A stretch of DNA of 64,000 nt from positions 62,001-126,000 of the forward strand of contig NZ_RBIJ01000001.1 of NCBI RefSeq assembly GCF_003633725.1, in the 5' to 3' direction. The notes beneath the pieces are model-generated. The model did no database searches. It had not been told where the DNA came from and worked only from the letters and a program-made list of their open reading frames with translations. Below are positions 1 to 64,000 of the stretch, piece after piece. The position numbers and the translations under genes are program-made. How positions within the stretch are numbered: the first letter of the stretch is position 1; each line of letters starts with the position of its first letter. Origin of the DNA: Brockia lithotrophica. Its GTDB lineage: Bacteria; Bacillota; Bacilli; Thermicanales; DSM-22653.

Positions 1-1
1 C

Positions 2-388
2 AACGAGGACGTAGGCGCCCCCGTGGCGAGCGGTTCCTTTCGCACGCGCGGGATGGTTGTCGTCCCCTGCTCCATGGGAACCCTTGGCCGCCTGGCCACC
101 GGGTCCGGCGAAAAGCTCCTGGAACGCGCCGCCGACGTGGCGCTCAAGGAAGGGCGCCCGCTGGTCCTCGTGCCGCGCGAGACGCCGCTCACCGCGATCC
201 ACCTGGAAAACATGCTGCGTCTGGCCCGCGCTGGTGCGGCGATCCTCCCCGCCATGCCCGCCTTCTACCACCGGCCGCGCACCGTCGACGACCTCGTGAA
301 CTTCGTCGTGGGCAAGATCCTCGACCGCCTCGACCTCTCCGCACCGGACGTCTACGCCCGCTGGGGAGAAGGTTCCAAAGGAGAGTAG
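2..388 (+). CDS. ubiX: Flavin prenyltransferase UbiX, C-terminal part
   Basis: The 3' part of a UbiX/Pad1 gene whose start lies before the window; the frame is open from base 2. The 128 visible residues carry UbiX hallmarks: an N-E-D-V-G-A-P stretch, ASGSF, PCSMGTL, an RAADVALKE helix, the RETPL loop and IHLENM. UbiX prenylates FMN to prFMN, the cofactor of UbiD-type decarboxylases. The stop is 2 bases before mqnA, so the two are co-transcribed. Beside mqnA, a role in the decarboxylation step of menaquinone synthesis is the natural reading (inference). The GTG at 23 is internal to the family alignment, not a real start. Confidence 0.9.
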   Translation, partial: NEDVGAPVASGSFRTRGMVVVPCSMGTLGRLATGSGEKLLERAADVALKEGRPLVLVPRETPLTAIHLENMLRLARAGAAILPAMPAFYHRPRTVDDLVNFVVGKILDRLDLSAPDVYARWGEGSKGE

Positions 389-390
389 AC

Positions 391-1230
391 ATGCTCCGCG
401 TGGGACGGATCGACTACGCAAACACACTCCCCATGTACTTCTACCTCGACGCCCGCTCCCTCGCCGGGGTGGCAGAATTCGTCTCCACGTATCCCGCCGA
501 GCTCAACCGCAAGATGGCCGCCGGCGAGGTGGACATGGGCCCCATATCTTCGTTTGCCTACGGGCAGCATTCCCGGGAGTACCTCCTCCTGCCCCATCTG
601 TCCGTGAGCGCGCGCGGCAAGGTGCGCTCCATCCTCCTCTTCCTCCGCCGCCCCCTTCCCGAAATCCGTCGCCAGGGGCGCGTGCGCCTCGCGCTCACAA
701 ACCGTTCGGCGACGAGCGCGCACCTCGTCCAAATCCTCTTTCGCGGGTTTTACGGCCTAGAAGTAGAGGGCCGTTCCCATGAACCCGAACTTCGGGCGAT
801 GCTCGCCGAGCACGATGGCGCGCTCCTCATCGGCGACGAGGCGATTCGCGAGGCATTTCGGGCACGGGGGCTTTTCGTGTATGATGTAGGGGAACTCTGG
901 TTTGCGGAAACGGGCCTTCCCATGACGTACGCCGTCTTCGCCGTGCGCGAAGATACGTGGAAGCGCCGCACGGCTTCCGTCGAGGTCGTATACCGGGAAC
1001 TCCTCCAAAGCCGTCGGCTTTCGGAGCGGGACTTCCGCCCTCTCGTGGAAGCCGTACAGGGCGAGGTCGGAGGCGACGCGGAGTTTTGGCACGCCTACTT
1101 CTCCGGCCTCTCCTTCGACCTTGGGCCAGAAGAGGAGGCCGGCCTCGCGCTTTACTTCTCCTGGGCGCGCCGCCTCGGCTTTTTGCAGGAGGACGTTCGA
1201 CTCCGCTACGCGAGCCTCGCGTCCGTATAG
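391..1230 (+). CDS. mqnA: Chorismate dehydratase MqnA (futalosine menaquinone pathway)
   Basis: A 279-residue protein opening MLRVGRIDYANTLPMYF, followed by a G-E-V-D-M-G-P-I-S-S-F-A-Y stretch, both typical of the MqnA/MqnD periplasmic-binding-protein fold. The length is normal for MqnA. MqnA converts chorismate to 3-enolpyruvylbenzoate, the first step of the futalosine route to menaquinone. The ATG lies 2 bases after the ubiX stop, with GGAG in the ubiX 3' end as ribosome site. Downstream polyprenyl synthase and chorismate synthase genes agree with quinone synthesis. MqnD is the alternative, but the N-terminal motif and ubiX linkage favour MqnA. Confidence 0.86.
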   Translation: MLRVGRIDYANTLPMYFYLDARSLAGVAEFVSTYPAELNRKMAAGEVDMGPISSFAYGQHSREYLLLPHLSVSARGKVRSILLFLRRPLPEIRRQGRVRLALTNRSATSAHLVQILFRGFYGLEVEGRSHEPELRAMLAEHDGALLIGDEAIREAFRARGLFVYDVGELWFAETGLPMTYAVFAVREDTWKRRTASVEVVYRELLQSRRLSERDFRPLVEAVQGEVGGDAEFWHAYFSGLSFDLGPEEEAGLALYFSWARRLGFLQEDVRLRYASLASV

Positions 1231-1321
1231 TCCGCGGAATCGGGAACGCATCCGGAACCGAAGTTTCGATCGGAGGCGGCGCGGGTGTGGGTCGCGGATG
1301 CACGAGAAAGGTGACGTATCG

Positions 1322-2344
1322 GTGAGGACGGTATCGTTTCCCGAGCTCTACGCGATGTTTGCCGAAACCCTCAACCTCGTCGAGGACCGCCTCGAATCCC
1401 TTCTGGAGGGCGACCATCCGCTCTTCTTCGAAGGGACGGTCCACCTCCTTCGGGCGGGGGGGAAGCGCCTGCGCCCGCTTTTGGCCTTGATCGCCGCCCG
1501 TGTGGGCGAGTCTTTCGCACGGGAGCGGGGCGGAGGCGCGTACTCCGGAGAAGCGCCGGAGGAGCGGGAGCGGCGTCTCGTCCACTTGGGCGTTTCGTTG
1601 GAGCTCGTCCACATGGCGAGCCTCGTGCACGACGACGTCGTCGACGCCGCCGACCTTCGGCGCGGGCGCGCCACGGTGCGGGCGCGCTGGGGGGAAGGGG
1701 CGGCGGTCCTCCTGGGGGACATGTTGTTTGCCAAGGCGCTCGAGGAAATCTCGAGCATCGGCGACCGCCTCGCGGCGGAGGTCCTGGCGAGGGCGGTGTA
1801 CGAGATGTCCGTTGGCGAGATCGTGCAGCTCGGGGACCTCTACCGCCCGGTGACGTGCCGCGAATACCTGCGCCGCATTCGGCGGAAGACGGCGCTCCTC
1901 ATCGCCGCAAGTGCCCGCCTCGGCGCCCGCCTTGGGGGTGCGCCGCCGGACGTCGAACGCCGCATCGGCCGCTTTGGATACTACGCGGGGATGGCCTTTC
2001 AGCTTACGGACGACCTCCTCGACTTCGTAGGCACCGAAGAAGAGCTCGGGAAGCCCCGGGGGCACGACCTCGCCCAGGGCCACGTCACCTTGCCGACGCT
2101 CCTCGCCCTGCGCGATCCCGTGCTCGGACCGGAGGCGCTCGCGGCACTCCGCACCCGGAGGACGGCGGAACTCCTCCCGGACCTCGTCGCCCGCATGCAC
2201 GAACGCGGGATCTTCGAGGAAAGCCGCGCGTTCGTCGCCCGCTACGTGGCGAAGGGGGAGGAAACACTCGTTCCCCTTCGCGATCGCGACGGCGTGGCGT
2301 ATCTCGAGGGGATTCTGCATTTCATCGCTCGTCGGAAATACTGA
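1322..2344 (+). CDS. hepT: Polyprenyl diphosphate synthase (heptaprenyl type, component II)
   Basis: About 340 residues of the trans-prenyltransferase family. GGKRLRP lies near residues 47-53, the first aspartate-rich motif DDVVD near 104-108 and the second, DDLLD, near 230-234, all used to bind Mg2+ and prenyl diphosphates. It should make the C30-C40 side chain of menaquinone; exact chain length cannot be read here. The GTG at 1322 was chosen because AAAGGTGA ends about 8 bases upstream. An in-frame ATG at 1298 has no comparable site, and further upstream starts would enter the mqnA 3' end. It is followed by ndk, as in the Bacillus hepT-ndk-cheR block. Confidence 0.88.
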
Positions 2345-2408
2345 GAGAGGGCGCCCCCGAATTGACGGGGAGGTCCTGCGCACACAGTGTAAGGAGGGGG
2401 CTTGTCTC

Positions 2409-2855
2409 GTGGTCGAGCGAACGTTTGTCATGGTGAAGCCGGACGGCGTAGAACGCGGTCTCGTTGGCGAAATCCTCACCCGCTTCGAGCGGCGGGGCCT
2501 TCGCATCGTCGCCGGAAAGTTCCTCCGCGTCTCGCGGGAACTCGCCGAGCGCCACTACGCCGAGCACCGGGAAAAGCCGTTTTTCGAAGACCTCGTATCC
2601 TTCATCACCTCCGGTCCCGTCTTCGCCTTCGTCCTCGAGGGCGAAGACGCGATTCGCGTCGTGCGGGAGATGATGGGACGCACAAACCCGCGCGACGCCG
2701 CACCGGGGACGATCCGCGGCGATTACGCCTTGTCTATCGAAAAGAACCTGGTTCACGGCTCCGATTCGCGGGAGAGCGCGGAGCGGGAGATCGCCCTCTG
2801 GTTTCGTCCCGAGGAGATCGTGGACTACCGACGCGCCGTAGACGCGTGGATTTGA
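2409..2855 (+). CDS. ndk: Nucleoside diphosphate kinase
   Basis: A 148-residue Ndk of normal length. It begins [13 protein letters not shown] (start codon GTG after AAGGAGGGGG) and has the active-site histidine at about residue 116 in NLVHGSDS, the residue phosphorylated during ping-pong transfer between NTPs and NDPs. It lies between hepT and cheR, the order known from Bacillus, and its stop is 2 bases before the cheR start, so translation is probably coupled. Confidence 0.95.
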
Positions 2856-2857
2856 CG

Positions 2858-3658
2858 ATGGAGGAGCGCTTCGACGACGCTTCCTACCGCGTCTTCGTAG
2901 AGGGAGTCCGCCGCCGCTTCGGGATCGACCTCGGGCAGTACAAGGAGGCACAAATGCGCCGGCGGATCACGAGCCTCATCCGCCGGCGCGGCTTTTCCGG
3001 ATACGCGGAGTACTTCGCCGCCGTAGAGCGCGACGAAGAGCTGCGTCGAGAATTCCTCGACCGGATCACGATCAACGTCTCCGAGTTTTTCCGCAACCCC
3101 GACCGCTGGGAAGATCTCGACCGGTACGTCCTCGCGGAAATCCTTGCGAAGACCACGGCGCGCCTGTGGAGCGCGGCGTGCGCCGGCGGCGAAGAACCGT
3201 ACACCTTGGCGATGCTCGTGCACGCCCGCAGGAGGAGCTTCGTCGGAGTTACGCTATTGGCCACGGACATCGACGAAGACGCCCTCGCCCGCGCGCGGCG
3301 CGGCCGCTACCCGGAATCCGCCGTACGCCTCGTCCCTCCGGAGTTCGCTGCCCGCTACCTCATCCGCGTCGGGGACGAATACGAGGTCGTGCCGGAACTA
3401 AGGCGCGCGGTCTACTTTCGCCGCCACGACCTCCTGCGCGACCCGTACGAGCGGGGGTTCGACCTCATCGTGAACCGCAACGTCGCCATCTACTTCACGG
3501 ATGCGGGAAAGGAGCACCTCTACCGGGAGCTCTCCCGTTCCCTGCGCCCTGGGGGCTACCTCTTCGTCGGGAGCACGGAGCAGATCTTTTCCTCCGAACG
3601 CTACGGACTTAGGCAGGTGTACCCGTTCATCTACCGCAAGGTCGGAGATCCGACGTAG
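2858..3658 (+). CDS. cheR: Chemotaxis protein methyltransferase CheR
   Basis: A 266-residue CheR. An N-terminal helical domain is followed by the SAM-dependent methyltransferase domain, with SAACAGGEEPYTLAM (usual form SAGCSTGEEPYSLAM), TDIDEDALARAR and NRNVAIYF. It methylates glutamates on chemoreceptors. The ATG is 2 bases after the ndk stop with no clear ribosome site of its own, so coupling is likely. No other chemotaxis genes are visible, but cheR is commonly stranded in this operon in Bacillales. Confidence 0.9.
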   Translation: MEERFDDASYRVFVEGVRRRFGIDLGQYKEAQMRRRITSLIRRRGFSGYAEYFAAVERDEELRREFLDRITINVSEFFRNPDRWEDLDRYVLAEILAKTTARLWSAACAGGEEPYTLAMLVHARRRSFVGVTLLATDIDEDALARARRGRYPESAVRLVPPEFAARYLIRVGDEYEVVPELRRAVYFRRHDLLRDPYERGFDLIVNRNVAIYFTDAGKEHLYRELSRSLRPGGYLFVGSTEQIFSSERYGLRQVYPFIYRKVGDPT

Positions 3659-3779
3659 CGCCTCCTCCGATCGCACCCGAGGCTCCGCGGGTGGGTCCGT
3701 CCGGACATCTGCCCTGCGGAAGGTCGGTGGGGATTCGCAGACGTCCGCCTTTTCCGCCCCTTCCGCAAAGAGGGTGCGT

Positions 3780-3800
3780 CGCCCCGGTTGAAACGGGGCG
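3780..3800 (+). other. GC-rich hairpin before aroC
   Basis: A 7-bp perfect inverted repeat, CGCCCCG / CGGGGCG, around a GTTGAAA loop, 43 bases before the aroC start. There is no T-run after it, so it is not a canonical terminator. It may stabilise or attenuate the message between cheR and aroC. Confidence 0.4.
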
Positions 3801-3842
3801 GTGTGTACGGTGGCGGAGGCGGTTTGCCACGAGAAAGGAAGC

Positions 3843-5045
3843 GTGAGAACGGTGCGCTACCTCACGGCAGGGGAATCCCACGGGCCGGCGCTCGTGGGCA
3901 TTGTCGAAGGCTTTCCGGCGGGACTTGCGGTTGCGGCGGCAGACATCGACCGCGAGTTGGCGCGCCGGCAAGGAGGGTACGGCCGCGGAGGGCGGCAGAC
4001 CATCGAACGCGACCGCGTGCGGATTCTCGCGGGCGTCCGCCACGGAAGGACTACGGGAGCGCCCATCGCGCTCTACCTGGAAAACCGCGACCACGAAAAC
4101 TGGCGCGAGGCCCTCTCCCCCGAGCCCCCCTCGCTTCCCGATGACCTCTCGCCGGAAGAGCGGGACCGCCGCCTCCGGCGCGTGTGGGCCCCTCGTCCGG
4201 GCCACGCCGACCTCGCCGGAGTTCTCAAGTACGGCCACACGGACGTTCGCGACGTGCTCGAGCGCGCGAGCGCCCGCGAGACGGCCATGCGCGTGGCCAT
4301 CGGTGCCCTCGCCCGCCGCCTCCTCGCCGAACTCGGGATCGTCGTGGTGGGGCAGGTAAAGGCCCTAGGCGGGGTGGTGTCGCGCGTCGACCTCTTGTCC
4401 CTCCCCCCCGAGGAAGTCCGGCAGCGCACGGAGGCCTCCGCCGTGTATACTTTAGATCCCGAAGCGGAAGGGGAGATGATCCGCCGCATCGACGAGGCGC
4501 GGCGGGAAGGAGATACCCTCGGCGGGGTTCTGGAAGTGGCCGTTTGGGGGCTTCCTCCCGGGGTCGGCTCCTACGTGCACTGGGACCGGAAGCTCGACGC
4601 CCGCCTCGCCCGGGCGGCGATGAGCGTTCAGGCGATCAAGGGCGTGGAGATCGGGGACGGATTTTCCCTCGCAGACCGCCGCGGCTCCGAGGCGCACGAC
4701 GCGATCACCTACGACGCCGAGCGGGGCTTCGTACGCCCGACGAACCGGGCGGGCGGGATCGAAGGCGGGATGTCCAACGGCATGCCCATCCTCCTCCGGG
4801 CGGCAAAAAAGCCCATTCCCACCCTCATGAAGAATCCCCTGCCGAGCGTGGACCTTCGGACAAAGGAACCCGTTCGGGCGGCGGTCGAGCGCTCCGACGT
4901 GACGGCGGTGCCCGCCGCCCTCGTGGTCCTGGAAAACGTGATCGCCTGGGAGATCGCTGCCGCCCTCGTGGAGACCTTTCCCGCCGACCGCTTCGACGAC
5001 CTGCGGGACGCCGTGGCGCGGGCGCGGGAGCGCATGCGCGGCTGA
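3843..5045 (+). CDS. aroC: Chorismate synthase
   Basis: About 400 residues. Near the N-terminus it has YLTAGESHGPAL, with RQGGYGRGGRQ following and a conserved GIEGGMSNG segment later, all diagnostic of chorismate synthase. This FMN-dependent enzyme converts EPSP to chorismate, the precursor of both aromatic amino acids and, through MqnA, menaquinone. The GTG at 3843 was chosen because AAAGGAAGC sits just upstream and the family motif follows about eight residues later. A TTG/GTG start at 3801 would add an unsupported extension. Confidence 0.95.
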   Translation: MRTVRYLTAGESHGPALVGIVEGFPAGLAVAAADIDRELARRQGGYGRGGRQTIERDRVRILAGVRHGRTTGAPIALYLENRDHENWREALSPEPPSLPDDLSPEERDRRLRRVWAPRPGHADLAGVLKYGHTDVRDVLERASARETAMRVAIGALARRLLAELGIVVVGQVKALGGVVSRVDLLSLPPEEVRQRTEASAVYTLDPEAEGEMIRRIDEARREGDTLGGVLEVAVWGLPPGVGSYVHWDRKLDARLARAAMSVQAIKGVEIGDGFSLADRRGSEAHDAITYDAERGFVRPTNRAGGIEGGMSNGMPILLRAAKKPIPTLMKNPLPSVDLRTKEPVRAAVERSDVTAVPAALVVLENVIAWEIAAALVETFPADRFDDLRDAVARARERMRG

Positions 5046-5146
5046 GGGCGTACAGAGAAGGCGAGACGCGTACTTCGGAGAGCGAGAGCGTCAGGAGGCT
5101 TGCGTGCCCCGGCGAAACTCGCGGAGAAAGGGCGGAGAGGGGACCT

Positions 5147-6286
5147 ATGACCGCAACCGCGCACACGCGTTGGATCCGGCAAGACCGGGTGGAGTACCCC
5201 GTCGTCGTAGGCGAAGGAGTTTTGGACGAGCTCTGCTCGTACCTCGCATCCGCGCCACCCCGGGGGGCGGGGCTCGTTCCCGCGCCGGAAGTTCCGCACG
5301 TGCTCTTTACGGACACTACGGTAAACGCCCTCTACGGCGACCGCGTCGAAGCCCTCCTTCGCGCCTGTGGGCTCGAGGTTTTCCGCGTCGTCGTCCCCGC
5401 CGGCGAGGCTTCCAAGAGCCTCGCCACGTACGAATGGGCGGTGGGGGAGATGCTCCAGGGAGGCGCCGGACGAAAAAGCGTCCTCTTCGCCCTCGGCGGC
5501 GGCGTCGTCGGAGACCTCGGCGGATTTGTCGCCGCCACGTACATGCGGGGGATCGCCTTCGTCCAGCTTCCCACGACGATCCTCGCCCACGACTCCGCCG
5601 TCGGCGGGAAAGTGGGGATCGACCACCCCCTTGCGAAAAACGCCCTTGGCGTCTTCGCCTTTCCCCGGGCCGTCCTCTACGACACGGCGCTCCTCCGCAC
5701 GCTTCCTCCGCGCGAGGTGCGTTCGGGGCTTGCGGAAGTCGTGAAACACGCCTTTCTCGAAGGGGAGGAGTACGTGTCCTTCCTCGAGGCGGAAGCAGAA
5801 AAGATCATGGCCTTAGATCCCGGCGCGCTCGCCGAAGCCCTCCTTCGGGGAATTGCGGTAAAGGCGGACGTCGTATCCCGCGACCCCTACGAGACGCTGG
5901 GCATCCGCGAGGTCCTCAACCTCGGCCACACCGTAGGCCACGCCTTGGAAACGCTCGGGGGCTACCGGTCTTTACTTCACGGGGAGGCTGTGGCCCTTGG
6001 GCTCGCCGTGGAGTCGCGCATCGCGGAACGCCTGGGGATTTTGGCCCATGGCGTGCGCATGCGCCTCGAAGCGCTCCTCGCGCGCTTCGGCTTCGACCTC
6101 CGCTGGCCGGAAGGGGAAGCGTACGACCCCGCCTCCGTCGTCCGGGTGATGCTTCGGGACAAGAAGAACGTGCGGAAAAAGATCCGCTTCGTGTTTCTCA
6201 CGGATTTGGGGAAGACAGAATTTCGCGAGCTGGCCTCCGAGGAATCCGAAGCCCACCTTCGGGCCGTCCTCCGCGAGGGAGCGTAA
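5147..6286 (+). CDS. aroB: 3-dehydroquinate synthase
   Basis: A 379-residue AroB. It has PAGEASKSL, the NAD-binding ALGGGVVGDLGGFVAA stretch, QLPTTILAHDSAVGGK, metal-ligand regions around EVVKHAFL and LNLGHTVGHALE, and DKKNVRKKIRF. It converts DAHP to 3-dehydroquinate, the second step of the shikimate pathway. The ATG follows GAGAGGGGACCT. It is the last gene of the first operon and is followed by an intrinsic terminator. Confidence 0.95.
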   Translation: MTATAHTRWIRQDRVEYPVVVGEGVLDELCSYLASAPPRGAGLVPAPEVPHVLFTDTTVNALYGDRVEALLRACGLEVFRVVVPAGEASKSLATYEWAVGEMLQGGAGRKSVLFALGGGVVGDLGGFVAATYMRGIAFVQLPTTILAHDSAVGGKVGIDHPLAKNALGVFAFPRAVLYDTALLRTLPPREVRSGLAEVVKHAFLEGEEYVSFLEAEAEKIMALDPGALAEALLRGIAVKADVVSRDPYETLGIREVLNLGHTVGHALETLGGYRSLLHGEAVALGLAVESRIAERLGILAHGVRMRLEALLARFGFDLRWPEGEAYDPASVVRVMLRDKKNVRKKIRFVFLTDLGKTEFRELASEESEAHLRAVLREGA

Positions 6287-6381
6287 AGTTTCCCGGGCTT
6301 TCGGGAAAAGAGGCCTTTGCGCACGGGCGCGTTGGGGATGGGCGTACGCCTCTCAGGTAATAAAAGGAAATCCGCCAGATG

Positions 6382-6420
6382 AAACACCGGGTGCGGTCCC
6401 GCATCCGGTGTTTGTTTTGT
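6382..6420 (+). terminator. Intrinsic terminator after aroB
   Basis: AAACACCGG-TGCGG pairs with CCGCATCCGGTGTTT, a stem of about 14 bp with one G-U pair, followed by GTTTTGT. It closes the ubiX-to-aroB operon. Confidence 0.85.
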
Positions 6421-6842
6421 CTGCGCGTATAGACGCCTAGGCATCACCGTTCTTACTGGGCGCGCCCGGAAGACACGAATTGAAGAAGGAAACGCCAGGT
6501 GAGGGCAAGTCGGGTCTTCGCAACGCGCGTTTGCCCCGTCTTCGCAGAGAACGGGCGAACGCCGTGTTTGTAGGGAGAACTTCGTGATACGTGTTCCAAC
6601 TCGATAAAAGTTTTAAATTATATCTGGAAGCACGGTTTTTATTGACATGAGAGAATAGGAAGGGTATACTACCTCTCGATCGAGAAAGATTCTCCTTATC
6701 GTTTGCTCCGCGTCTTCGGCCGCAGAGTTTCGGTTCTTCGGTTCTGTGGGAAGAGGGCGTGCTCCTGACGAGCCCCTACTCGGCAGTCGAGGGTGTGCGC
6801 CCGCGCGGAATCCAGTTTCGGCATGAGAGGAGGAGGTTGAAC
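6421..6842 (+). other. Gene-free stretch with the 6843 promoter and its long 5' leader
   Basis: Between the aroB terminator and the surface-protein gene. The upstream 220 bases hold no coding signal that I can support. Below the promoter is a leader of about 165 bases that does not match a riboswitch class I recognise; it contains short pyrimidine and TTCGG repeats (CTTCGGCCGCAGAGTTTCGG) and ends in a strong ribosome site. Confidence 0.5.
6642..6670 (+). promoter_or_regulatory. Strong sigma-A promoter for the surface-protein gene at 6843
   Basis: TTGACA at 6642-6647, a 17-base spacer, then TATACT at 6665-6670. An AT-rich stretch at 6604-6624 upstream could act as an UP element. It is among the best housekeeping promoters in the window and implies high expression of the downstream surface protein. 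Confidence 0.85.
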
Positions 6843-8777
6843 GTGGCGCAACCGCCACCGGGGTTTCGCCGGCGGGATGCGGCGTCCCGTTTTTGGCGTG
6901 TACTTCTTGCGCTTTTTGCCTTCCTGTGGGCAGTAGTTCCGTCAGCCGTACGGGCCGAAGGATCGGAAGTGACTTCCCTCGTCTTTCTCAACCCCTCGCT
7001 CGTCGTCCGTACGGGAGAGCAGGCGCCCTTGCCCGACCTCGTGGCGAAGTACGCTTCCGGGGATACGCGCACGGTGACCGCGGAGGCGGAGTACGAAGTG
7101 GCCGATCCAGGCGTGGCCCGGGTGGAGGTCTCCGAAGGGAACGCACGGCTTGCGGGGCTCTCCGCAGGGTATACAAAGCTCACCGCGCGCTACGCGGGTC
7201 GCGAGGCGGTGCTCTTCGTATACGTGAGCGATCCGCCGCCGGAGGTGCGTTGGCAAAAGGCGTTTGAGGTGGCGCCGTCGGAATTCCTTCACGTCGCCGC
7301 CTTTCCCGACGGGAGCTTTCTCGCCATAGGGACCGTCGTCCTCGAGGGCAAGGTCCATGCGGAAATCCTCCGTTTCTCCGAAGGCGGGGAAATCCTCTGG
7401 AAGCGCGACGAACGCGTAGCAGATGCGGCGACGTATCCGACGCACGCGGCGATTGGCCCCGACGGCAGGGTGTACGTCGTCGGCTACGCCGACCCCAAGA
7501 GCGAAAATCCCTTTACCTGGGTGCTCGCCTTGCGGGCGGAAGACGGGGCCGTCCTGGGAGAGCGGCGGCTGGGGGGCGGAGAGGTGGTCGACTACGGCCG
7601 CGGCGTACTCCCTCTCGCCGACGGGGGATTTGTCGTCGCCGCGAGCCGCTACACGGATGCGGCGGAGAGTTCCGTCCACCTCTGGCGTCTCGACGCCTTG
7701 GGGAACGTGCGTTGGGAAAAGGACTACCGCGGGGAGACGCGGACGCTGATCGACCGGAAGGGGCTTGCCCTTGCCGCGAACGGCGACATCTTTGTCGCCG
7801 GGAAAGCCCTCAAAGCGCCCGGATCGAACGTGTGGGACGGTTTTCTCCTACGCGTTCGTCCTGAGGATGGTTCCGTCCTCTGGAACGCGACCTTCGGCGG
7901 GGAGAAGAACGACTTCCCGTACGACGTCGTAGCCACGGGGGACGGCGGTGCCCTCGTCGTGGGGACGACGACGTCGTACCCGCCGCACAACGCCGCCGCC
8001 TTCCTGCGCAAGTTCGACGCGACGGGGAAGGAGGAGTGGGTACGCGTCTTTGGCGCCGGCGCGGGACGCGCGTTTTGGGGCTTCGACGTTGCCGCCTTTC
8101 CCGACGGGAGCGGGTACGTCTTCGTCGGACCGGCCATGCTCGGGTCGGGGAACTACGCGCACACCGTCGTACGCGTGGACGAGGCGGGGAATTTGCAATG
8201 GCTCGCCCAGCTGGGAGGCGTGCGCGTAGACCACACGTACGGCGTGGCGATAAACGCTGCCGGTGCGATCGCCGTCGCGGGACGCGGGACGAGCTTTCAC
8301 GAAGACAACAAGCACCACGCCTTCCTCGCCCTCTTCGCTCCCGAGAAGCGTCAGTCTCCGGGGGAGGGGACTTCGCCGCCCCCGCCCGATCCGGGTGCAC
8401 CGCCCGCCAACGGACAGACTCCCCCTTCTCCTTCCGATCCGGGTGCGCCGCCCGCCAATGGGCAGACTCCCCCTCCTCCGCCCGATCCAGGTGCGCCGCC
8501 TACTGACGGAGTGGCGCCGCCGGCCGGGGAAGGAACACCGGCGGTAGGCGGGGAGACGCCCACGAATGCAGGAATGCCGTCTGCCAGTGCCGGGCGTCTT
8601 TCCTCGGAGAGCGATGCCGATCTTGCTCCCGCTCCCGGATCCAAGCAAATCTCCGCGGGTGTTCTCCCCCGTACGGGTGCAGATGCCGCGTTTGCGTTCC
8701 TTCCTTTTCTAGGCGGCGGTTCCGCCCTTGCGGGAGCTTTCCTCCTCTTCTTGCGTCCACGCAGGCGCACGGCGTAG
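6843..8777 (+). CDS. Secreted beta-propeller surface protein with LPRTG sortase anchor
   Basis: About 644 residues. An N-terminal signal peptide (hydrophobic LLALFAFLWAVVPSAVRA) is followed by a bacterial Ig-like segment (residues ~40-130), then six or seven propeller-like repeats rich in PDGSF, GPDGRVYVVG and ATGDGGALVVG, then a proline-rich stalk with three copies of a P-D-P-G-A-P-P unit. The C-terminus is a sortase signal: LPRTG at about 608-612, a hydrophobic helix and a basic tail. The GTG at 6843 follows GGAGGAGGTTGA; the upstream in-frame start lacks such a site. The ligand is unknown. Propeller domains often bind proteins or polysaccharides (family knowledge). No sortase gene is in the window. 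Confidence 0.8.
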   Translation: MAQPPPGFRRRDAASRFWRVLLALFAFLWAVVPSAVRAEGSEVTSLVFLNPSLVVRTGEQAPLPDLVAKYASGDTRTVTAEAEYEVADPGVARVEVSEGNARLAGLSAGYTKLTARYAGREAVLFVYVSDPPPEVRWQKAFEVAPSEFLHVAAFPDGSFLAIGTVVLEGKVHAEILRFSEGGEILWKRDERVADAATYPTHAAIGPDGRVYVVGYADPKSENPFTWVLALRAEDGAVLGERRLGGGEVVDYGRGVLPLADGGFVVAASRYTDAAESSVHLWRLDALGNVRWEKDYRGETRTLIDRKGLALAANGDIFVAGKALKAPGSNVWDGFLLRVRPEDGSVLWNATFGGEKNDFPYDVVATGDGGALVVGTTTSYPPHNAAAFLRKFDATGKEEWVRVFGAGAGRAFWGFDVAAFPDGSGYVFVGPAMLGSGNYAHTVVRVDEAGNLQWLAQLGGVRVDHTYGVAINAAGAIAVAGRGTSFHEDNKHHAFLALFAPEKRQSPGEGTSPPPPDPGAPPANGQTPPSPSDPGAPPANGQTPPPPPDPGAPPTDGVAPPAGEGTPAVGGETPTNAGMPSASAGRLSSESDADLAPAPGSKQISAGVLPRTGADAAFAFLPFLGGGSALAGAFLLFLRPRRRTA

Positions 8778-8879
8778 GGCGTCTGTTGTACCTGTCGGCG
8801 AATGCGCCCTTCCGGCGATCCCCCTCGTGCGTTTGCCGCAGAGGCAAATCTTTTCCGACGAAAGGAGTGGTTTCGCGCC

Positions 8880-11024
8880 ATGGCGGGATTCCTTCGCGCG
8901 GGGCGTAGACCCGCGCCTTGGTTTCGGCTCGTTTCTCTGTTCGTCGCTTTGACCCTTCTCTGGGGTGTGTTCGCTTCTCTCGCCCACGCGAGCGCGGGCG
9001 CTCCGGTGCCCGGGCGGGAAGGGATAGGCGTACTCCTCGTCGCCCACGGTACAAAGGAAGATTCCTGGACGGCGGCCGTCGAGGCCGTGCGCGACGAACT
9101 CCAAAAGCACCTCGACGTGCCCGTGGTCCTCGGGTATTTGGAAGCCGTAGAACCCACGATTCCCCAGGCGGTAAAGGCGCTGGCCGATCGGGGCGTTCGG
9201 GACATCGTCGCCGTCCCGTTCTTCGTGAGCAGCTACTCCAACCACATCGAAGAGATCCGCTACATCCTCGGACTTCATGAAACGCCGCCCGATCCTTCAG
9301 AAGATCTGCCGCGGGCCCAAGTTCCCGGCCGGGTCTTTTTCACCCCTGCCGTGGACGACCATCCGATGCTTGCGGCTGTCCTCACGGCCGTCGCGGCCCC
9401 CTTCCTCCAAGATCCGGAGAAAGACGTCGTGATCCTCGCCGCCCACGGATCGGATACCCCCGAGGGACAGGCGAAGTGGGAGGAAAACCTGAACTCCCTC
9501 GGCGAGCTCGTAAAGCGCTTTTCCGACGGAAGGGTTCGCGACGTGCGGACGGGCTACGTCTCGGGCGAGGCGAGGCCCGCGCTTGCCGACGTGGCCGCGG
9601 CGGTCGTCGCGGAAGGCAAGACGGCCGTCGTGCTTCCGGTGATGATGAGCGAGGGCTTTTTCACGGGCCGAAAGATCCCTTCCCTCCTGCAAACCCTCCC
9701 CGAAGGCTCCTGGCGCTATCCGCCAGAGGGGAAGCGTGCGCTCGTGACCGCTGACCGCCAGGCGGCGGCGACGATCGCCCTCTGGCGCGTCGCCGAGGTG
9801 CTCGGACCGAACCCCCTCGTCGACGGCCAACCGCTTACGCTGGACCGGGCGATGCGCATCGGTCGAGACGCTGGCCTCGGCTACCCATGCATCGTCGCCG
9901 GGACGGCCCTCGCCTGGCGCGTCTTGGCGAGTGGCGAGGAGGGTCTCGGTGGCCCCCTGGAACGCGACGGTCTCGCCGTTCGCTCCTTCCTGCCTCCTAA
10001 TGCAGGTTCGCGTCCGGTCATGGAGGCCGCAGCAAAGGACGTCCGCTACCTCGGCATACCCATGCCCCTCCTTCCGGAAGCGCCGACGTTCTTCTTCGTC
10101 CGGGAGGGCGACAAGCGCGTCGCGGTCGTGCGCGCCATGCCGGAACTCTTTGGAGGGGAGGAGTTCTTCGCCCTGCGCAACCGCGTGGTTTCTGGTCGTG
10201 CCTCTCCCGAAGAAGCCGCGCGCTTCCAGGAAATGCAGCGGGAAGTCCTCGTCAACCTCCTCGCCCCTAAGCCGAGCATGTTCACGGCGCGGCTCGTCGA
10301 TCCGATCGTCGTCCGGGGGACGGGCGGCGAGGAACGGTCGGTAGGATACGCCGATACCATGTTTGGGGAGCAGGGGATCTGCCTCGGCGGGACGTTCCTC
10401 TACCGCGCCGTGCAGGAAGCCGTAGCCACCCTTCGGCAGACGCGCCCCGAGTTCGCCTTGGTACAGGGGAACTTCACCCTCGAGACGAAGCTGAAGAACG
10501 ACAGGATAGAGAAGTTCCTCGCGGCCGTCGCCGGGGACGGGAACTTCACGATGCTCGAGGATCCTCCCGTACGTCCGGAAAGCTTTGTCCTCACCTTGAC
10601 GGCGAAGGACGGGACCATGGTTCGGGTGCGGCCGCAGGACGGCGTCCTCGAGCCGGAATTTTTCGCCCTGCGGGCCAAGGTCAAGGCGGGCGAGGCGACG
10701 CCCGCAGAAAAGGCGCGCGCGCAGGCACTCAAGAACGCCATGATCGTCCGCTTGCTTCTCGACCCCAAGGCCTTTGCCGTGGAGGTGCAGTCGCCGACCG
10801 CGGGCGAGCAGACTTCGGGGGCGGAGGCGTCGTCGGGCGGGCAAACCCTTAGGCCTGTGGAGCCGGCGGCGCAGCCTGCCGCGGTACTTCCGCGCACGGG
10901 AGAGTGGCTCACCGCAGGTCTTCTCGCGCTTGCAGGTCTCGCCGCCGCGGGTGCGGGAGCCGCAGTGCTGGTGCGCCGGCAGGACCGCTCGGCTGAGGAC
11001 GACTCTCGGGGCTTTGCCGCGTAA
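8880..11024 (+). CDS. Secreted, wall-anchored CbiX-type chelatase fused to two FmdE-like domains
   Basis: About 714 residues. A signal peptide is followed by two CbiX half-domains (residues ~48-130 and ~180-310). The chelatase-type histidines are kept: VAHGT (H56) and SNHIEEI (H122) in the first half, AAHGSD (H189) in the second. Next come two diverged FmdE-like domains, each with one cysteine (GYPC, C337; GICLGG, C501) and each ending in a matching helix pair (FFALRNRVVSG and FFALRAKVKAG). The C-terminus is a sortase signal, LPRTG at 670-674. CbiX enzymes normally insert metal into sirohydrochlorin in the cytoplasm, so an extracellular anchored copy is unusual. The ATG was chosen from AAAGGAGTGG upstream. 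Substrate and reaction are unknown. Confidence 0.75.
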   Translation: MAGFLRAGRRPAPWFRLVSLFVALTLLWGVFASLAHASAGAPVPGREGIGVLLVAHGTKEDSWTAAVEAVRDELQKHLDVPVVLGYLEAVEPTIPQAVKALADRGVRDIVAVPFFVSSYSNHIEEIRYILGLHETPPDPSEDLPRAQVPGRVFFTPAVDDHPMLAAVLTAVAAPFLQDPEKDVVILAAHGSDTPEGQAKWEENLNSLGELVKRFSDGRVRDVRTGYVSGEARPALADVAAAVVAEGKTAVVLPVMMSEGFFTGRKIPSLLQTLPEGSWRYPPEGKRALVTADRQAAATIALWRVAEVLGPNPLVDGQPLTLDRAMRIGRDAGLGYPCIVAGTALAWRVLASGEEGLGGPLERDGLAVRSFLPPNAGSRPVMEAAAKDVRYLGIPMPLLPEAPTFFFVREGDKRVAVVRAMPELFGGEEFFALRNRVVSGRASPEEAARFQEMQREVLVNLLAPKPSMFTARLVDPIVVRGTGGEERSVGYADTMFGEQGICLGGTFLYRAVQEAVATLRQTRPEFALVQGNFTLETKLKNDRIEKFLAAVAGDGNFTMLEDPPVRPESFVLTLTAKDGTMVRVRPQDGVLEPEFFALRAKVKAGEATPAEKARAQALKNAMIVRLLLDPKAFAVEVQSPTAGEQTSGAEASSGGQTLRPVEPAAQPAAVLPRTGEWLTAGLLALAGLAAAGAGAAVLVRRQDRSAEDDSRGFAA

Positions 11025-11147
11025 GTTCTTGGCTTCTTGGGCGCTTTTCCTCTCAGTTGGATCAACCCCGCTCACCCACACTGCTCACCGAGGTAAGGGA
11101 TAACGAGCTTAGTGGCTCCATCGGGTCCAAACCGTAAGCCACTCGAG
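11008..11147 (+). repeat. Repeat element copy A (3' end of surface gene plus structured tail)
   Basis: About 140 bases with clear similarity to 13931-14063. Shared blocks are GCGTAAGTTCTTG (including the stop codon), a TCACC...GCTCACCGAG hairpin block, and TCCATCGGG-C-AAACC flanked by different but self-complementary arms (AGTGGCT / AGCCACT in this copy). Both copies are followed within about 20 bases by an intrinsic terminator. It matches no riboswitch consensus I know. Confidence 0.65.
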
Positions 11148-11165
11148 AAACTCCTCGAATTTTCC

Positions 11166-11198
11166 AGGCGCCTTCGTTTTTCACAGGCGCCTTTTTTA
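11166..11198 (+). terminator. Intrinsic terminator after the CbiX-FmdE gene
   Basis: AGGCGCC pairs with GGCGCCT across a 13-base loop, followed by a T-rich tract (TTTTTTATTTG). Confidence 0.75.
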
Positions 11199-11645
11199 TT
11201 TGTGTAATATACGTGTATTTTGTGATTGATATATTAACAAGTATTCTTATAGTTTGATGCACAATATAAAGTAATTCACGCTGATTAATATACGTATAAA
11301 AACAATGATGCGGACTATTAAAAAATTATACCATATTTAATATCTATATTTGATAATAAATCCATTGTTCGAATGCAATACATATGCTAAAAATATGAAG
11401 TTATTAAAGTTCGAATGCAATACATATGCTAAAAATATGAAGTTATTAAAGCATTCTGTAAGTATCAATGGGGGACTGCTTTTGCGGAAACAGAGATGAT
11501 GATTCAAAAGGTGCTGCGGAATCCAAAGCGGGTGCCGGACGGTGGGTTGGCGGGTGGGGAGAAAGCATGCGCCGGATTGGTGGAGAAGCAGTTAGGTGCG
11601 GGGGATTCGTCGCCCTGCTGAGCTCTTCTAACCGACTAAAGGGTG
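11199..11645. other. AT-rich start of the island, no gene seen
   Basis: Base composition changes abruptly to very AT-rich at about 11200, after the terminator. No credible coding frame is present to about 11460. It contains the 42-bp tandem repeat listed separately. From 11460 composition becomes mixed and short frames appear, but none is convincing before 11646. Confidence 0.6.
11367..11450 (+). repeat. Perfect 42-bp tandem duplication
   Basis: Two identical, directly adjacent 42-base copies (11367-11408 and 11409-11450), each beginning GTTCGAATGCAATACATATG and ending TTATTAAA. Perfect identity means a recent duplication. Confidence 0.95.
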
Positions 11646-11786
11646 ATGACAGAAGCGCATATCGTACAACGTGCGTTTTCGGAAGCGTACGAAGGCGTGG
11701 GGTCTGGCCTTGGAGGTGAAGTCTATCTGGCCGTGCAAGGGAGGCTATCAAACTTGCAAGAATGCTTGTTGGCCGTTGGGTTATGA
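11646..11786 (+). pseudogene. Short coding-like fragment, possible secretion-module relic
   Basis: A 46-codon frame from ATG to TGA. The translation looks protein-like (AFSEAYEGVGSGLGGEVYLA) and vaguely resembles the helical part of type II secretion F / TadB-C proteins. No ribosome site is obvious. With a Flp-like pilin gene downstream it may be debris of a pilus operon, but the evidence is weak. Confidence 0.2.
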
Positions 11787-11965
11787 GGTATGGTGCGGTC
11801 ACTGGGTTTACAACCCTCAGGTTTGAGGCATGGGACATGAGCATGGACATCTGGACGATGTGGAACGCGCCCGGCAACGACGAAAGCGATCAGGACCGGG
11901 CGAAGCGGCGTTTGATTTCTTTCGTCACATGGGCATGGCGCTAATAGGGATTGGCGTTATGTTAG

Positions 11966-12358
11966 TCTCTTATAGTACTTGGCGTTTCCACAGTCGGGGA
12001 ACCCGTAGCACTTAGCATTGCAATCGGCGGACCGTTGGTGTGGTCTAGGGCAAGCACCGTGAAGTGGTTAGATCGGATCTACTACCGCAGGAGTCTGGCT
12101 CTACTAGTGGGGCGTGGGATCAGAATCGGCATTGTCCAGGTCAAAGGCCTTTTGAACCGAGCAGTACGGGCAGTAGAAGACCTTGAACTTGGCCTTCTTC
12201 CGGAGTGGTGCAAGGGCCTCCGACCTTCGAGGCACCGCAAACAGCCGAACGGGTTAGGGATTTTTGGGGAGGAGGCGATTGATCGTTGGAGAAACAAGCT
12301 ACAGGTAGCCTTTGCCGTACTGATCCCGGCGTGCGGTCTGGCCCTCGTTTACCGATAG
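11966..12358 (+). pseudogene. Possible remnant of a membrane protein gene
   Basis: An open frame running from just after a stop at 11963 to TAG at 12358, with a possible TTG start at 12035. The translation has a hydrophobic stretch at the beginning (ALSIAIGGPLV), a central basic region and a final hydrophobic helix (LQVAFAVLIPACGLALV). A neighbouring frame (11830-12015) holds another hydrophobic run (MALIGIGVMLVSYS), which suggests one frameshifted gene. I do not recognise the family. An intact small membrane protein starting at 12035 is the alternative. Confidence 0.3.
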
Positions 12359-12463
12359 TCAGAAAAACGAGTCGGAGCGGTAGGGATGGGGCCGCGGGCC
12401 AGATTTGTCGACAGATTTCTTGGCGCGTTTGCCTCAAGAGATGAGGGAACCGTTTTTCCGATC

Positions 12464-12492
12464 TTGACAACCGAATATCTTTTGTCCATAAT
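12464..12492 (+). promoter_or_regulatory. Sigma-A promoter for the Flp-like pilin gene
   Basis: TTGACA at 12464-12469, 17-base spacer, CATAAT at 12487-12492, about 110 bases before the pilin start. Confidence 0.75.
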
Positions 12493-12603
12493 TTTGGGCG
12501 GAGGCGGGAAGCGAGGATCGGGGTTTTCGATTCTTGCGAGAGGCTAGCTATCGTCTGCCGACGAAGTCGCAGGTTTACTTACCCAGGGAAGGGGGTGGAG
12601 CGG

Positions 12604-12918
12604 ATGCAGAGGGGAGTTTGGACCTATCTGAACGAAGCGACAATCCGCCTTTACGTGGACGCCCATCTTTTTCCGAAGTGGGTCAAAGCGCGCGTTGGGT
12701 CGATGCTCCGCAACGATCGTGGTGGCGTATCGCTCGAGTGGGTAGCGCTCGGCTTTCTCGTGCTGGCGGTTTTGTTCGCAATCGCTTCGGCATTTAGTAA
12801 TAATGGAGAAATTAAAAATGGTTTAGCGACTTCTGTAAAGGATGCCCTATCCGCATTGTTTGGTTCTGTTGCGAACAAAGCCAAGAGCTTAGATGGCACA
12901 GGTGCAGGGGGACAATAA
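12604..12918 (+). CDS. Flp/Tad-like prepilin
   Basis: A 104-residue protein. After a charged N-terminal region of about 40 residues comes RGGVSLEWVALGFLVLAV. Cleavage after the first glycine of the G-G pair would leave a mature protein with glutamate at +5 followed by an aromatic residue, then a hydrophobic helix. That is the layout of Flp-type pilins processed by TadV/PilD-like peptidases. The ATG follows AGGGAAGGGGG (a GTG at 12595 is also in frame) and a good promoter lies upstream. No Tad assembly genes are intact nearby, so it is either an orphan or served from elsewhere. It is the only convincing intact gene of the AT-rich island. Confidence 0.6.
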   Translation: MQRGVWTYLNEATIRLYVDAHLFPKWVKARVGSMLRNDRGGVSLEWVALGFLVLAVLFAIASAFSNNGEIKNGLATSVKDALSALFGSVANKAKSLDGTGAGGQ

Positions 12919-13494
12919 CACTAGTACTCTAGTACTCTATGTCATGCGGATCGCCTCCCAAGGAGGGTTTTAGAATTTGTCCAGAATCTGTCCGCATTGT
13001 ATGGGAGGCTATCCTATCCATTTTTTTAAACAATAACATTATTTTGCTTATAGTGGAGCGTTTCGGTGGACATACGAACTTTATCATGTAGTACTTTTAC
13101 AGCACTTCCTACGTTTATTTTATGTAATACTTCTTCAGTATATCTTTTTAATTTTTGCTCTTTGTCGCACAGACGCGTTAAACGCGTTATAGGTAAATAT
13201 AAATAATCTATTGCTATTTGATTTTTACGATTATTTTTTTAAAAACAAACAAAAAGTAGAATTTAATTAATAGGTGAACAAGTAATATTAAAAAATAGTT
13301 TGTATTTTTGGTGAAAGTTATAAGTTTTTTTAATTTTTATTTACTCAATCATTTGGTGAATTTAATTTTTCGCAATAAAAGCATAAGTGTATATATTCTA
13401 CGGCAAATGGTTAGTTCTTGGATCCATCAATAAGAAATTCAAAAAGACGTAGACATCATCTTCCCGTTTCGGAATGTCGCGCGCCAAATCAAGT
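12919..13494. other. Very AT-rich gap with one decayed minus-strand frame
   Basis: The most AT-rich stretch of the window. Apart from the minus-strand fragment at 13026-13240 all frames are broken by stops. An ACGCGTTAAACGCGT-type dyad at about 13171-13185 is the only notable GC-containing motif. Confidence 0.55.
13026..13240 (-). pseudogene. AT-rich gene fragment of foreign composition
   Basis: A minus-strand frame of about 70 codons without a start, ending at TAA (13028-13026). The peptide looks genuinely protein-like, with segments such as AIDYLYLPITRLTRL and YTEEVLHKINVGSAVKVL, rich in K, I and N, quite unlike the window's R/A/G-rich proteins. It is probably the 3' end of a laterally acquired gene. 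Family not recognised. Confidence 0.35.
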
Positions 13495-13695
13495 CAGACA
13501 GTACCGGTTGGTCGCTACTTTTGGGGTTCATCAAGAACGGGTGGGTACTGTCTGTACGACTCACTCAAGGAATAGAGGCGGCGATCGACATCCTTGTCCT
13601 TGGCGGTAGCGACCCATAATATAGGGGCGGAACAGGCAAGAGCCGCAGAGAAACAGTCACTCCAAGACAAGAGATGAAGAGATTGCGGCTCCGCC
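13495..13695. repeat. Nested inverted repeats in the island
   Basis: Three dyads. CAGACAGTACC (13495-13505) pairs with GGTACTGTCTG (13544-13554). GGTCGCTAC (13510-13518) pairs with GTAGCGACC (13606-13614). GAGCCGCA (13640-13647) pairs with TGCGGCTC (13684-13691), extended by GGCGG / CCGCC. The first two interlock rather than nest, so they may be alternative folds or relics of mobile-element ends. Confidence 0.6.
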
Positions 13696-13716
13696 TCTCA
13701 ATTTTTTACGGGTGTA

Positions 13717-13947
13717 TTGAGGAGTTGGCTCAGGAGCTATGTCGTCTGGATCTTTCGATTAAGCACGAAACGACCAACGGTTTCCACTGGGAGTATGGGA
13801 TGGTATAAATGTTGCTCTCTTTCCCCTTTGCCCTGGAACTTTTGTCGGGCGTATATGCTTTCACCGTCTATACCTCCATTGGGGTCAAACCTACGCTATT
13901 TCCAGGGGCCATTTGCTCCACAAAACTCCCGGAGATTTGCTGCGTAA
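13717..13947 (+). pseudogene. Probable remnant of a surface-protein gene 3' end
   Basis: A 76-codon frame that does not look like a functional protein, but its last codons and stop (N-S-R-R-F-A-A, TAA) match the end of the CbiX-FmdE protein (D-S-R-G-F-A-A, TAA), and the similarity continues into repeat copy B. Only the terminal part is convincing; the upstream portion may be unrelated. Confidence 0.35.
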
Positions 13948-14063
13948 GTTCTTGAACGCTGCTTTGGTCCTGTTGAATCAATGCCTCTCACCTACATCGC
14001 TCACCGAGCGAAAGGTTGGCGTGGTCGGTGGATCCATCGGGACTAAACCTTAAACCGTTCGAG
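13931..14063 (+). repeat. Repeat element copy B
   Basis: Diverged copy of the element at 11008-11147. GCGTAAGTTCTTG, the CGCTC-ACC-GAGCG hairpin and the TCCATCGGGACTAAACC block are kept; the outer arms differ (CGGT / ACCG here), which suggests conserved RNA pairing. It sits directly before a terminator and 170 bases before the YVTN/phosphoesterase gene. Copies A and B bracket the AT-rich island. Confidence 0.65.
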
Positions 14064-14067
14064 TCCC

Positions 14068-14102
14068 CGCGAGGCGGAAGTCCCCGCCTCGCGTTTTTGT
14101 GT
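14068..14102 (+). terminator. Strong intrinsic terminator after repeat copy B
   Basis: CGCGAGGCGG pairs perfectly with CCGCCTCGCG (10 bp), followed by TTTTTGTGTTTT. A second small dyad, TTGTGT-TTT-ACACAA, overlaps the T-tract at 14097-14111. Confidence 0.9.
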
Positions 14103-14232
14103 TTTACACAACCTTTACGGAAACTCTACGGAGCTTTAACCCCTTTCCTCCTAGTTTGGCCGTAGAGTTATAGGCGGATCCCGTAGGTCGAGGATGCGGC
14201 CTTTTCGGGATGCGGAGGAAAGGAGGAGGAAA

Positions 14233-16989
14233 ATGAAATTCTCCCGTCGCCACCGCGGCATTGCTTGGCTCGCCGCCTTCGTGCTCTTTACGTCGGTTTT
14301 GCCCTTTTTCGGCGTGAGCTTTGCCCAAAATGCTCAGAACACCGCCGGTCCGCCAACCGACGATTCTGGAGCGATCCTTCTTCCCACTGGACAAGTCCTC
14401 TACCCCGCAGGAGAGCTCATCACCTGGGGGGATAAGTCCCTGGAAAACCACGCCCTCGACCTCGCCCTTTCGCCCGACGGCCGCTTCGTCGCCGTCCTCG
14501 GGCGCTTCGACATGGCCCTCATCGACGCCCACACGAAGGAAATCCTCGCGACACGCAAGTTCGACACCGCCAACGAAGGGGTGGGTGTCTACGCGGGTGT
14601 CGTCTGGGACCCGACCGGAAGCGCCGTGTACGTCCCCGTCTCCGGAGCGGACTCCAAGCTCAAGTCGCCCAAAGACGGGAAGGTCTTGAAGATCACGGTG
14701 TACGCCGACGGAACCTTCGGCGAGGCGACCGTGCTTGCGACCTTCCCGCCGGAAGACGGCCGCCCCGCCCTGCCCAACGGTCTTACGCTCTCCTCCGACG
14801 GGTCTACGCTCTTCGTCGCCCTGAACGGAACGAGCGCTGTCGCCGCCGTGCACCTCGCCGACGGGTCGGTCACGCGCATCGACATCCCGACTTCCTACTA
14901 CCCGTACGGCGTGGCCGCCGTGGGGGACAAGCTCTACGTCACGATGTGGGGTGGTCGCAAGCCGCAGGCAAAAGACCCCACGGGTCTTGGCGGCTGGAAC
15001 GACTACAACCTCAAGCTCCAGCAGAAGGTCCTCGTGGACCCCACCACGGACACCGCCGCGTCGGGGACCGTTGAGGTGCTTCGCCGAAACGCAGACGGCA
15101 CCTATGCCCCCGTCAAGACGCTCGACGTCGGCCTCCTTCCTGGAGCCGTCCTCGCCTCCCCCGACGGGAAGTACGTCTACGTGGCCAACGCCGGAAGCGA
15201 CACGGTGAGCGTGATCCGCACGGACACGGACGAGGTCGTGGAGACGATTTGGGCGAGCGTCGACGGTTTGCCCTACGGGGCTTCCCCCAACGCCCTCGCT
15301 CTGTCCCCGGACGGTTCTCGCCTCTACGTCGCGGACGGAATGCTCAACGCCGTCGCCGTGATCGAACTCGGAAAGAGGTCGGGCGGCACCGGCACCGAGG
15401 AAGACAGCCGCGTACTCGGCTTTCTCCCGACGGCCCAATACCCGAGCGGCCTTGCCGTGACGTCGGACGGAGAGACCTTGTGGGTGGCCGACCTCGAAGG
15501 CGTGGGTCCCTACGCCACGACCGACGACCCCACGGACAAGGCCTTCCAAAGCCCGTACCCCTCGCCGGCGACGGGGGAGAAGTTCCCGACGGCCGGATCG
15601 TACAACGCCCACCGGCAGCTCGCCATGGTTTCGGCGATCCCCCTGCCGAAGACAGAAGAAGAACTCGCCCGCTACACGGACACCGTGTGGCTCTCCATCC
15701 AGTACAACCGAGCGGTCGCTTCTAAGGAATCCCTCGAAGCCCCCGCCCGTCCGGACGCAAAGCCGCGCCCCATTCCTGAGCGGCTCGGCGAACCATCGAC
15801 GATCAAGCACGTCGTCTACATCATCAAGGAAAACCGCACGTACGACCAGGTATTCGGAGACATGCCGGAGGGCAATGGCGACAAGAACCTCGTCGTCTTC
15901 GACGAACCCGTGACGCCCAACCACCACGCCCTCGCCCGCGAGTTCGCTCTTCTGGACAATTTCTACCTCCCGGCCAAGAGTTCCGCAGAAGGACACCCGT
16001 GGGCGACGACGGCTTACCTTTCGGACTACGTGGAGAAAAACGTCCGCGCCTGGTTCCGCGGCTACCCGCACACGCTCCTCGACGCCCTCGTGCCGCCCAA
16101 GACGGGCTACATCTGGGACAACGTCCTCAAGCACGGGAAGACTTTCCGCGTGTACGGCGAAGGCACGCTTCCGCGGATGGACGACAACTCTCTCGGCTGG
16201 AAGGCGCTTTTCGACCTCTACCTCGCCGGCAAGCGCCCGCAAGGGCTGCACGTCGTCGGCACGATCCCCAACATCCTGAAGCACACCCACCCCGAGTTTC
16301 CGGGTGAGGACTACCGGTTTTCCGACGTCCTCCGCGCGGAGATGTTCATCGAAGACCTCCGGAAATTCGAAGCCGATGGCGAGATGCCGAACTTCATCCT
16401 CATCGCCCTGCCCAACGACCACACGGGCGGGACGAAGCCCGGCTTCCCCACGCCCCAGTCCATGGTCGCCGACAACGACATCGCCCTCGGGCGAATCGTG
16501 GAAGCCCTCTCCCGTAGCCGCTTCTGGCCGGAGACGGCGGTCTTCGTCGTGGAGGACGACGCCCAGGACGGTTGGGACCACGTTTCTCCCTTCCGATCCC
16601 CCGCCTTCGTCTTGAGCCCCTATTCGCGTCTCGGCAAGACGGTAAGTACGTTCTACACCCAGATCGATGCGATTCGGACGATGGAGCAGATCCTCGGAAT
16701 CCCGCCGATGAACCTCATGGACCTCGCGGCGAAGCCGATGGACAAGCTCTTTACGGACAGCCTCGACCTCCGTCCGTACCTGCATCGGCCGAACCGGATC
16801 CCGCTCGACCGCATGAACCCTACCCCCGACGAAGCGCCGAACCCTCGCGCGAAGGAGTACGCCCTCCTCGGGGAGCGGATGAACGCCGTGATCGACAACC
16901 CCGAGTACGACGACCTTCTCAACCGCATGATTTGGTTCTCCGTAAAGGGCGACGCACCGTATCCGGAGCGTTCCGGATACCGCTACTAA
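14233..16989 (+). CDS. Secreted YVTN beta-propeller / phosphoesterase protein
   Basis: About 918 residues. A signal peptide (ending GVSFAQNA) is followed by a YVTN/YncE-type seven-bladed propeller (residues ~70-480; SPDGKYVYVANAGSDTVSVI, SPDGSRLYVADGMLNAVAVI). Next is a phosphoesterase domain of the alkaline-phosphatase superfamily, opening with IKENRTYDQVFGDMP, with LDNFYLPAKSSAEGH, IALPNDHTGG and VVEDDAQDGWDHV as metal and catalytic segments. It likely hydrolyses phosphoesters outside the cell. It has no LPxTG signal, so it is secreted or loosely bound. The ATG follows AAAGGAGGAGGAAA. The next gene starts 31 bases on, so the two are probably co-transcribed. Confidence 0.85.
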   Translation: MKFSRRHRGIAWLAAFVLFTSVLPFFGVSFAQNAQNTAGPPTDDSGAILLPTGQVLYPAGELITWGDKSLENHALDLALSPDGRFVAVLGRFDMALIDAHTKEILATRKFDTANEGVGVYAGVVWDPTGSAVYVPVSGADSKLKSPKDGKVLKITVYADGTFGEATVLATFPPEDGRPALPNGLTLSSDGSTLFVALNGTSAVAAVHLADGSVTRIDIPTSYYPYGVAAVGDKLYVTMWGGRKPQAKDPTGLGGWNDYNLKLQQKVLVDPTTDTAASGTVEVLRRNADGTYAPVKTLDVGLLPGAVLASPDGKYVYVANAGSDTVSVIRTDTDEVVETIWASVDGLPYGASPNALALSPDGSRLYVADGMLNAVAVIELGKRSGGTGTEEDSRVLGFLPTAQYPSGLAVTSDGETLWVADLEGVGPYATTDDPTDKAFQSPYPSPATGEKFPTAGSYNAHRQLAMVSAIPLPKTEEELARYTDTVWLSIQYNRAVASKESLEAPARPDAKPRPIPERLGEPSTIKHVVYIIKENRTYDQVFGDMPEGNGDKNLVVFDEPVTPNHHALAREFALLDNFYLPAKSSAEGHPWATTAYLSDYVEKNVRAWFRGYPHTLLDALVPPKTGYIWDNVLKHGKTFRVYGEGTLPRMDDNSLGWKALFDLYLAGKRPQGLHVVGTIPNILKHTHPEFPGEDYRFSDVLRAEMFIEDLRKFEADGEMPNFILIALPNDHTGGTKPGFPTPQSMVADNDIALGRIVEALSRSRFWPETAVFVVEDDAQDGWDHVSPFRSPAFVLSPYSRLGKTVSTFYTQIDAIRTMEQILGIPPMNLMDLAAKPMDKLFTDSLDLRPYLHRPNRIPLDRMNPTPDEAPNPRAKEYALLGERMNAVIDNPEYDDLLNRMIWFSVKGDAPYPERSGYRY

Positions 16990-17020
16990 CGTGTTCGAGG
17001 ATCGAAGGGAGGAACGGTCG

Positions 17021-18478
17021 GTGAGGAAGGGTAGAGTTCGCGCATTCTTTCCCTTACTTGCGGCATTTGCGATTTTGGCCGCGTACGGGTTGCTTCCGAC
17101 GGCGGTTTGGGGCGCGGCGGTTGTACCCTCTGCCCCGATTTCCGGCGGCTATGCGCACGCCCTCGCCCTCCTTCCGGACGGAACGGTCCGGGCCTGGGGG
17201 TATAACGCGTACGGCCAGCTGGGGGACGGCACGACGGAAAACCGCACGTCTCCCGTGGCGGTCAAGGACCTCGCGGACGTCGTGCAGGTGGCGGCGGGGG
17301 ACATGCATTCCGTCGCCCTCAAGAAGGACGGCACGGTCTGGGTTTGGGGAGACAACCGCTTCGGAGAACTCGGCACGGACGCGAAGACGTCGAGCCCCGT
17401 CCCGCTCCGCCTCGAAGGGCTCGACCGCGTGGTCTCCGTAGCCGCCGGGTACGGCTATTCGCTCGCCGTGCGCGAGGATGGTACGGCCTGGGCGTGGGGG
17501 AGCAACGAGTTCGGCCAGCTGGGTGCCGGGCTGCCTGCGGGAAACGCCTTCCTCTTTAAGCCCGTTCAGGTCAAGGACCTCACGGACGTCGTACAGGTGG
17601 CGGCGGGGATTTCCCACGGAAACGGCGTGCACTCCCTCGCGCTCAAGCGCGACGGCACGGTGTGGGCGTGGGGGTGGAACCGCTTCGGCCAGCTGGGGGA
17701 CGGGACGAAGGAAAACCGCACGTCTCCCGTGGCGGTCAAGGACCTCACGGACGTCGTGCAGGTGGCGGCGGGGGACGTGCACTCCCTCGCGCTCAAGCGC
17801 GACGGCACGGTGTGGGCGTGGGGCGACAACGCCTTCGGCCAACTTGGAGACGGGACGCGCGAAGCGCGGCCAACCCCGGTGCAGGTCAAGAACCTCTCCC
17901 GCGTCGTCGCCGTAGCCGCCGGGTACGGCACCTCCTACGCCCTCACGGAGGATGGCGCCGTATGGGCTTGGGGCTACAACGCGTACGGCCAGTTGGGGGA
18001 TGGGACGACGGAAAATCGCGCGCTTCCCGTTCGCGTACAGTGCCGCACGCCGGCCCAGGCCGTCGCCGCTGGCGACAACTTCGCCTTCGCCGTGTTGCGG
18101 GACGGAAGCGTCCGGGCGTGGGGGGCAAATACCTTCGGCCAGTTGGGTGACCCCAAGGCAGGGAATTCCACCGCAAAGCCCGTCGCGGTGGCAGGCCTTC
18201 AGCTCGCCGCCGCGCCTACGGAAGGAAAATCTTCGGAAGGAAAACCTGAGGAGAAGCCCGCCTCCGGCGCCGCCGAAGCGGGTGCTCCTTCCGCTACTAC
18301 GGGAGTAGGAGCTGCTCCCAAGGCCCCTTCGAAGGGGAGCATCCCGCGCACGGGAGAGTGGCTCACCGCAGGCCTTCTCGCGCTCGCGGGTCTCGCCGCC
18401 GTCGGTGCGGGGGTTGCGGTGCTGGTGCGCCGGCGCCCCCCTTCCGAAGAAAACGGATCGAACCAGAGCGCCGCTTGA
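17021..18478 (+). CDS. RCC1-repeat surface protein with IPRTG sortase anchor
   Basis: About 485 residues. A signal peptide is followed by seven RCC1-type repeats built on AWGYNAYGQLGDGTTENR and VVQVAAGD-HSLALK-DGTVWAWG, forming one propeller, then a short linker and a C-terminal sortase signal (IPRTG at ~441-445, hydrophobic helix, R-R-R-P-P tail). The helix is nearly identical to that of the CbiX-FmdE protein, also in DNA. Several repeat units are nearly identical at base level, showing recent homogenisation. The GTG at 17021 follows GGGAGGAAC. The ligand is unknown. Confidence 0.82.
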   Translation: MRKGRVRAFFPLLAAFAILAAYGLLPTAVWGAAVVPSAPISGGYAHALALLPDGTVRAWGYNAYGQLGDGTTENRTSPVAVKDLADVVQVAAGDMHSVALKKDGTVWVWGDNRFGELGTDAKTSSPVPLRLEGLDRVVSVAAGYGYSLAVREDGTAWAWGSNEFGQLGAGLPAGNAFLFKPVQVKDLTDVVQVAAGISHGNGVHSLALKRDGTVWAWGWNRFGQLGDGTKENRTSPVAVKDLTDVVQVAAGDVHSLALKRDGTVWAWGDNAFGQLGDGTREARPTPVQVKNLSRVVAVAAGYGTSYALTEDGAVWAWGYNAYGQLGDGTTENRALPVRVQCRTPAQAVAAGDNFAFAVLRDGSVRAWGANTFGQLGDPKAGNSTAKPVAVAGLQLAAAPTEGKSSEGKPEEKPASGAAEAGAPSATTGVGAAPKAPSKGSIPRTGEWLTAGLLALAGLAAVGAGVAVLVRRRPPSEENGSNQSAA

Positions 18479-18612
18479 GCGCCGAAGGAGACCGTCAGGC
18501 AGGGTAGAGGGCCGTGCGAGGCCCCGCGGTAACGCAACGGTGGCGGCGTGGGCACCCTTTTCGCATTGTCCTCGGAGGGGGACGTACCGCCGACAAAGGT
18601 CGGATACGGCAA

Positions 18613-18645
18613 GGGCGGGAGGCGCGCACCTCCCGCCCTTTGCTT
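18613..18645 (+). terminator. Intrinsic terminator after RCC1 gene
   Basis: GGGCGGGAGG pairs perfectly with CCTCCCGCCC (10 bp, 6-base loop), followed by TTTGCTT. Confidence 0.8.
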
Positions 18646-18713
18646 GCAGGCGCAAGATGCAGCCCGCGTGTTGCACGGGAGAGGCGAAATGTGCTACGCT
18701 CGTACGAGACGAG

Positions 18714-18728
18714 TGAGAATGAGTATCG
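18714..18728 (+). promoter_or_regulatory. Fur-like box upstream of the metal-chelate importer
   Basis: TGAGAAT-G-AGTATCG matches 11 of 14 positions of the 7-1-7 consensus TGATAAT-N-ATTATCA. It lies 44 bases before the lipoprotein start and just after the likely promoter, where Fur would repress under iron sufficiency. Confidence 0.6.
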
Positions 18729-18771
18729 ACGGAGCGGCACATTTCGTCTCGCAGTAGGGGGTCTCGCTTCC

Positions 18772-19902
18772 ATGGATGCTCGTTTCGGTTTTCCGCCGCG
18801 GCGCGGCCGCGGACACTGGAGCAAGTTCGTTTCGGGCTTTGCCGCGGCGTGGATCGCCCTCTTTGCGCTCGTCGGGTGCGGGGGGAAATCCCAACCGCAG
18901 GCGGAAACGCCGCCTTCTCCAACCGCGCCCGCTACGCGCACAATCGTCGACCAGCTCGGGCGTGAGGTGAGCGTTCCTGCGGACGTCCGGCGGATCGTCC
19001 TCCTCCCCATGCCCATGCCCTCCGTGATCTTCGCCATCGACGGGGGCGGCGGGCGCATCGTGGGCATGCACCCTACGGCGATGAAGGCCTACCGGGAGAG
19101 CACCCTCAAAGACATCGATCCCGCGCTCGCCCAGGTGCCTACGAACTTCGTGCAGGAAGGCTTTACGGTGAATCTCGAGGAACTCTTAAAGCTCCGTCCA
19201 GACGTCGTGATCCAGTGGGATGACCAGAAGCCGGAAATCGAAAAGATGGAGCGAGCCGGACTTCCCGTCCTCGCCATCCACCACGGGACGCAGGAGGATC
19301 TCGAAGGGTGGTTCCGCATGGTCGGGAAGCTCCTCGGAAAGGAGGAGCGGGCGGAAGCCCTCGTCCGCTACCACGAGGAAAACCTCCAGGCCATACGCGC
19401 CCGTACCCGGGACATTCCGCAGGAACGGCGTCCCAAGGTCCTCCTCGTCTACAACGAGACGCCGCGCGTCGCCGGGAAGGGGATCTACTTTGACGTGTGG
19501 ATGGACGCCGCCGGTGTGCGCAACGCCGCCGAAGACCTCAAAGGCTGGCAAAACGTGAGCATGGAGCAGATCTACCGCATGGACCCCGACATCCTTCTCA
19601 TCAGCAACTTCACGGACCGCACGCCGGAGGACTTCCTCAACAACCGCATCGAAGGTCAGGACTGGAGCCAACTGCGGGCGGTGCGCGAAGGGCGCGTGTA
19701 TAAGGTGCCCCTCGTCGGCTACCGCTGGGAGCCGCCCAACCCGGAGTCGCCGCTCATGATGTGGTGGCTCGGCAAGCTCGCCCATCCGAACGCCTTTGCC
19801 GACGTGGACGTCGTGGCCAAGGTGCAGGAGTTCTACCGCGACTTTTACGGCTACACGATCTCCCGCGAGGAAGTCGTCCGCCGCCTCCACAACGTGTACT
19901 GA
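18772..19902 (+). CDS. Iron-chelate/cobalamin/heme ABC transporter substrate-binding lipoprotein
   Basis: About 376 residues. A lipoprotein signal with lipobox L-V-G-C-G-G is followed by a class III periplasmic-binding-protein fold: TIVDQLGREVSVPADVRRIV, NLEELLKLRPDVVIQWDD, GTQEDLEGWFRMVGKLLG and LRAVREGRVYKVPLVGYRWE. BtuF/FhuD/FepB-type proteins carry cobalamin, ferric siderophores or heme to a BtuC-type permease; sequence alone does not decide. The Fur-like box favours an iron chelate or heme. The nearby secreted CbiX-like chelatase makes a tetrapyrrole possible (inference). The ATG was chosen for fit to the signal peptide; the ribosome site (TAGGGGG) is only fair. Confidence 0.87.
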   Translation: MDARFGFPPRRGRGHWSKFVSGFAAAWIALFALVGCGGKSQPQAETPPSPTAPATRTIVDQLGREVSVPADVRRIVLLPMPMPSVIFAIDGGGGRIVGMHPTAMKAYRESTLKDIDPALAQVPTNFVQEGFTVNLEELLKLRPDVVIQWDDQKPEIEKMERAGLPVLAIHHGTQEDLEGWFRMVGKLLGKEERAEALVRYHEENLQAIRARTRDIPQERRPKVLLVYNETPRVAGKGIYFDVWMDAAGVRNAAEDLKGWQNVSMEQIYRMDPDILLISNFTDRTPEDFLNNRIEGQDWSQLRAVREGRVYKVPLVGYRWEPPNPESPLMMWWLGKLAHPNAFADVDVVAKVQEFYRDFYGYTISREEVVRRLHNVY

Positions 19903-19955
19903 CGTACCCGCGGTGGGTTTCGGACGGGGCGGCGGCCCGTCAAGGGGTGCACGGA

Positions 19956-21008
19956 ATGTCGGCGTATCGGGTATCTCCAGAACGACAGGGCGGTGGGGCG
20001 GGGGGCAGGTGGGGGTACGCCGTCCTCCTCGCCTCACCGCTTTTTGTCTTTTTCCTCTCCCTCTTCGTCGGCCGTTATCCCGTAAGTTGGGACAACGCCC
20101 TGTGGCTCCTCACCGCAGGTTTCGTCGGCTCTCCGCCCGCGCCCGCGGAGCAGCCCCTCCTCGAGGCCGTGCTCTTCACCCAGCGCCTTCCGCGCGGGCT
20201 TCTCGCCCTCTTTCTCGGGGCGGGGATGGGGATTGCCGGGGCGTCCTTTCAGGCGATCTTTCGCAACCCGCTCGTGAGCCCCGACATCCTGGGGGCGACT
20301 CCCGCGGCGGCCTTCGGCGTGGCGACGGGCATCCTCTTTTGGGGATTTTCCCTCCCCTCCTACGCCTTGGGGTTTCTCACCGGGCTTGTGAGCCAGGTCC
20401 TCGTCCTCGGTATGAGCCGCGTGCGCGTCGGCGATCCCCGCCTCGTCCTCCTCCTTTCGGGGATCGTCACGGGGGCATTTTTTTCCGCCCTCGTGTCCTT
20501 CGTGAAGTACGTCGCCGATCCCCAGGACAAGCTCCCCGCGATCACTTACTGGCTCATGGGAAGCCTCGCCCACGCTTCGCCCTTTTCCCTGCGGGCGGCG
20601 GGGGTATCCCTCTTCCTCGGTGGGGGGATTCTCCTCGCCCTCGCCTACCGCCTCAACGTCCTCTCTCTGAGCGACGAGGAAGCCCTCTCCCTCGGGGTGC
20701 ACCCGCAGCGCCTGCGCGCGGTCGTCGTCGCCGCCGTCGCCCTCCTCGTGACGACGGAGGTGGCGGCGGCCGGGGTGATCGGGTGGGTAGGGCTCCTCGT
20801 CCCGCACCTCGCCCGGATGCTCGTCGGTCCCGAGCACCGGAGGCTCCTGCCCGCGGCGGCGTCCGTAGGGGCGAGCTTTCTCCTCGTCGTAGACGTCCTC
20901 GCCCGCACGCTCACGGCGGCGGAAATCCCGTTGGGGATCCTCACGGCCCTCGTCGGTGCTCCAGGATTCTACGTGCTCCTTAGGCGGACGGGAGGGAGAT
21001 GGGGATGA
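19956..21008 (+). CDS. Metal-chelate ABC transporter permease (BtuC/FecCD type)
   Basis: About 350 residues with nine or ten hydrophobic helices. FecCD-family signatures are RLPRGLLALFLGAGMGIAGA, FQAIFRNPLVSPDILG, the coupling-region sequence GWVGLLVPHLARMLVGPEHR, and ADPQDKLPAITYWLMGSLA. It forms the membrane channel for the lipoprotein-bound substrate. The ATG follows AAGGGG. The 3' end overlaps the ATPase start by about 10 bases, so the subunits are translationally coupled. Confidence 0.92.
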   Translation: MSAYRVSPERQGGGAGGRWGYAVLLASPLFVFFLSLFVGRYPVSWDNALWLLTAGFVGSPPAPAEQPLLEAVLFTQRLPRGLLALFLGAGMGIAGASFQAIFRNPLVSPDILGATPAAAFGVATGILFWGFSLPSYALGFLTGLVSQVLVLGMSRVRVGDPRLVLLLSGIVTGAFFSALVSFVKYVADPQDKLPAITYWLMGSLAHASPFSLRAAGVSLFLGGGILLALAYRLNVLSLSDEEALSLGVHPQRLRAVVVAAVALLVTTEVAAAGVIGWVGLLVPHLARMLVGPEHRRLLPAAASVGASFLLVVDVLARTLTAAEIPLGILTALVGAPGFYVLLRRTGGRWG

Positions 21009-21850
21009 GGGAGATGGACGGGAAATCCGCAGGCCTCCGCGTCGACGGCCTCCGCGTGGGCTACCGCGGGACTCCCCTTCTCGCGGGCGTAGAGTTCTCC
21101 GTTCGACCGGGGGAAGTCGTGGCGATCCTCGGGCCCAACGGGGTGGGGAAGTCCACGGTCCTCAAGACGATCCTCGGCTTTCTCCGCCCGCTCGGGGGAA
21201 AGGCCTACTGGGTGGGGAAGGACGGGGATACCCTACCGCCCCTCCGAGTTGCCGGCTACGTTCCCCAGCAGGCAGAAGTCGCCTTCGGGTACACCGCGCT
21301 CGACTACGTCCTCATGGGGCGGACGCCGCACCTCGGCCTTTTTTCCGCCCCCGGGGCGCGCGACGTCGAACTCGCCCGCGCCGCCCTGCGGCGTGTGGGG
21401 GTGGAGCACCTCGCCGCGCGCGGCGTATCGTCGCTTTCCGGCGGCGAATTCCGCCGCGTCCTCGTGGCCCGGGCGCTCGCCCGCGTTCCCGAACTCCTCG
21501 TCCTCGACGAGCCGGAGGCGCACCTCGACGTCCGCCAACGCCTGGAAGTCCTCGCCCTCCTCCGGGAGCTCGCCGACCGCGAGCGGCTCGCCGTGCTCTT
21601 CACCACCCACGCCCCCGAAGCGGCCCTGGGATTTGCCGACCGCGCCGTGCTCTTCTTTTCCGACGGGACAACGGAAGCCGTGTCCCTTCCCGCGGGGCTC
21701 ACCGAAGGGCGTTTGGAGCGCCTCTACGGCGTGCCGTTCGTCCGCCTCGAACTCCCGCCGTCGGGAAAAGACGGCGTTCCTTTCGTTCCCGTGCCGGTTT
21801 TTCCTTCGACCTTCCGCCAAGGCGCTCATCGGGATCGTGGGGTAAAATGA
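20999..21850 (+). CDS. Metal-chelate ABC transporter ATP-binding protein
   Basis: About 283 residues. Walker A is LGPNGVGKST, the Q-loop YVPQQAEVAF, the signature LSGGEFRRV, Walker B LLVLDEPEAHLD and the switch histidine in TTHAPE. It is a FepC/BtuD-type ATPase powering the permease. The start overlaps the permease 3' end; ATGs at 20999, 21005 and 21014 are all possible and the first follows GGGAGG. The C-terminal ~60 residues after the nucleotide-binding domain are not conserved in a way I recognise. Confidence 0.92.
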   Translation: MGMREMDGKSAGLRVDGLRVGYRGTPLLAGVEFSVRPGEVVAILGPNGVGKSTVLKTILGFLRPLGGKAYWVGKDGDTLPPLRVAGYVPQQAEVAFGYTALDYVLMGRTPHLGLFSAPGARDVELARAALRRVGVEHLAARGVSSLSGGEFRRVLVARALARVPELLVLDEPEAHLDVRQRLEVLALLRELADRERLAVLFTTHAPEAALGFADRAVLFFSDGTTEAVSLPAGLTEGRLERLYGVPFVRLELPPSGKDGVPFVPVPVFPSTFRQGAHRDRGVK

Positions 21851-21852
21851 AG

Positions 21853-21866
21853 GAGAAAGCGCTTTC
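21853..21866. promoter_or_regulatory. GAAAGCGCTTTC palindromic operator, site 1
   Basis: GAGAAAGCGCTTTC with a perfect 12-bp palindrome at 21855-21866. It lies 5 bases after a possible -10 (TAAAAT, 21843-21848) and 37 bases before the DUF6390-like gene. An identical 14-mer occurs before hydG (26878) and a one-base variant before the SufR-like regulator gene (51646). Confidence 0.6.
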
Positions 21867-21902
21867 CTGCGATCCAAGAGACGAGGATGGGAGGGATTTC
21901 CC

Positions 21903-22682
21903 TTGTCCGATATGCTCATATACGATCCGGAAGTGGTGGAAGGGGCGCTCCTCTTTGGGCGCTTTGCCTACCCGCCCAATCGTCTGGGGTACTGCGGGCC
22001 GGCGGAGAGCCGAAGCGTCTACGCGTACGTCGCCGAGCGTCGGGTGGACGAAGGCTTTTTCCGCCTCGCCCGGGACTTTCAGGCCGCCTACTTTTACCTG
22101 AGCCTCATCGCCTACTCCAACGGATACAGAAACCCGTTCCACCCCAAGGTGGTCGAGGCGTACTGGATCGGCAACGAACTTTTGGATCGCGTGACGCCGC
22201 GCAAGTTTTACGACGCCCTCACGGAAAAGTTCAAAAAGCGCATGCCCGATCGGGCCTTTGCCTGGCTCGTCGGCAAGCTCGAGCACGGGGCGCACCCGCA
22301 CCACAACTTCCACGTCTTCGATGTCTACACGCGCACGGGAGCGCTCAAAAGCGCCCGGCCGGACATCGCCTTGGAGCACATGGACAAGTGTCGGATCAGT
22401 TGGGGGACGGTGGAGGCGGTTTTCGGCGGACAAGTGGCGGTGCGGCGCCAACCCCTCGTCCTCCGCGGCGACCGCCTTCAGCTCGGCGATCCCGAGGTGG
22501 TCCTCGTGGACCTCGCGGAAGGGGACGTAAGCGGTGTTCCCCTTGAGGTGAAGCCGGGAGATACGGTGGCCGTGCACTGGGATTGGGCGGCGCACGTGCT
22601 TACTCCCATGCAACTCCGCCGCCTCAAGGCGGAGACGGAACTCACCGTCCGCCTCGCCAACGAGGCGCTCGCCCTGGCCTGA
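21903..22682 (+). CDS. DUF6390-like protein, hydrogenase-associated
   Basis: About 259 residues. It opens with LLFGRFAYPPNRLGYCGP, which I recall as the hallmark of the DUF6390 family, often found beside hydrogenase genes; no enzymatic function is known to me. It has several histidines in ARPDIALEHMDKCRISWGTV and GAHPHHNFHVFDVY that could bind metal, and a late VHWDWAAHVLTPMQ segment. The TTG start at 21903 has GGGAGGG seven bases upstream; the ATG at 21912 is too far from it. The GAAAGCGCTTTC operator upstream and hydF/hydE downstream place it in the hydrogenase regulon. Confidence 0.6.
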   Translation: MSDMLIYDPEVVEGALLFGRFAYPPNRLGYCGPAESRSVYAYVAERRVDEGFFRLARDFQAAYFYLSLIAYSNGYRNPFHPKVVEAYWIGNELLDRVTPRKFYDALTEKFKKRMPDRAFAWLVGKLEHGAHPHHNFHVFDVYTRTGALKSARPDIALEHMDKCRISWGTVEAVFGGQVAVRRQPLVLRGDRLQLGDPEVVLVDLAEGDVSGVPLEVKPGDTVAVHWDWAAHVLTPMQLRRLKAETELTVRLANEALALA

Positions 22683-22749
22683 GGGACGGGGTTCGCTCCG
22701 GGTCCGGGTTCGACCTTTTGCGGGGCGGGGAGCCGCCTCGCATTCCTAT

Positions 22750-22783
22750 TTGTGAAATATTTCACATATGAAAACGTTCACAA
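22750..22783. promoter_or_regulatory. Tandem Rex boxes upstream of the hydF operon
   Basis: TTGTGAAATATTTCACAT (22750-22767) matches 13 of 14 fixed positions of the Rex consensus TTGTGAA-N4-TTCACAA. ATATGAAAACGTTCACAA (22766-22783) matches 12 of 14. The boxes are offset by 16 bp and lie just upstream of the likely -35. Rex is an NADH-sensing repressor of fermentative and hydrogenase genes in Firmicutes; no rex gene lies in this window. Confidence 0.8.
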
Positions 22784-22791
22784 TTCCTTCG

Positions 22792-22821
22792 TTGCTCCTC
22801 TCTTGGAAAACATGCTATCCT
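22792..22821 (+). promoter_or_regulatory. Probable promoter of the hydF-hydE operon
   Basis: TTGCTC (22792-22797), 18-base spacer, TATCCT (22816-22821), immediately downstream of the Rex boxes. The match is moderate, and TGTAAC about 6 bases later is an alternative -10. Confidence 0.45.
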
Positions 22822-22894
22822 GTAACATGACCGAAATAGAAACTTGCTACCAGCATGTCGGAGGGCGAAGTTCGGTTTGAGGGGGGAGGGTGCC

Positions 22895-23314
22895 TTGCGG
22901 GAGGGAACATCCGGGCCGGGGAAGCTCATCGCTGAGGAAGGAGAACTCCTCGACGGCCTTTTGTCCGTGGCCCGTCGCGCCGTGGAGACGGGCGTCGTGC
23001 GCCGGATGTACTTCGCCCGGCTCGTCGGCGGGCGACGCTTTCACCACGTGGGCGGGTACGGCGAGGAGACCTTTTTCCCGCCGGAGCGCTTTTCCCTGGG
23101 GCGGGACTGGTACGTGTTCGTCGAACGCGTGGGGTGGGAGGACTACCCCGAGGGCGCGCGGCGGCCCGTGGATCCTCCGCTTCGGACAATCCTCGAAGAG
23201 CTGCGGGCGCGCGTGCGGGCGGCGGAGAGAGAAGGTGCCGCTGACGCGGAGGAGGGAAGTGCCGCGGGGGAAGCGGAGGGCCTTCCTCCTCGGGAAGGAG
23301 GGGGACGGTCGTGA
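22895..23314 (+). CDS. Small protein of unknown function, first gene of the hydF operon
   Basis: About 139 residues from a TTG start preceded by GGGGGGAGGG. The first ~95 residues look folded (LLSVARRAVETGVVRRMYFA, FHHVGGYGEETFFPPERFSL, DWYVFVERVGWEDY); the tail is acidic and low-complexity. It is not the ~80-residue TM1266-type hydrogenase regulator, and I do not recognise the family. Its stop overlaps the GTG of the truncated hydF copy in a GTGA overlap, so it was originally coupled to hydF. Confidence 0.6.
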   Translation: MREGTSGPGKLIAEEGELLDGLLSVARRAVETGVVRRMYFARLVGGRRFHHVGGYGEETFFPPERFSLGRDWYVFVERVGWEDYPEGARRPVDPPLRTILEELRARVRAAEREGAADAEEGSAAGEAEGLPPREGGGRS

Positions 23315-23693
23315 CGTGGAGTTCGACATCTGCGGCACCCCTAGGAGAACGGCCGCACATCACCCTCTTCGGGAGGCGCAACGCAGGAAAATCCCAGCTC
23401 CTCAACGCGATCACGGGGCAAAACCTCGCCATCGTTTCGCCCGTAGCCGGCACGACGATCGAACCCGTCCTCAAGGCGATGGAACTCCATCCTCGGGAAG
23501 GAGGGGGACGACCGTGACGTGGAGTTCGACGTCTGCGGCACCCCGAGGAGAACGGCCGCACATCACCCTCTTCGGGAGGCGCAACGCGGGAAAATCCCAG
23601 CTCCTCAACGCGATCACGGGGCAAAACCTTGCCATCGTCTCGCCCGTAGCCGGCACGACGACCGATCCCGTCCTCAAGGCGATGGAACTCCAT
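23288..23693 (+). repeat. 203-bp tandem duplication of the hydF 5' end
   Basis: Copy 1 (23288-23490) and copy 2 (23491-23693) are directly adjacent and differ at about 9 positions. Each contains the ribosome site GGAAGGAGGGGGAC, the GTGA start/stop overlap and the first ~60 codons of hydF including the P-loop. As 203 is not a multiple of three, copy 1 is out of frame with copy 2. The substitutions argue against an assembly artefact. Confidence 0.95.
23311..23517 (+). pseudogene. Truncated hydF copy (N-terminal P-loop fragment)
   Basis: A 68-codon frame from GTG 23311 to TGA 23517 created by the tandem duplication. It repeats the HydF N-terminus with GRRNAGKS intact, but the switch region GTTTDPV of the full gene reads GTTIEPV here, so the key threonine region has drifted. 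After the duplicated part it ends in H-P-R-E-G-G-G-R-P. Ribosome site and start are intact and the stop overlaps the true hydF start by four bases, so it may still be translated and feed ribosomes to hydF. Confidence 0.85.
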
Positions 23694-24818
23694 CCTCTGG
23701 GACCGGTAGTCCTCATCGACACCGCGGGGATTGACGACGACGGTGGGGAATTGGGCGCCCTCCGGGTGCGCAAGTCGCTCGACATGCTCGCGCGCACTGA
23801 CCTCGCCTTGCTCGTCGTCGACGCCGCGCAGGGGTGGGGAGAACCGGAGGAACGCCTCCTCGACCTCTTTCGCCGCCGAGGGACGGCGTATGTGCTCGTG
23901 GTGAACAAGGCGGACATCCTCACCCCCGCAGAACGGGAGGAACTCGCCCGCCGCCTGCCTTCCGCCCCGACCTTCGTGAGTGCCGAGCGGGGCGAAGGGG
24001 TGAACGAACTCCTCCGGCAGATCGTGGACACCCTTCCGGGGGATTGGGCACTCCCGACGATCGTCGGCGACCTCTTCGATCCCGGCGATCTCCTCGTCAT
24101 GGTGACGCACCATGACGCCGGAGCTCCCAAGGCGCGCCTCATCCTCCCCGAGCAGGAGGTCCTGCGGGACATCATCGACCACGGGGGTCTTGCCCTCGTC
24201 GTGGAGGACCGTGACCTTCCCCTCGTCTTTGCCCGGGGGATTCGGCCGCGGCTTGTGATTACGGACTCGTCCGTCTTCGGTCCCGTCGCCCAGATCGTGC
24301 CGGAAGAGATCCCCCTTACGTCCTTTTCCGTCCTCTTCGCCCGCTACAAGGGGGATCTGGAGACGCTCGTTCGCGGGGTGCGGGAGCTTCCGCGGGTTGC
24401 CCCGGGGGACCGCGTCCTCATTGCCGAAGCGTGCACGCACCCCACCACGGAAGACGACATCGCCCGCGTGAAGATCGGCGGGTGGCTTCGGCGCCGCACG
24501 GGGGACCAGGTGCACATCGACTACCACCAAGGCGCGGGCCCGCTTCCCGAACCGCTCGCGGGGTACCGGCTCATCATCCACTGCGGGGCGTGCATGTTAA
24601 ACCGGCGCGAGATGCTTTCCCGCATCGTCCAGGCGCGGGAGGCTGGCGTCCCCCTCGTGAACTACGGCGTCGCCCTCGCCTACATGCAGGGCGTCCTTCG
24701 GCGCGGCCTTTCTCCCTTTTCAGAACTTCAAGCCCTTCTCGACGAAGTTCCGTCGGAAGGGGAGGAGGCGAAGGACCCGCGTTCGGCAAAGCCGGCTTCG
24801 GGGAGGGGATCCCCGTGA
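23514..24818 (+). CDS. hydF: [FeFe]-hydrogenase maturation GTPase HydF
   Basis: About 434 residues. The N-terminal GTPase domain has the P-loop GRRNAGKS (~21-28), GTTTDPV, DTAGIDDDGG and NKAD. The C-terminal [4Fe-4S] site is formed by EACTHPTTEDD and HCGACMLNRREM. HydF is the scaffold on which HydE and HydG build the 2Fe subcluster before transfer to HydA. The GTG start lies in a GTGA overlap with the truncated copy and follows GGAAGGAGGGGGAC. hydE starts in another GTGA overlap at its end. The last ~20 residues (K-P-A-S-G-R-G-S-P) are a non-conserved tail. Confidence 0.95.
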   Translation: MTWSSTSAAPRGERPHITLFGRRNAGKSQLLNAITGQNLAIVSPVAGTTTDPVLKAMELHPLGPVVLIDTAGIDDDGGELGALRVRKSLDMLARTDLALLVVDAAQGWGEPEERLLDLFRRRGTAYVLVVNKADILTPAEREELARRLPSAPTFVSAERGEGVNELLRQIVDTLPGDWALPTIVGDLFDPGDLLVMVTHHDAGAPKARLILPEQEVLRDIIDHGGLALVVEDRDLPLVFARGIRPRLVITDSSVFGPVAQIVPEEIPLTSFSVLFARYKGDLETLVRGVRELPRVAPGDRVLIAEACTHPTTEDDIARVKIGGWLRRRTGDQVHIDYHQGAGPLPEPLAGYRLIIHCGACMLNRREMLSRIVQAREAGVPLVNYGVALAYMQGVLRRGLSPFSELQALLDEVPSEGEEAKDPRSAKPASGRGSP

Positions 24819-25891
24819 CGGTCTTCCCTTCGGCAAAGCCTTCTTCTGCCGCCGTGCCCAACGAGCTCTTTGATCCCAAAGCCCTCGCGCACCGCGCCCT
24901 AGCGGGCCCGCCCTTCACCAAGGAGGAAATGCTCGCCCTCCTTCGGGACCCCGAGGACCCAGAAGTCCTCCACATCCTCTGCCGGGCGGCCCACCTCGTG
25001 CGCCTCAAGGTCTTCGGAAACGTGCTCGTGCTCCGGGGCATCATCGAGTTTTCCAACATCTGCCGAAACGACTGCCTGTACTGCGGGCTCCGCCGCTCCA
25101 ACCGCAACCTCGTCCGCTACCGGATGGACGAGGAAGAGATCTTTGCCGCGGTGGAGCGCGCCATTCGCATGGGGTTCCGCCGCATCGTCCTCCAATCCGG
25201 AGAAGACGGGGCGTGGCACCCCGACCGCCTCGTGCGTTTGGTGCGCGAAATCGTCACGCGCTACGGCGTAGTCCTCACCCTTTCCGTGGGGGAGCTCCCC
25301 TTTGAGGCCTATCGTCGGCTCATGGACGCCGGAGCGTACCGCTACCTCATGCGACACGAGACGAGCGACCCCGAACTCTACGCCCGGCTGCACCCCGGGA
25401 CGAGCTTTGGCGTACGCCGGGAGCATCTCTACACGCTCAAATCCCTCGGGTACGCCACGGGGCCGGGGATGATGGTCGGCCTGCCCGGTCAAACACTCGA
25501 GAGCCTCGTAGACGACGTGATCTTCATGCGCGAACTTCGGGCGGAGATGGCCGGAGTTGGTCCCTTCATCCCGCATCCCGAGACGCCGCTTCGCGATGCG
25601 GCGCCGGGTTCCCCTATACTCACGCTCAAGATGGTGGCGCTCACGCGCCTCAACCTCCCGGAGACGCACTTGCCGGCGACGACCGCGCTTCGCGTGGCCT
25701 TCCGCGACAACCCCCACCTCCCCCTCCTCTGCGGCCCCAACGTCGTGATGCCCGACGTCACCCCACCCCGGTGGAAGGTGCACTACGACCTCTACCCAGG
25801 GAAGACCAAGGCCGACCTCGTCGACGACGGGGAAAACGTCTACGCCTACTGGGAACGGCAGGCTGCGGAAGTCGGGCTCGTGGTCGACTGA
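24815..25891 (+). CDS. hydE: [FeFe]-hydrogenase maturation radical SAM protein HydE
   Basis: About 358 residues. The radical SAM cysteine motif is CRNDCLYC within EFSNICRNDCLYCGLRRSN, followed by GFRRIVLQSGED, YRYLMRHETSDPELYARLHP and GPGMMVGLPGQT, all typical of HydE. It processes the HydG-derived Fe-Cys complex toward the azadithiolate-bridged cluster. The GTG overlaps the hydF stop (GTGA) and follows GGGGAGGGGAT. Length is normal. Confidence 0.94.
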   Translation: MTVFPSAKPSSAAVPNELFDPKALAHRALAGPPFTKEEMLALLRDPEDPEVLHILCRAAHLVRLKVFGNVLVLRGIIEFSNICRNDCLYCGLRRSNRNLVRYRMDEEEIFAAVERAIRMGFRRIVLQSGEDGAWHPDRLVRLVREIVTRYGVVLTLSVGELPFEAYRRLMDAGAYRYLMRHETSDPELYARLHPGTSFGVRREHLYTLKSLGYATGPGMMVGLPGQTLESLVDDVIFMRELRAEMAGVGPFIPHPETPLRDAAPGSPILTLKMVALTRLNLPETHLPATTALRVAFRDNPHLPLLCGPNVVMPDVTPPRWKVHYDLYPGKTKADLVDDGENVYAYWERQAAEVGLVVD

Positions 25892-26070
25892 GGGCGGCGC
25901 GACCAGCGCGCTTCCTCCCGCTGGCTCCGGGTTTCTGGGGTACGTCTGGCGAACCACCTACAGAGGAGGAGACGGCGAGGGGAATCGCCCCCGGTTGGCC
26001 CGATTGGTCGGTCGATGCCTCGTCCCGAGGCGGGAAAGTCGACCACTATCTCGGAAAAGGAGCGAAGGCG

Positions 26071-26682
26071 ATGTACACCCTTGGGAAGCTCACCCTGGAA
26101 GTCCGTCACGGTACCATCGTCGAAGTGCCCGCAGATGCGTGGGCAGTTCCCCTTCCGGAAGACCTCACGCGCGACCTTTCCGGTGTGGCGGCGGCGGTGG
26201 CCGAGGCGTGGGGCGGAACGGAGCGCTTTCGCGAGGCCACATCCGCCGCGGCACGCGCCCTCTCCGACGACCTACCCCGCGCACACCAGGCCTTCTTTCT
26301 CGCGCGGGATCCCGGTGCGGGAGGGGGAACCGCACTTCCCGAGGAACTTCGCGGTGTGATCGGCATGTTTCCTCCCGCCTGCGACGGGGCTTGGGATTCC
26401 AAGCTCGGCGAAAAGCTTTACAAGGGATACATGGCCGTCCTGCGCGTTGCAGAAGACGAAGGGCTCACCTCGCTCGCCATTCCCGCACTCGGTGCGGGCG
26501 GATGTCGTTGCCCGTTCGACGCCTCCGTGGCGACGTTTGCCCGTGCGGCGATGGACGTATCCGTGGCCGTAAAGCATGTGCGCCGCCTCATCTTCGTAGC
26601 CCGAGATGAATTCCGCCACGCCGATGTGGACCGTATGCTCCGGGACTTCATCGAGGTGGACATCTTTTTTACGGAAGATTGA
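26071..26682 (+). CDS. Macro-domain-like protein
   Basis: A 203-residue protein. The layout fits a macro (ADP-ribose-binding) domain: an early strand with VRHGTIVEVPADAWAVPL, a central helix-rich part, and TSLAIPALGAGGCRCPFDA, which resembles the macro loop A-I-P-A-x-G-x-G-x-x-x-x-P. The ATG follows AAAAGGAG. It sits between hydE and hydG with its own 180-base upstream gap. A role in hydrogenase biogenesis is not implied by the family. The similarity is moderate, so the call is tentative. Confidence 0.5.
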   Translation: MYTLGKLTLEVRHGTIVEVPADAWAVPLPEDLTRDLSGVAAAVAEAWGGTERFREATSAAARALSDDLPRAHQAFFLARDPGAGGGTALPEELRGVIGMFPPACDGAWDSKLGEKLYKGYMAVLRVAEDEGLTSLAIPALGAGGCRCPFDASVATFARAAMDVSVAVKHVRRLIFVARDEFRHADVDRMLRDFIEVDIFFTED

Positions 26683-27050
26683 ACGCCCCTCCGTCGTCTC
26701 GGGCGGTTACCGCTTCCACCTCTGCCGAAGGAGGCGACGACATCTGTGTCGGTTATGTGGCAAGGCGTGGCGCCTGCATCCCGGGGAGGCGAATTGTGAA
26801 CGAATGCCAACAAAATCGCTCCAAGGAGAGATTTGGTGCTACGTTTTCTCCAAAGTATGCTAAGATAGAAGGCAAGAGAGAAAGCGCTTTCGGATTGCGG
26901 GAGGGGGTACTTCGGCGGCGCAAGTAGGGTGTCCGCACGTAGGCGGGTGCGGCGGCGGTAGAGCTTCGGGTAGGGGCGGTTCACAGGGCAAGAGAGGATC
27001 GGGGGACAGGGAAGGTTTGGAGGAGAAGACTTCTGGAGGAGGGAAGGCGT
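26683..27050 (+). other. hydG upstream region
   Basis: A 368-base gap containing a half Rex-like site (TTGTGAA at 26794-26800), the hydG promoter and operator site 2, then a purine-rich leader ending in GGAGGAGGGAAGG. I see no coding frame. Confidence 0.6.
26833..26891 (+). promoter_or_regulatory. hydG promoter with operator site 2
   Basis: TTGGTG (26833-26838), 17-base spacer, TATGCT (26856-26861); an overlapping TAAGAT at 26860 is an alternative -10. GAGAAAGCGCTTTC (26878-26891) follows, identical to site 1 before the DUF6390-like gene and at a comparable place just after the -10, where a bound regulator would block transcription. Confidence 0.6.
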
Positions 27051-28526
27051 ATGGTCCTCACGCTTTCGGAAAAGACGTGGAAGGCGAAGCGCCTCGAGAT
27101 GATCGAGCGCTACGAGGAGACGGAGACACGCGAGATCTTCGTCAAAGAGGAGGAGATCTGGCGCTACCTCGAAGAGACGAAGAATCCCGATCCCCAGGAA
27201 GTGCGGGAGATCCTCGCCAAGGCGTACACGCTGGCAGGTCTCGGCCCGCGGGAAACGGCGGTGCTCATCAACACCACCGACCCCGATCTCCTCGAAGAGA
27301 TGTACGACATGGCCTGGAAGGTGCGGCGCAAGGTCTACGGCAACCGCCTCGTCCTCTTCGCGCCCCTCTACCTCTCGAGCGAGTGCGTGAACAACTGCAT
27401 CTACTGCGGCTTCCGTGCGGCAAACAAGGCGATGGTGCGCAAGACGCTGAACGACCAAGAGATCGAAGAAGAGGTTCGCGCCCTCATCCGCATGGGGCAC
27501 AAGCGGCTCCTCCTCGTATACGGCGAACACCCGAACAGCGACGTGGACTACATGGTCCGTTCCATCGCCCGCGTGTACAGCATCAAGGAGGGGCCGGGGG
27601 AGATTCGCCGGGTGAACGTGAACGCCGCCCCCCTCACCGTGGAAGAGTACAAGGAAGTGCACGCCGTAGGCATCGGAACGTACCAGGTCTTCCAGGAAAC
27701 GTACCACCCGGAGACCTACCGCAAGGTCCACCCCAAGGGTGACCTCAAGCACTCGTACAAGTGGCGCCTTTTCGCCCTGCACCGTGCGCAGGAGGCGGGG
27801 ATCGACGACGTGGCGATCGGCGTCCTCTTCGGCCTCTACGATTGGCGCTTCGAGGTCATGGCGACGATCTACCACGCGCTGGACATGGAACGCGAGTTCG
27901 GCGTAGGTCCGCACACCGTTTCCTTCCCGCGCCTCGAGCCGGCGATCAACACGCCTTTCACGTACAAGTCCCCCTACCGCATCGACGACGCGACGCTCAA
28001 AAAGATCATCGCCATCTACCGCCTCGCCATCCCGTACACGGGGCTCATCCTCACGGCGCGCGAACCGGCGGCCCTCCGGCAGGAGCTCTTCAAGGTTGGC
28101 GTCTCCCAGACCGATGCCGGATCCAACATTTCCCTCGGGGGGTACTCGCGGCGCGAGCGCGGTCTGGAGATGCAGCAGTTCCTCATCAACGACGAACGGA
28201 CGCTCGACGACTTCATCTACTCCGCAATGCAAGACGGATTCATCCCCTCCTTCTGCACCGCCTGCTACCGCGCCGGACGCACGGGGGACAACTTCATGCC
28301 CTTTGCCAAGACGGGGCTCATCCAAAACTTCTGCACGCCCAACGGATACCTCACGCTCAAGGAGTATCTCTTGGACTACGCTTCGGAAAAGACGCGCCAG
28401 CTCGGAGAGCAGCACATCCAGGAGTACTTCCGCGAAGCGGAGGCGAAGAAGCCCAAGATGGCCGCCCTCGTGAAGGACTACATGCGCCGAATCGAAGAGG
28501 AGGGCGAGCGCGACCTCTACCTGTGA
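27051..28526 (+). CDS. hydG: [FeFe]-hydrogenase maturation radical SAM protein HydG
   Basis: 491 residues. The N-terminal radical SAM motif is CVNNCIYCGF, followed by ANKAMVRKTLNDQEI and LLLVYGEHPNSD. The C-terminal auxiliary-cluster motif begins CTACYRAGRTGDNF and closes with IQNFC, the CX2CX22C signature. HydG cleaves tyrosine to supply CO and CN- on an Fe-Cys synthon for the H-cluster. The ATG follows GGAGGAGGGAAGG. It is transcribed separately from hydF-hydE, under the palindromic operator. Confidence 0.96.
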   Translation: MVLTLSEKTWKAKRLEMIERYEETETREIFVKEEEIWRYLEETKNPDPQEVREILAKAYTLAGLGPRETAVLINTTDPDLLEEMYDMAWKVRRKVYGNRLVLFAPLYLSSECVNNCIYCGFRAANKAMVRKTLNDQEIEEEVRALIRMGHKRLLLVYGEHPNSDVDYMVRSIARVYSIKEGPGEIRRVNVNAAPLTVEEYKEVHAVGIGTYQVFQETYHPETYRKVHPKGDLKHSYKWRLFALHRAQEAGIDDVAIGVLFGLYDWRFEVMATIYHALDMEREFGVGPHTVSFPRLEPAINTPFTYKSPYRIDDATLKKIIAIYRLAIPYTGLILTAREPAALRQELFKVGVSQTDAGSNISLGGYSRRERGLEMQQFLINDERTLDDFIYSAMQDGFIPSFCTACYRAGRTGDNFMPFAKTGLIQNFCTPNGYLTLKEYLLDYASEKTRQLGEQHIQEYFREAEAKKPKMAALVKDYMRRIEEEGERDLYL

Positions 28527-28638
28527 GGAGAGAGGCGAACGTGCGGGCCGTTGCCGCGCGAAGGGCGCATACCTCCGGACGTACCTGCGATCCGAAGGTG
28601 CCGAACGGCGGAGCGAGGGGAAGAAGCGCACGAGGAGA

Positions 28639-28664
28639 AGGGGCGGCCCGTGGGGACCGCCCCT
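28639..28664 (+). terminator. Possible terminator hairpin after hydG
   Basis: AGGGGCGG pairs with CCGCCCCT, enclosing a loop of about 10 bases. There is no T-run after it, so termination would be weak or factor-dependent. Confidence 0.45.
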
Positions 28665-28765
28665 ACTCCACGGCCTTCCTCGGACTTGGGCCGAGTCCGC
28701 GATAACGAGAATCGTTGAGAAAACGAAAAAAGTGTGAACCCCCCGCAAAGCCTCGTATCACGTAC

Positions 28766-28794
28766 TTGACTTTTTGTGCTATGACCTGTTACAT
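28766..28794 (+). promoter_or_regulatory. hydA: Promoter of the hydA-hydB-cytochrome b operon
   Basis: TTGACT (28766-28771), 17-base spacer, TTACAT (28789-28794). It implies a 5' leader of roughly 435 bases. Confidence 0.65.
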
Positions 28795-29235
28795 TGGAAG
28801 CGGAGAAAGTAGCAAGAATAGCTAAAATAGTTTTCCACTGTGTCCATGTAGAAAACCCGGCACGCATCCCAGCACGTACGACGCGTCGCGCAGAGTCGGG
28901 GGATGCAAAATCCCGGCCGCGTACCCGGCTCGCTCGGGACGACTGACCGGGAGCAGGGGACGCAAGGAAAGGAAAGGAAAGGGAAGGAGGTGCTTCGGAA
29001 AGGGGCGATCCGCGCACGTAGAAGTAGGGTACGGGGTATGCAGACGGCAGAGGGTCGACGTGAGAGTTGGAAGCGCTTGCGAAAAGGGTTTCTCGCAGAA
29101 GGCGCGTGGGGTGCGCGGGACTTCGCCCCGACGGAGGAACTACGGGAAGGACGTTTGCGAGTGAGTCGGATCGATTGGAGGAGAAGGGCGCAGGCACGGG
29201 GGAAACACGCTTTCGGGAGAAAGGGAGGGAATGGG
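28795..29235 (+). other. hydA: Long 5' leader of hydA
   Basis: A stretch of about 440 bases without a supported gene. It is purine-rich in the middle (GGAAAGGAAAGGGAAGGAGG around 28969) and contains GGAAGCGCTTGC (29069-29080), which shares the AAGCGCTT core of the hydrogenase operator. A frame is open through it into hydA, but its arginine-rich translation is not protein-like. Confidence 0.5.
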
Positions 29236-30642
29236 ATGTCTACGATGAAGGTGCGGACCTTTCCCGCTTCGGAACCGCTCAAGCAGGCCACCGGCACCTA
29301 CCGGAAGGGCGAACTCCGGGGCATCATCCACATCAATCCGGACCGGTGCGTAGGCTGCGATACGTGCCGCAAGGTGTGCCCCGCAGACGCGATTTCCGGA
29401 GAAATCGGCGTCACGCACAAGATCGACGTCGACCGGTGCATCAACTGCGGTCAGTGCCTCACGAACTGCCCGTTCGGAGCCATCGAGCAGATGAGCCAAC
29501 TCGAGCTCGTGGAAAAGAAGCTCAAGGACGGCAAGACGACGGTCGTCGGAATCCCCGCGCCGGCTGTGCGCGTGGCGATCGCCGAGGAGTTCGGTCAGCC
29601 TCCGGGCACGCTCACCGTCGGACAGCTCCACGCGGCGCTCAAGAAGGCCGGATTTAAGATCTACGACAACAACTACGCGGCGGACCAGACGATCCTCGAA
29701 GAGGGGACGGAGCTCGTCGGGCGCATCCTGTACAACATCTTCGGCCTCAAAAAGGTCACCCTCAAGCTCTGGGGGAAGGAGTTCACCCTCAACCTCGAAG
29801 AGCTCAAGCCCGGGCCCTTGCCGCAGTTTACGAGCTGCTGCCCGGCGTGGGTGCGCTTTGCCGAACTCTACTACCCGGACATCTTGCCGCACCTCTCGAG
29901 CGCCCGTAGCCCGCTCCTCATGGCCGGGCCTACGGCCAAGACGTACGGCGCCCTCAAGGTTTGGAAGGTCGACCCGCGCGACGTCTTTACCGTAGGGATC
30001 ATGCCCTGCACGGCCAAGATCTTCGAGGCGTCGCGGCCGGAGTTTACGGCGGCCCAGCACTACCTCGAGGAAAAGGGGATCATCCCGCACGGGACGGAGA
30101 TGCGCGACGTAGACGCCGTGATCACGACGCGCGAACTCGCCCAGCTCTTCCGCGACTTCGGCATCGACCTCCTCTCCATGCCCAAGGATTCCGAAGACAA
30201 ACCGCAGGAATTCGAACAGTACTCCGGCGGTGCGACGATCTTCGGCGTGAGCGGCGGGGTCATGGAGGCGGCGGTGCGCTTCGCCTTTGCCGTGCTCTCT
30301 GGTCAGGAACCTTCGGCCGTTGACAAGACGTGGGACTTCGAAGCGGTCCGCGGCTACACGAACGCTGTGGCGGCGGCGACGATCCGCGTGCCCTTGGCGC
30401 CGGAGTTCCAAAAGGCCCTCGGAGCGGACCACTTCGACCTCAAGGTGGCGACGGTGAACGGGATCGGAACGCACGCCTCCCACCTAAAGCCCATCCTCCG
30501 CGAAGTTGCGGAAGGAAAGAGCGAGTTCCACTTCATCGAGGTCATGACGTGCCCCGGCGGGTGCATCAACGGTGGAGGTCAGCCGGTAAACCCGATGGGT
30601 ACGTCGTGGATCGACCCGCTGCTTCCGCTCGTGCGTGTGTGA
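29236..30642 (+). CDS. hydA: [FeFe]-hydrogenase large (catalytic) subunit
   Basis: 468 residues. Two [4Fe-4S] ferredoxin clusters lie at the N-terminus (CVGCDTCRKVCP, ~38-49; CINCGQCLTNCP, ~68-79). The H-cluster domain has L1 TSCCPAW (~199-205), L2 MPCTAK (~256-261) and L3 TCPGGCINGGGQP (from ~438). It has no signal peptide and no C-terminal small-subunit region; a separate Tat-bearing small subunit follows. This matches the dimeric Desulfovibrio-type exported enzyme, in which the large subunit is carried out with the small one. The ATG follows AAAGGGAGGGAATGGG. Beside a cytochrome b, H2 oxidation toward quinone is the likely direction (inference). Confidence 0.95.
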   Translation: MSTMKVRTFPASEPLKQATGTYRKGELRGIIHINPDRCVGCDTCRKVCPADAISGEIGVTHKIDVDRCINCGQCLTNCPFGAIEQMSQLELVEKKLKDGKTTVVGIPAPAVRVAIAEEFGQPPGTLTVGQLHAALKKAGFKIYDNNYAADQTILEEGTELVGRILYNIFGLKKVTLKLWGKEFTLNLEELKPGPLPQFTSCCPAWVRFAELYYPDILPHLSSARSPLLMAGPTAKTYGALKVWKVDPRDVFTVGIMPCTAKIFEASRPEFTAAQHYLEEKGIIPHGTEMRDVDAVITTRELAQLFRDFGIDLLSMPKDSEDKPQEFEQYSGGATIFGVSGGVMEAAVRFAFAVLSGQEPSAVDKTWDFEAVRGYTNAVAAATIRVPLAPEFQKALGADHFDLKVATVNGIGTHASHLKPILREVAEGKSEFHFIEVMTCPGGCINGGGQPVNPMGTSWIDPLLPLVRV

Positions 30643-30681
30643 GGTTGGGCAGAAAAATCCGGGGAAAGGAGGACTCCTGCG

Positions 30682-31065
30682 ATGGCCGTAGAAAGGGAAG
30701 TTCGTCCGGCGGCGGAAGTCGAAGTGCAAGAACCCGAGGTGTACGTGGAGCCTCCGCTCGACCGCGGGATCACGCGGCGTTCCTTCCTCACCCTTGCGGG
30801 TGTGGGCGTCGCCCTTCTCGCCCTCGGCGGATACAAGCTCACGGACATCATCGCGAAGCGGAACAAGTACATCCAGATGCGCCAGGCCGGCCTGTACAAG
30901 GACGACAAGCGCGTACGGGAAAAGCTCGGCCTCGCCGCGAGCCACCAGACGCCCATGATCAAGACCTTTTACGAGGAGTTCGGCGAACACCCCGTGAGCC
31001 ACGTCACGCACCACCTGCTCCACACGTCCTACGCGCCGCGCTCCAAGTTCCGCCTCGACCTGTAA
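30682..31065 (+). CDS. hydB: [FeFe]-hydrogenase small subunit with Tat signal
   Basis: 127 residues. A Tat motif, ITRRSFLTLAGVGVALLALG (arginines ~32-33), is followed by a short [FeFe] small-subunit domain: KRNKYIQMRQAGLYKDD, KLGLAASHQTPMIKTFYEEF and HHLLHTSY. The folded domain wraps the HydA catalytic subunit. An acidic 25-residue extension precedes the Tat motif, longer than in Desulfovibrio. If the signal is not cleaved it would also serve as a membrane anchor. The ATG follows AAAGGAGGACTCC. No tat genes are in the window. Confidence 0.92.
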   Translation: MAVEREVRPAAEVEVQEPEVYVEPPLDRGITRRSFLTLAGVGVALLALGGYKLTDIIAKRNKYIQMRQAGLYKDDKRVREKLGLAASHQTPMIKTFYEEFGEHPVSHVTHHLLHTSYAPRSKFRLDL

Positions 31066-31117
31066 GGGAATAGCTGCCCGTGCGGCATGCGCGAGAATTT
31101 TCGGGAGGTGAACGTTC

Positions 31118-31828
31118 GTGGCGCAAAAGGTGGCCCTCAAGCACAGCCTGCCGAGCCAGCTCATGCACTTTACGCTCCTCGTGACGTGGTTCGGCCTTGC
31201 GATCACGGGCTTCGGCGTGTACTTCGGTTGGGTAAGCGATGCGACGGCGGCGGCCTTCATGCGCTGGCACGTCTACTTCGGCGCCGTCCTCACGTTTGCG
31301 ACCTTGGCCTACGCCATCTTCGCCTTCGACCGTGCCGTGTACTTTCTCAAGGAGATCTTCACCTGGGACCGCGACACCTGGCTGTGGTGGACGAACCTCG
31401 GCGGTTACCCGTACAAGTTCCTCAAAATCGGCTCGCCCAAGACCTACCCGCAGTCCAAGTACAACGCGGGGCAAAAGTTCTACGCCATCCTCGTCGTCTT
31501 CACCGTCCTCCTCGTAATCGTGACCGGTTGGAGCCTGTACTACTTCCCGCAGGCCCTCGGGAAGTACTGGGCGGCTCTCTTCTTCAACCTCCACGTGTGG
31601 GTGACGCTCTTCGTTACGCTCTTCATGCTCTTCGTCCACGTGCCGCTCGCCCTCATCATGTTCACGGACTTCAAGGCGATGTTCCGCTTCGGCGCGGGCT
31701 ACGTTCCCATGGAGTACGCAGAGGAGCACTCGCCTAAGTGGGCGGAAAAGCTCGTCCCCGTTGCGGAGGTGGAGGCAGAGCGGGCGGCGCGTCGCGGCAA
31801 GGGCGCGGGGGTCGCCCCGCAAGCGTGA
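31118..31828 (+). CDS. Hydrogenase-linked cytochrome b subunit (formate-dehydrogenase gamma type)
   Basis: 236 residues, four membrane helices. Candidate heme ligands are H17 (QLMHFTLLVTWFGLAITGF), H51 (MRWHVYFGAVLTF) and histidines in FNLHVWVTL and FVHVPLALIMF. This is the diheme cytochrome b layout of FdnI/HyaC-like subunits that pass electrons from an exported enzyme to menaquinone. The C-terminal ~30 residues are charged and cytoplasmic-looking. The GTG follows GGGAGGTGAACG, and a strong terminator ends the operon. Confidence 0.88.
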   Translation: MAQKVALKHSLPSQLMHFTLLVTWFGLAITGFGVYFGWVSDATAAAFMRWHVYFGAVLTFATLAYAIFAFDRAVYFLKEIFTWDRDTWLWWTNLGGYPYKFLKIGSPKTYPQSKYNAGQKFYAILVVFTVLLVIVTGWSLYYFPQALGKYWAALFFNLHVWVTLFVTLFMLFVHVPLALIMFTDFKAMFRFGAGYVPMEYAEEHSPKWAEKLVPVAEVEAERAARRGKGAGVAPQA

Positions 31829-31942
31829 CGTCGAGGGCGTCTCGAGCATCCGCTGCACGCGTTTCCCCGTTCTGAGGATTCCCCGGGCGTGTCGGCAATC
31901 GGTAGTACCTGTGGTTGGCCCCCCTTGGAAATACACGACATT

Positions 31943-31973
31943 CCCCCGCGGCGCCGCCGCGGGGGCTTTTTTT
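31943..31973 (+). terminator. Strong intrinsic terminator of the hydA operon
   Basis: CCCCCGCGGC pairs with GCCGCGGGGG (10 bp, GCC loop) followed by CTTTTTTT. Confidence 0.92.
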
Positions 31974-32097
31974 GCTGTAGAATTGGGCACGTAAGAACGT
32001 GCGTTCCGGATCCTGCGAAAGTTTTCCTGCTGCACTCCGGAGGCATTGGCTGCTCCATCGGAAAGGGCGAGTCGCGTACCCGAGGGAGGGAGCTTTG

Positions 32098-33351
32098 GTG
32101 TCGTTTCGCCGAATCGGCCGTGTCACGTACAGAGTATTGTTCGTCGTGCTGTTTGGCCTCGTCGTATTCGGAGCAGGAGGGCCGTCGTCGCTTGCCGCTT
32201 CAAACGGAGGCTTTGGGCCTGCGCCGGGGATCTCGGGTTCTTCGGGAGAAGGGTCGAGTCCCGCGGTCGGCCCCGCACCTTCGGCGGGGGAGGCGAACGT
32301 TCCTCCGCCCCGCGCCTCTGGCGAAGAACACCTCTACCCGGCCGTCGTCCTTGAGGCGACGGAAGTGCGGGCGACTCCCGAGCTCGGGTCCCTCGGCGGC
32401 GGCGTCCAAGAGGTGAAGCTCCGGGTCCTCAAGGGCCCTTACGCGGGCCGAGAGTTTACCGTGGAAAACCACCTTTCCGGCCAGCCGGCCTTCGACGTCG
32501 TAGCCCACCCCGGAGACCGGGTTCTCGTGGCTGTCGTGTCCGGGCCGACGGGCCCCGAGGTGTACATCACGGACTACTACCGGGAAAACTACCTTCTCTA
32601 CCTCGTCCTCCTCTTTGCCGCCGCCCTCGTCGCCGTAGGGCGGAAAAAGGGGATCTCGGCGATCGTCACCCTCACGGTGACCTTTTCCCTCATCGTCGGC
32701 GTCCTCGTCCCCTACATCCTCAAGGGATATCCTCCCGTCCCCCTCGCCCTCGGCATCGTCCTCCTCATCACCGTGGTGGCGATGACCTTCGTCGCGGGGT
32801 TCAACCGCAAGAGCCTTGCCGCCATCTTGGGCACCTTGGGCGGCGTGCTCGTCGCCGGCTTTCTCGCCTTTTTCGTAGGCACGCGCGTCCGCCTCACGGG
32901 GCTTTCGGGCGACGAGGCGCAGATGCTCCTCTACATCCCGCAGGGAATCGCCTTGGACTTCCGTGGCCTCCTCTTTGCAGGGATCCTCCTCGGCGCCCTT
33001 GGCGCTGTGATGGACGTGGCGATCTCCATCGCCTCGTCTGTAGAAGAGGTCCACCGGGCAAACCCGGAGCTCGGCCGCTGGGAACTCTTCCGCGCCGGGA
33101 TGAACGTCGGGGAAGACATCATGGGCACGATGGCGAACACGCTCATTCTGGCGTATGCGGGGAGCGGGATCCCCCTCCTCCTCCTCTTCACCGCCTACGG
33201 CGCGTCTCTCCACAAGATCCTAAACCTCGACGTGATCGCGACGGAAATTGTCCGCGCCCTCACGGGGAGCATCGGTCTTGTGGCGGCGATTCCCCTCACG
33301 GCGTTCTTTGCGGCGCTCCTCGCTACCCGCGAGAAGTTGCGGCGTTCGTGA
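32098..33351 (+). CDS. YibE/F-family membrane protein
   Basis: About 417 residues. A signal-like first helix, a proline/glycine-rich linker and an extracytoplasmic beta domain (PYAGREFTVENHLSGQPAFD, PGDRVLVAV) are followed by about seven helices. Family signatures are TDYYRENYLLYLVLLFAA, GALGAVMDVAISIASSVEEV and GMNVGEDIMGTMANTLILAY. YibE/F proteins are of unknown function. The GTG at 32098 follows GAGGGAGGGAG. The 3' end overlaps the convergent nadA gene by 29 bases. Confidence 0.85.
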   Translation: MSFRRIGRVTYRVLFVVLFGLVVFGAGGPSSLAASNGGFGPAPGISGSSGEGSSPAVGPAPSAGEANVPPPRASGEEHLYPAVVLEATEVRATPELGSLGGGVQEVKLRVLKGPYAGREFTVENHLSGQPAFDVVAHPGDRVLVAVVSGPTGPEVYITDYYRENYLLYLVLLFAAALVAVGRKKGISAIVTLTVTFSLIVGVLVPYILKGYPPVPLALGIVLLITVVAMTFVAGFNRKSLAAILGTLGGVLVAGFLAFFVGTRVRLTGLSGDEAQMLLYIPQGIALDFRGLLFAGILLGALGAVMDVAISIASSVEEVHRANPELGRWELFRAGMNVGEDIMGTMANTLILAYAGSGIPLLLLFTAYGASLHKILNLDVIATEIVRALTGSIGLVAAIPLTAFFAALLATREKLRRS

Positions 33352-34375
33352 GCGCCACCATGCGCTCGACGGCGCGGCGCGCGTCCGAAGCGAGCTCTGG
33401 GGGAATCCGCACCTCGTACGCCTCCCCGCGTCCTTCAGCGATCGCTCGTAGGGCTTCGGCGACGCGCTCTGGCGTGAGGGCGGCGAAGTAAGGGCAGACC
33501 GCTGACTCGCGCGGGAGGAGGAGACGGACGTCGAGCTCGGGGTGGTCTTCGGCGAGGCGGCGCACCATGTGCTCTTCCGTTCCCACGTACACGCGCGTCC
33601 TGGGGGGCAGGCTTTCCACGTATTCTTGGATGCGCCGCGTGGATCCCCAGGCGTCGGCTTCCCGCACGGCGGGGAGGGGGCACTCCGGGTGCACGAGGAA
33701 GCGGGCGTGCGGTTCGGATTCCTTTCGGCGGCGAAGGTCTACCGCGTCCAGCGCCGCGTGCACGGGGCAGGCGCCCGGCCACAGGAAGAGGCGGATGCGG
33801 CGGTCCTCTACGGGAGCCTCGCCCCACAGGCGGACTTCTTCTTCGCGCAAGCCGAGCGTCCAGGCGACGACGCGGCCGAGGTTTTCGTCGGGGAGAAAGA
33901 GGACGCTCTTTCCGCGGTCCAGGTAGGCGCGTATAACGGCTACGGCATTTGCCGAAGTGGCCACGGCGCCGCCGTGGCGTCCGACGACCGCCTTGACGGC
34001 GACGTCCGTATTCGCGTAGGCCACGGGGACGACCTCCCGCCCCCGCCGGGCGGATTCTTCCAAGGCGTGCGCGAGCGCGTCCGCGCGCACGGCTTTCGCC
34101 AAAGCACACCCCGCCGTGGGGACGGGGGCGTAGACGCGCTTGTTCTCGCCGGCGAGGAGGGCCGCGCTTTCGGCCATGAAGCGGACGCCCAGGAGGAGGA
34201 CCTTCCCTTCCGGCCGTTCGGCGGCGAGTCGGGCGAGTTCCAGGGAGTCGCCGACGGCGTCCGCCAGCCGGGCGAGTTCGGGAAGGACGTACTGGTGGGC
34301 GAGGAGGGCGACCCGTCCCCGGAGGCTTTCCCGCAGGGCGAGGATTTCCGACGGAAGAGAAGAAACGGGGGCCAT
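33323..34375 (-). CDS. nadA: Quinolinate synthase NadA
   Basis: 350 residues. Conserved cysteines for the [4Fe-4S] cluster lie in PTAGCALAKAV, LWPGACPVHAAL and ESAVCPYFAALT; HQYVLPELARLADAVGDSLEL and FLVHPECPLPAV fit NadA. It condenses iminoaspartate with DHAP to quinolinate. It is the third gene of a nadB-nadC-nadA operon; the ATG follows AAGGAGGGAAGCCG. Its cluster makes it oxygen-sensitive, as expected in an anaerobe. Confidence 0.95.
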   Translation of the reverse strand: MAPVSSLPSEILALRESLRGRVALLAHQYVLPELARLADAVGDSLELARLAAERPEGKVLLLGVRFMAESAALLAGENKRVYAPVPTAGCALAKAVRADALAHALEESARRGREVVPVAYANTDVAVKAVVGRHGGAVATSANAVAVIRAYLDRGKSVLFLPDENLGRVVAWTLGLREEEVRLWGEAPVEDRRIRLFLWPGACPVHAALDAVDLRRRKESEPHARFLVHPECPLPAVREADAWGSTRRIQEYVESLPPRTRVYVGTEEHMVRRLAEDHPELDVRLLLPRESAVCPYFAALTPERVAEALRAIAEGRGEAYEVRIPPELASDARRAVERMVALTNAATSRG

Positions 34376-34509
34376 CGGCTTCCCTCCTTAGGGGTAAGTC
34401 TTGGTGGGGAACCGCCCGTTCGCCGCACCCTTTCCGAGATCGGGCCGCCGCCCGCGGCGACGTTTCCCGTGGCGCGGCGCTTCGGGTCGCGACGGAACCG
34501 TCTCCGGGG

Positions 34510-35361
34510 CTATTCGCCCGCCACGACGTCCAGGGAGAGGTCGAGGGCGGGCGCGGAGTGGGTGAGGCAGCCGAGGGAGATGGCGTCCGGCCGCGCCTTC
34601 GCATATTCCGGCAGGGTTTCGGGCGTGATCCCGCCGGAGATTTCGACGAACACCTTGGGTACGCGCGCGCGGCTGTAGGCGACCGCCTCGCGCGCCGCTC
34701 GGGGCGAAAAGTTGTCCAAAAGGACGCCGTCTACGCCGGCGGCAAGCGCTTCCTCGAGCTCGTCCGCGTTTCGCACTTCCACCTGCAGGAAGCGGTAGGG
34801 TCCGAACTGGGCGCGCACGCGGCGTACGGCTTCTCCGATCGATCCCACGAGGGCGATGTGGTTGTCCTTGAGGAGGATGCCGTCGTCGAGGCCGAACCGG
34901 TGCGGGAGACCTCCGCCTACGGCCACGGCGTATTTGTCGAAAAAGCTGAACCCAGGGGCCGTCTTCCGCGTCGCTGCAAGGCGCACGCCGCTTTCCGCGA
35001 TGCGCGCGGCGAGGTCGCGGGTGCGCGTCGCGATGCCCGAAAGGCGCATGAGCACGTTGAGCGCCGTGCGTTCCGCCGCGAGGACGGCGTGCGCCCGCCC
35101 GCGCAGGCGAAGCACTACCGTTTGCGCCTCCACGTCCGTCCCCTCGCAGACGAGCCTCTCCACCTCCACGTTGGGGTCGAGGTGGCGAAAGAGGATCTCG
35201 GCAAAGGGGAGGCCGGCGATCCGCCCCGCCTGCTTCGCGCGCACGACCGCCGTCGCCCGCACGTCGGGAAGCGCGCTCCAGGACGTGAGGTCCGCGCGCC
35301 CGAGGTCGTCTTCGAGGGCGGCGGCGAGGATCTTCCGGACGTAGGGGTTGGTCGTCCACAC
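34510..35361 (-). CDS. nadC: Nicotinate-nucleotide diphosphorylase (carboxylating) NadC
   Basis: 283 residues. ALEDDLGRADLTS, ERTALNVLMRLSGIATRT, TRKTAPGFSFFDKYAVAVGG, HRFGLDDGILLKDNHIA and VEVRNADELEEALAAGVDG are standard NadC motifs. It converts quinolinate and PRPP to nicotinate mononucleotide. The GTG start follows AAAGGGGGATT, and upstream in-frame codons are poorly conserved. Middle gene of the nadBCA operon, with 242 bases between it and nadB. Confidence 0.95.
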   Translation of the reverse strand: MWTTNPYVRKILAAALEDDLGRADLTSWSALPDVRATAVVRAKQAGRIAGLPFAEILFRHLDPNVEVERLVCEGTDVEAQTVVLRLRGRAHAVLAAERTALNVLMRLSGIATRTRDLAARIAESGVRLAATRKTAPGFSFFDKYAVAVGGGLPHRFGLDDGILLKDNHIALVGSIGEAVRRVRAQFGPYRFLQVEVRNADELEEALAAGVDGVLLDNFSPRAAREAVAYSRARVPKVFVEISGGITPETLPEYAKARPDAISLGCLTHSAPALDLSLDVVAGE

Positions 35362-35603
35362 GGGGAATCCCCCTTTCGCGCCCGTACTTTGGGCCCGATT
35401 TTCGCGTCTCCCTATGTGAAAGATTTCTCTATCCGGGTGTGCCGTTCCTCTTCGCGCCCGCGCCGAGGTGCCCCGTCTCCCGGGGCAAGGAAGAGGTCGG
35501 ACGCATTCCCTTTGTACTTGCGCCCGCGCGGCCCCGACTCCCGAAGCGAGAAAGAATCGGGCGCATCCTCTTCGCGCTTGCACTCGCGCGGGGGTGCCAT
35601 TGC
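35362..35603 (-). other. nadB-nadC spacer with diverged internal repeat
   Basis: A 242-base gap. On the + strand two blocks of about 60 bases resemble one another (CTCTTCGCGCCCGCGC ... GCATTCCCTTTGTACTTGCG and CTTGCGCCCGCGCGG ... GCATCCTCTTCGCGCTTGC). No gene or regulatory class recognised. Confidence 0.4.
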
Positions 35604-37307
35604 TCACGGCAGGGGAGTCGGCGGCGAGGGGAAGCCGTCCGGGATGCCCTTTGCGTTCACCCGAAGGAGCTCTCCTTCTTCCGGGGAGGGAAACCCGTAA
35701 AAGGTTTCCCGATCCCGTGAATCGGGGCGTTTCGGGGGAAGGAGGAGCGTGTGCCGCGGACGCACCTCCATCCCGGGAAAGTCGCGCCGCGCGTGCACGC
35801 CGCGGCTTTCTTCGCGGGCGAGGGCGGAGCGGACGAAGAGCGTCGCGGTACCCAAGACGGCCGCATCCGGGAGAAAGGGTACGGCTTCGGGAGAAGCGCG
35901 GGCTACAAGCCTCTGCCGGAGTCGGCTCAGTTCGTCGAGGGCCGCGCGGAGTTCCGTACCGTCGCGGACGATCCCGGCGCGCCGCCAGAGGAGTTCGCGG
36001 ACGCGGCGCAAAAGGGCGCTTTTGGGGACGTCGGGAAGGCCGCGGGGCACGCGGTCGAGGGCCTTCCGCGCGTGGTGGGCGGCTACTTCGTTGGGCAAGG
36101 GGGCCTCGGTTCGCGTCGCGTCTTCGCACGCGAGGAGAGACTGGACGAAGATTTCCAAAAGAGAATTCGAAGCCAGGCGGTTTGCGCCGTGGAAACCCGT
36201 GGAGGCGGCCTCGCCGAGCGCGAACAGGCGGGGCAAGGTCGTCCGCCCCTCGGCGCTTGCGAGGATGCCCCCGATCGTGTAGTGGGCGGCGGGCGTGACG
36301 GGGACGGGCCTTTCTGGATCAAAGCCCGCACGGCGGAGGATGCGCCACACCGTGGGAAACCTTTGCCGGAGGTTCGCCACCGGCCGAAGGTCGAGGAACG
36401 CGCTTCGCCCGCGCATCCCTTCTTCGTAGAGGGTACGGGCGACGACGTCCCGCGGGGCGAGGTCTCCGAGGGGATGGATTCTCTCGAGGAGGGGGACGCC
36501 CGCCGCGTCGACGATGCGCGCGCCGCTCCCCCGAAGGGCTTCCGTGAGGAGAGGGAGGGGGAGTCGTCCGCGGGCAAGCGCCGTTGGGTGGAACTGGACG
36601 AACTCGAGGTCGCGGAGGACGGCTCCGGCTTCCCAGGCGAGGAAGGTTCCCTCTCCCAAGGCGTGGGCCGCGTGTGTGCTTCGGGCGAAGAGTCCGGCAA
36701 AGCCCCCCGTGGCGAGGAAGGTCATCCGCGCGAGCACGACAAACGGGGTCCCCCTGCGGGAGAAAATCCCTCCTACCGCATTTCCCTCGTGCACGAGGAT
36801 GCGGAGGAGGCGGGCATAGGGCAAGATGCGGACGGAGGGCGCGTGCGCTAAGGCGTGGATCATCGCTGTCGTAAGGGAACGGCCGATGTGGTCGGCGGTC
36901 CGCGCGATGCGCGCGTGCGTATACCCTCCCTCGCGGACGCGCACCAAAGAACCGTCCGGATGGCGTTCGAAGGGAACGCCCAAGTCCTCGAGGAAGGCGA
37001 ACGCGTCGCCAGCGCGGCTCAGGTACGTGCGGAGAACCTCCTCGTCCACGAGGGCGCTCCCCGTGCGGCGGGTGTCTTCCGCGTGTTCGTTCAGTTCTTC
37101 CGGAAGCGGATAGGCGATCCCCCCTTGGGCGCGATAGGAGGCGCTCGCCCGAGGAGATCCCTTGCTCATGAGGATCACGGAGCCGCGCTTTCCGAGGCAG
37201 AGGGCCGTCGCGAGCCCCGCCGCTCCGGCGCCGACGACGAGGTAATCGGCAATTGCGACTCCTCCGCGGGGGAGTTGCCCCGTCTCTTGGGGAATCGCCT
37301 TCGCCAT
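35604..37307 (-). CDS. nadB: L-aspartate oxidase NadB
   Basis: 567 residues. The FAD-binding ADYLVVGAGAAGLATAL lies near residue 20, followed by SYRAQGGIA, ATGGFAGLF, LEFVQFHPTAL, AAHYTIGGI and LFALGEAASTGFHGANRLASNSLLE. It oxidises aspartate to iminoaspartate for NadA; in anaerobes fumarate or a quinone-linked acceptor replaces O2. The C-terminal ~40 residues are a proline-rich tail not seen in the family. The ATG at 37307 has only a fair ribosome site, and a start at about residue 17 is possible. Confidence 0.93.
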   Translation of the reverse strand: MAKAIPQETGQLPRGGVAIADYLVVGAGAAGLATALCLGKRGSVILMSKGSPRASASYRAQGGIAYPLPEELNEHAEDTRRTGSALVDEEVLRTYLSRAGDAFAFLEDLGVPFERHPDGSLVRVREGGYTHARIARTADHIGRSLTTAMIHALAHAPSVRILPYARLLRILVHEGNAVGGIFSRRGTPFVVLARMTFLATGGFAGLFARSTHAAHALGEGTFLAWEAGAVLRDLEFVQFHPTALARGRLPLPLLTEALRGSGARIVDAAGVPLLERIHPLGDLAPRDVVARTLYEEGMRGRSAFLDLRPVANLRQRFPTVWRILRRAGFDPERPVPVTPAAHYTIGGILASAEGRTTLPRLFALGEAASTGFHGANRLASNSLLEIFVQSLLACEDATRTEAPLPNEVAAHHARKALDRVPRGLPDVPKSALLRRVRELLWRRAGIVRDGTELRAALDELSRLRQRLVARASPEAVPFLPDAAVLGTATLFVRSALAREESRGVHARRDFPGMEVRPRHTLLLPPKRPDSRDRETFYGFPSPEEGELLRVNAKGIPDGFPSPPTPLP

Positions 37308-37329
37308 GGGGCATCACCCCCGTGCGTCA

Positions 37330-37365
37330 TGCATACAACTTTTTCTTACAGATGTCAAGACAGAT
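37330..37365 (-). promoter_or_regulatory. nadB: nadBCA promoter with NiaR-like operator
   Basis: On the minus strand TTGACA (37358-37353), 17-base spacer, TATGCA (37335-37330). The -35 is embedded in a dyad ACAGATGTC-AA-GACAGAT (37348-37365, + strand) with core TGTCAAGACA, resembling the operators I associate with the NAD repressor NiaR/YrxA upstream of nad operons. Confidence 0.6.
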
Positions 37366-37460
37366 TTTCGGCGATCGGGGTCGCTTCTCTTGCGCGGGTA
37401 TATCTGGTATGCTGGGGTCGGAGACGTCCTTTCACGTGGCGTGCGGAAAGGGGATGTACC

Positions 37461-37790
37461 GTGCTCGTACGCTTCCTCGGTAACGCGATTGCGATCCTCC
37501 TTCTCCCTTACATTTTGCGGGGAATCGAGGTTCACGGCGTCGGCGCGGCGATCGTCGCGGCGCTCCTCTGGGGTCTGGTAAACGCCGTGCTCCGCCCCGT
37601 CGTCATGCTCCTCACCCTCCCCCTCAATGTGCTCACCCTTGGGTTGTTCGGCCTCGTGGTCAACGCTCTCCTCTTTTGGCTCGTGGGGAGCGTCGTATCC
37701 GGGTTCGTCGTTCACGGGTTTTGGCCCGCGTTTTTTGGATCGATCCTCATGGGTCTTTTGAGTAGTCTCTTTTCTTACTTTGTAAAGTAA
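37461..37790 (+). CDS. Four-helix membrane protein of the phage-holin-4 (PF04020) family
   Basis: 109 residues, four hydrophobic helices: AIAILLLPYILRGIEVHG, IVAALLWGLVNAVLRPVVML, LPLNVLTLGLFGLVVNALLF and FWPAFFGSILMGLLSSLFSY. L-N-x-L-T-L-G-L-F is typical of this family, which is named for similarity to holins but is widespread in non-phage genomes with unknown function. The GTG follows GGAAAGGGG. Divergent from nadB. Its last codons lie in a 24-bp tandem repeat. Confidence 0.8.
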   Translation: MLVRFLGNAIAILLLPYILRGIEVHGVGAAIVAALLWGLVNAVLRPVVMLLTLPLNVLTLGLFGLVVNALLFWLVGSVVSGFVVHGFWPAFFGSILMGLLSSLFSYFVK

Positions 37791-37818
37791 CGCGTTTCTT
37801 ACTTTGTAAAGTAATGCG
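37771..37818 (+). repeat. 24-bp tandem repeat containing TTACTTT-GT-AAAGTAA dyads
   Basis: Two adjacent 24-base copies (37771-37794, 37795-37818) with one mismatch, each containing TTACTTTGTAAAGTAA. The first copy encodes the final residues and stop of the membrane protein; the second lies in the intergenic region. Confidence 0.9.
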
Positions 37819-37942
37819 AGAAGTCTTTCGTATTTTATTCATACATAAATCCTTTTTGGCAAACGCCATCATGTTTGCCTTTTGGTAGAGATTGCGCATG
37901 TGTCTGGGTGCGAGTAGATACGCTTCCCCGTCTTTCCCGGAT

Positions 37943-37972
37943 TTGTCATACGGCGTGCGGCTGCGGTACAAT
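37943..37972 (+). promoter_or_regulatory. argS: argS promoter
   Basis: TTGTCA (37943-37948), 18-base spacer, TACAAT (37967-37972). Confidence 0.65.
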
Positions 37973-38034
37973 AGCCTAACGGGTTGCACGGAACCTTGGA
38001 TCGGCGGGAATTTCGGGAAAGCGGGGTTGACGCG

Positions 38035-39726
38035 GTGTACTGGCGACCGGTACGCGATGTGTTGGCAGAACTCGTCTCGGAACTTTCTCCCGAGGAAATC
38101 GAACAGCTCTTGGACACGCCCCCGGATCCTTCTCTCGGGGACGTGGCCTTTCCCACTTTTCGTCTGGCCAAGGCGCGGCGTCGTCCGCCGGCCGAAATCG
38201 CCCGGGAAACTGCAGAGGCGTTGGCCGCGCGGGGGTTTTCCGCCCGGGCGGACGGCGGTTACGTGAACGTCGCCCTTCCCCGGGAAGCGGCGGTGCGCGA
38301 CATCCTGCGCGAGACGGCGGCGCCGGATTTCGCCCGCTTTTCCTGGGGGGCGGGGAAGCGCGTCGTGATCGACATGTCCTCGCCGAACATCGCCAAGCCG
38401 TTCGGCGTTGGACATCTGCGCTCGACGGTGATCGGCCAGGCGATCCGGAACCTCCTTCTTCGGGCGGGGTACGAAGTCCTGCGCGTGAACCACATCGGCG
38501 ATTGGGGAACGCAGTTCGGGAAGCTCATGGCCGCGTACGCGATGTGGGGAATTCCCAAAGGTGCTCCGGACAAGATCCGCGCCTACCTCGAGCTCTACGT
38601 TCGCTTTCACGAGGAGGCAGAGCGACGTCCGGAGCTCGAAGACGAGGGGAGGCGCTGGTTTAAGCGGCTCGAGGACGGGGACCCGGAGGCGCGGAAGCTC
38701 TGGCGGATGTTCGTCGACGAGAGCCTCAAGGAGTTTATGCGCATCTACGACCGCCTCGGGGTTTCCTTTGAATACGTCCTCGGGGAGAGCTTCTACAACG
38801 ACCAGATTCCTGGGGTTCTCGAAGAGGTTCGGGCCAAGGGGCTTCTCGAGGAGAGCGAAGGCGCCTTTGTCGTCCGCCTCGGCGACGACCTCCCCCCGGC
38901 CCTCCTCCTCAAGTCCGACGGGACGACCCTCTACCTCACGCGCGACCTCGCCACCGCCCTCTACCGGAAGAACGTACTCGGTGCAGACCTCCTCCTCTAC
39001 GTCGTCGGTCGGGAGCAGTCCCTCCACTTCGAGCAACTTCGTGGCGTTCTCCGGCGCATGGGGTACCCGTGGGCCGACGCGATCGTCCACGTTCCCTTCG
39101 GCCTTCTCCGCTTCGGCGGCAAAAAGCTTTCGACGCGCCGCGGGCGGGTGATCTTCCTCGAAGAGGTGCTCGACGAGGCGAAGGCGCGTGCCCTTCAGAT
39201 CCTCGAGGAGAAGAGCCCCCAGCTTGCGGACAAGGAGGCCGTAGCCGAGGCGATCGGCGTCGGGGCGGTGATCTTCGGCGACCTACGGCAGAGCAGGCTC
39301 CACGACGTCGACTTCGACATGGAGGAAGCCTTGAGCTTCGAAGGGGAGACGGGCCCCTACGTGCAGTACACGTACGCGCGGGCGAAGGGCCTCTTTCGCC
39401 GGGCGGGTGAGCCCTACGAAGAGGCGTTGGCCGCCGTGCCTTCGGACGTCCGGGGAATTGCGGGCGACCGGGGGTGGGAACTGCTCAAGCTCGTCGCTGC
39501 CTATCCTCGGGCCGTGCGCAAAGGGATCGAACTCTACGAGCCGAGCGCCGTCGCCCGCCACATCCTCGATGTCGCCAAGGCCTTTAACCGCTACTACCAA
39601 GAAGAGCGCATCCTCGTCGAAGATGCGGAAGAGCGCCGGGCCAAGCTCGCCCTCGTGGCCCGCGTCGCCCGCGTGCTCGCCGACGGGTTGGAGGTTTTAG
39701 GTCTTAAGGTACTCGAAGAAATATAG
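38035..39726 (+). CDS. argS: Arginyl-tRNA synthetase
   Basis: About 563 residues. An N-terminal ArgS domain is followed by the class I catalytic core with SSPNIAKPFGVGHLRST (HIGH-type motif), VNHIGDWGTQFGKL, LTRDLATALYRK, VVGREQSLHFEQL and a KMSKS-like KKLSTRRG, then the DALR anticodon-binding domain ending YQEERILVE. The GTG at 38035 was preferred because GAAAGCGGGG precedes it; a TTG at 37984 would add 17 residues without a ribosome site. It is a monocistronic-looking unit with its own promoter. Confidence 0.95.
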   Translation: MYWRPVRDVLAELVSELSPEEIEQLLDTPPDPSLGDVAFPTFRLAKARRRPPAEIARETAEALAARGFSARADGGYVNVALPREAAVRDILRETAAPDFARFSWGAGKRVVIDMSSPNIAKPFGVGHLRSTVIGQAIRNLLLRAGYEVLRVNHIGDWGTQFGKLMAAYAMWGIPKGAPDKIRAYLELYVRFHEEAERRPELEDEGRRWFKRLEDGDPEARKLWRMFVDESLKEFMRIYDRLGVSFEYVLGESFYNDQIPGVLEEVRAKGLLEESEGAFVVRLGDDLPPALLLKSDGTTLYLTRDLATALYRKNVLGADLLLYVVGREQSLHFEQLRGVLRRMGYPWADAIVHVPFGLLRFGGKKLSTRRGRVIFLEEVLDEAKARALQILEEKSPQLADKEAVAEAIGVGAVIFGDLRQSRLHDVDFDMEEALSFEGETGPYVQYTYARAKGLFRRAGEPYEEALAAVPSDVRGIAGDRGWELLKLVAAYPRAVRKGIELYEPSAVARHILDVAKAFNRYYQEERILVEDAEERRAKLALVARVARVLADGLEVLGLKVLEEI

Positions 39727-39797
39727 TATGCTTAGAGGCGAAGCGACCGCGGTGATGCGCCTTCGGTGCCGCGCGGGAGAAAGAAGAGGTGGTGGAC

Positions 39798-40085
39798 GTG
39801 AAGAAGGTGTCGCTCATCGTGAAGAAGCGCATCCGCAGCCCCTTTTACGAGGCCGTTCCGCGCTTGGGGTTGGAGCGCTTCTACGAGGACGCCTACCGCA
39901 TGCTGTGGGTCGAGGCGGAGCGCGAGCTCGGCCGTGCGTTCACGCCGCAGGAGCGCGTGGACCTCATGAAGGAGCTCGAAAGCATCGTCCACGTGGAGGT
40001 CGACGGCGTCCACTACTTCTTCGCCCCCAGCCTAGAGGAATACTGGTACGAAGTGAGCGAGCTCATCGAAGAGCGGTTTCAGTGA
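39798..40085 (+). CDS. Small conserved-looking protein of unknown function
   Basis: 95 residues (98 if GTG 39789 is used). It is helical and charged, for example VPRLGLERFYEDAYRMLWVE and PQERVDLMKELESIVHVEVD. It has no signal peptide or membrane helix. AGAAGAGGTGG provides a ribosome site. Lying 60 bases after argS, it may be its downstream partner. Family not recognised. Confidence 0.6.
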   Translation: MKKVSLIVKKRIRSPFYEAVPRLGLERFYEDAYRMLWVEAERELGRAFTPQERVDLMKELESIVHVEVDGVHYFFAPSLEEYWYEVSELIEERFQ

Positions 40086-40243
40086 GCACGACCTCCTTTC
40101 GGCCCCGATCCGGCGAAGGCGGGACCGGGGAGGCGACACCATAGACACGGCCGGTGTGCGGTCCTCTCCGACGGGGGTGGGAAGCCTGTGAGCGGCGGAC
40201 CACCCTCGTTTCGCATGCGGGCGTTCGGGGGGAGGTACGGCGC

Positions 40244-41659
40244 GTGAGGGCAGAGAGTTGGGGAGAGGCGGCATTTTGGGCGTTCGTCGAGGCCTACATC
40301 CGGAGGCGCGGGTTTCGCATCGTGGCGTGGCGGGACGCCTACGACGTCCGCGGGGTGCGCCCTTCCGTTCACCTCGTGGAAAAGCTCGGCGAGCGCGTCA
40401 CATACGTGCGCCTCTTTTGCGCGTCGCCGGACGCGTTCCCGCTCTCCGAAGTCGTGCGGGCGACGCTCCGCATGGGGGACATGCTCCGGCGGCGTTTTCG
40501 CGCTCCTTCCCTCGAGGCTGTGCTTCTCTTCGTCGCATGCTCCGCGCGCGAGGAGGATGCGCGAAGCGACCTCGGCCCTTTTTCCGACGGCGATGCGGTG
40601 AGCACCGCGCTGGCGGAAGTCCACGGAGCCACGAACTTCTTGCTTGGGGTCCTTTTCCCTGCCGACGGGGAGTTCGCGCTTTCCGTCGCCGAGGTGCCCC
40701 AGGCGGCGGAAGAGGCGGGAGAAGTTCGTCTGTCGCCTTGCCCCTTCGGTACCTCGGAGAAGAAGGAACTCGCCCACGAGGCTGACCGGGTGGGTTCCCC
40801 CGTTTCAGACGCGGACGCTCGGGGCTTCTCCGCCACCTCTGAGGGGGGAGCGCCCCTTTCCCAGGGTCTGGCGAAGCGGGAGTGCGCCTTTTGGCAAGAG
40901 GTACTTGCGGGCGGCCTTCGCCCGTACCTCCCGCGCTACGCCCGCTGGTGGAGCGGGTTCTTTTCTTCTTCTCCCTTGGCGGGCGGCCTTCGTCGGAAGG
41001 GAGACGGCGTTTCCCCTTCCCCCGAGAGAGGTCTCGAAGTACGCCCGCCCATGTTCGGCACGTACCTTCTCCTCGGAACGTCTGCCGCCACGTACCTTCT
41101 CCTCTCCTGGCCCGAGCTTGCCAACCGCCTGCAGGAAATTTGGCTCCGGCATGCCGGGATCTTCGGCCTCGTTTTGGAAGGGCTCGGGTCTCCCTTCGTC
41201 TTCGGCGGGTTTCCCTCGCTCGTCCTCGCCGCCCTTGCCCTCTACGTCCTCGCTCCTCCTGCGGAGAGCGCCTTCGGTACGTCGCGCCTCCTCACCCTCT
41301 ACGTCGGCGGAGGACTTTTGGGCGTGCGCTGGGCGGAAGCCCTCTCAGGTGCGGAAGCTTGGGGAGGTACGGCGGCGCTCTACGCCCTCGTCGGCGGCCT
41401 TTTGAGCTTTCTCCTCCGCCGCCGTCGCCTCTTGGGGCGCGAATTTCTCGTTGACGCGGGCGTCCTCCTTGGAATCGCGCTTCTTCTCCTCTTCGCCTTT
41501 GCCTCCGTCCACCCGGTACTCGCCTTCGGCGGCCTTTTGGGCGGAACGCTTCTCGGCGTGGCCCTTACGCCGGAACTCGGTTCCTCCCCTGTGCGCACCT
41601 CTTTCTGGGCCCTCGTAGTCTACGGACTCTTTCTCGCCTGGGGGATGCTCAGCGCGTGA
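40244..41659 (+). CDS. YqgP-like rhomboid homologue lacking the catalytic dyad
   Basis: About 471 residues. The cytoplasmic N-terminal domain (FWAFVEAYIRRRGFRIVAW, VHLVEKLGERVTYVRLF) recalls that of B. subtilis GluP/YqgP. A low-complexity linker precedes six or seven membrane helices with rhomboid spacing. The usual G-x-S-G-A motif reads GGTAALYALVGG and the usual histidine helix A-H-L-G-G-L-L-G-G reads LAFGGLLGG, so the serine-histidine dyad appears lost. It would be a pseudoprotease (inference). The GTG follows GGGGGGAGG. Confidence 0.6.
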   Translation: MRAESWGEAAFWAFVEAYIRRRGFRIVAWRDAYDVRGVRPSVHLVEKLGERVTYVRLFCASPDAFPLSEVVRATLRMGDMLRRRFRAPSLEAVLLFVACSAREEDARSDLGPFSDGDAVSTALAEVHGATNFLLGVLFPADGEFALSVAEVPQAAEEAGEVRLSPCPFGTSEKKELAHEADRVGSPVSDADARGFSATSEGGAPLSQGLAKRECAFWQEVLAGGLRPYLPRYARWWSGFFSSSPLAGGLRRKGDGVSPSPERGLEVRPPMFGTYLLLGTSAATYLLLSWPELANRLQEIWLRHAGIFGLVLEGLGSPFVFGGFPSLVLAALALYVLAPPAESAFGTSRLLTLYVGGGLLGVRWAEALSGAEAWGGTAALYALVGGLLSFLLRRRRLLGREFLVDAGVLLGIALLLLFAFASVHPVLAFGGLLGGTLLGVALTPELGSSPVRTSFWALVVYGLFLAWGMLSA

Positions 41660-41783
41660 GGTCTTTCCCCCGCATCCGCTGCATAAGGACGTAGGGCGGC
41701 TGTGTGCCCTTTCCGCCTTGTGGCGGGGAGGGCGGTCGCCTTTCGAGTACGGAACGGTGCGTACGGGCGGAGATGGTGAAGGC

Positions 41784-43391
41784 GTGTACGGGTTCGAGGC
41801 GATTTGGCGGCGAATCCGCGGCGCGGCATCGTCCTTCGGCCGCCGTGCGGCGGTCGGGTTCCGCTTCGGTGCCTTCCGCACGTTTGTTTTCGGTTCCGAC
41901 CGCGCAGGGCGATTCGTTCCGCGCCGCGTTTTCGTACGCCTGGGGGTGTTTTTCGCCGTTTCGTCGCTGGCGGCGGGAATCGGGTTCCACGTGGCCGAAC
42001 GCTGGGAGCTTTCGCGCGCCCCGGAGGCGACGCGCGGGGCCTTTCTCTCGGCTTTGGAACGGGGCGATCCGGATGCGGCGGCGTCTTACGCCGTGACGCG
42101 CGACGAAGAGGGGCATTGGCACCCCGTTTCCCGCGAATGGGGGGCGCTCCTCGCGGCCGCCTATCGTTCCGATCCTTCCTACCGGGAGTGGCTCAGCACC
42201 CACCTTGCCTTTCGAGGAGAGACGGACGAAGCGCTTCCACCGCCCTTTTCCCTCGTCCGGGTGGGGCGCGCGTTTCGCGTCTACCTCCCGGCTCTGTATG
42301 TCTGGGTGCCGGAAGGGGGAGAACGCGCATCCTCCGGTTCCCAAACCGGGACCTTCGAACTCCTCGCGGGAGGAGAAAGGGAGGGGATCGCATTTCCTCT
42401 GCCCGAGGTGCGACCGGGGAGGTTCGGCCCCTTTCCTCCCGTGTCCGGCGAACTTCGGTATGCCTGCCCGGACCTTAAGGACAACTCTCCGGAGGGGGGC
42501 GCGGCCGAGCCCTGGTTTGCCGTACGAAGGCTCACCCCCGAGCGGGCTTTAGAAGCCGACGCCATCGTCTGGTGGCTCGGCGCACCTCCCGGCTTCGACA
42601 TGCGGGCCCCCGAGGTTCTGGAAGTTGCCGTGCGCTTTGCCGTCTCCTTCGACGAGGCCCTGCGAAAACGCGACGCCTCCCTCTTAGAGGGGACGGATGC
42701 AGAACTCCGGCGCCTCTTTTCGGACATGATCGCCCAGGGAGAACTTCCTTCAGGTACGCCCGAACTCCGGCCGCGGAGGATCCGCCTCTGCCCGTCCGCC
42801 CAAAACCCCCGTCGTGTATTGGACGGTGCGGGAGGCGAACTGCTCGAAGCCGACGTGGAGGAAGAGTGGGAGAACGATATCGTCGTCCGCTGGCGGTACC
42901 GCTTCCGCCGCGAAGGGGACGGCTCCCTGGCCATCGTCGCCGCGGTCCGCGCGGACGCGGAAGCCGTTTCGCCGCTTCCGAGGGACGGGGTGGGCGACTT
43001 CCTTCCGGAACGCCCCCCCGCCTTCGGCGGCAGGCTACAGGCGGGGGGAGAACGCGGAGAATCCGATGCGGATTGTCTCGTGCGGAACACGGATCTCGTG
43101 TACGTGATCGGCTTCGACGGGGGGGTCGTCCCCCACCGGAACGACCGCGATCCGCAAGGCGAAGAAGCCCTCGCCGTGCGCCGATGGGCGGAGGCGCAAG
43201 GGGGGGTGGTGCGCTTTCGCGAACTCCCTTGGCCGGAAGGGATCGCCGCTCTGCGTCGCGGCGAGATCGACGGGTACTTCGGTGCGATCTCGCCGGACGA
43301 GGCATCCCGGCGACTTCCCGGGTCGCCGTACGTCGTGCTCGAAGCCGGGGGCGGTCGCCGTACCGTCCTTCTCCTCGCCCCGCAGCGGTAA
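41784..43391 (+). CDS. Large membrane-anchored protein of unknown function
   Basis: About 535 residues. A basic N-terminus and one hydrophobic helix (FVRLGVFFAVSSLAAGIGF, ~55-75) precede a long extracytoplasmic part. Residues ~85-150 resemble NTF2-like repeats of TcaA-type envelope proteins (APEATRGAFLSALERGDPDAA). The last ~100 residues (LVYVIGFDGGVVPHRNDRDP, GIAALRRGEIDGYFGAIS) look like part of a family 3 solute-binding domain. The GTG at 41784 has a weak AGATGG site; an upstream start at 41718 is possible. I cannot assign a function. Confidence 0.65.
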   Translation: MYGFEAIWRRIRGAASSFGRRAAVGFRFGAFRTFVFGSDRAGRFVPRRVFVRLGVFFAVSSLAAGIGFHVAERWELSRAPEATRGAFLSALERGDPDAAASYAVTRDEEGHWHPVSREWGALLAAAYRSDPSYREWLSTHLAFRGETDEALPPPFSLVRVGRAFRVYLPALYVWVPEGGERASSGSQTGTFELLAGGEREGIAFPLPEVRPGRFGPFPPVSGELRYACPDLKDNSPEGGAAEPWFAVRRLTPERALEADAIVWWLGAPPGFDMRAPEVLEVAVRFAVSFDEALRKRDASLLEGTDAELRRLFSDMIAQGELPSGTPELRPRRIRLCPSAQNPRRVLDGAGGELLEADVEEEWENDIVVRWRYRFRREGDGSLAIVAAVRADAEAVSPLPRDGVGDFLPERPPAFGGRLQAGGERGESDADCLVRNTDLVYVIGFDGGVVPHRNDRDPQGEEALAVRRWAEAQGGVVRFRELPWPEGIAALRRGEIDGYFGAISPDEASRRLPGSPYVVLEAGGGRRTVLLLAPQR

Positions 43392-43412
43392 AGCGCAGGG
43401 AAACGGCAACGA

Positions 43413-43451
43413 ATTCGAACGTTCGAATCTCCGCGTCCGTTGTGCTATAGT
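43413..43451 (+). promoter_or_regulatory. ylaN: ylaN promoter with ATTCGAACGTTCGAAT palindrome
   Basis: A perfect 16-bp palindrome (43413-43428) overlaps the -35 TTCGAA (43422-43427), with an 18-base spacer and TATAGT (43446-43451). The dyad lacks the four-base spacer of the LexA box CGAAC-N4-GTTCG, so the regulator is unknown. Confidence 0.55.
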
Positions 43452-43487
43452 AATGCGTAAAGGGTGTCCCGGTCGGGGGAGGTTCGC

Positions 43488-43802
43488 ATGGACAACGTCG
43501 ACTTCGCCGCCAAGGCGCTGGAAATTTTGGAATCCGATGCGGAGCGCATCATGCGCCTCATCCGCGTGCAACGGGAAAACCTCGTCCTCCCGAACTGTCC
43601 CCTCTATCAGGAGGTTCTCGATACGCAAATGTTTGGCCTTTCCCGCGAGGTGGACTTTGCCGTACGCCTCGGCCTCATCTCGCGCGAGGAGGGGAAGCGG
43701 ATCCTCGACCGCTTGGAAGAAGAGCTAGCCCGCCTCGATGCAGAGGTTGCGCGAGACGTGAGCGTGTCCCGTCCGGATGCCGGGTGTCGGCCGACTCCGT
43801 GA
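43488..43802 (+). CDS. ylaN: YlaN-family protein (Fur antagonist family)
   Basis: 104 residues. The core [20 protein letters not shown] followed by [18 protein letters not shown] is the YlaN (DUF1507) signature. B. subtilis YlaN binds iron and relieves Fur repression when iron is scarce. Here the protein has a non-conserved ~20-residue C-terminal tail. The ATG follows GGGGGAGG. It has its own promoter and a terminator that lies inside the opposite-strand small ORF. Confidence 0.9.
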
Positions 43803-43847
43803 GGGCGGTCAGCCGACGCCCCCCGGCGTTTCCGTTCGGAGTGAGGC

Positions 43848-44015
43848 TCAGTACGGACGGAGTACGAGGTACACGGCGAGCGGGAGAAGCCCCAACGCGA
43901 GAAAGATCACGGCCCACGCTTGGGCCGTTTTTTGTTCTCGGCGAAGCGTCTGCGCCCAAAGGATTGCGTGGAGCGCACCGCCACCGGCGACAAAGAGGGT
44001 GATCAACGTGGCCAT
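43848..44015 (-). CDS. Tiny two-helix membrane protein after gerKC (candidate Ger D subunit)
   Basis: 55 residues. Two hydrophobic helices (LITLFVAGGGALHAILWA and AVIFLALGLLPLAVYLVL) flank a short basic turn. The ATG is 8 bases after the gerKC stop and follows GGTGAGG. Some Bacillus ger operons carry small two-helix D genes that tune receptor function; this has the same size class and position. Against it, the ylaN terminator hairpin lies within the frame on the other strand, and the sequence is too short for a family match. Confidence 0.5.
   Translation of the reverse strand: MATLITLFVAGGGALHAILWAQTLRREQKTAQAWAVIFLALGLLPLAVYLVLRPY
43909..43933 (+). terminator. ylaN: ylaN terminator
   Basis: ACGGCCCA pairs with TGGGCCGT (8 bp, CGCT loop), followed by TTTTTTG. 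It lies inside the minus-strand two-helix ORF. Confidence 0.8.
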
Positions 44016-44023
44016 CGCACGCC

Positions 44024-45319
44024 TCACCAGCGCATCTTGGGTTCCGGGGATTCTTCTTGGGTGGTCACGGTCTTTCCGAAGTTGATGATCTTTACGTCCA
44101 CGTGGACTTCTACCTCGGCGCGGGGGAATTTTCCCGGGAAATCGTACCGACGGTAGTCTTCCCACGTTGGAAAAAGCCTAAGCGCAAATCGGCTCCAACC
44201 GAAGATGTCCGTTTCGAACTCTTTCTGCGCCCGGTGGACGACCCGGCGGAAGGCCGATTCGAGTTCCTTGCGGATGCTCTCGTGGAGGAGTTTTCGCTTC
44301 TCGGCGTCGTTCACGTAGTCGACCCGCGAGGGAACGGAGAGGACCTCTACGCGGAAGGGGACGTCGACGACGATCCGAGGAATCTCGCGGCTTACGTCGA
44401 TGCGGATCCGCGGTCCCTCCCAGTTTTGGATCCGCGTGGAGACGTAGTACGTCGGATCTACGGGATCGCGAAATCCGATGAGGTAAGTCGCTACGTGAAG
44501 TTGGTTTCCTAAGAGGAGGGCGAAGCGCGTCTCATACCCCGTGAGCGCCCCGACCATCTTCCCCCGCGCGAGAGCGGCGCTCCCGATCATCTCCACGGGA
44601 TCCCCTCCTTCGATGCGGAGTTCCCCGGGGAAGGCGCGGTCGTCTCGTCCTTCCGAACCTTCCTCGCGTCGAGCCGTGGCGTACGTGACGAGGTAGCCAG
44701 CACGGATGCTGTAGGCGCGGAGGAATTCGTTGAGCGTGGAAATGGGGACGGTTCCCGTATCCTTCCAGCGGTTGAGCTTGAAGCGATAAAAGATGTACGG
44801 AAGCGTCTCGAATCGGGGGCGGTTTTCCCGCAAAAAGTCCTCCGCGCGCTCGTGCGTGACGATGATCGGCGTTGCCCGGCGCATTTCCGGGTCGCGGAGT
44901 GCCGCGGCGAGGGTGACGAAGAGGTCTTCTTGGCGCACGAGCTCCTCGCCGATGACGATCGTCTGAACGTGGGAGATGTTGATCCGACGGGTGACCACGG
45001 AGTTTGCGATGTCCCGCGCCCAGATGGGCGTCGTATCGCGCACCGTGACGTACGTGACGTTTGGCTCCTTTTGCGCCGTCTGGCTTATAGGAATGGAAGC
45101 CTTTTTGGTGTTCATGAGCTCGAAGGTGACATCCAGCCGCCCCGGCTGTTCCGCACGGTCGAGGCCGATGGCCGAGGCAAAGACGATGTCCTCGAGTTCG
45201 ACCTTGTCCCAACAGCCGCCCAGGGTCAACAATCCGCCGATCCCCGCGAGGAGGAACGCGGAACGCCCTAAAGCCCGAAGCGCACATTTCAGACGCCCGC
45301 GCGCCGTCGACCGAGGCAT
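44024..45319 (-). CDS. gerKC: Germinant receptor C subunit (GerKC-type lipoprotein)
   Basis: About 431 residues. A lipoprotein signal (LLTLGGCWDKVELEDI) is followed by the GerAC three-domain body with IGLDRAEQPGRLDVTFELMN and SHVQTIVIGEELVRQED. The C subunit is a membrane-anchored component required for germinant sensing. ATG 45319 gives a family-like signal peptide. An in-frame ATG at 45415 has a better ribosome site (GGAGGAGG) and would add 32 low-complexity residues, so the start is uncertain. Third gene of ger operon 1. Confidence 0.9.
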   Translation of the reverse strand: MPRSTARGRLKCALRALGRSAFLLAGIGGLLTLGGCWDKVELEDIVFASAIGLDRAEQPGRLDVTFELMNTKKASIPISQTAQKEPNVTYVTVRDTTPIWARDIANSVVTRRINISHVQTIVIGEELVRQEDLFVTLAAALRDPEMRRATPIIVTHERAEDFLRENRPRFETLPYIFYRFKLNRWKDTGTVPISTLNEFLRAYSIRAGYLVTYATARREEGSEGRDDRAFPGELRIEGGDPVEMIGSAALARGKMVGALTGYETRFALLLGNQLHVATYLIGFRDPVDPTYYVSTRIQNWEGPRIRIDVSREIPRIVVDVPFRVEVLSVPSRVDYVNDAEKRKLLHESIRKELESAFRRVVHRAQKEFETDIFGWSRFALRLFPTWEDYRRYDFPGKFPRAEVEVHVDVKIINFGKTVTTQEESPEPKMRW

Positions 45320-45486
45320 TTCCGCCCTGCCTTTCGGGAGGGCTTCGCCCTTACGGCCACGAGGGGAGGGTACGGGAGACTTCGGCCCTTCTCGCCCTTC
45401 CTTTTTCATCGCCATCGGCCTCCTCCATCCGAGTTTGGCTGCACTACGCCAGAAACGTCGCCGTCGGCCGAGGTTCGAGGCGAAGT

Positions 45487-46602
45487 TCAGTGCGGCCTTC
45501 CTCCCCGGAACGGCTGCTTTCCCGCGGGAAGCGGCCAGAGCACGACGGCAAGGCCCAAGAGGAGCATGACGAAGGTGGCGGCGACGACGACGGCGTACTT
45601 CCAGCGAAAGATGTCGTTGATCCCCACGGGGATGAGGCTCGTGAGAAAGAGGTAGGCGGCAACGAGCGGGAGAAGCGGCCTTCCCGCGGGTACGTCCAGG
45701 GCGAGGCGGAGGAGCTGGGCGAGGAGGTAAAGGACGATGGCGAGCCGCGCCACGGAGGCCATGACCCAGATGTAGAGGAAGATCGCCTCGATGTGGGAGA
45801 TGTAGAGCCCAAAGTGGGCGAAGCGCGTGAGTTGCTGGTAGTGGAAGAGGATGTCGTTTACGCTGGGGAAACCGAAGACCCAGTCGTAGAGGAGAAGAAA
45901 CACGCTCATCACCAGGGCGGCCATTCCCGTCCCCGTGAGGATTGCCCGGCGAAAGGTGCGAACTCCCCCCTTTGTGGCACCGGCGAGGAAGGCGAGGAAA
46001 AACGGCTCGCAGAAAAAGCCGAGGGTGAGGAGGGATTCCCGGAGAATCCGCGGAATTCCCGGTCCGAAGAGAGGAAAGGTATAGGACGGGTCCACGAGGT
46101 CGATGACGCCGAGGATGAGGAGGACGAAAAAAAACATGGCGTACACGAAGAACATGTTGCCCATTCGCCCGATCGCCTCGTAGCCGCGAGAGGCGACGTA
46201 CATCCCGCCCAAGAGGAGCACGAGGCCGACGGCGTGTTCGGGCGTACGCAGGTAGAACATCACCGTGAGCATGACGACGTACGGACGAAAGCAGAGCGCC
46301 CCCAGGGCGAGGAGGAGGAGGAAGAGGCCCCACGCGGTGAAGCGCGTCGCCGTAGGTACCCACATGAGCTTGAGGAGACGAAAGACGTCGTCGGCGCCGT
46401 GGCGCTCCATCTTCCGCGTGAGCGGGACAAAGAGGAGGACAAAGGCGAGCCACTGGATGAGGGGGACCATCCATGCGGCGTTGCCGCCGATTTGGAAATA
46501 GAGTGTTGTATTTTCGTCCGTGCCGCGGAGGGCGATGAGGAAAAACGTCATCGTCGTGAGCTCGCGAAAGCCGATGCGTCGGTTGGTCGACGGCGTTTCC
46601 AC
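45487..46602 (-). CDS. gerKB: Germinant receptor B subunit (GerKB-type permease)
   Basis: 371 residues with ten predicted membrane helices, an APC-superfamily spore germination permease. RIGFRELTTMTFFLIALRG opens the protein; later helices include MFFFVLLILGVIDLVDP and LAIVLYLLAQLLRLALD. The B subunit is the likely ligand-binding and ion-channel component. Start GTG with GAGGAGGGGG upstream. Second gene of ger operon 1. Confidence 0.92.
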   Translation of the reverse strand: METPSTNRRIGFRELTTMTFFLIALRGTDENTTLYFQIGGNAAWMVPLIQWLAFVLLFVPLTRKMERHGADDVFRLLKLMWVPTATRFTAWGLFLLLLALGALCFRPYVVMLTVMFYLRTPEHAVGLVLLLGGMYVASRGYEAIGRMGNMFFVYAMFFFVLLILGVIDLVDPSYTFPLFGPGIPRILRESLLTLGFFCEPFFLAFLAGATKGGVRTFRRAILTGTGMAALVMSVFLLLYDWVFGFPSVNDILFHYQQLTRFAHFGLYISHIEAIFLYIWVMASVARLAIVLYLLAQLLRLALDVPAGRPLLPLVAAYLFLTSLIPVGINDIFRWKYAVVVAATFVMLLLGLAVVLWPLPAGKQPFRGGRPH

Positions 46603-46662
46603 GCGCCCCCTCCTCTCTTCGGGGGGTCTTTCGCCGCGCTCCTGCGGAAACCGGTTTCTCCC

Positions 46663-48270
46663 CTACGGTTTCGGGTTCCGGGGGTTCTCCCGCGCGGGGA
46701 TCCTGTGGAAGGGGAGGCGAAGGCGGAGCTCGGCTTGGGGCATGGCCGTTTCCGGGTTGTGGGTTTCCTCCCAGAAGGTGCGGCGGAAGAAGGTGTCTTT
46801 GGAGGAGGGGAGGTAGGGGGCGACGGGGGCCATGTGCCCTACGCCGAACGGTTCGTGGGAGACCATGTAGGCGAGGAGGACGGCGAAGAGCGTGGCGATG
46901 CCGAGGAAGCCGAAGAGGGCGGCGGCAAAGATGAAGAAAAAGCGCATGATCCGGAGGAAAAACCCGAGGCTCTGGTCAGGGATGGCGAAGGAGGCGAGGG
47001 CGGTGATCGCCACGACGATCACGAGGATGGGGCTTATAAGCCCGGCCTGAACGGCCGCCTGCCCGAGGATGAGGGCGCCGACGATGCCGATCGTAGGTCC
47101 GATCTGCGTGGGGATCCGCGTGGAGGCCTCCCGGATGAGCTCGAAGCTGAACTCCATGAGGAGGACTTCGACGACGGTCGGGTAGGGGACGTATTCGCGC
47201 GATCCGGCGATGGAGACGAGGAGGTCGAGGGGGATCGTTTCCGGGTGGTAGTTCACGGCGGCGACGTAGAGGGCGGGCGCGAGGAGGTTCAAAAAGAAGG
47301 CGGAGATCCTGAGCCCGCGGAGGAAGTTTCCGTACGCCCACCTCTGGTAGTGTTCGTCCGGCGTGTGCAGGAGGTTCCACTGCGGGGCGGGAGCGATGAG
47401 GACGAAGGGGAAGTTTTCCTGGATGAGGACGACGTGGCCTTCCAGGAGGTGGAAGGCCGCACGGTCCGGCCGTTCCGTTGCGAGGAAGGAGGGAAGGAGG
47501 CTCTTGGGGTAGGGGTCGAGGAGCTCCTCGATGAAGACGACGCGCTGAAAGTCTGCCTGCGCCAGCTCGTCGAGCCGCCGGCGAAAACGGTCGACGAATT
47601 CCTCGCTCGCCGTTCCCTTGAGGTAGAGAAGGGCCACCTCCGTCCGCGTCTCTGTCCCAATGCGAAAGGACTCGTGGACGAGGTTGGGCGAGCGCAGGTA
47701 GCGGCGGAGGATAGCGAGGTTTTGGTGCAGGTCTTCCACAAAGGCTTCCTGCGGCCCCTTAAGGACGTGTTCGATTTTGGGTTCTTGAACGGAACGCGTG
47801 GGGAAGAAGGAAAAGTCGATGGCGAAGGCGCGGCGGATCCCGTCGATGAAGAGGACGATGTGCCCGTCGAGGATGTGCCGAAGCGCGTCCTCCATTTCGT
47901 CCACGTAGTCCAGGTGGAGCGAGTCGAGGATCGTCGTGATCTCCGTGTAGGCCTTTTTCCCGGTGATGGCGGTAACCCGTTCGTTTAACGGCCGGATCAC
48001 GGCCTCGTCGATCGTGCTTTCTTCGATCGTCCCTTCCAGGTAGACGATGGCCGCCTTGCGCCGGCCGTATGTGATGTGGCGCACCTTGAGGTCGACGTTT
48101 TGCGGCGAATGAAAGTGCTCACGAACCTTGGCGACGTTCGTCTTGAGCTTAGAAGAGATGGGGCACTTGGGACACTTCGGCCCCGGCACGCCCGTGCGCT
48201 TTGCCGCCGCCTCTTCCAAGGTGCGCTGCTTTTCCCGGTGGCGCCGAAAGACGGACCAGGGGCGGAACAC
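46663..48270 (-). CDS. gerKA: Germinant receptor A subunit (GerKA type)
   Basis: About 535 residues. An N-terminal soluble domain (RKAAIVYLEGTIEESTIDEAV, NERVTAITGKKAYTEI) is followed by GerA-family hallmarks PQEAFVEDLHQNLAILRRYL, PYPKSLLPSFLATERPD, and membrane segments around FFLNLLAPALYVAAVNYHPE and GPTIGIVGALILGQAAVQAG. The GTG at 48270 follows GGAGGG and was preferred to longer starts. First gene of ger operon 1, divergent from the Asp23-family gene. Confidence 0.92.
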   Translation of the reverse strand: MFRPWSVFRRHREKQRTLEEAAAKRTGVPGPKCPKCPISSKLKTNVAKVREHFHSPQNVDLKVRHITYGRRKAAIVYLEGTIEESTIDEAVIRPLNERVTAITGKKAYTEITTILDSLHLDYVDEMEDALRHILDGHIVLFIDGIRRAFAIDFSFFPTRSVQEPKIEHVLKGPQEAFVEDLHQNLAILRRYLRSPNLVHESFRIGTETRTEVALLYLKGTASEEFVDRFRRRLDELAQADFQRVVFIEELLDPYPKSLLPSFLATERPDRAAFHLLEGHVVLIQENFPFVLIAPAPQWNLLHTPDEHYQRWAYGNFLRGLRISAFFLNLLAPALYVAAVNYHPETIPLDLLVSIAGSREYVPYPTVVEVLLMEFSFELIREASTRIPTQIGPTIGIVGALILGQAAVQAGLISPILVIVVAITALASFAIPDQSLGFFLRIMRFFFIFAAALFGFLGIATLFAVLLAYMVSHEPFGVGHMAPVAPYLPSSKDTFFRRTFWEETHNPETAMPQAELRLRLPFHRIPARENPRNPKP

Positions 48271-48435
48271 GGCGGTCCCTCCCTCCGGGTGCCCTCTCCG
48301 GCGAGGGCGTACCCTCCGCATTGGCAACTTCCGCCTCGCGTCTAGTTTTTGCCGGGGCATGCAGGAATATGAAAACCGCTGCGGTATAATGAAGCGAGAG
48401 CGGCAACGGCCGCCGCAGGCAAAGGAGGCCGGCAC

Positions 48436-49023
48436 ATGCCGATGGAGACCTTCGGGAGAGAACCTCGAGACGAAACGGGGCGTTCGTTGGGGGAACCCCC
48501 GTCGCATTCCGAAGCATCGTTTGCGCAGTCGAATAACAAGTATTCCAAAGAGTCGGAAACAAAAGAGCGCGGCGTGGCTATGGAGGTGATCTCCCTCCTC
48601 GTTCGCCTCGCCGTAGAGGATACACCCGGAGCTTACCTCGCAGAGGAGCCGTATGTGGGCGGCTGGGTGTACCGCCTTTGGGGGAGGCCCGCCGGGCCGG
48701 CGGTGCAGCTGCGCCGGGAAGACGGTCGGCTTTCCGTTTTCGTGCGCCTTGCCGTCGACTATGGTGCGGACATCCGGAGCGTGGCGCGCGAAGTCCAGAG
48801 GCGCGTCCGCGAAGATGTGGAGCGTCTTACGGGCTACGTCCCGGACGCCGTGGACGTCTTCGTCGAAGACGTCCGCGAGAGAAAGGCTCGGCCTCCCGAG
48901 CCCACCGCACAGGGCGAAGGTCGTTCAGCCGGAAACCCGACGGAGTCGGGAGATCGCCAAGGCGATGCCGACCTCCCCGAGGCTCAATACGAGGGACGTT
49001 CCTCCGTAGCTGATAAAGGGTAA
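48436..49023 (+). CDS. Asp23/Gls24-family envelope stress protein
   Basis: 195 residues. The central ~100 residues (EVISLLVRLAVEDTPGAYLA, LSVFVRLAVDYGADIRSVAR, EVQRRVREDVERLTGYVPDA) fit the Asp23 domain. The family forms small membrane-tethered or cytoplasmic proteins linked to envelope homeostasis. The first 45 and last 50 residues are low-complexity. The ATG at 48436 follows AAAGGAGG; an ATG at 48571 would remove the N-terminal extension. The 3' end overlaps convergent ftsW by 99 bases. A TATAAT at 48385 may be its -10. Confidence 0.75.
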   Translation: MPMETFGREPRDETGRSLGEPPSHSEASFAQSNNKYSKESETKERGVAMEVISLLVRLAVEDTPGAYLAEEPYVGGWVYRLWGRPAGPAVQLRREDGRLSVFVRLAVDYGADIRSVAREVQRRVREDVERLTGYVPDAVDVFVEDVRERKARPPEPTAQGEGRSAGNPTESGDRQGDADLPEAQYEGRSSVADKG

Positions 49024-50115
49024 GGTCACTCCAGTGATCGGAAGGAGCCCCGTCACGCCCCCGAGGTTGAACATCGTCTGGATGGAGAGGGAAGTGGCGA
49101 TGCCGTACGCCAACGTGCGGGCAAAGGGATCGTCCGTGCGTGCGGCGAGAAAGGCGATCCGGAGCACGAGGGAGGCGAGGAGGAAGAGGAGGAGCGCGCC
49201 GCCGATCGCGCCGAGTTCCTCGAGTACGACGGCGAAGATGAAGTCGTTGTGGGCGTAGGGGAGGTAGTAGGCCTTTTGCGTGCCGTAGCCCAGACCTACG
49301 CCGACCAGCCGGCCGTGGGCGATGGCGTACAAGGACTGGATGAGGTGGTATCCACGCCCCTGGGGGTCCGACCAGGGATCGAGAAAGGCGAAGAACCGGT
49401 TCATCCGGTACGGGACGAAAAAGACGGCCAGGGCGACTCCCGCCGCGGAAACGACACCGACGAAGAGGAGGTGGCGGAGGTCGGCGCCGGAGAGGTAGAG
49501 GACGACGAGCGTCGTACCGAGGAGGATGGCCGCCGTTCCGAGGTCGTTTTCCAAAAGGACGAGGAAGGCGAGGCTTCCGCCGACGAGGAGCGGCGGCAGA
49601 AACCCCCTGCGGAACTGCGCGATCCGATCCCCCCGATTGGCGACGAAGGCGGCGAGGTACATGAGGAGGGCGAGTTTGGCGAATTCGGAAGGTTGAAAGG
49701 AGAGGCCTCCGAACCGCAGCCAGGAACGCGAACCGTTGACTTCCGTGCCCACGTGTGGGATGAGGACGAGAACGAGGAAGGCGTAGGCCGCGGCGAGGGC
49801 GAGCGGGATGAGCTTTCGGAGGAGGCGGAGGGGGGTGTGCATCGCCACGACGAGGACGACGCTCCCAAGTCCCGCCCAGAGAAGTTGTCGCTCGGCCCAG
49901 TTCAGAGCGCCGGGTTGCAAAAGGAAGTGGAAGGCGGACGTCGTTGCGGAGGACCGGGACGAGGCGGGGAGTTGGACTTCGGGCAGGCTGGCGCTCCACA
50001 CCATCGTGAGGCCGAAGATCACGAGGAGCACCGTGAGGAGGAGGAGGACGTAGTCTGGACCGGGCGATACGGCCGTTCGCTTTTCCGATCCGGCGAAGCC
50101 CTTCCGCGGCGACAC
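48925..50115 (-). CDS. ftsW: Peptidoglycan polymerase FtsW/RodA (SEDS family)
   Basis: 396 residues, about ten helices. SEDS motifs are WLRFGGLSFQPSEFAKLALL, LVLLENDLGTA, GYHLIQSLYAIAHGRLVGVG, LPYAHNDFIFAVVLEELG and LPFISYGGTSLV. It polymerises lipid II at the septum or lateral wall with a class B PBP; two such PBPs are at the window's end. The GTG start at 50115 lacks a ribosome site, but two overlapping mini-ORFs end 14 bases upstream, suggesting translational coupling. RodA is the alternative name. Confidence 0.9.
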   Translation of the reverse strand: MSPRKGFAGSEKRTAVSPGPDYVLLLLTVLLVIFGLTMVWSASLPEVQLPASSRSSATTSAFHFLLQPGALNWAERQLLWAGLGSVVLVVAMHTPLRLLRKLIPLALAAAYAFLVLVLIPHVGTEVNGSRSWLRFGGLSFQPSEFAKLALLMYLAAFVANRGDRIAQFRRGFLPPLLVGGSLAFLVLLENDLGTAAILLGTTLVVLYLSGADLRHLLFVGVVSAAGVALAVFFVPYRMNRFFAFLDPWSDPQGRGYHLIQSLYAIAHGRLVGVGLGYGTQKAYYLPYAHNDFIFAVVLEELGAIGGALLLFLLASLVLRIAFLAARTDDPFARTLAYGIATSLSIQTMFNLGGVTGLLPITGVTLPFISYGGTSLVLSLGEVGIALAISRLRRVSG

Positions 50116-50129
50116 GGAAGAAAAGGGGA

Positions 50130-50191
50130 TTACCGCAGCGGGGTGCTCATGGGGGAGACGTCTGGGAGAAATCGCCTTTCACCTCGTCCAC
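50130..50191 (-). CDS. Two overlapping leader mini-ORFs upstream of ftsW
   Basis: After GAGAGGAGAA, a GTG at 50191 opens a 14-codon frame (VDEVKGDFSQTSPP) ending at 50147. Its stop overlaps an ATG (ATGA) that opens a 6-codon frame (MSTPLR) ending at 50130. The ftsW start follows after 14 bases. Good ribosome site and overlap suggest real leader translation, but conservation is untested. Confidence 0.35.
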
Positions 50192-50327
50192 AGCTAGTTT
50201 CTCCTCTCGGTTCCGATTATACCGGGATTTCGGGACGAGCGGGCGAGGGCGTTTCGGCCGTGCGGCACACATAGGGGCGGAGGATCTCGCAAAGGATAAG
50301 GGCGGATCTTCCGAGGAGGTGAACGCC

Positions 50328-50771
50328 GTGACCCGCGTGGCCGACGTCATGGCCCGGCAGGTCGTCACCGCCGATCCGCAGATGACGCTTGTGGAAGTCG
50401 CACGGCGGATGAAGGAGCACGACATCGGCGCGTTGCCCGTCGTCGGCGCGGACGGAAAGCTTCTCGGGATCGTCACCGACCGCGACATCGTCGTCCGCGC
50501 GCTTTCCGAGGCGAAGGACGGGAATCTGCGTGTGGCGGACGTGATGACCCCGAATCCCGTCACCGTCTCCCCGGATCGTCCGCTCCTCGAGGCGGCGAAG
50601 CTCATGGCGGAGCACCAGATCCGCCGCTTGGTGGTTGTCGACGGAGGGCGTGTCGTGGGGATGTTAAGCGTAAAGGACCTCACGGAGGCGGAAGAAGGCT
50701 TTCGCTTCGTGGACACGGTGATTCGCGAAGTGTCGGAGACGGCGGAGGAGCACGGAGCGGAAGTCCACTGA
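50328..50771 (+). CDS. CBS-domain pair protein
   Basis: About 147 residues made of two CBS motifs: VADVMARQVVTADPQMTLVE with GALPVVGADGKLLGIVTDRD, and VADVMTPNPVTVSPDRPLLE with RRLVVVDGGRVVGMLSVKDL. Such stand-alone pairs bind adenine nucleotides. The GTG at 50328 follows GAGGAGGTGA; the GTG at 50319 is inside the ribosome site. Likely monocistronic. Confidence 0.9.
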   Translation: MTRVADVMARQVVTADPQMTLVEVARRMKEHDIGALPVVGADGKLLGIVTDRDIVVRALSEAKDGNLRVADVMTPNPVTVSPDRPLLEAAKLMAEHQIRRLVVVDGGRVVGMLSVKDLTEAEEGFRFVDTVIREVSETAEEHGAEVH

Positions 50772-50800
50772 GGGGCCGGATTTCTGCGGGTATGCGGACG

Positions 50801-50834
50801 AAAGCCGGGCGGTATCCCCGCCCGGCTTTTGGCG
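50801..50834. terminator. Bidirectional terminator between CBS gene and SufR-like gene
   Basis: AAAGCCGGGCGG pairs with CCGCCCGGCTTT (12 bp), followed by TTTGGCGTTTT on the + strand and an A-rich start that gives T's on the minus strand. Confidence 0.85.
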
Positions 50835-50892
50835 TTTTCTCCTGTGGGGATTTTTTCTTTCCCCTTCGGCGAATCGGGGTCCGGAAAGACGT

Positions 50893-51594
50893 TTACGGGA
50901 GCTTTACGGCGATGTACTCGCAGTCGAGGTCGCCGTGCACCATGCACTTTTCCTCGATCAGGTCGACGCGGCCCCCGATCGTCTCGAGGATCCCCCTTAG
51001 GTATGCCTGGTGCATTTCGCAAATCACGGGGTAGTCGTGGATTTGCTCCATGAAGGGGCAGTTCCGTACGCGGAAGCGGAACATGGGATCTTGTACCTCG
51101 AGGAGTTCGGGGTAGAGATCTTGCTGTTCCGCGATGCGGATGGCCGCTTCGACGAGCCGGGGGAAGGGCTGGTCTTCCGCTCGGAAGTGCTCATCTTGGA
51201 GGTAGCGGTGCCCTACCTCGACGCCCAGGCGGTACCCCTCTTCGACGAAAACCTTTTTCGCCTCTTCGCCGAGGCGGTCCAGCGTCCGCATCGCCACCTC
51301 GGAAACGAAGGCGTAGTCCCGCGGCGGGAAGGACACGGTTTCCCGCTTGAGGGTTGGGGTGTAGACCTTCCCCGGCCGACCGCCCTTCCCGGACTTTTCC
51401 GCACGGGACGTGACGAGGTTTGCCTCTTCCAGCTTCGTGAGGTGCAGCCGGGCGACGTTGGGGTGGATCCCGAAGTGTTCGGCGACTTGGGTGACGGTAA
51501 CCCCCTCTTTGTTGGCCAGGACGTAGCGGTAGATGTTGTAGCGGGTCGGATCGGAGAGGGCGCCTGTGATTTTCAGAACTTGTTCGCTCGCCAT
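50893..51594 (-). CDS. SufR-like/COG2345 winged-helix regulator with Fe-S-type cysteines
   Basis: 233 residues. The N-terminal ArsR/DeoR-type helix-turn-helix (ALSDPTRYNIYRYVLANKEG, VAEHFGIHPNVARLHLTKLE, AEKSGKGGRPGKVYTPT) is followed by a C-terminal domain with four cysteines (NCPFME, VICEMHQ, EEKCMVHGDLDCEYI). In SufR such cysteines hold an Fe-S cluster. The upstream region carries a variant of the GAAAGCGCTTTC site found before hydrogenase genes. Autoregulation and control of the hydrogenase regulon are my inference. The ATG follows AAAGGA. Confidence 0.72.
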   Translation of the reverse strand: MASEQVLKITGALSDPTRYNIYRYVLANKEGVTVTQVAEHFGIHPNVARLHLTKLEEANLVTSRAEKSGKGGRPGKVYTPTLKRETVSFPPRDYAFVSEVAMRTLDRLGEEAKKVFVEEGYRLGVEVGHRYLQDEHFRAEDQPFPRLVEAAIRIAEQQDLYPELLEVQDPMFRFRVRNCPFMEQIHDYPVICEMHQAYLRGILETIGGRVDLIEEKCMVHGDLDCEYIAVKLP

Positions 51595-51645
51595 GGTCGA
51601 TCTTCCTTTCCTGCCGTTGTGGAACGCCTTTCCCCTGGCCCGGTA

Positions 51646-51659
51646 GAGAAAGCGCTTAC
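51646..51659. promoter_or_regulatory. GAAAGCGCTT(A)C operator, site 3
   Basis: GAGAAAGCGCTTAC differs by one base from the sites at 21853 and 26878. It lies 52-65 bases upstream of the SufR-like start, downstream of its likely promoter. Confidence 0.5.
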
Positions 51660-51725
51660 CCGGTCGTCCCAAATGGGAGTTCCGCATCTCCGGGAGGGGC
51701 CACGACCACCTACCATACCAGGGAT

Positions 51726-51755
51726 AGTATATACGATGGGAACCGGAGAAATCAA
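51726..51755 (-). promoter_or_regulatory. Promoter of the SufR-like gene
   Basis: On the minus strand TTGATT (51755-51750), 18-base spacer, TATACT (51731-51726). Confidence 0.55.
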
Positions 51756-51799
51756 GCATGAACTGGTAAATAAAAATATTTTGACTTTTCACGGGTGCC

Positions 51800-51838
51800 T
51801 TGACGCCCCGGACGGGCGAGGCTACAATACATTGTAGC
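51800..51838 (+). promoter_or_regulatory. spx: spx promoter with operator over the -10
   Basis: TTGACG (51800-51805), 17-base spacer, TACAAT (51823-51828). GCTACAAT-AC-ATTGTAGC (51821-51838) is a dyad with perfect 8-bp arms covering the -10, a typical repressor position. In B. subtilis spx is controlled by PerR and YodB; this dyad matches neither box as I recall them. Confidence 0.7.
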
Positions 51839-51936
51839 GAGTATTGTTCTCAATCCGTTTTTCGGGCGGATGAGAACGCCGGCACGGCCCGTGCACCGTC
51901 TCGGGCCTCGAGATCGAACAAGGTGGGGTGAGGAAA

Positions 51937-52311
51937 ATGGCGCCGCGCCGAAAGGGTAAGGTGATTTTCTACACGTACCCGAGCTGCACGTCGTGCCGCA
52001 AGACCAAGGAATGGCTCAACCGCCACGGGATCCCCTACGAGGAGAGGCACATCTTTCGGAATCCGCCGTCTCCGGACGAGCTCAAGGAGATGTTCCGCCT
52101 GACCACGGAAGGGACGGACGAGCTTTTGTCCAAGCGCAGTCAGGTCTTTAAGTCGCTCGGTATAGACATCGAAAACCTCCGCTTTACGGAGCTCCTCGAG
52201 CTCCTTCACCGTGAACCCCGCCTCCTTCGGCGGCCGATCATCACCTACGGGGACCACCTGATTGTCGGCTACGATCGTGAGGCCTTGGAGGTCCTGCTCG
52301 CCTTGGCGTGA
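51937..52311 (+). CDS. spx: Spx/ArsC-family regulator
   Basis: About 124 residues. VIFYTYPSCTSCRKTKEWLN carries the redox CxxC of Spx; EERHIFRNPPSPDELKEMFR and RRPIITYGDHLIVGYDREAL fit the family. Spx binds the RNA polymerase alpha C-terminal domain under disulfide stress. The ATG at 51937 follows GTGAGGAAA; GTG 51928 is also possible. It is divergent from the SufR-like gene, giving a paired redox-regulation locus. A plain arsenate-reductase-like protein is the alternative. Confidence 0.85.
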   Translation: MAPRRKGKVIFYTYPSCTSCRKTKEWLNRHGIPYEERHIFRNPPSPDELKEMFRLTTEGTDELLSKRSQVFKSLGIDIENLRFTELLELLHREPRLLRRPIITYGDHLIVGYDREALEVLLALA

Positions 52312-52349
52312 CGCGGAGACGTCGAACAAATGGGAACTTCGGATGAACG

Positions 52350-52384
52350 GAAGGGGGTCGCCGCCTGTGCGGCGACTCCTTTTG
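52350..52384 (+). terminator. spx: spx terminator
   Basis: GTCGCCGC pairs with GCGGCGAC (CTGT loop), extended by flanking AGGGG / CTCCT, followed by TTTTGTGTG. Confidence 0.85.
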
Positions 52385-52404
52385 TGTGTATACCTTTTCG
52401 TCTT

Positions 52405-52434
52405 TTCGAAAACTACAGGGGAGTTTGCTATACT
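52405..52434 (+). promoter_or_regulatory. Promoter of the RsfA-like gene
   Basis: TTCGAA (52405-52410), 18-base spacer, TATACT (52429-52434). The same TTCGAA-18-TATA(C/G)T architecture occurs before ylaN. A sigma-F promoter would be expected from B. subtilis rsfA, but I do not see a clear one. Confidence 0.5.
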
Positions 52435-52531
52435 AGGGGTAGGCGCTGCGCCGGTCACTTACCTTCCGGCCGCCCCGCTTCTTCGGGTTTTCCCGGTGTG
52501 GGGACGTACGCCGTGTGGGAGTGGACGAGAG

Positions 52532-53302
52532 ATGAAAAGGGAGAGGTCCCGTTCCTACGAAATCTGGACGCCCGAGGATGACCGCATTTTGGCGGAGAGC
52601 GTGCTCTCTTCGCTTCGTCGGGGAGGCACCCAAAAGGCCGGGATCGAGGAGGCCGCAGAGCGCCTCGGCCGTTCCTACGCCGCCGCGAGCTACCGCTGGA
52701 ACCGCTTCGTGCGCAAGGATTACGCAAAGGAGCTTGCCGCCCTCCGCAGAAGTGCCCGCTCGAAAGGGGCTTTTCCCCAGGAGATTCCGCCTTCCTCCGC
52801 TTTCTCCCCTGCGGCACCGGATCCTTCCGCCCGCGCCCGCGAGGTTCTCCGGAAGATTTCCGCACTTCTCGAGGAATTGGAAGAGCTCTTCGGGGATGGG
52901 TCCGTTCCGGGTTCCTTCCCCTCGCATAGAGGTGCTTCTGTCGGTCCGTCCCTTCCCTCGGCTTCGGTTTCCCCCTCGGCTCCTCCGTCTGGTCGGGCGT
53001 CTCTTTCGGCTTCGGCCCTTTCCGAAGGGGAGGCGCTCGGGGAGAAAGGGAAGGGGGAAGGGGGAAGCTCCTCTCGCGAAAAGCCGGAGGACAAGGGAGA
53101 ACAGCGACCTCCGCACCGGAGGGCAACGTTGGGTGCAAGCACAATCCGGAGGGTCTCGCCTCTTTCCGCAAAGAAAGAGGAAGGGGGAGGCAGGGAGATT
53201 CGCCTTTCTCTCGCGTTTGCAAGGGAACCGGGCTCGTTGGATGAAAAATCGGACGCCCTCACCCCCATCTTGGAGGCTCTGCGCGACCTCGAAGACTCGT
53301 AA
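52532..53302 (+). CDS. rsfA: RsfA-family prespore transcription regulator
   Basis: About 256 residues. The N-terminal ~70 residues are a Myb/SANT-like domain (YEIWTPEDDRILAESVLSSL, RRGGTQKAGIEEAAERLGRS, YAAASYRWNRFVRKDY) matching RsfA, a sigma-F-dependent regulator acting in the forespore. The rest is a predicted coiled coil (LRKISALLEELEELFG) and a serine/glutamate-rich low-complexity tail, much longer than in B. subtilis. The ATG was chosen by domain start; the ribosome site is GGGAGTGG. Confidence 0.82.
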   Translation: MKRERSRSYEIWTPEDDRILAESVLSSLRRGGTQKAGIEEAAERLGRSYAAASYRWNRFVRKDYAKELAALRRSARSKGAFPQEIPPSSAFSPAAPDPSARAREVLRKISALLEELEELFGDGSVPGSFPSHRGASVGPSLPSASVSPSAPPSGRASLSASALSEGEALGEKGKGEGGSSSREKPEDKGEQRPPHRRATLGASTIRRVSPLSAKKEEGGGREIRLSLAFAREPGSLDEKSDALTPILEALRDLEDS

Positions 53303-53311
53303 GGCTTTCGT

Positions 53312-55588
53312 CTAGCGGTTCGTGTGTACCTCCAGGCTTCCCCGGTCGACGATGCGCACGAAGACCTCGACGCGGACGTCGCGAAGGCGCCGAGGCGCCT
53401 TCGCGACTTTTGACGAGGGCGCGGTCTGCGAAAGGGGCAGTCCGTAGGGGTTGAGCCCTTCCTCTCCGACCTTTTGTAAGACGGTTTGGGCGGTTTCCGC
53501 CAGGGTCTTGGCGGCACGCGCTTCAAGTTCGGACTTTGGGAGCCCGTCGGAATTTTCCTCGACGGCGGCGTCGACCCGAAGTCGGAGGTGAAGGGTCGTC
53601 CCGTCCTCGAGCCAGAGCTCCGTGCGCCAACGCCCCGGGGGACTCACGAGGAGGGCACCGTTTACCCGCACGCTGAGGGGGATTCGTTCGCGCAAAAGCG
53701 CGTTCAAAAGGACGGCCTCCTCGCCGCGGAGTTCCAGCCGCGGCCGGGCCTTGTCGCACACGTAGAGGGAATCCACGCGGTAACCTTGTTTCTCGACGCT
53801 CACGACGGGGAGGACGGGATCGAAATCCGGCTCGAGGAGCCTGCGCCCCACGTCGAAGAGTTCTGCCGGGTAGAGGTCGGGGTTGTCTTCGCCCGTTCGT
53901 TCCAATAGGGAGAGGAGGTTGCTCCCGGGGATTCGCTCGTCGGGCGGTTTGATCTCGAGGACGTCTCGGGCGGAGGGCCGTCCCACCGCGACGAAGGCGG
54001 TCACCTTGATTTCTTCGCGGCGGAGGAACCCGTCGAGGAGTTCACCCAGCGTACGGTGTGAGAGGGCGTCCTCGCCGATCACCACGACGTTGAGGTGGGA
54101 AAAGTCCAGGTAGCTGGATGAGCGCGTGCGAAGGGTTTCCACGGCTTCGGCGAACCCCGAGGCTTCCGTTTCCAGGAGGAGGAAGCGGTTTTCTCCCTTT
54201 TTGATCTCGGGGCTGGGGATGACCACCTTAAACGTAAAGCGTAGGCCTTCTGTTTCGTGTTTCTTCGGTACAGAGGTACTTTCGGTGACGCCGGGGCCGT
54301 CTACGCCCACGGCGATGACGAACGCGTGTTGCTCGATGTCGCGGTAGTTGCACCCGGCGACAAACGCCGCGCTTCCGCCGAGAAGGAGGGCGACGAGTGC
54401 AGCTTTCCCTCCGCGGAAGCCCCTTCTCGCGCCTTGGGGAGACCGTTTTTGCGGGGGGAGGCGCACGAAGAGTCCAAAGACGAGGAGGGCGACGAGTTCG
54501 GCCGCAGGTAAAACGTCGAAGAACATCGCCACCGCCCGGTACGTCCCTTCCGTACCCAGGAGGTTCCAGAAAATGGGGAGGAGAACTAGCCCGGTGACGG
54601 CAAGGAACAGCCACGGGAAGAGCCGTTGCCGCCGCATACCCATAAAGGCGGGAGCGTCGAGCTCGGGGGTCGTCCCCCGAGCTCCTTTTCGTTTGGCAGA
54701 TTCGCCGAACAGGGCGGCCTCGAAGAGGCGGACGGAGGCGGCCCAAAAAACGGTAGCGGCGAGGGAGGAGGAAGTGAGGGTGACGAGCACGAGCGTGAGG
54801 AAGTCCTGCTCCATCGGCGAAAGGTACAGCCGCACGGCACTCGCCGCGCTCAACCACGGGTACGGTGCTCCGGAGAGGAGTTCCGGGCCGAGGAGGGAGA
54901 GGGGGAGGAGGTAGAGGAAGACGTAGGCGAGGGCGAGGAAGAGGAAAACGAGGGCGTAGGGGAAGAGGCGCTTCGGGGGTTCGAGGACGTGGAGGAACCC
55001 CGCTAGGGCCAGCGTCCCGGAAAAGGGAGCAAAGGCGGCGGCGATTTGCCCGTACGTGGGCAGCCCTGGACGCAGGAGGTGGCGCCATGCAAGGTCCCAT
55101 CGGGTATGCGGCTGAGTGAGCGTAGGTGGCAGGGACACGAGGAGGACGAGGATCCCGAGGAGGGCGAGCACCTCCACTGCCAGAAGGAGCTTGGAAAAGG
55201 GGAGTCGTGCGCCGTAAAGGGCGAGGGCGGCGAAGAGGAACACGGGGAGCGAAAGGTAGGCCGGAGCCCCAAGGAAGCGTATGGCGACATCTGCGGAAAA
55301 GAGGATCGCAAAACTCCCCCACGCGAGGTACGTAAGGCCGAAGGCTGCCGCCAGCGGTCGCGCCGCGGGGGACGGAAACACGGCGGTGAGCTGATCGTGA
55401 AGCGGGGTGTAGGGAGCCTTGCGCCAAAGGGTGCCGTAGGCCAAAGCGAGGACGATTCCCAGAAGGCTGCCCGCCGCGAGGGCAAGACCGTCCCCCGCCG
55501 GGGAGGCGAGAAGGAGGTGGGGGACGAACCCGAAGCCGGCCATGAAGTACGTAGCGAGAAAGACGTACAGGGCAAAGCGTGGCTGCAC
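53312..55588 (-). CDS. Fused germinant receptor B-C subunit (GerAB permease + GerAC lipoprotein domain)
   Basis: 758 residues in one uninterrupted frame. Residues 1-~375 form a ten-helix GerAB-type permease (MQPRFALYVFLATYFMAGFG onward). Residues ~394-758 are a GerAC body introduced by a signal-like helix and lipobox (GSAAFVAGCNYRDIEQHAFV, Cys ~413), with HLNVVVIGEDALSHRTLGEL typical of C subunits. The only plausible internal start is a GTG at codon 375 (54466), which has no ribosome site. The frame begins directly after the GerKA-type stop (TAAGTG). A fused B-C receptor subunit is, to my knowledge, not described. Confidence 0.85.
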   Translation of the reverse strand: MQPRFALYVFLATYFMAGFGFVPHLLLASPAGDGLALAAGSLLGIVLALAYGTLWRKAPYTPLHDQLTAVFPSPAARPLAAAFGLTYLAWGSFAILFSADVAIRFLGAPAYLSLPVFLFAALALYGARLPFSKLLLAVEVLALLGILVLLVSLPPTLTQPHTRWDLAWRHLLRPGLPTYGQIAAAFAPFSGTLALAGFLHVLEPPKRLFPYALVFLFLALAYVFLYLLPLSLLGPELLSGAPYPWLSAASAVRLYLSPMEQDFLTLVLVTLTSSSLAATVFWAASVRLFEAALFGESAKRKGARGTTPELDAPAFMGMRRQRLFPWLFLAVTGLVLLPIFWNLLGTEGTYRAVAMFFDVLPAAELVALLVFGLFVRLPPQKRSPQGARRGFRGGKAALVALLLGGSAAFVAGCNYRDIEQHAFVIAVGVDGPGVTESTSVPKKHETEGLRFTFKVVIPSPEIKKGENRFLLLETEASGFAEAVETLRTRSSSYLDFSHLNVVVIGEDALSHRTLGELLDGFLRREEIKVTAFVAVGRPSARDVLEIKPPDERIPGSNLLSLLERTGEDNPDLYPAELFDVGRRLLEPDFDPVLPVVSVEKQGYRVDSLYVCDKARPRLELRGEEAVLLNALLRERIPLSVRVNGALLVSPPGRWRTELWLEDGTTLHLRLRVDAAVEENSDGLPKSELEARAAKTLAETAQTVLQKVGEEGLNPYGLPLSQTAPSSKVAKAPRRLRDVRVEVFVRIVDRGSLEVHTNR
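53378..53411 (+). terminator. rsfA terminator inside the fused ger gene
   Basis: GTCGCGAAGGCGCC pairs perfectly with GGCGCCTTCGCGAC (14 bp, 2 unpaired bases), followed by TTTTG. It lies within the 3' coding end of the opposite-strand fused gene. Confidence 0.85.
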
Positions 55589-56962
55589 TTAGCGTCCCAC
55601 TCCTTTGCCGGACGTCCCCGCGGAGAAGGGAAGGTAGAAGTACGGTTCGCCAAAGCTCTCCCTTTCGGCGAGTGCGAAGAGGTAAACCGCAAACCCCACG
55701 AGGATTCCCGCGAGGCCGAAGAGGGAGGCGAGGCCGATGAGCGGATAGCGCGCGATGCGCACGGCGTACAACATGGGGTTTACGGGGACCACGAAGCTCG
55801 AAATGGCTACGACGGCGATCACGAGGATCATGACGTCGGAGACGATCCCTGCGGTGGTCGTCGCCTGCCCGAGGATGATTCCGCCTACGGTGGTCGCGGC
55901 GGCGCTTATGCTCTTGGGCAGGCGCATCGAGGCTTCGAGAAGGAGCTCCACAGCGAGCATCATGAAGAGCACTTCGAAAAACGCGGAAAAGGGTACGGCC
56001 GCCCGGCTTCCCGCCACGGACAACGTGAGCGGGAGGCGGATCGCTCCGGGGTTGTACACGGTGAGGGCCACGTAGAGTGCGGGCGTAAGCAGCGTGACGA
56101 GGACGGCGGTAAAGCGCATGGTGAGGAAGAAGAGGCGCGCGATGCCGGGATGGTACACGTCGTCCATGGAGGCGAAGAAGTCGAAGAAGTAAGCCGGGGC
56201 GATGAGGGCGAACTCCGAGCCGTCGAGGAGGAGGGCCACCTTTCCGTGGGTGATCTCCTGCAGGATTCGGTCGGGTCGGTCCGTGACCATGTACGAGGGG
56301 AAGAGCGTGAACTTCCCGGCAAATACGCGCTCGAGTTGTCCGGCGGCGAAGAGGGCGGGCAGGTCGGGCGTCTGGATCGCCTTGCGGAGGGCTTCGAGAA
56401 CGTGGGACTTCACGAGGTCGCGGTCGTAGACGAGGGCGACGTTGGTTTGGCTGCGCGTACCGATTTCCCCGAGCTCGATGGCGAGGTTGACCTGCTTGTA
56501 GCGAAAGCGGAGGAGGTTGAGGTTGACGAGGAGGGTTTCGCTCAGCGAGTTGAGGGGGCCTTGGAGGACGGGCTCGACTTCCGTCCGCTGAACCCCCGTA
56601 TCCTGGAGGAGGCGAAGGTCGAGAAGGTAGGGCTCTCCTTCGAATTCCACGAAGACGGCCCCGTTTAGGAGCATCTTGGCCGCCTGTCCTTCGTCGGCGT
56701 AGGGGATACCAAAGGGATGGCTCTTCAGGTAGTCGCGGAAGCGGGACGCATCGGTTTCGAAGAAGACGCGCACGAGGTAGCGCTGGATCTTGTCTTCGTC
56801 GGCCACGGTCTTGACGTAGAGAAGCGTCGCGCGCTTCGGGCCGTCTTCCAGGGTTCGGGATACGAAGTCCGCCAGTCCTTCGAAAGTGCGGCGAAGGGCA
56901 TCTTGGGGACGCAAAGGGGAAGCGCTTTTGTCTTGGGTCCCGCTCCTATCCTTTTTCTTCAT
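55589..56962 (-). CDS. Germinant receptor A subunit, second operon
   Basis: About 457 residues. GerA-family features are GPLNSLSETLLVNLNLLRFR, GEIGTRSQTNVALVYDRDLV, YMVTDRPDRILQEITHGKVA and membrane segments FTAVLVTLLTPALYVALTVY and TVGGIILGQATTTAGIVSDV. It is shorter than the operon 1 paralogue because the N-terminal soluble domain is abbreviated. The ATG follows GAGGAGGGGACAA. It pairs with the fused B-C gene to form a two-gene receptor operon. Confidence 0.92.
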   Translation of the reverse strand: MKKKDRSGTQDKSASPLRPQDALRRTFEGLADFVSRTLEDGPKRATLLYVKTVADEDKIQRYLVRVFFETDASRFRDYLKSHPFGIPYADEGQAAKMLLNGAVFVEFEGEPYLLDLRLLQDTGVQRTEVEPVLQGPLNSLSETLLVNLNLLRFRYKQVNLAIELGEIGTRSQTNVALVYDRDLVKSHVLEALRKAIQTPDLPALFAAGQLERVFAGKFTLFPSYMVTDRPDRILQEITHGKVALLLDGSEFALIAPAYFFDFFASMDDVYHPGIARLFFLTMRFTAVLVTLLTPALYVALTVYNPGAIRLPLTLSVAGSRAAVPFSAFFEVLFMMLAVELLLEASMRLPKSISAAATTVGGIILGQATTTAGIVSDVMILVIAVVAISSFVVPVNPMLYAVRIARYPLIGLASLFGLAGILVGFAVYLFALAERESFGEPYFYLPFSAGTSGKGVGR

Positions 56963-57155
56963 TTGTCCCCTCCTCTCGCCCCGAGTACCGGAATTCGCCG
57001 GGTGCGGAAGTCTCTGCCACGGGTTTCTTTTCCTAGGTTGGGAGGCGGCGGCAGGATTCATGCGCCGCATGCAAAATTTCCGCGCCGAGGGAGGAGTTTG
57101 CCCGCGGATGACGAATTGTGCCCAGGAAAGGGTGTTTGCGGAAAGGGGGTCGGCC

Positions 57156-57539
57156 GTGCCGCAAGTCGTGCAGCACGTTCTGGCGGCGTTGGTCGTCGTC
57201 CCGCCTCTCGGCTTTCCCCTCGTGTGGCTCGTCGCATACTACGTCACGCGTTCCCCTTCGGAGGCGCGGGAGTGGGCACTCGGGGCGACCTCGCTCCTCT
57301 TCTTCCTCGCGGACTTCGTCTTGGGAGAGGTCGTGCGCTGGGGAGGGGTCGGGCGGTTTGCCTTTCTCTTCGGGTTTTTTGCCGCCTTCGCCGCCCTCGT
57401 CGCCTACGGGGTGCGGCGCGGACGGAGGGTGAGGTTCCCCCTCGGCCGCGTGGCCTTGCGGCTGGGGCTTTTGTATTTCGGCGGCGTGTACGCGCTCCTC
57501 GTCCTCGTGGGAATCTTGGTAACGGCATGGAACTTGTAG
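57156..57539 (+). CDS. DUF3397-like membrane protein
   Basis: 127 residues with four hydrophobic helices: LAALVVVPPLGFPLVWLVAY, TSLLFFLADFVLGEVV, FAFLFGFFAAFAALVAY and LGLLYFGGVYALLVLVGILV. The position a little before mraZ and the size fit DUF3397, which lies near the dcw cluster in Bacilli; function unknown. The GTG at 57156 follows GGAAAGGGGG; an ATG at 57108 is a less supported alternative. Confidence 0.6.
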   Translation: MPQVVQHVLAALVVVPPLGFPLVWLVAYYVTRSPSEAREWALGATSLLFFLADFVLGEVVRWGGVGRFAFLFGFFAAFAALVAYGVRRGRRVRFPLGRVALRLGLLYFGGVYALLVLVGILVTAWNL

Positions 57540-57563
57540 CACAAGGGAGGTAGGGATACGGCC

Positions 57564-58793
57564 GTGGACCTCGGCGAACGCAAGCTCCTCTGGGTAGAAC
57601 GCTTCATGCCCGTTCTCAGGACGCTTCGGGCAGAATTCGAACGCACGCGCCCCTTTTCCGGCCTCACGATCGCCATCGCCCTTCACCTCGAAGCTAAGAC
57701 GGCCTACCTCGCAGACACGCTTCGGGCGGGCGGTGCAGAGGTCTACCTCGCGAGCTCCAACCCTCTCTCCACGCAGGACGACGTCGCCCGGGCCGTGGCG
57801 GCGCGCGGCGTCCGCGTCTTCGCCCGCCGGGGAGCGACGCAGGAGGAGTACGAGGCATACCTCGAAGAGCTCGTCCGGGCCCGTCCGCACCTTCTCGTGG
57901 ACGACGGCGGCGACCTCGTCCACCTCCTGCACACGCGCTACCCGGAAATCGCCGCGAGCGTGATCGGCGGGGCGGAGGAGACGACGACGGGGATTTTGCG
58001 CCTCAGGGCGCTGGCGAGGTCGGGACGCCTGCGCTTTCCCATGGTCCTCGTGAACGACACGCCCACGAAGCACCTCTTCGACAACCGCTACGGTACGGGA
58101 CAGTCGGTGTGGGACGCCTTCGTTCGGACGACGAACCTCCTCGTCGCGGGGAAGACCGTCGTCGTCCACGGCTACGGGTGGTGCGGGAAGGGCGTAGCCC
58201 AGCGCGCCCGCGGACTCGGGGCGGAGGTCGTCGTCACGGAAGTCCATCCCGTGCGGGCTTTGGAAGCCCACCTCGAGGGGTTCCGTGTCCTTCCGGCCCT
58301 CGAGGCGGCGGCGATCGGCGACGTCTTCGTCACCGTGACGGGGAACGCGCGCGTCCTCGGACGCGAGCACTTCGCCCGCATGAAGGACGGGGCGTTCCTC
58401 ATGAACGCGGGCCACTTCGACGTCGAGGTCGCGGTTTCCGAACTCCGGGAGATGGCCGTCCGCATAGACGAGGACGTTCGGCCCAACGTGGACGCGTACG
58501 TCCTCCCAGACGGCCGTACGCTTTACCTCCTCGGCAAGGGTCGGCTCGTGAACCTCGTGGCCGGCGACGGCCACCCGGCGGAGATCATGGACCTAAGTTT
58601 TGCCCTGCAGGCCCTCTCCCTCCTCTACCTCCGGGAGCGCCACGCGCGAGAAGGGCGGCTTGCTCCGGAGCTCTTGCCCGTGCCGCCGGAGGTAGACGAG
58701 GAGGTAGCGCGCCGGAAGCTCGCCGCCCTCGGGATCGCGATTGACCACCTCACAGAAGACCAAAGGCGTTACCTCGAGGGAGAGGAAGCGTAA
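57564..58793 (+). CDS. ahcY: Adenosylhomocysteinase
   Basis: 409 residues, the shorter thermophile/archaeal-type SAHH. ALHLEAKTAYLADTLRAGGA, ASSNPLSTQDDVAR, GGAEETTTGILRL, NDTPTKHLFDNRYGTGQSVW and the NAD-binding VHGYGWCGKGVAQRARGLGA are diagnostic. It hydrolyses S-adenosylhomocysteine produced by methylations and by SAM enzymes. The GTG follows GGGAGGTAGGG. It shares an operon with the upstream membrane gene and is closed by a terminator before mraZ. Confidence 0.95.
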   Translation: MDLGERKLLWVERFMPVLRTLRAEFERTRPFSGLTIAIALHLEAKTAYLADTLRAGGAEVYLASSNPLSTQDDVARAVAARGVRVFARRGATQEEYEAYLEELVRARPHLLVDDGGDLVHLLHTRYPEIAASVIGGAEETTTGILRLRALARSGRLRFPMVLVNDTPTKHLFDNRYGTGQSVWDAFVRTTNLLVAGKTVVVHGYGWCGKGVAQRARGLGAEVVVTEVHPVRALEAHLEGFRVLPALEAAAIGDVFVTVTGNARVLGREHFARMKDGAFLMNAGHFDVEVAVSELREMAVRIDEDVRPNVDAYVLPDGRTLYLLGKGRLVNLVAGDGHPAEIMDLSFALQALSLLYLRERHAREGRLAPELLPVPPEVDEEVARRKLAALGIAIDHLTEDQRRYLEGEEA

Positions 58794-58863
58794 GGTCGCG
58801 GCTCTCCCTGTTCCCCTCGGCAACGCGCGGGATTTCCTCCCATCGGACAAGCGGACGATCGAA

Positions 58864-58894
58864 CCGCCCGGGAAGCCCTTCCCGGGCGGTATTT
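58864..58894 (+). terminator. ahcY: Intrinsic terminator after ahcY
   Basis: CCGCCCGGGAA pairs with TTCCCGGGCGG (11 bp), followed by TATTTTCG. Confidence 0.85.
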
Positions 58895-58950
58895 TCGTAC
58901 GCGGCTCGGGGAAGGATTTTTTGCCGTGGCGCCGAAGAACATAGCGTAGG

Positions 58951-58975
58951 TGGGGCAAAGTGGGGTAAAGTGGGG
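58951..58975 (+). promoter_or_regulatory. mraZ: MraZ operator: three TGGGG boxes phased at 10 bp
   Basis: TGGGG occurs at 58951, 58961 and 58971, each followed by five bases (CAAAG, TAAAG, AGGTG). This is the known MraZ-binding array of TGGGN repeats with 5-base spacers, here directly before the mraZ start, so autoregulation of the dcw operon is expected. Confidence 0.88.
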
Positions 58976-58986
58976 AGGTGAGGGGG

Positions 58987-59454
58987 ATGTTCCTCGGGGA
59001 GCACCGGCACGTGCTCGACGAAAAGGGTCGGCTCACGATTCCTGCCCGCTTCCGCGAGGAACTGGGTTCGCCGTTCATCCTCACGCGCGGACTCGACGGC
59101 TCCCTCTTCGCCTACCCCCTTGGCGCCTGGCGCACGCTCGAGCGGCGCCTGCGCTCCCTTCCCTTTACCCGCAAAGAAGTCCGTGCCTTTACGCGCCTCC
59201 TCTTTGCCGGCGCTGTGGAGGTGGAACCCGACCGTCAGGGCCGGATCAACATCCCGCCCAACCTCGCGGCCTACGCCGGTTTGACGAAGAACGTCGTAGT
59301 CGTCGGGGTTTCCGCGCGCGTGGAGATTTGGGACGAGGCGCGCTGGGAGGCGTACGTCGCCGAAGGAGAGGCGAAGTACACGGATCTCGCCGAGTCCCTC
59401 ATCGATCTGGACCTCGACGAGGGGTGGGAAGATTCCGGCGCGGACATCCCGTAA
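58987..59454 (+). CDS. mraZ: Transcriptional regulator MraZ
   Basis: About 155 residues, two AbrB-like halves: MFLGEHRHVLDEKGRLTIPA with FREEL, and VEVEPDRQGRINIPPNLAAY. MraZ binds its own promoter as a ring and represses the division-and-cell-wall cluster. The ATG at 58987 was preferred over GTG 58978, which lies in the GGGGAGGTGAGG ribosome site. The acidic C-terminal tail is slightly longer than usual. Confidence 0.95.
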   Translation: MFLGEHRHVLDEKGRLTIPARFREELGSPFILTRGLDGSLFAYPLGAWRTLERRLRSLPFTRKEVRAFTRLLFAGAVEVEPDRQGRINIPPNLAAYAGLTKNVVVVGVSARVEIWDEARWEAYVAEGEAKYTDLAESLIDLDLDEGWEDSGADIP

Positions 59455-59466
59455 GGAGGCGTGCGC

Positions 59467-60384
59467 GTGCACATACCCGTCCTCCTTCAGGAAGTGGTGG
59501 AGGTTCTCGCCCCCGCTCCCGGGAAGATCTTCGTCGATGCGACGGTCGGCCTCGGGGGGCATGCGCGGGAGATCCTCGCGCGCTTGGACGGCGGGCTCCT
59601 CATCGGCATCGACCAAGATCCGTCGGCTTTGGCCCGCGCGGAGGTCGCCCTGGGCGAGGTGGGGGGGCGCTTCATCCTGAAGCGCGCGAACTTTGCCGAC
59701 CTCGAGGACGTCGTACGTCCCTTGGTACCCGAAGGGGTAGACGGAATCCTCTTCGACCTCGGAGTCTCCTCCCTCCAACTCGACGAGGCAGAACGGGGGT
59801 TTACCTACCGCGCGGACGCCCCGTTGGACATGCGCATGGATCCCGAGGGGGCGGTTACTGCCGCCGACCTCGTCAACACCCTGTCCGAAGACGAGCTCGC
59901 TCGAATCCTTCGTGAGTACGGGGAGGAACCCTTTGCCAGGCGCATTGCCCGCTTCCTCGTGGAGGCACGGGCGCGCTCGCCCATCACCACGACGGGAGAA
60001 CTTGTGGAGATCGTGAAAGCCGCAATTCCCGCCCGCTACCGCAGGCGGGGAGGGCATCCGGCGCGCAGGACCTTCCAGGCGCTCCGGATTGCCGTAAACG
60101 ACGAATTGGCCCGCCTGGAGACTGCCCTCGAGCAGGCGATCCGCCTCCTTCGTCCCGGCGGCCGTCTGGCGGTGATCTCCTTCCATTCGCTCGAAGACCG
60201 ACGCGTGAAAGAAGCCTTTCGCCGGGCGGTGTACGGTCCGGAGTCGACCGCACCGTACTCCGGCGCCCCGCGCCCGACCTACCGCCTCCTCTTGCGGAAA
60301 CCCGTAACGCCGACGCCGGAGGAGGTGGCGCGCAACCCCCGTGCCCGGTCGGCGAAGCTCCGCGCCCTGGAGCGGGTCACGTGA
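59467..60384 (+). CDS. rsmH: 16S rRNA (cytosine-1402-N4)-methyltransferase RsmH
   Basis: About 305 residues. VHIPVLLQEVVEVL, DATVGLGGHAREIL, GIDQDPSALARAE, LFDLGVSSLQLDEAERGFTY, PLDMRMDPE and ISFHSLEDRRVKEAFR identify RsmH/MraW. The GTG at 59467 is eight bases after AAGGAGG; GTG 59461 is too close. It follows mraZ in the standard dcw order. Confidence 0.95.
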   Translation: MHIPVLLQEVVEVLAPAPGKIFVDATVGLGGHAREILARLDGGLLIGIDQDPSALARAEVALGEVGGRFILKRANFADLEDVVRPLVPEGVDGILFDLGVSSLQLDEAERGFTYRADAPLDMRMDPEGAVTAADLVNTLSEDELARILREYGEEPFARRIARFLVEARARSPITTTGELVEIVKAAIPARYRRRGGHPARRTFQALRIAVNDELARLETALEQAIRLLRPGGRLAVISFHSLEDRRVKEAFRRAVYGPESTAPYSGAPRPTYRLLLRKPVTPTPEEVARNPRARSAKLRALERVT

Positions 60385-60457
60385 TCCGCCGCCCCAAGTT
60401 CGTGGTGCGAACCCTTCGAAACCGATGTACCTCGACGAGATGGAGGGAGGGTTTGTC

Positions 60458-60991
60458 GTGCACCCCCCGCTTCGAGGATCCGCGGCTCTCCGCGCCCGCC
60501 CTGCGGAATACGACCCCGTCCCAACACCGCCGCTTCCGCGGTCGCCTCGCCGCGCGCGTCCTTCGGGGTCGCCGGAGGCGAAGCCGACCGCCCCTTCGTC
60601 CGTACCCTTTTCGGGTGCAGAAAAGCGCACCTACCTCGGGTACGCGGTATTGGCGCTCCTCGTTGTCTTCGCCTATCTCGCGCGCATGGCCTACCTCACG
60701 GGGCTCGGCTATGAAGCGTCTCGCCTCGAACGGGAAACGGCCGCCCTGCGGCAGGAAGTGGACCTTCTTACGGCGGAGGTCGACCGCCTGAAGTCCCCCG
60801 AACGTCTGCGCGAGGTTGCCGCAGGGCTCGGCCTGGAGAAGAACGCGGGAACCGTGGTGCGCGGCGACGGGACGCCCCAAGGTGTGGCCCAACTTGGCAA
60901 CCGTCCCCCGACCGGTTCGCCCGTCGTGGCGCGTGTCTCGCCGACGCAGGGGGGAGAGCCGGACGCCATACGTCCGGAGACGCGGCCGTGA
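60458..60991 (+). CDS. ftsL: Cell division protein FtsL-like
   Basis: About 177 residues. A proline-rich cytoplasmic region of ~55 residues precedes one membrane helix (YLGYAVLALLVVFAYLARMA) and a heptad-rich coiled coil (YEASRLERETAALRQEVDLL, TAEVDRLKSPERLREVAAGL). The size, topology and place between rsmH and ftsI identify FtsL, the partner of DivIC/FtsB. The GTG at 60458 follows GGAGGGAGGG; an ATG at 60425 lacks a ribosome site. The stop overlaps the ftsI start (GTGA). Confidence 0.8.
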   Translation: MHPPLRGSAALRARPAEYDPVPTPPLPRSPRRARPSGSPEAKPTAPSSVPFSGAEKRTYLGYAVLALLVVFAYLARMAYLTGLGYEASRLERETAALRQEVDLLTAEVDRLKSPERLREVAAGLGLEKNAGTVVRGDGTPQGVAQLGNRPPTGSPVVARVSPTQGGEPDAIRPETRP

Positions 60992-62829
60992 CGTCGCGGG
61001 GGGACGTCGGCGGGGGGAGACGCCCGGGGAACGCGCACCGCGCGTTCCGCACGGCTGCGTACTTCTTGGGCGTGTTTGTCGCCTTCCTCGTCGCCGTGAT
61101 CGGACGCGTCTTCTACGTACAGGAGGTGTGGGGCCCCCAACTCCTTCACGCCGCCACCGAACAATGGGTTCATTCGCGCGAAGAAGAGGCGCCCCGCGGA
61201 TCCCTCTTGGACCGAAATGGCGAACGCCTCGCGTACGACGTTCCCGCCTTTGACGTCGTCGCCCTCCTCGATCCCCGGGCTCCCGAACACGTCGAGGACC
61301 TCGAGGCGACGGCCCGCGCCCTCGCCCGCGGGCTCGATGCTCCCGAGGAGGCGATCTTGAACACGCTGCGGGAAGGGCGCGAACGGGGGAGGTACCAGGT
61401 GGAGTTCCGCCCCTACGGGTGGAAGCTCCTCCCGCACCGCAAGGAAGCTCTCGAGGAAGAGCTGCGGCGCGCGGGCGTTCGGGGGGTCGTCTTTCGCCCC
61501 GAGGTCGGACGGTACTACCCCAAAGGCGAGTACGCCGCCTACCTCCTCGGCTACGTAAACCGGGACGGGAAGGCGGAGTACGGCCTGGAGGCGGGATTGG
61601 ATGCCGTACTCCGCGGCACGCGGGGAAAGACTTCGGTGCCCACGGACAACCGCGGCGTACCCCTCCCTTACGCCGAGGTCCAGGGTGATCCGCCGCGTCC
61701 GGGAAAGGACGTCGTGCTCACGATCGACGTCCGCCTGCAGGCGATCCTCGAGGAGGCGCTTCGGGAGGCGGACGAGGAACTCCACCCCAAGGGCATTTGG
61801 GGCGTGCTCGTCGATCCGTGGACGATGGAGGTGCTCGCGGCCGCCGCCCGCCCGACCTTCGATCCCAACCGGTACGAGGCGATTTCCGAGTACACAAATC
61901 CCTTCGTGGGCAGGCTCTACGAGCCGGGTTCGACCTTCAAGGTGCTCACCCTAGCCGCGGCGATCGAAGAAGGCGTGTACCGCGACGACGACACGTACCA
62001 GGCGGGGGTGTATGCACGTCCGGAAATCTCGCCCCCGATCCGCGACTGGTCGGACCCCAGGGGATGGGGGAAGATCACGCTGCGCGAGGGGATCGTCCGC
62101 TCGAGCAACGTCGCCGCGGTGATCCTCGGGTACGAGCGCCTGGGACGGGAGCGGCTTGCCCGGTACGAACACGCCTTCGGCGTAGACGAACTGCCGTTTT
62201 CGCTCACGGGACGGGCTCCGCTCCCCGGATCGGCGCGCGGTCGGCTGCCCGACTTTGCCGCTGCGCCGCCGCGCGACGTGGCGACGACGACGTACGGGCA
62301 GGGACTCGAAGTGACGGCGTTTGGCCTCGTCCGTGCCCTTTCCGCAGCGGTGACCGATGGGGTACTGCGCGATCCCGTGCTCGTGAAGTGCGTTCGCGAC
62401 GCCAACGCCGGGACGTGCACTTCCCCCACGGCCTCTGAAGGTCGACGCGTCGTTTCGCCGGAAACGGCGGCCAAGGTGCGGGAGATCCTCGCCGACGTCG
62501 TAGCCCGACCCGAAGGTACGGGACACGCCTATGCCGTGGACGGATACCGCATCGGCGGCAAGACGGGCACAGCGCAAAAGGTCGATCCCCGCACGGGAAA
62601 GTACGAAGCGCGGCGGTACATCTATTCCTTTTACGGATTCCTCCCCGTAGACCACCCGCGGTTTGCCCTCTACATCGCCGTCGATGAACCAGAACGGCCG
62701 GCCGAGGGGAGCGGCGAGGTCGTCGCCCCGATCTTTCGCAAGGTCGTCGAGCAGGCAGCGCCTCTGCTCGGCGTGGAGCGCGAAGGGACGGGTTCTCCCG
62801 CGGGGGAAAGCCGCATACGAGTGAGGTGA
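60988..62829 (+). CDS. ftsI: Class B penicillin-binding protein 2B (FtsI/PbpB)
   Basis: 613 residues. One N-terminal membrane helix and a PBP dimer domain (RGSLLDRNGERLAYD) precede the transpeptidase domain with STFK in EPGSTFKVL, SSN in IVRSSNVAAV and KTGT in GGKTGTAQK. It performs septal cross-linking with FtsW. It has no PASTA domains before its end at 62829. Start GTG in a GTGA overlap with ftsL. Confidence 0.93.
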   Translation: MTSRGDVGGGRRPGNAHRAFRTAAYFLGVFVAFLVAVIGRVFYVQEVWGPQLLHAATEQWVHSREEEAPRGSLLDRNGERLAYDVPAFDVVALLDPRAPEHVEDLEATARALARGLDAPEEAILNTLREGRERGRYQVEFRPYGWKLLPHRKEALEEELRRAGVRGVVFRPEVGRYYPKGEYAAYLLGYVNRDGKAEYGLEAGLDAVLRGTRGKTSVPTDNRGVPLPYAEVQGDPPRPGKDVVLTIDVRLQAILEEALREADEELHPKGIWGVLVDPWTMEVLAAAARPTFDPNRYEAISEYTNPFVGRLYEPGSTFKVLTLAAAIEEGVYRDDDTYQAGVYARPEISPPIRDWSDPRGWGKITLREGIVRSSNVAAVILGYERLGRERLARYEHAFGVDELPFSLTGRAPLPGSARGRLPDFAAAPPRDVATTTYGQGLEVTAFGLVRALSAAVTDGVLRDPVLVKCVRDANAGTCTSPTASEGRRVVSPETAAKVREILADVVARPEGTGHAYAVDGYRIGGKTGTAQKVDPRTGKYEARRYIYSFYGFLPVDHPRFALYIAVDEPERPAEGSGEVVAPIFRKVVEQAAPLLGVEREGTGSPAGESRIRVR

Positions 62830-62905
62830 ACGTTGGACTTGTCGTGGGTGTCTGTCCCGCCCTCGTCCGATCGCGTGCGGCAGGTGCCCCGGGGAGGACG
62901 GACGC

Positions 62906-64000
62906 GTGCGGCGCGAACCTTCTCGACGCCTCCTCGCCCTCTTCGGCCTCGCCACGCTTGCGCTTGTCGTCTTTGCCTTGCGCCTGTTTCACCTCCAGGT
63001 GCTCATGGGCCCGGACCTCGCGGCCAAGGCCTTGGAGCTTTGGAGTCGGGATGTACCCGTAGAACCTCCGCGGGGGCGGATCCTCGACCGCAACGGGGAA
63101 ATCCTCGCGACGAACCGCGAGGCGTACTCCGTCCTCGTCTTTCCCGCCCAGGTACGGGACAAGGAGCGCACGGCGGACATCCTCGCGCGCGAACTCGGCG
63201 CCGACCGGGAAAAGATCCTTCGGCGTATTTCGCAGAGGACGCTCGTGGTGCGCCTTTCGCCGGAAGGCAGGCGGGTGGACGAAGACGTGCGGCGGCGCGT
63301 AGAGGCGCTCGCCCTTCCTGGCGTCTACGTCGCCCCCGAGCCGGCGCGCATCTACCCCCACGGTTCCTTGGCCGCCCACGTCCTCGGGTTCGTCGGGATC
63401 GACAACCAGGGACTTTCCGGCCTCGAGCTCGCCTACGACGAGGTGCTGCGGGGGCGCCGTGGGGCGTTCAAGCTCTTCACCACCGCGGCGGGCGAGGCGC
63501 TTCCCGGGCTTCCCATGCTGTACGACGCCCCCGAAGCCGGCTACGACGTCGTGACCTCCCTCGACCTCCGTCTGCAGGAGATCTTAGAGAACGCCCTCGA
63601 CGACGCCTGGCTCACGTACAAGCCCGAGGCGGCCATGGGGGTGATCGCTGACCCCCGAACGGGGGAGATCCTCGCCATGGCCTCGCGGCCCACATTCGAC
63701 CCGAACCGCTACCGGGAGTATCCGGCCGAAGTGCTCAACCGCAACCTCCCGATCTGGCGCGTCTTCGAACCCGGCTCGACGTTTAAGATCGTCACCCTGA
63801 GCGCCGCCCTCCAGGAGAAAAAGGTCGACCTCGAGCGCGAGCACTTCTTCGACCCCGGCTACATCATCGTCGCCGGCGTAAAGATCCGGAACTGGAAGCC
63901 CGGAGGACACGGCGACCAGACCTTTCTCCAAGTCGTGGAAAACTCCAACAACCCGGGCTTCGTCGAACTCGGGCTCCGCCTCGGCAAGGAAACGCTCTTT
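62906..64000 (+). CDS. spoVD: Class B PBP, SpoVD-like, cut by the window end
   Basis: The first 365 residues. A membrane helix (LLALFGLATLALVVFALRLF), the dimer domain (PRGRILDRNGEILATNREAY) and the start of the transpeptidase domain with STFK in EPGSTFKIV and SNN in VENSNNPGFVE; the KTGT box lies beyond the window. The second class B PBP in the dcw cluster of spore formers is usually SpoVD, which makes spore cortex; that name is inferred from position. The GTG follows GGGGAGGA. Confidence 0.85.
   Translation, partial: MRREPSRRLLALFGLATLALVVFALRLFHLQVLMGPDLAAKALELWSRDVPVEPPRGRILDRNGEILATNREAYSVLVFPAQVRDKERTADILARELGADREKILRRISQRTLVVRLSPEGRRVDEDVRRRVEALALPGVYVAPEPARIYPHGSLAAHVLGFVGIDNQGLSGLELAYDEVLRGRRGAFKLFTTAAGEALPGLPMLYDAPEAGYDVVTSLDLRLQEILENALDDAWLTYKPEAAMGVIADPRTGEILAMASRPTFDPNRYREYPAEVLNRNLPIWRVFEPGSTFKIVTLSAALQEKKVDLEREHFFDPGYIIVAGVKIRNWKPGGHGDQTFLQVVENSNNPGFVELGLRLGKETLF

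Follow-up and report, generated by a model that had tools for sequence, protein, structure and literature searches.

A single gene for fused GerAB- and GerAC-type subunits in a germinant receptor operon of Brockia lithotrophica

The window, by which we mean the whole stretch of 64,000 nucleotides of DNA from the thermophilic spore former Brockia lithotrophica that we analysed, carries on its minus strand a GerA-type operon in which the A subunit is encoded upstream and A, B and C are encoded together, with B and C in a single gene. Receptors of this type are the sensors through which dormant spores are woken, B being a nutrient-sensing membrane subunit and C an outer lipoprotein. The features of the locus are the following.

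55589–56962, minus strand: gerAA, the receptor's A subunit, from ATG at 56962 to TAA at 55591–55589 (PF03323, E 8e-106; Shine-Dalgarno pairing of -12.2 kcal/mol before the ATG)
55600–55606, minus strand: the Shine-Dalgarno sequence AAAGGAG of the fused gene, within the 3' end of gerAA (pairing -8.4 kcal/mol)
53312–55588, minus strand: the fused gerB-gerC gene, 758 codons, its GTG start abutting the gerAA stop (same-frame homology to relatives' separate B and C)
54464–55588, minus strand: GerAB-type permease domain, codons 1–375, ten predicted transmembrane helices and APC fold (hydropathy, AF2, Foldseek, and Pfam for the orthologues)
54413–54463, minus strand: short basic junction RLPPQKRSPQGARRGFR region, codons 376–392, where the B tail has merged with the n-region of the GerAC signal peptide (alignment with relatives' separate B tails and C n-regions)
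54353–54412, minus strand: predicted eleventh helix, the h-region of the GerAC signal peptide, codons 393–412 (hydropathy; AF2 helix 387–403, fragment helix 56–80)
54350–54361, minus strand: lipobox V-A-G-C with Cys413 (sequence and hydropathy; the Cys is invariant in 26 aligned C domains)
53315–54352, minus strand: GerAC body, residues 413–758, GerBC fold (PF25198, E 1.5e-29; PDB 3n54 by sequence and by fold)

A first-pass annotation had proposed that one 758-codon frame joins a GerAB permease to a GerAC body, and a single frame of 758 amino acids does run from the GTG at 55588 to a stop at 53314–53312 without interruption. As the G+C content of the window is 64% and spurious long frames are frequent there, the open frame alone would be weak proof: the C frame of a second ger operon stays open to 816 aa over gerB, yet that gerB lies in another frame. 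It is for this reason that homology through both halves matters, and here the GerAB and GerAC of relatives align to one and the same frame, over residues 1–377 and 386–729 respectively, which bears the proposal out. The coding-type pattern of G+C by codon position is likewise unbroken across the junction. The calculated mass of the entire chain, 82.8 kDa, agrees with the product of about 83 kDa that had been anticipated; cut ahead of Cys413, it would yield pieces of 44.3 and 38.5 kDa. At 55586–55591, a single TAA splits gerAA from the fusion in the same frame, and A, B and C are thus one frame with one stop, an arrangement with a chance expectation of 1/3. A scan upstream of gerAA for a sigma-G-like promoter yielded only a two-mismatch site.

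The identity of the permease half rests on family and fold. By hydropathy, the first 379 residues contain ten helices, as the first-pass annotation had counted them, and an eleventh segment at 393–415 ends in VAG-Cys413. Against GerAB proteins of relatives in the same family, the B part matches with E-values of 7.6e-25 to 1.1e-27; its 13.2 bits against PF03845 fall under the Pfam cut-off of 23.4, which the B orthologues in G002, G003 and G005 pass, and the orthologue in G004 has no Pfam match. Its AF2 model (pLDDT 82, pTM 0.83) has a ten-helix APC-type fold, and Foldseek places AdiC, BasC and GkApcT among the top matches (E 1.4e-7 to 8.6e-6). The two parts were modelled separately, since rows were misplaced when the fusion was aligned together with B-only and C-only rows.

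The C part matches PF25198 (E 1.5e-29), TIGR02887 (E 3.2e-29 over residues 405–717, with a score under its curated cut-off) and GerBC (PDB 3n54), the last both by sequence (E 2.6e-5) and by predicted fold (E 1.8e-11). PF05504, the C-terminal Pfam domain, was undetected in the fusion's C part and is present in the relatives tested. The GerAC signal peptide and lipobox are also there, internal rather than N-terminal (RRGFRGGKAALVALLLGGSAAFVAGC413), and the motif F-V-A-G-C413-N-Y is intact, just as the retained lipobox near Cys 413 had been described. The junction RLPPQKRSPQGARRGFRGGK is strongly basic, which is consistent with a cytoplasmic loop from which TM11 would lead GerAC outward. The first-pass picture of a C domain set on the end of permease helix 10 was therefore imprecise: C is indeed joined behind the permease, but the former signal peptide intervenes as an eleventh helix, and is needed to put C on the outer side.

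That B and C are normally separate genes, as had been supposed, holds in every orthologous operon that we inspected. Orthologous A–B–C operons are present in Hydrogenibacillus and Ca. Carbobacillus, which are neighbours within the GTDB family, as well as in Paenibacillus, Peribacillus and Sporosarcina, among others; all six relatives inspected have B and C unfused, and each of the 39 named loci encodes them in different frames, two sets that overlap by three genomes. This particular fusion is carried by one genome only. Its architecture, on the other hand, is not unique, as the search for homologous fused proteins that had been suggested makes clear: three or more further lineages also have B–C fusions. 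Our survey ran a B+C profile over 399 genomes of the class and 398 of the phylum, with the best ~150 matches listed, and added Pfam scans of long frames. Among the matches listed are a class mate with 39% G+C (G470, 740 aa), two genomes of one genus whose fusions are 729 aa long and 99% identical (G064 and G110), and a fusion of 610 aa that ends at a contig end (G342). A search of the family of this last genome showed that its congener G445 is also fused, with a frame that crosses the junction before the contig ends, and that the genes are separate in other genera of the family; in G785 and G080 the stop of gerB and the start of gerC overlap as ATGA. This makes at least five fused loci besides that of Brockia among the matches listed, where the architecture looks uncommon. 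Between G342 and G445, dN/dS is 0.24 for the B part and 0.15–0.23 for the C part (dS ~0.65–0.8), which points to long-term purifying selection on their fused gene. Because each has unfused relatives or sits in a distant lineage, we regard the fusions as having probably arisen independently in four groups, Brockia's included, a grouping made by relatives and distance and not by a tree of fusion events. Such recurrence in separate lineages suggests that B and C tolerate, and perhaps favour, synthesis as one chain.

Taken together, we read the locus as a genuine B–C gene fusion of a GerA-type receptor, made as a single chain and working as a subunit with GerAA, with lipidation likely and cleavage possible, and we put the probability of this reading at about three in four. 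The ten-helix permease part, the nutrient-sensing subunit, would lie in the spore inner membrane, and the former signal peptide of GerAC would serve as an eleventh helix that places the GerAC body on the membrane's outer side, where ordinary receptors also have it. Together with GerAA from the adjacent upstream gene, the fusion would assemble the usual A:B:C oligomer, its B and C made exactly 1:1. Lgt would lipidate Cys413, and LspA may then cut, giving from one translation product a permease with one extra helix and an ordinary lipoprotein. The earlier claim that the fusion fixes a 1:1 stoichiometry thus stands for synthesis, which is necessarily 1:1, but not for a lasting covalent link between B and C, as the lipobox and LspA could allow cleavage before Cys413.

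How far does this processing go? GerF assists the diacylglycerylation of the C subunit in ordinary receptors (PMC11841064). The Cys and its preceding Gly (-1) are kept at the old cleavage site in all fusions found, and LspA is encoded in the Brockia genome; these observations together favour lipidation, and Lgt most likely modifies Cys413. For LspA cleavage ahead of this residue, the sequence leaves us close to an even bet. The competing view, which bears on the cleavage step only, is that the chain stays whole and TM11 anchors GerAC to the permease for good, as a fixed B–C unit whose Cys is either lipidated or idle, akin to a transporter to which an ectodomain partner is joined; we rate it somewhat short of even. 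It is consistent with the AF2 model of the C-side fragment, in which an unbroken helix (56–80 in fragment numbering) passes the lipobox into GerAC, with a topology that is correct without any cut, and with the imperfection of some fused lipoboxes (that of G064 has N at -3). Nevertheless, the Cys and Gly -1 have been kept in four of four independent fusions, even though the Brockia C domain evolves fast, and the peptidase is present.

The main rival to our reading of a working fused subunit is that the receptor is on its way out, its B and C under relaxed constraint, the fusion a near-neutral accident and the receptor weak or silent. The fate of the operon in a congener (G001) lends this some weight: both flanks are syntenic at 84–88% identity, and the segment corresponding to ~53361–57014 of the window is missing in a clean deletion of ~3.65 kb that removes the gerAA-gerBC operon and leaves a scar (G001:C2:66376-66921, L102) holding the last GerAC codons. 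Scar and synteny imply that the operon existed in the common ancestor and was later lost in the congener, and its loss as a whole implies that the receptor is dispensable within the genus. Rates of evolution lean the same way. Averaged over outgroups, the distance of A is normal (1.87 vs 1.83–1.97 in the family) and those of B (3.65 vs 2.62–2.90) and C (3.00 vs 2.45–2.65) are high, so that B and C, but not A, have evolved 1.2–1.8 times faster than in relatives, and the second, unfused operon of the same genome, which serves as a control, has no such acceleration of B and C. The C-terminal domain PF05504 is also no longer recognised. This acceleration would, however, fit either relaxed constraint or an altered specificity after fusion. 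Against decay stand 758 codons without a stop or frameshift and with coding-type G+C throughout, the retention of the invariant B positions and of the lipobox Cys, the good start signals, and the purifying selection on a fusion elsewhere (G342/G445). We therefore consider a waning receptor unlikely, if far from negligible.

Could two proteins still be made, with GerAC also initiating inside the frame? The first-pass annotation had named the GTG at codon 375 as the only internal start and found it to lack a ribosome site. The second part stands, for this codon, the last in-frame ATG, GTG or TTG ahead of the lipobox, has a Shine-Dalgarno pairing of just -3.0 kcal/mol, against -8.4 at the true start; the first does not, as a GTG at codon 353 and an ATG at codon 355 are also in frame. 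These lie inside TM10, and their weak pairing (-6.2 and -6.4 kcal/mol) gives some room for a second start, but it falls among the values seen at other internal codons, and initiation at either would append most of TM10 to GerAC. A separate GerAC product from any of the three codons is thus very unlikely. Finally, an assembly or sequencing error that hides a true B/C stop, the frameshift that had been offered as a refutation, might be suspected from the single genome in which this fusion is known and from the homopolymer runs in the junction (six C, five A), but it is scarcely credible. The other two junction frames close only at 54303 and 54230, which lie 16 and 40 codons past Cys413 and hence within mature GerAC, so that no single indel would restore the ordinary gene pair; and were a sense codon called falsely in place of a stop, GerAC would still lack a supported start.

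With the fused subunit as the preferred reading, how does it compare with known systems? The GerA, GerB and GerK receptors of B. subtilis (GerAA-GerAB-GerAC) share with it the canonical order of A, B and C, an APC-fold B, a lipoprotein C of GerBC fold and a GerA-family A, and differ in that B and C are two proteins there and one polypeptide in Brockia. The likeness of B and C to a transporter with an ectodomain partner extends to LAT1-4F2hc, and the fold search with our B part matched LAT1/LAT2-4F2hc chains, among others. Unlike the fusion, LAT1-4F2hc consists of two chains, and its ectodomain is unrelated. Closer in layout is the cytochrome b/c1 polyprotein of Bradyrhizobium (fbcH), in which a membrane subunit and a signal-anchored exoplasmic subunit are synthesised as a single chain that is cleaved at an internal signal sequence; that system involves signal peptidase I and a cytochrome, whereas for the fusion we propose a lipobox and LspA. 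GerAB and GerAC have themselves been likened to heteromeric amino-acid transporters such as LAT1-4F2hc (PMC8617281). Subunit arrangements vary in clostridial Ger loci too, with gene orders ABC, ABCB, CA-B and ACxBBB, but those are rearrangements and duplications, and the words 'fused' and 'fusion' are absent from the paper (PMC5083711). Antonov et al. 2013 report that programmed frameshifting fuses two adjacent 'Spore germination protein' genes, reaching as much as 13% in an E. coli reporter; they found no fused homologues in nr at the time, and the main text leaves the subunits unnamed (PMC3711429). There a single chain arises from two adjacent germination genes by recoding, whereas Brockia has a fixed genomic fusion with a continuous frame and no recoding; should the pair prove to be gerB and gerC, the present fusions would be the missing genomic counterparts.

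Perhaps B–C fusion is even a recurrent and selected mode of receptor building, in which a self-processing polyprotein, cut by LspA at an internal lipobox, enforces a 1:1 supply of B and C, and unfused species may obtain the same product by frameshifting at a low level where B and C overlap; this is a conjecture that we ourselves think quite unlikely. Current models of germinant receptors, as a pentamer or a hexamer built from A–B–C units, derive from predicted structures and co-evolution (PMC11841064, PMC13170314). The natural fusion of B with C in four or more lineages is independent evidence that the two work 1:1 and side by side, and supplies ready-made constructs for structural work. If the internal lipobox is processed, Lgt and LspA would have to accept a signal peptide behind a ten-helix membrane protein. 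We found no description of a GerAB–GerAC fusion in the open-access full-text literature, which is weak evidence, as subscription papers are largely outside that coverage.

Some further observations concern the surroundings of the operon and the survey. Convergent with the fused gene, at 52532–53302 on the plus strand, is a gene whose N-terminal DNA-binding domain is of the RsfA/GerR type (TIGR02894, E 1.1e-14, under the curated cut-off), a sporulation-type regulator adjoining a receptor operon. The second, unfused gerA-type operon occupies 44024–48507 on the minus strand, with A at 46663–48507, B at 45487–46602 and C within 44024–45415, and its proteins are 85–92% identical to those of the congener. 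A third GerA-family locus (C1:328812) sits immediately downstream of a gene resembling those for sigma factors and is presumably akin to spoVAF, for which reason it was left out of the receptor count. Several candidate fusions were set aside: G068, G114 and G238 (70–75% G+C) have GerAC frames of 604–1483 aa without an in-frame permease, with GerAB in another frame where checked, and the long frames of G778, G384, G622 and G520 hold no permease within the GerAC frame. The tightest junction belongs to the loci of G064 and G110 (L117, L118), where only LAGRK stands between TM10 and the signal h-region, followed by SGC. One family (f53) has a comparatively recent B–C fusion in one genus (L134, L140) and unfused genes in sister genera (L135, L139), and would make a good system in which to study the fusion step.
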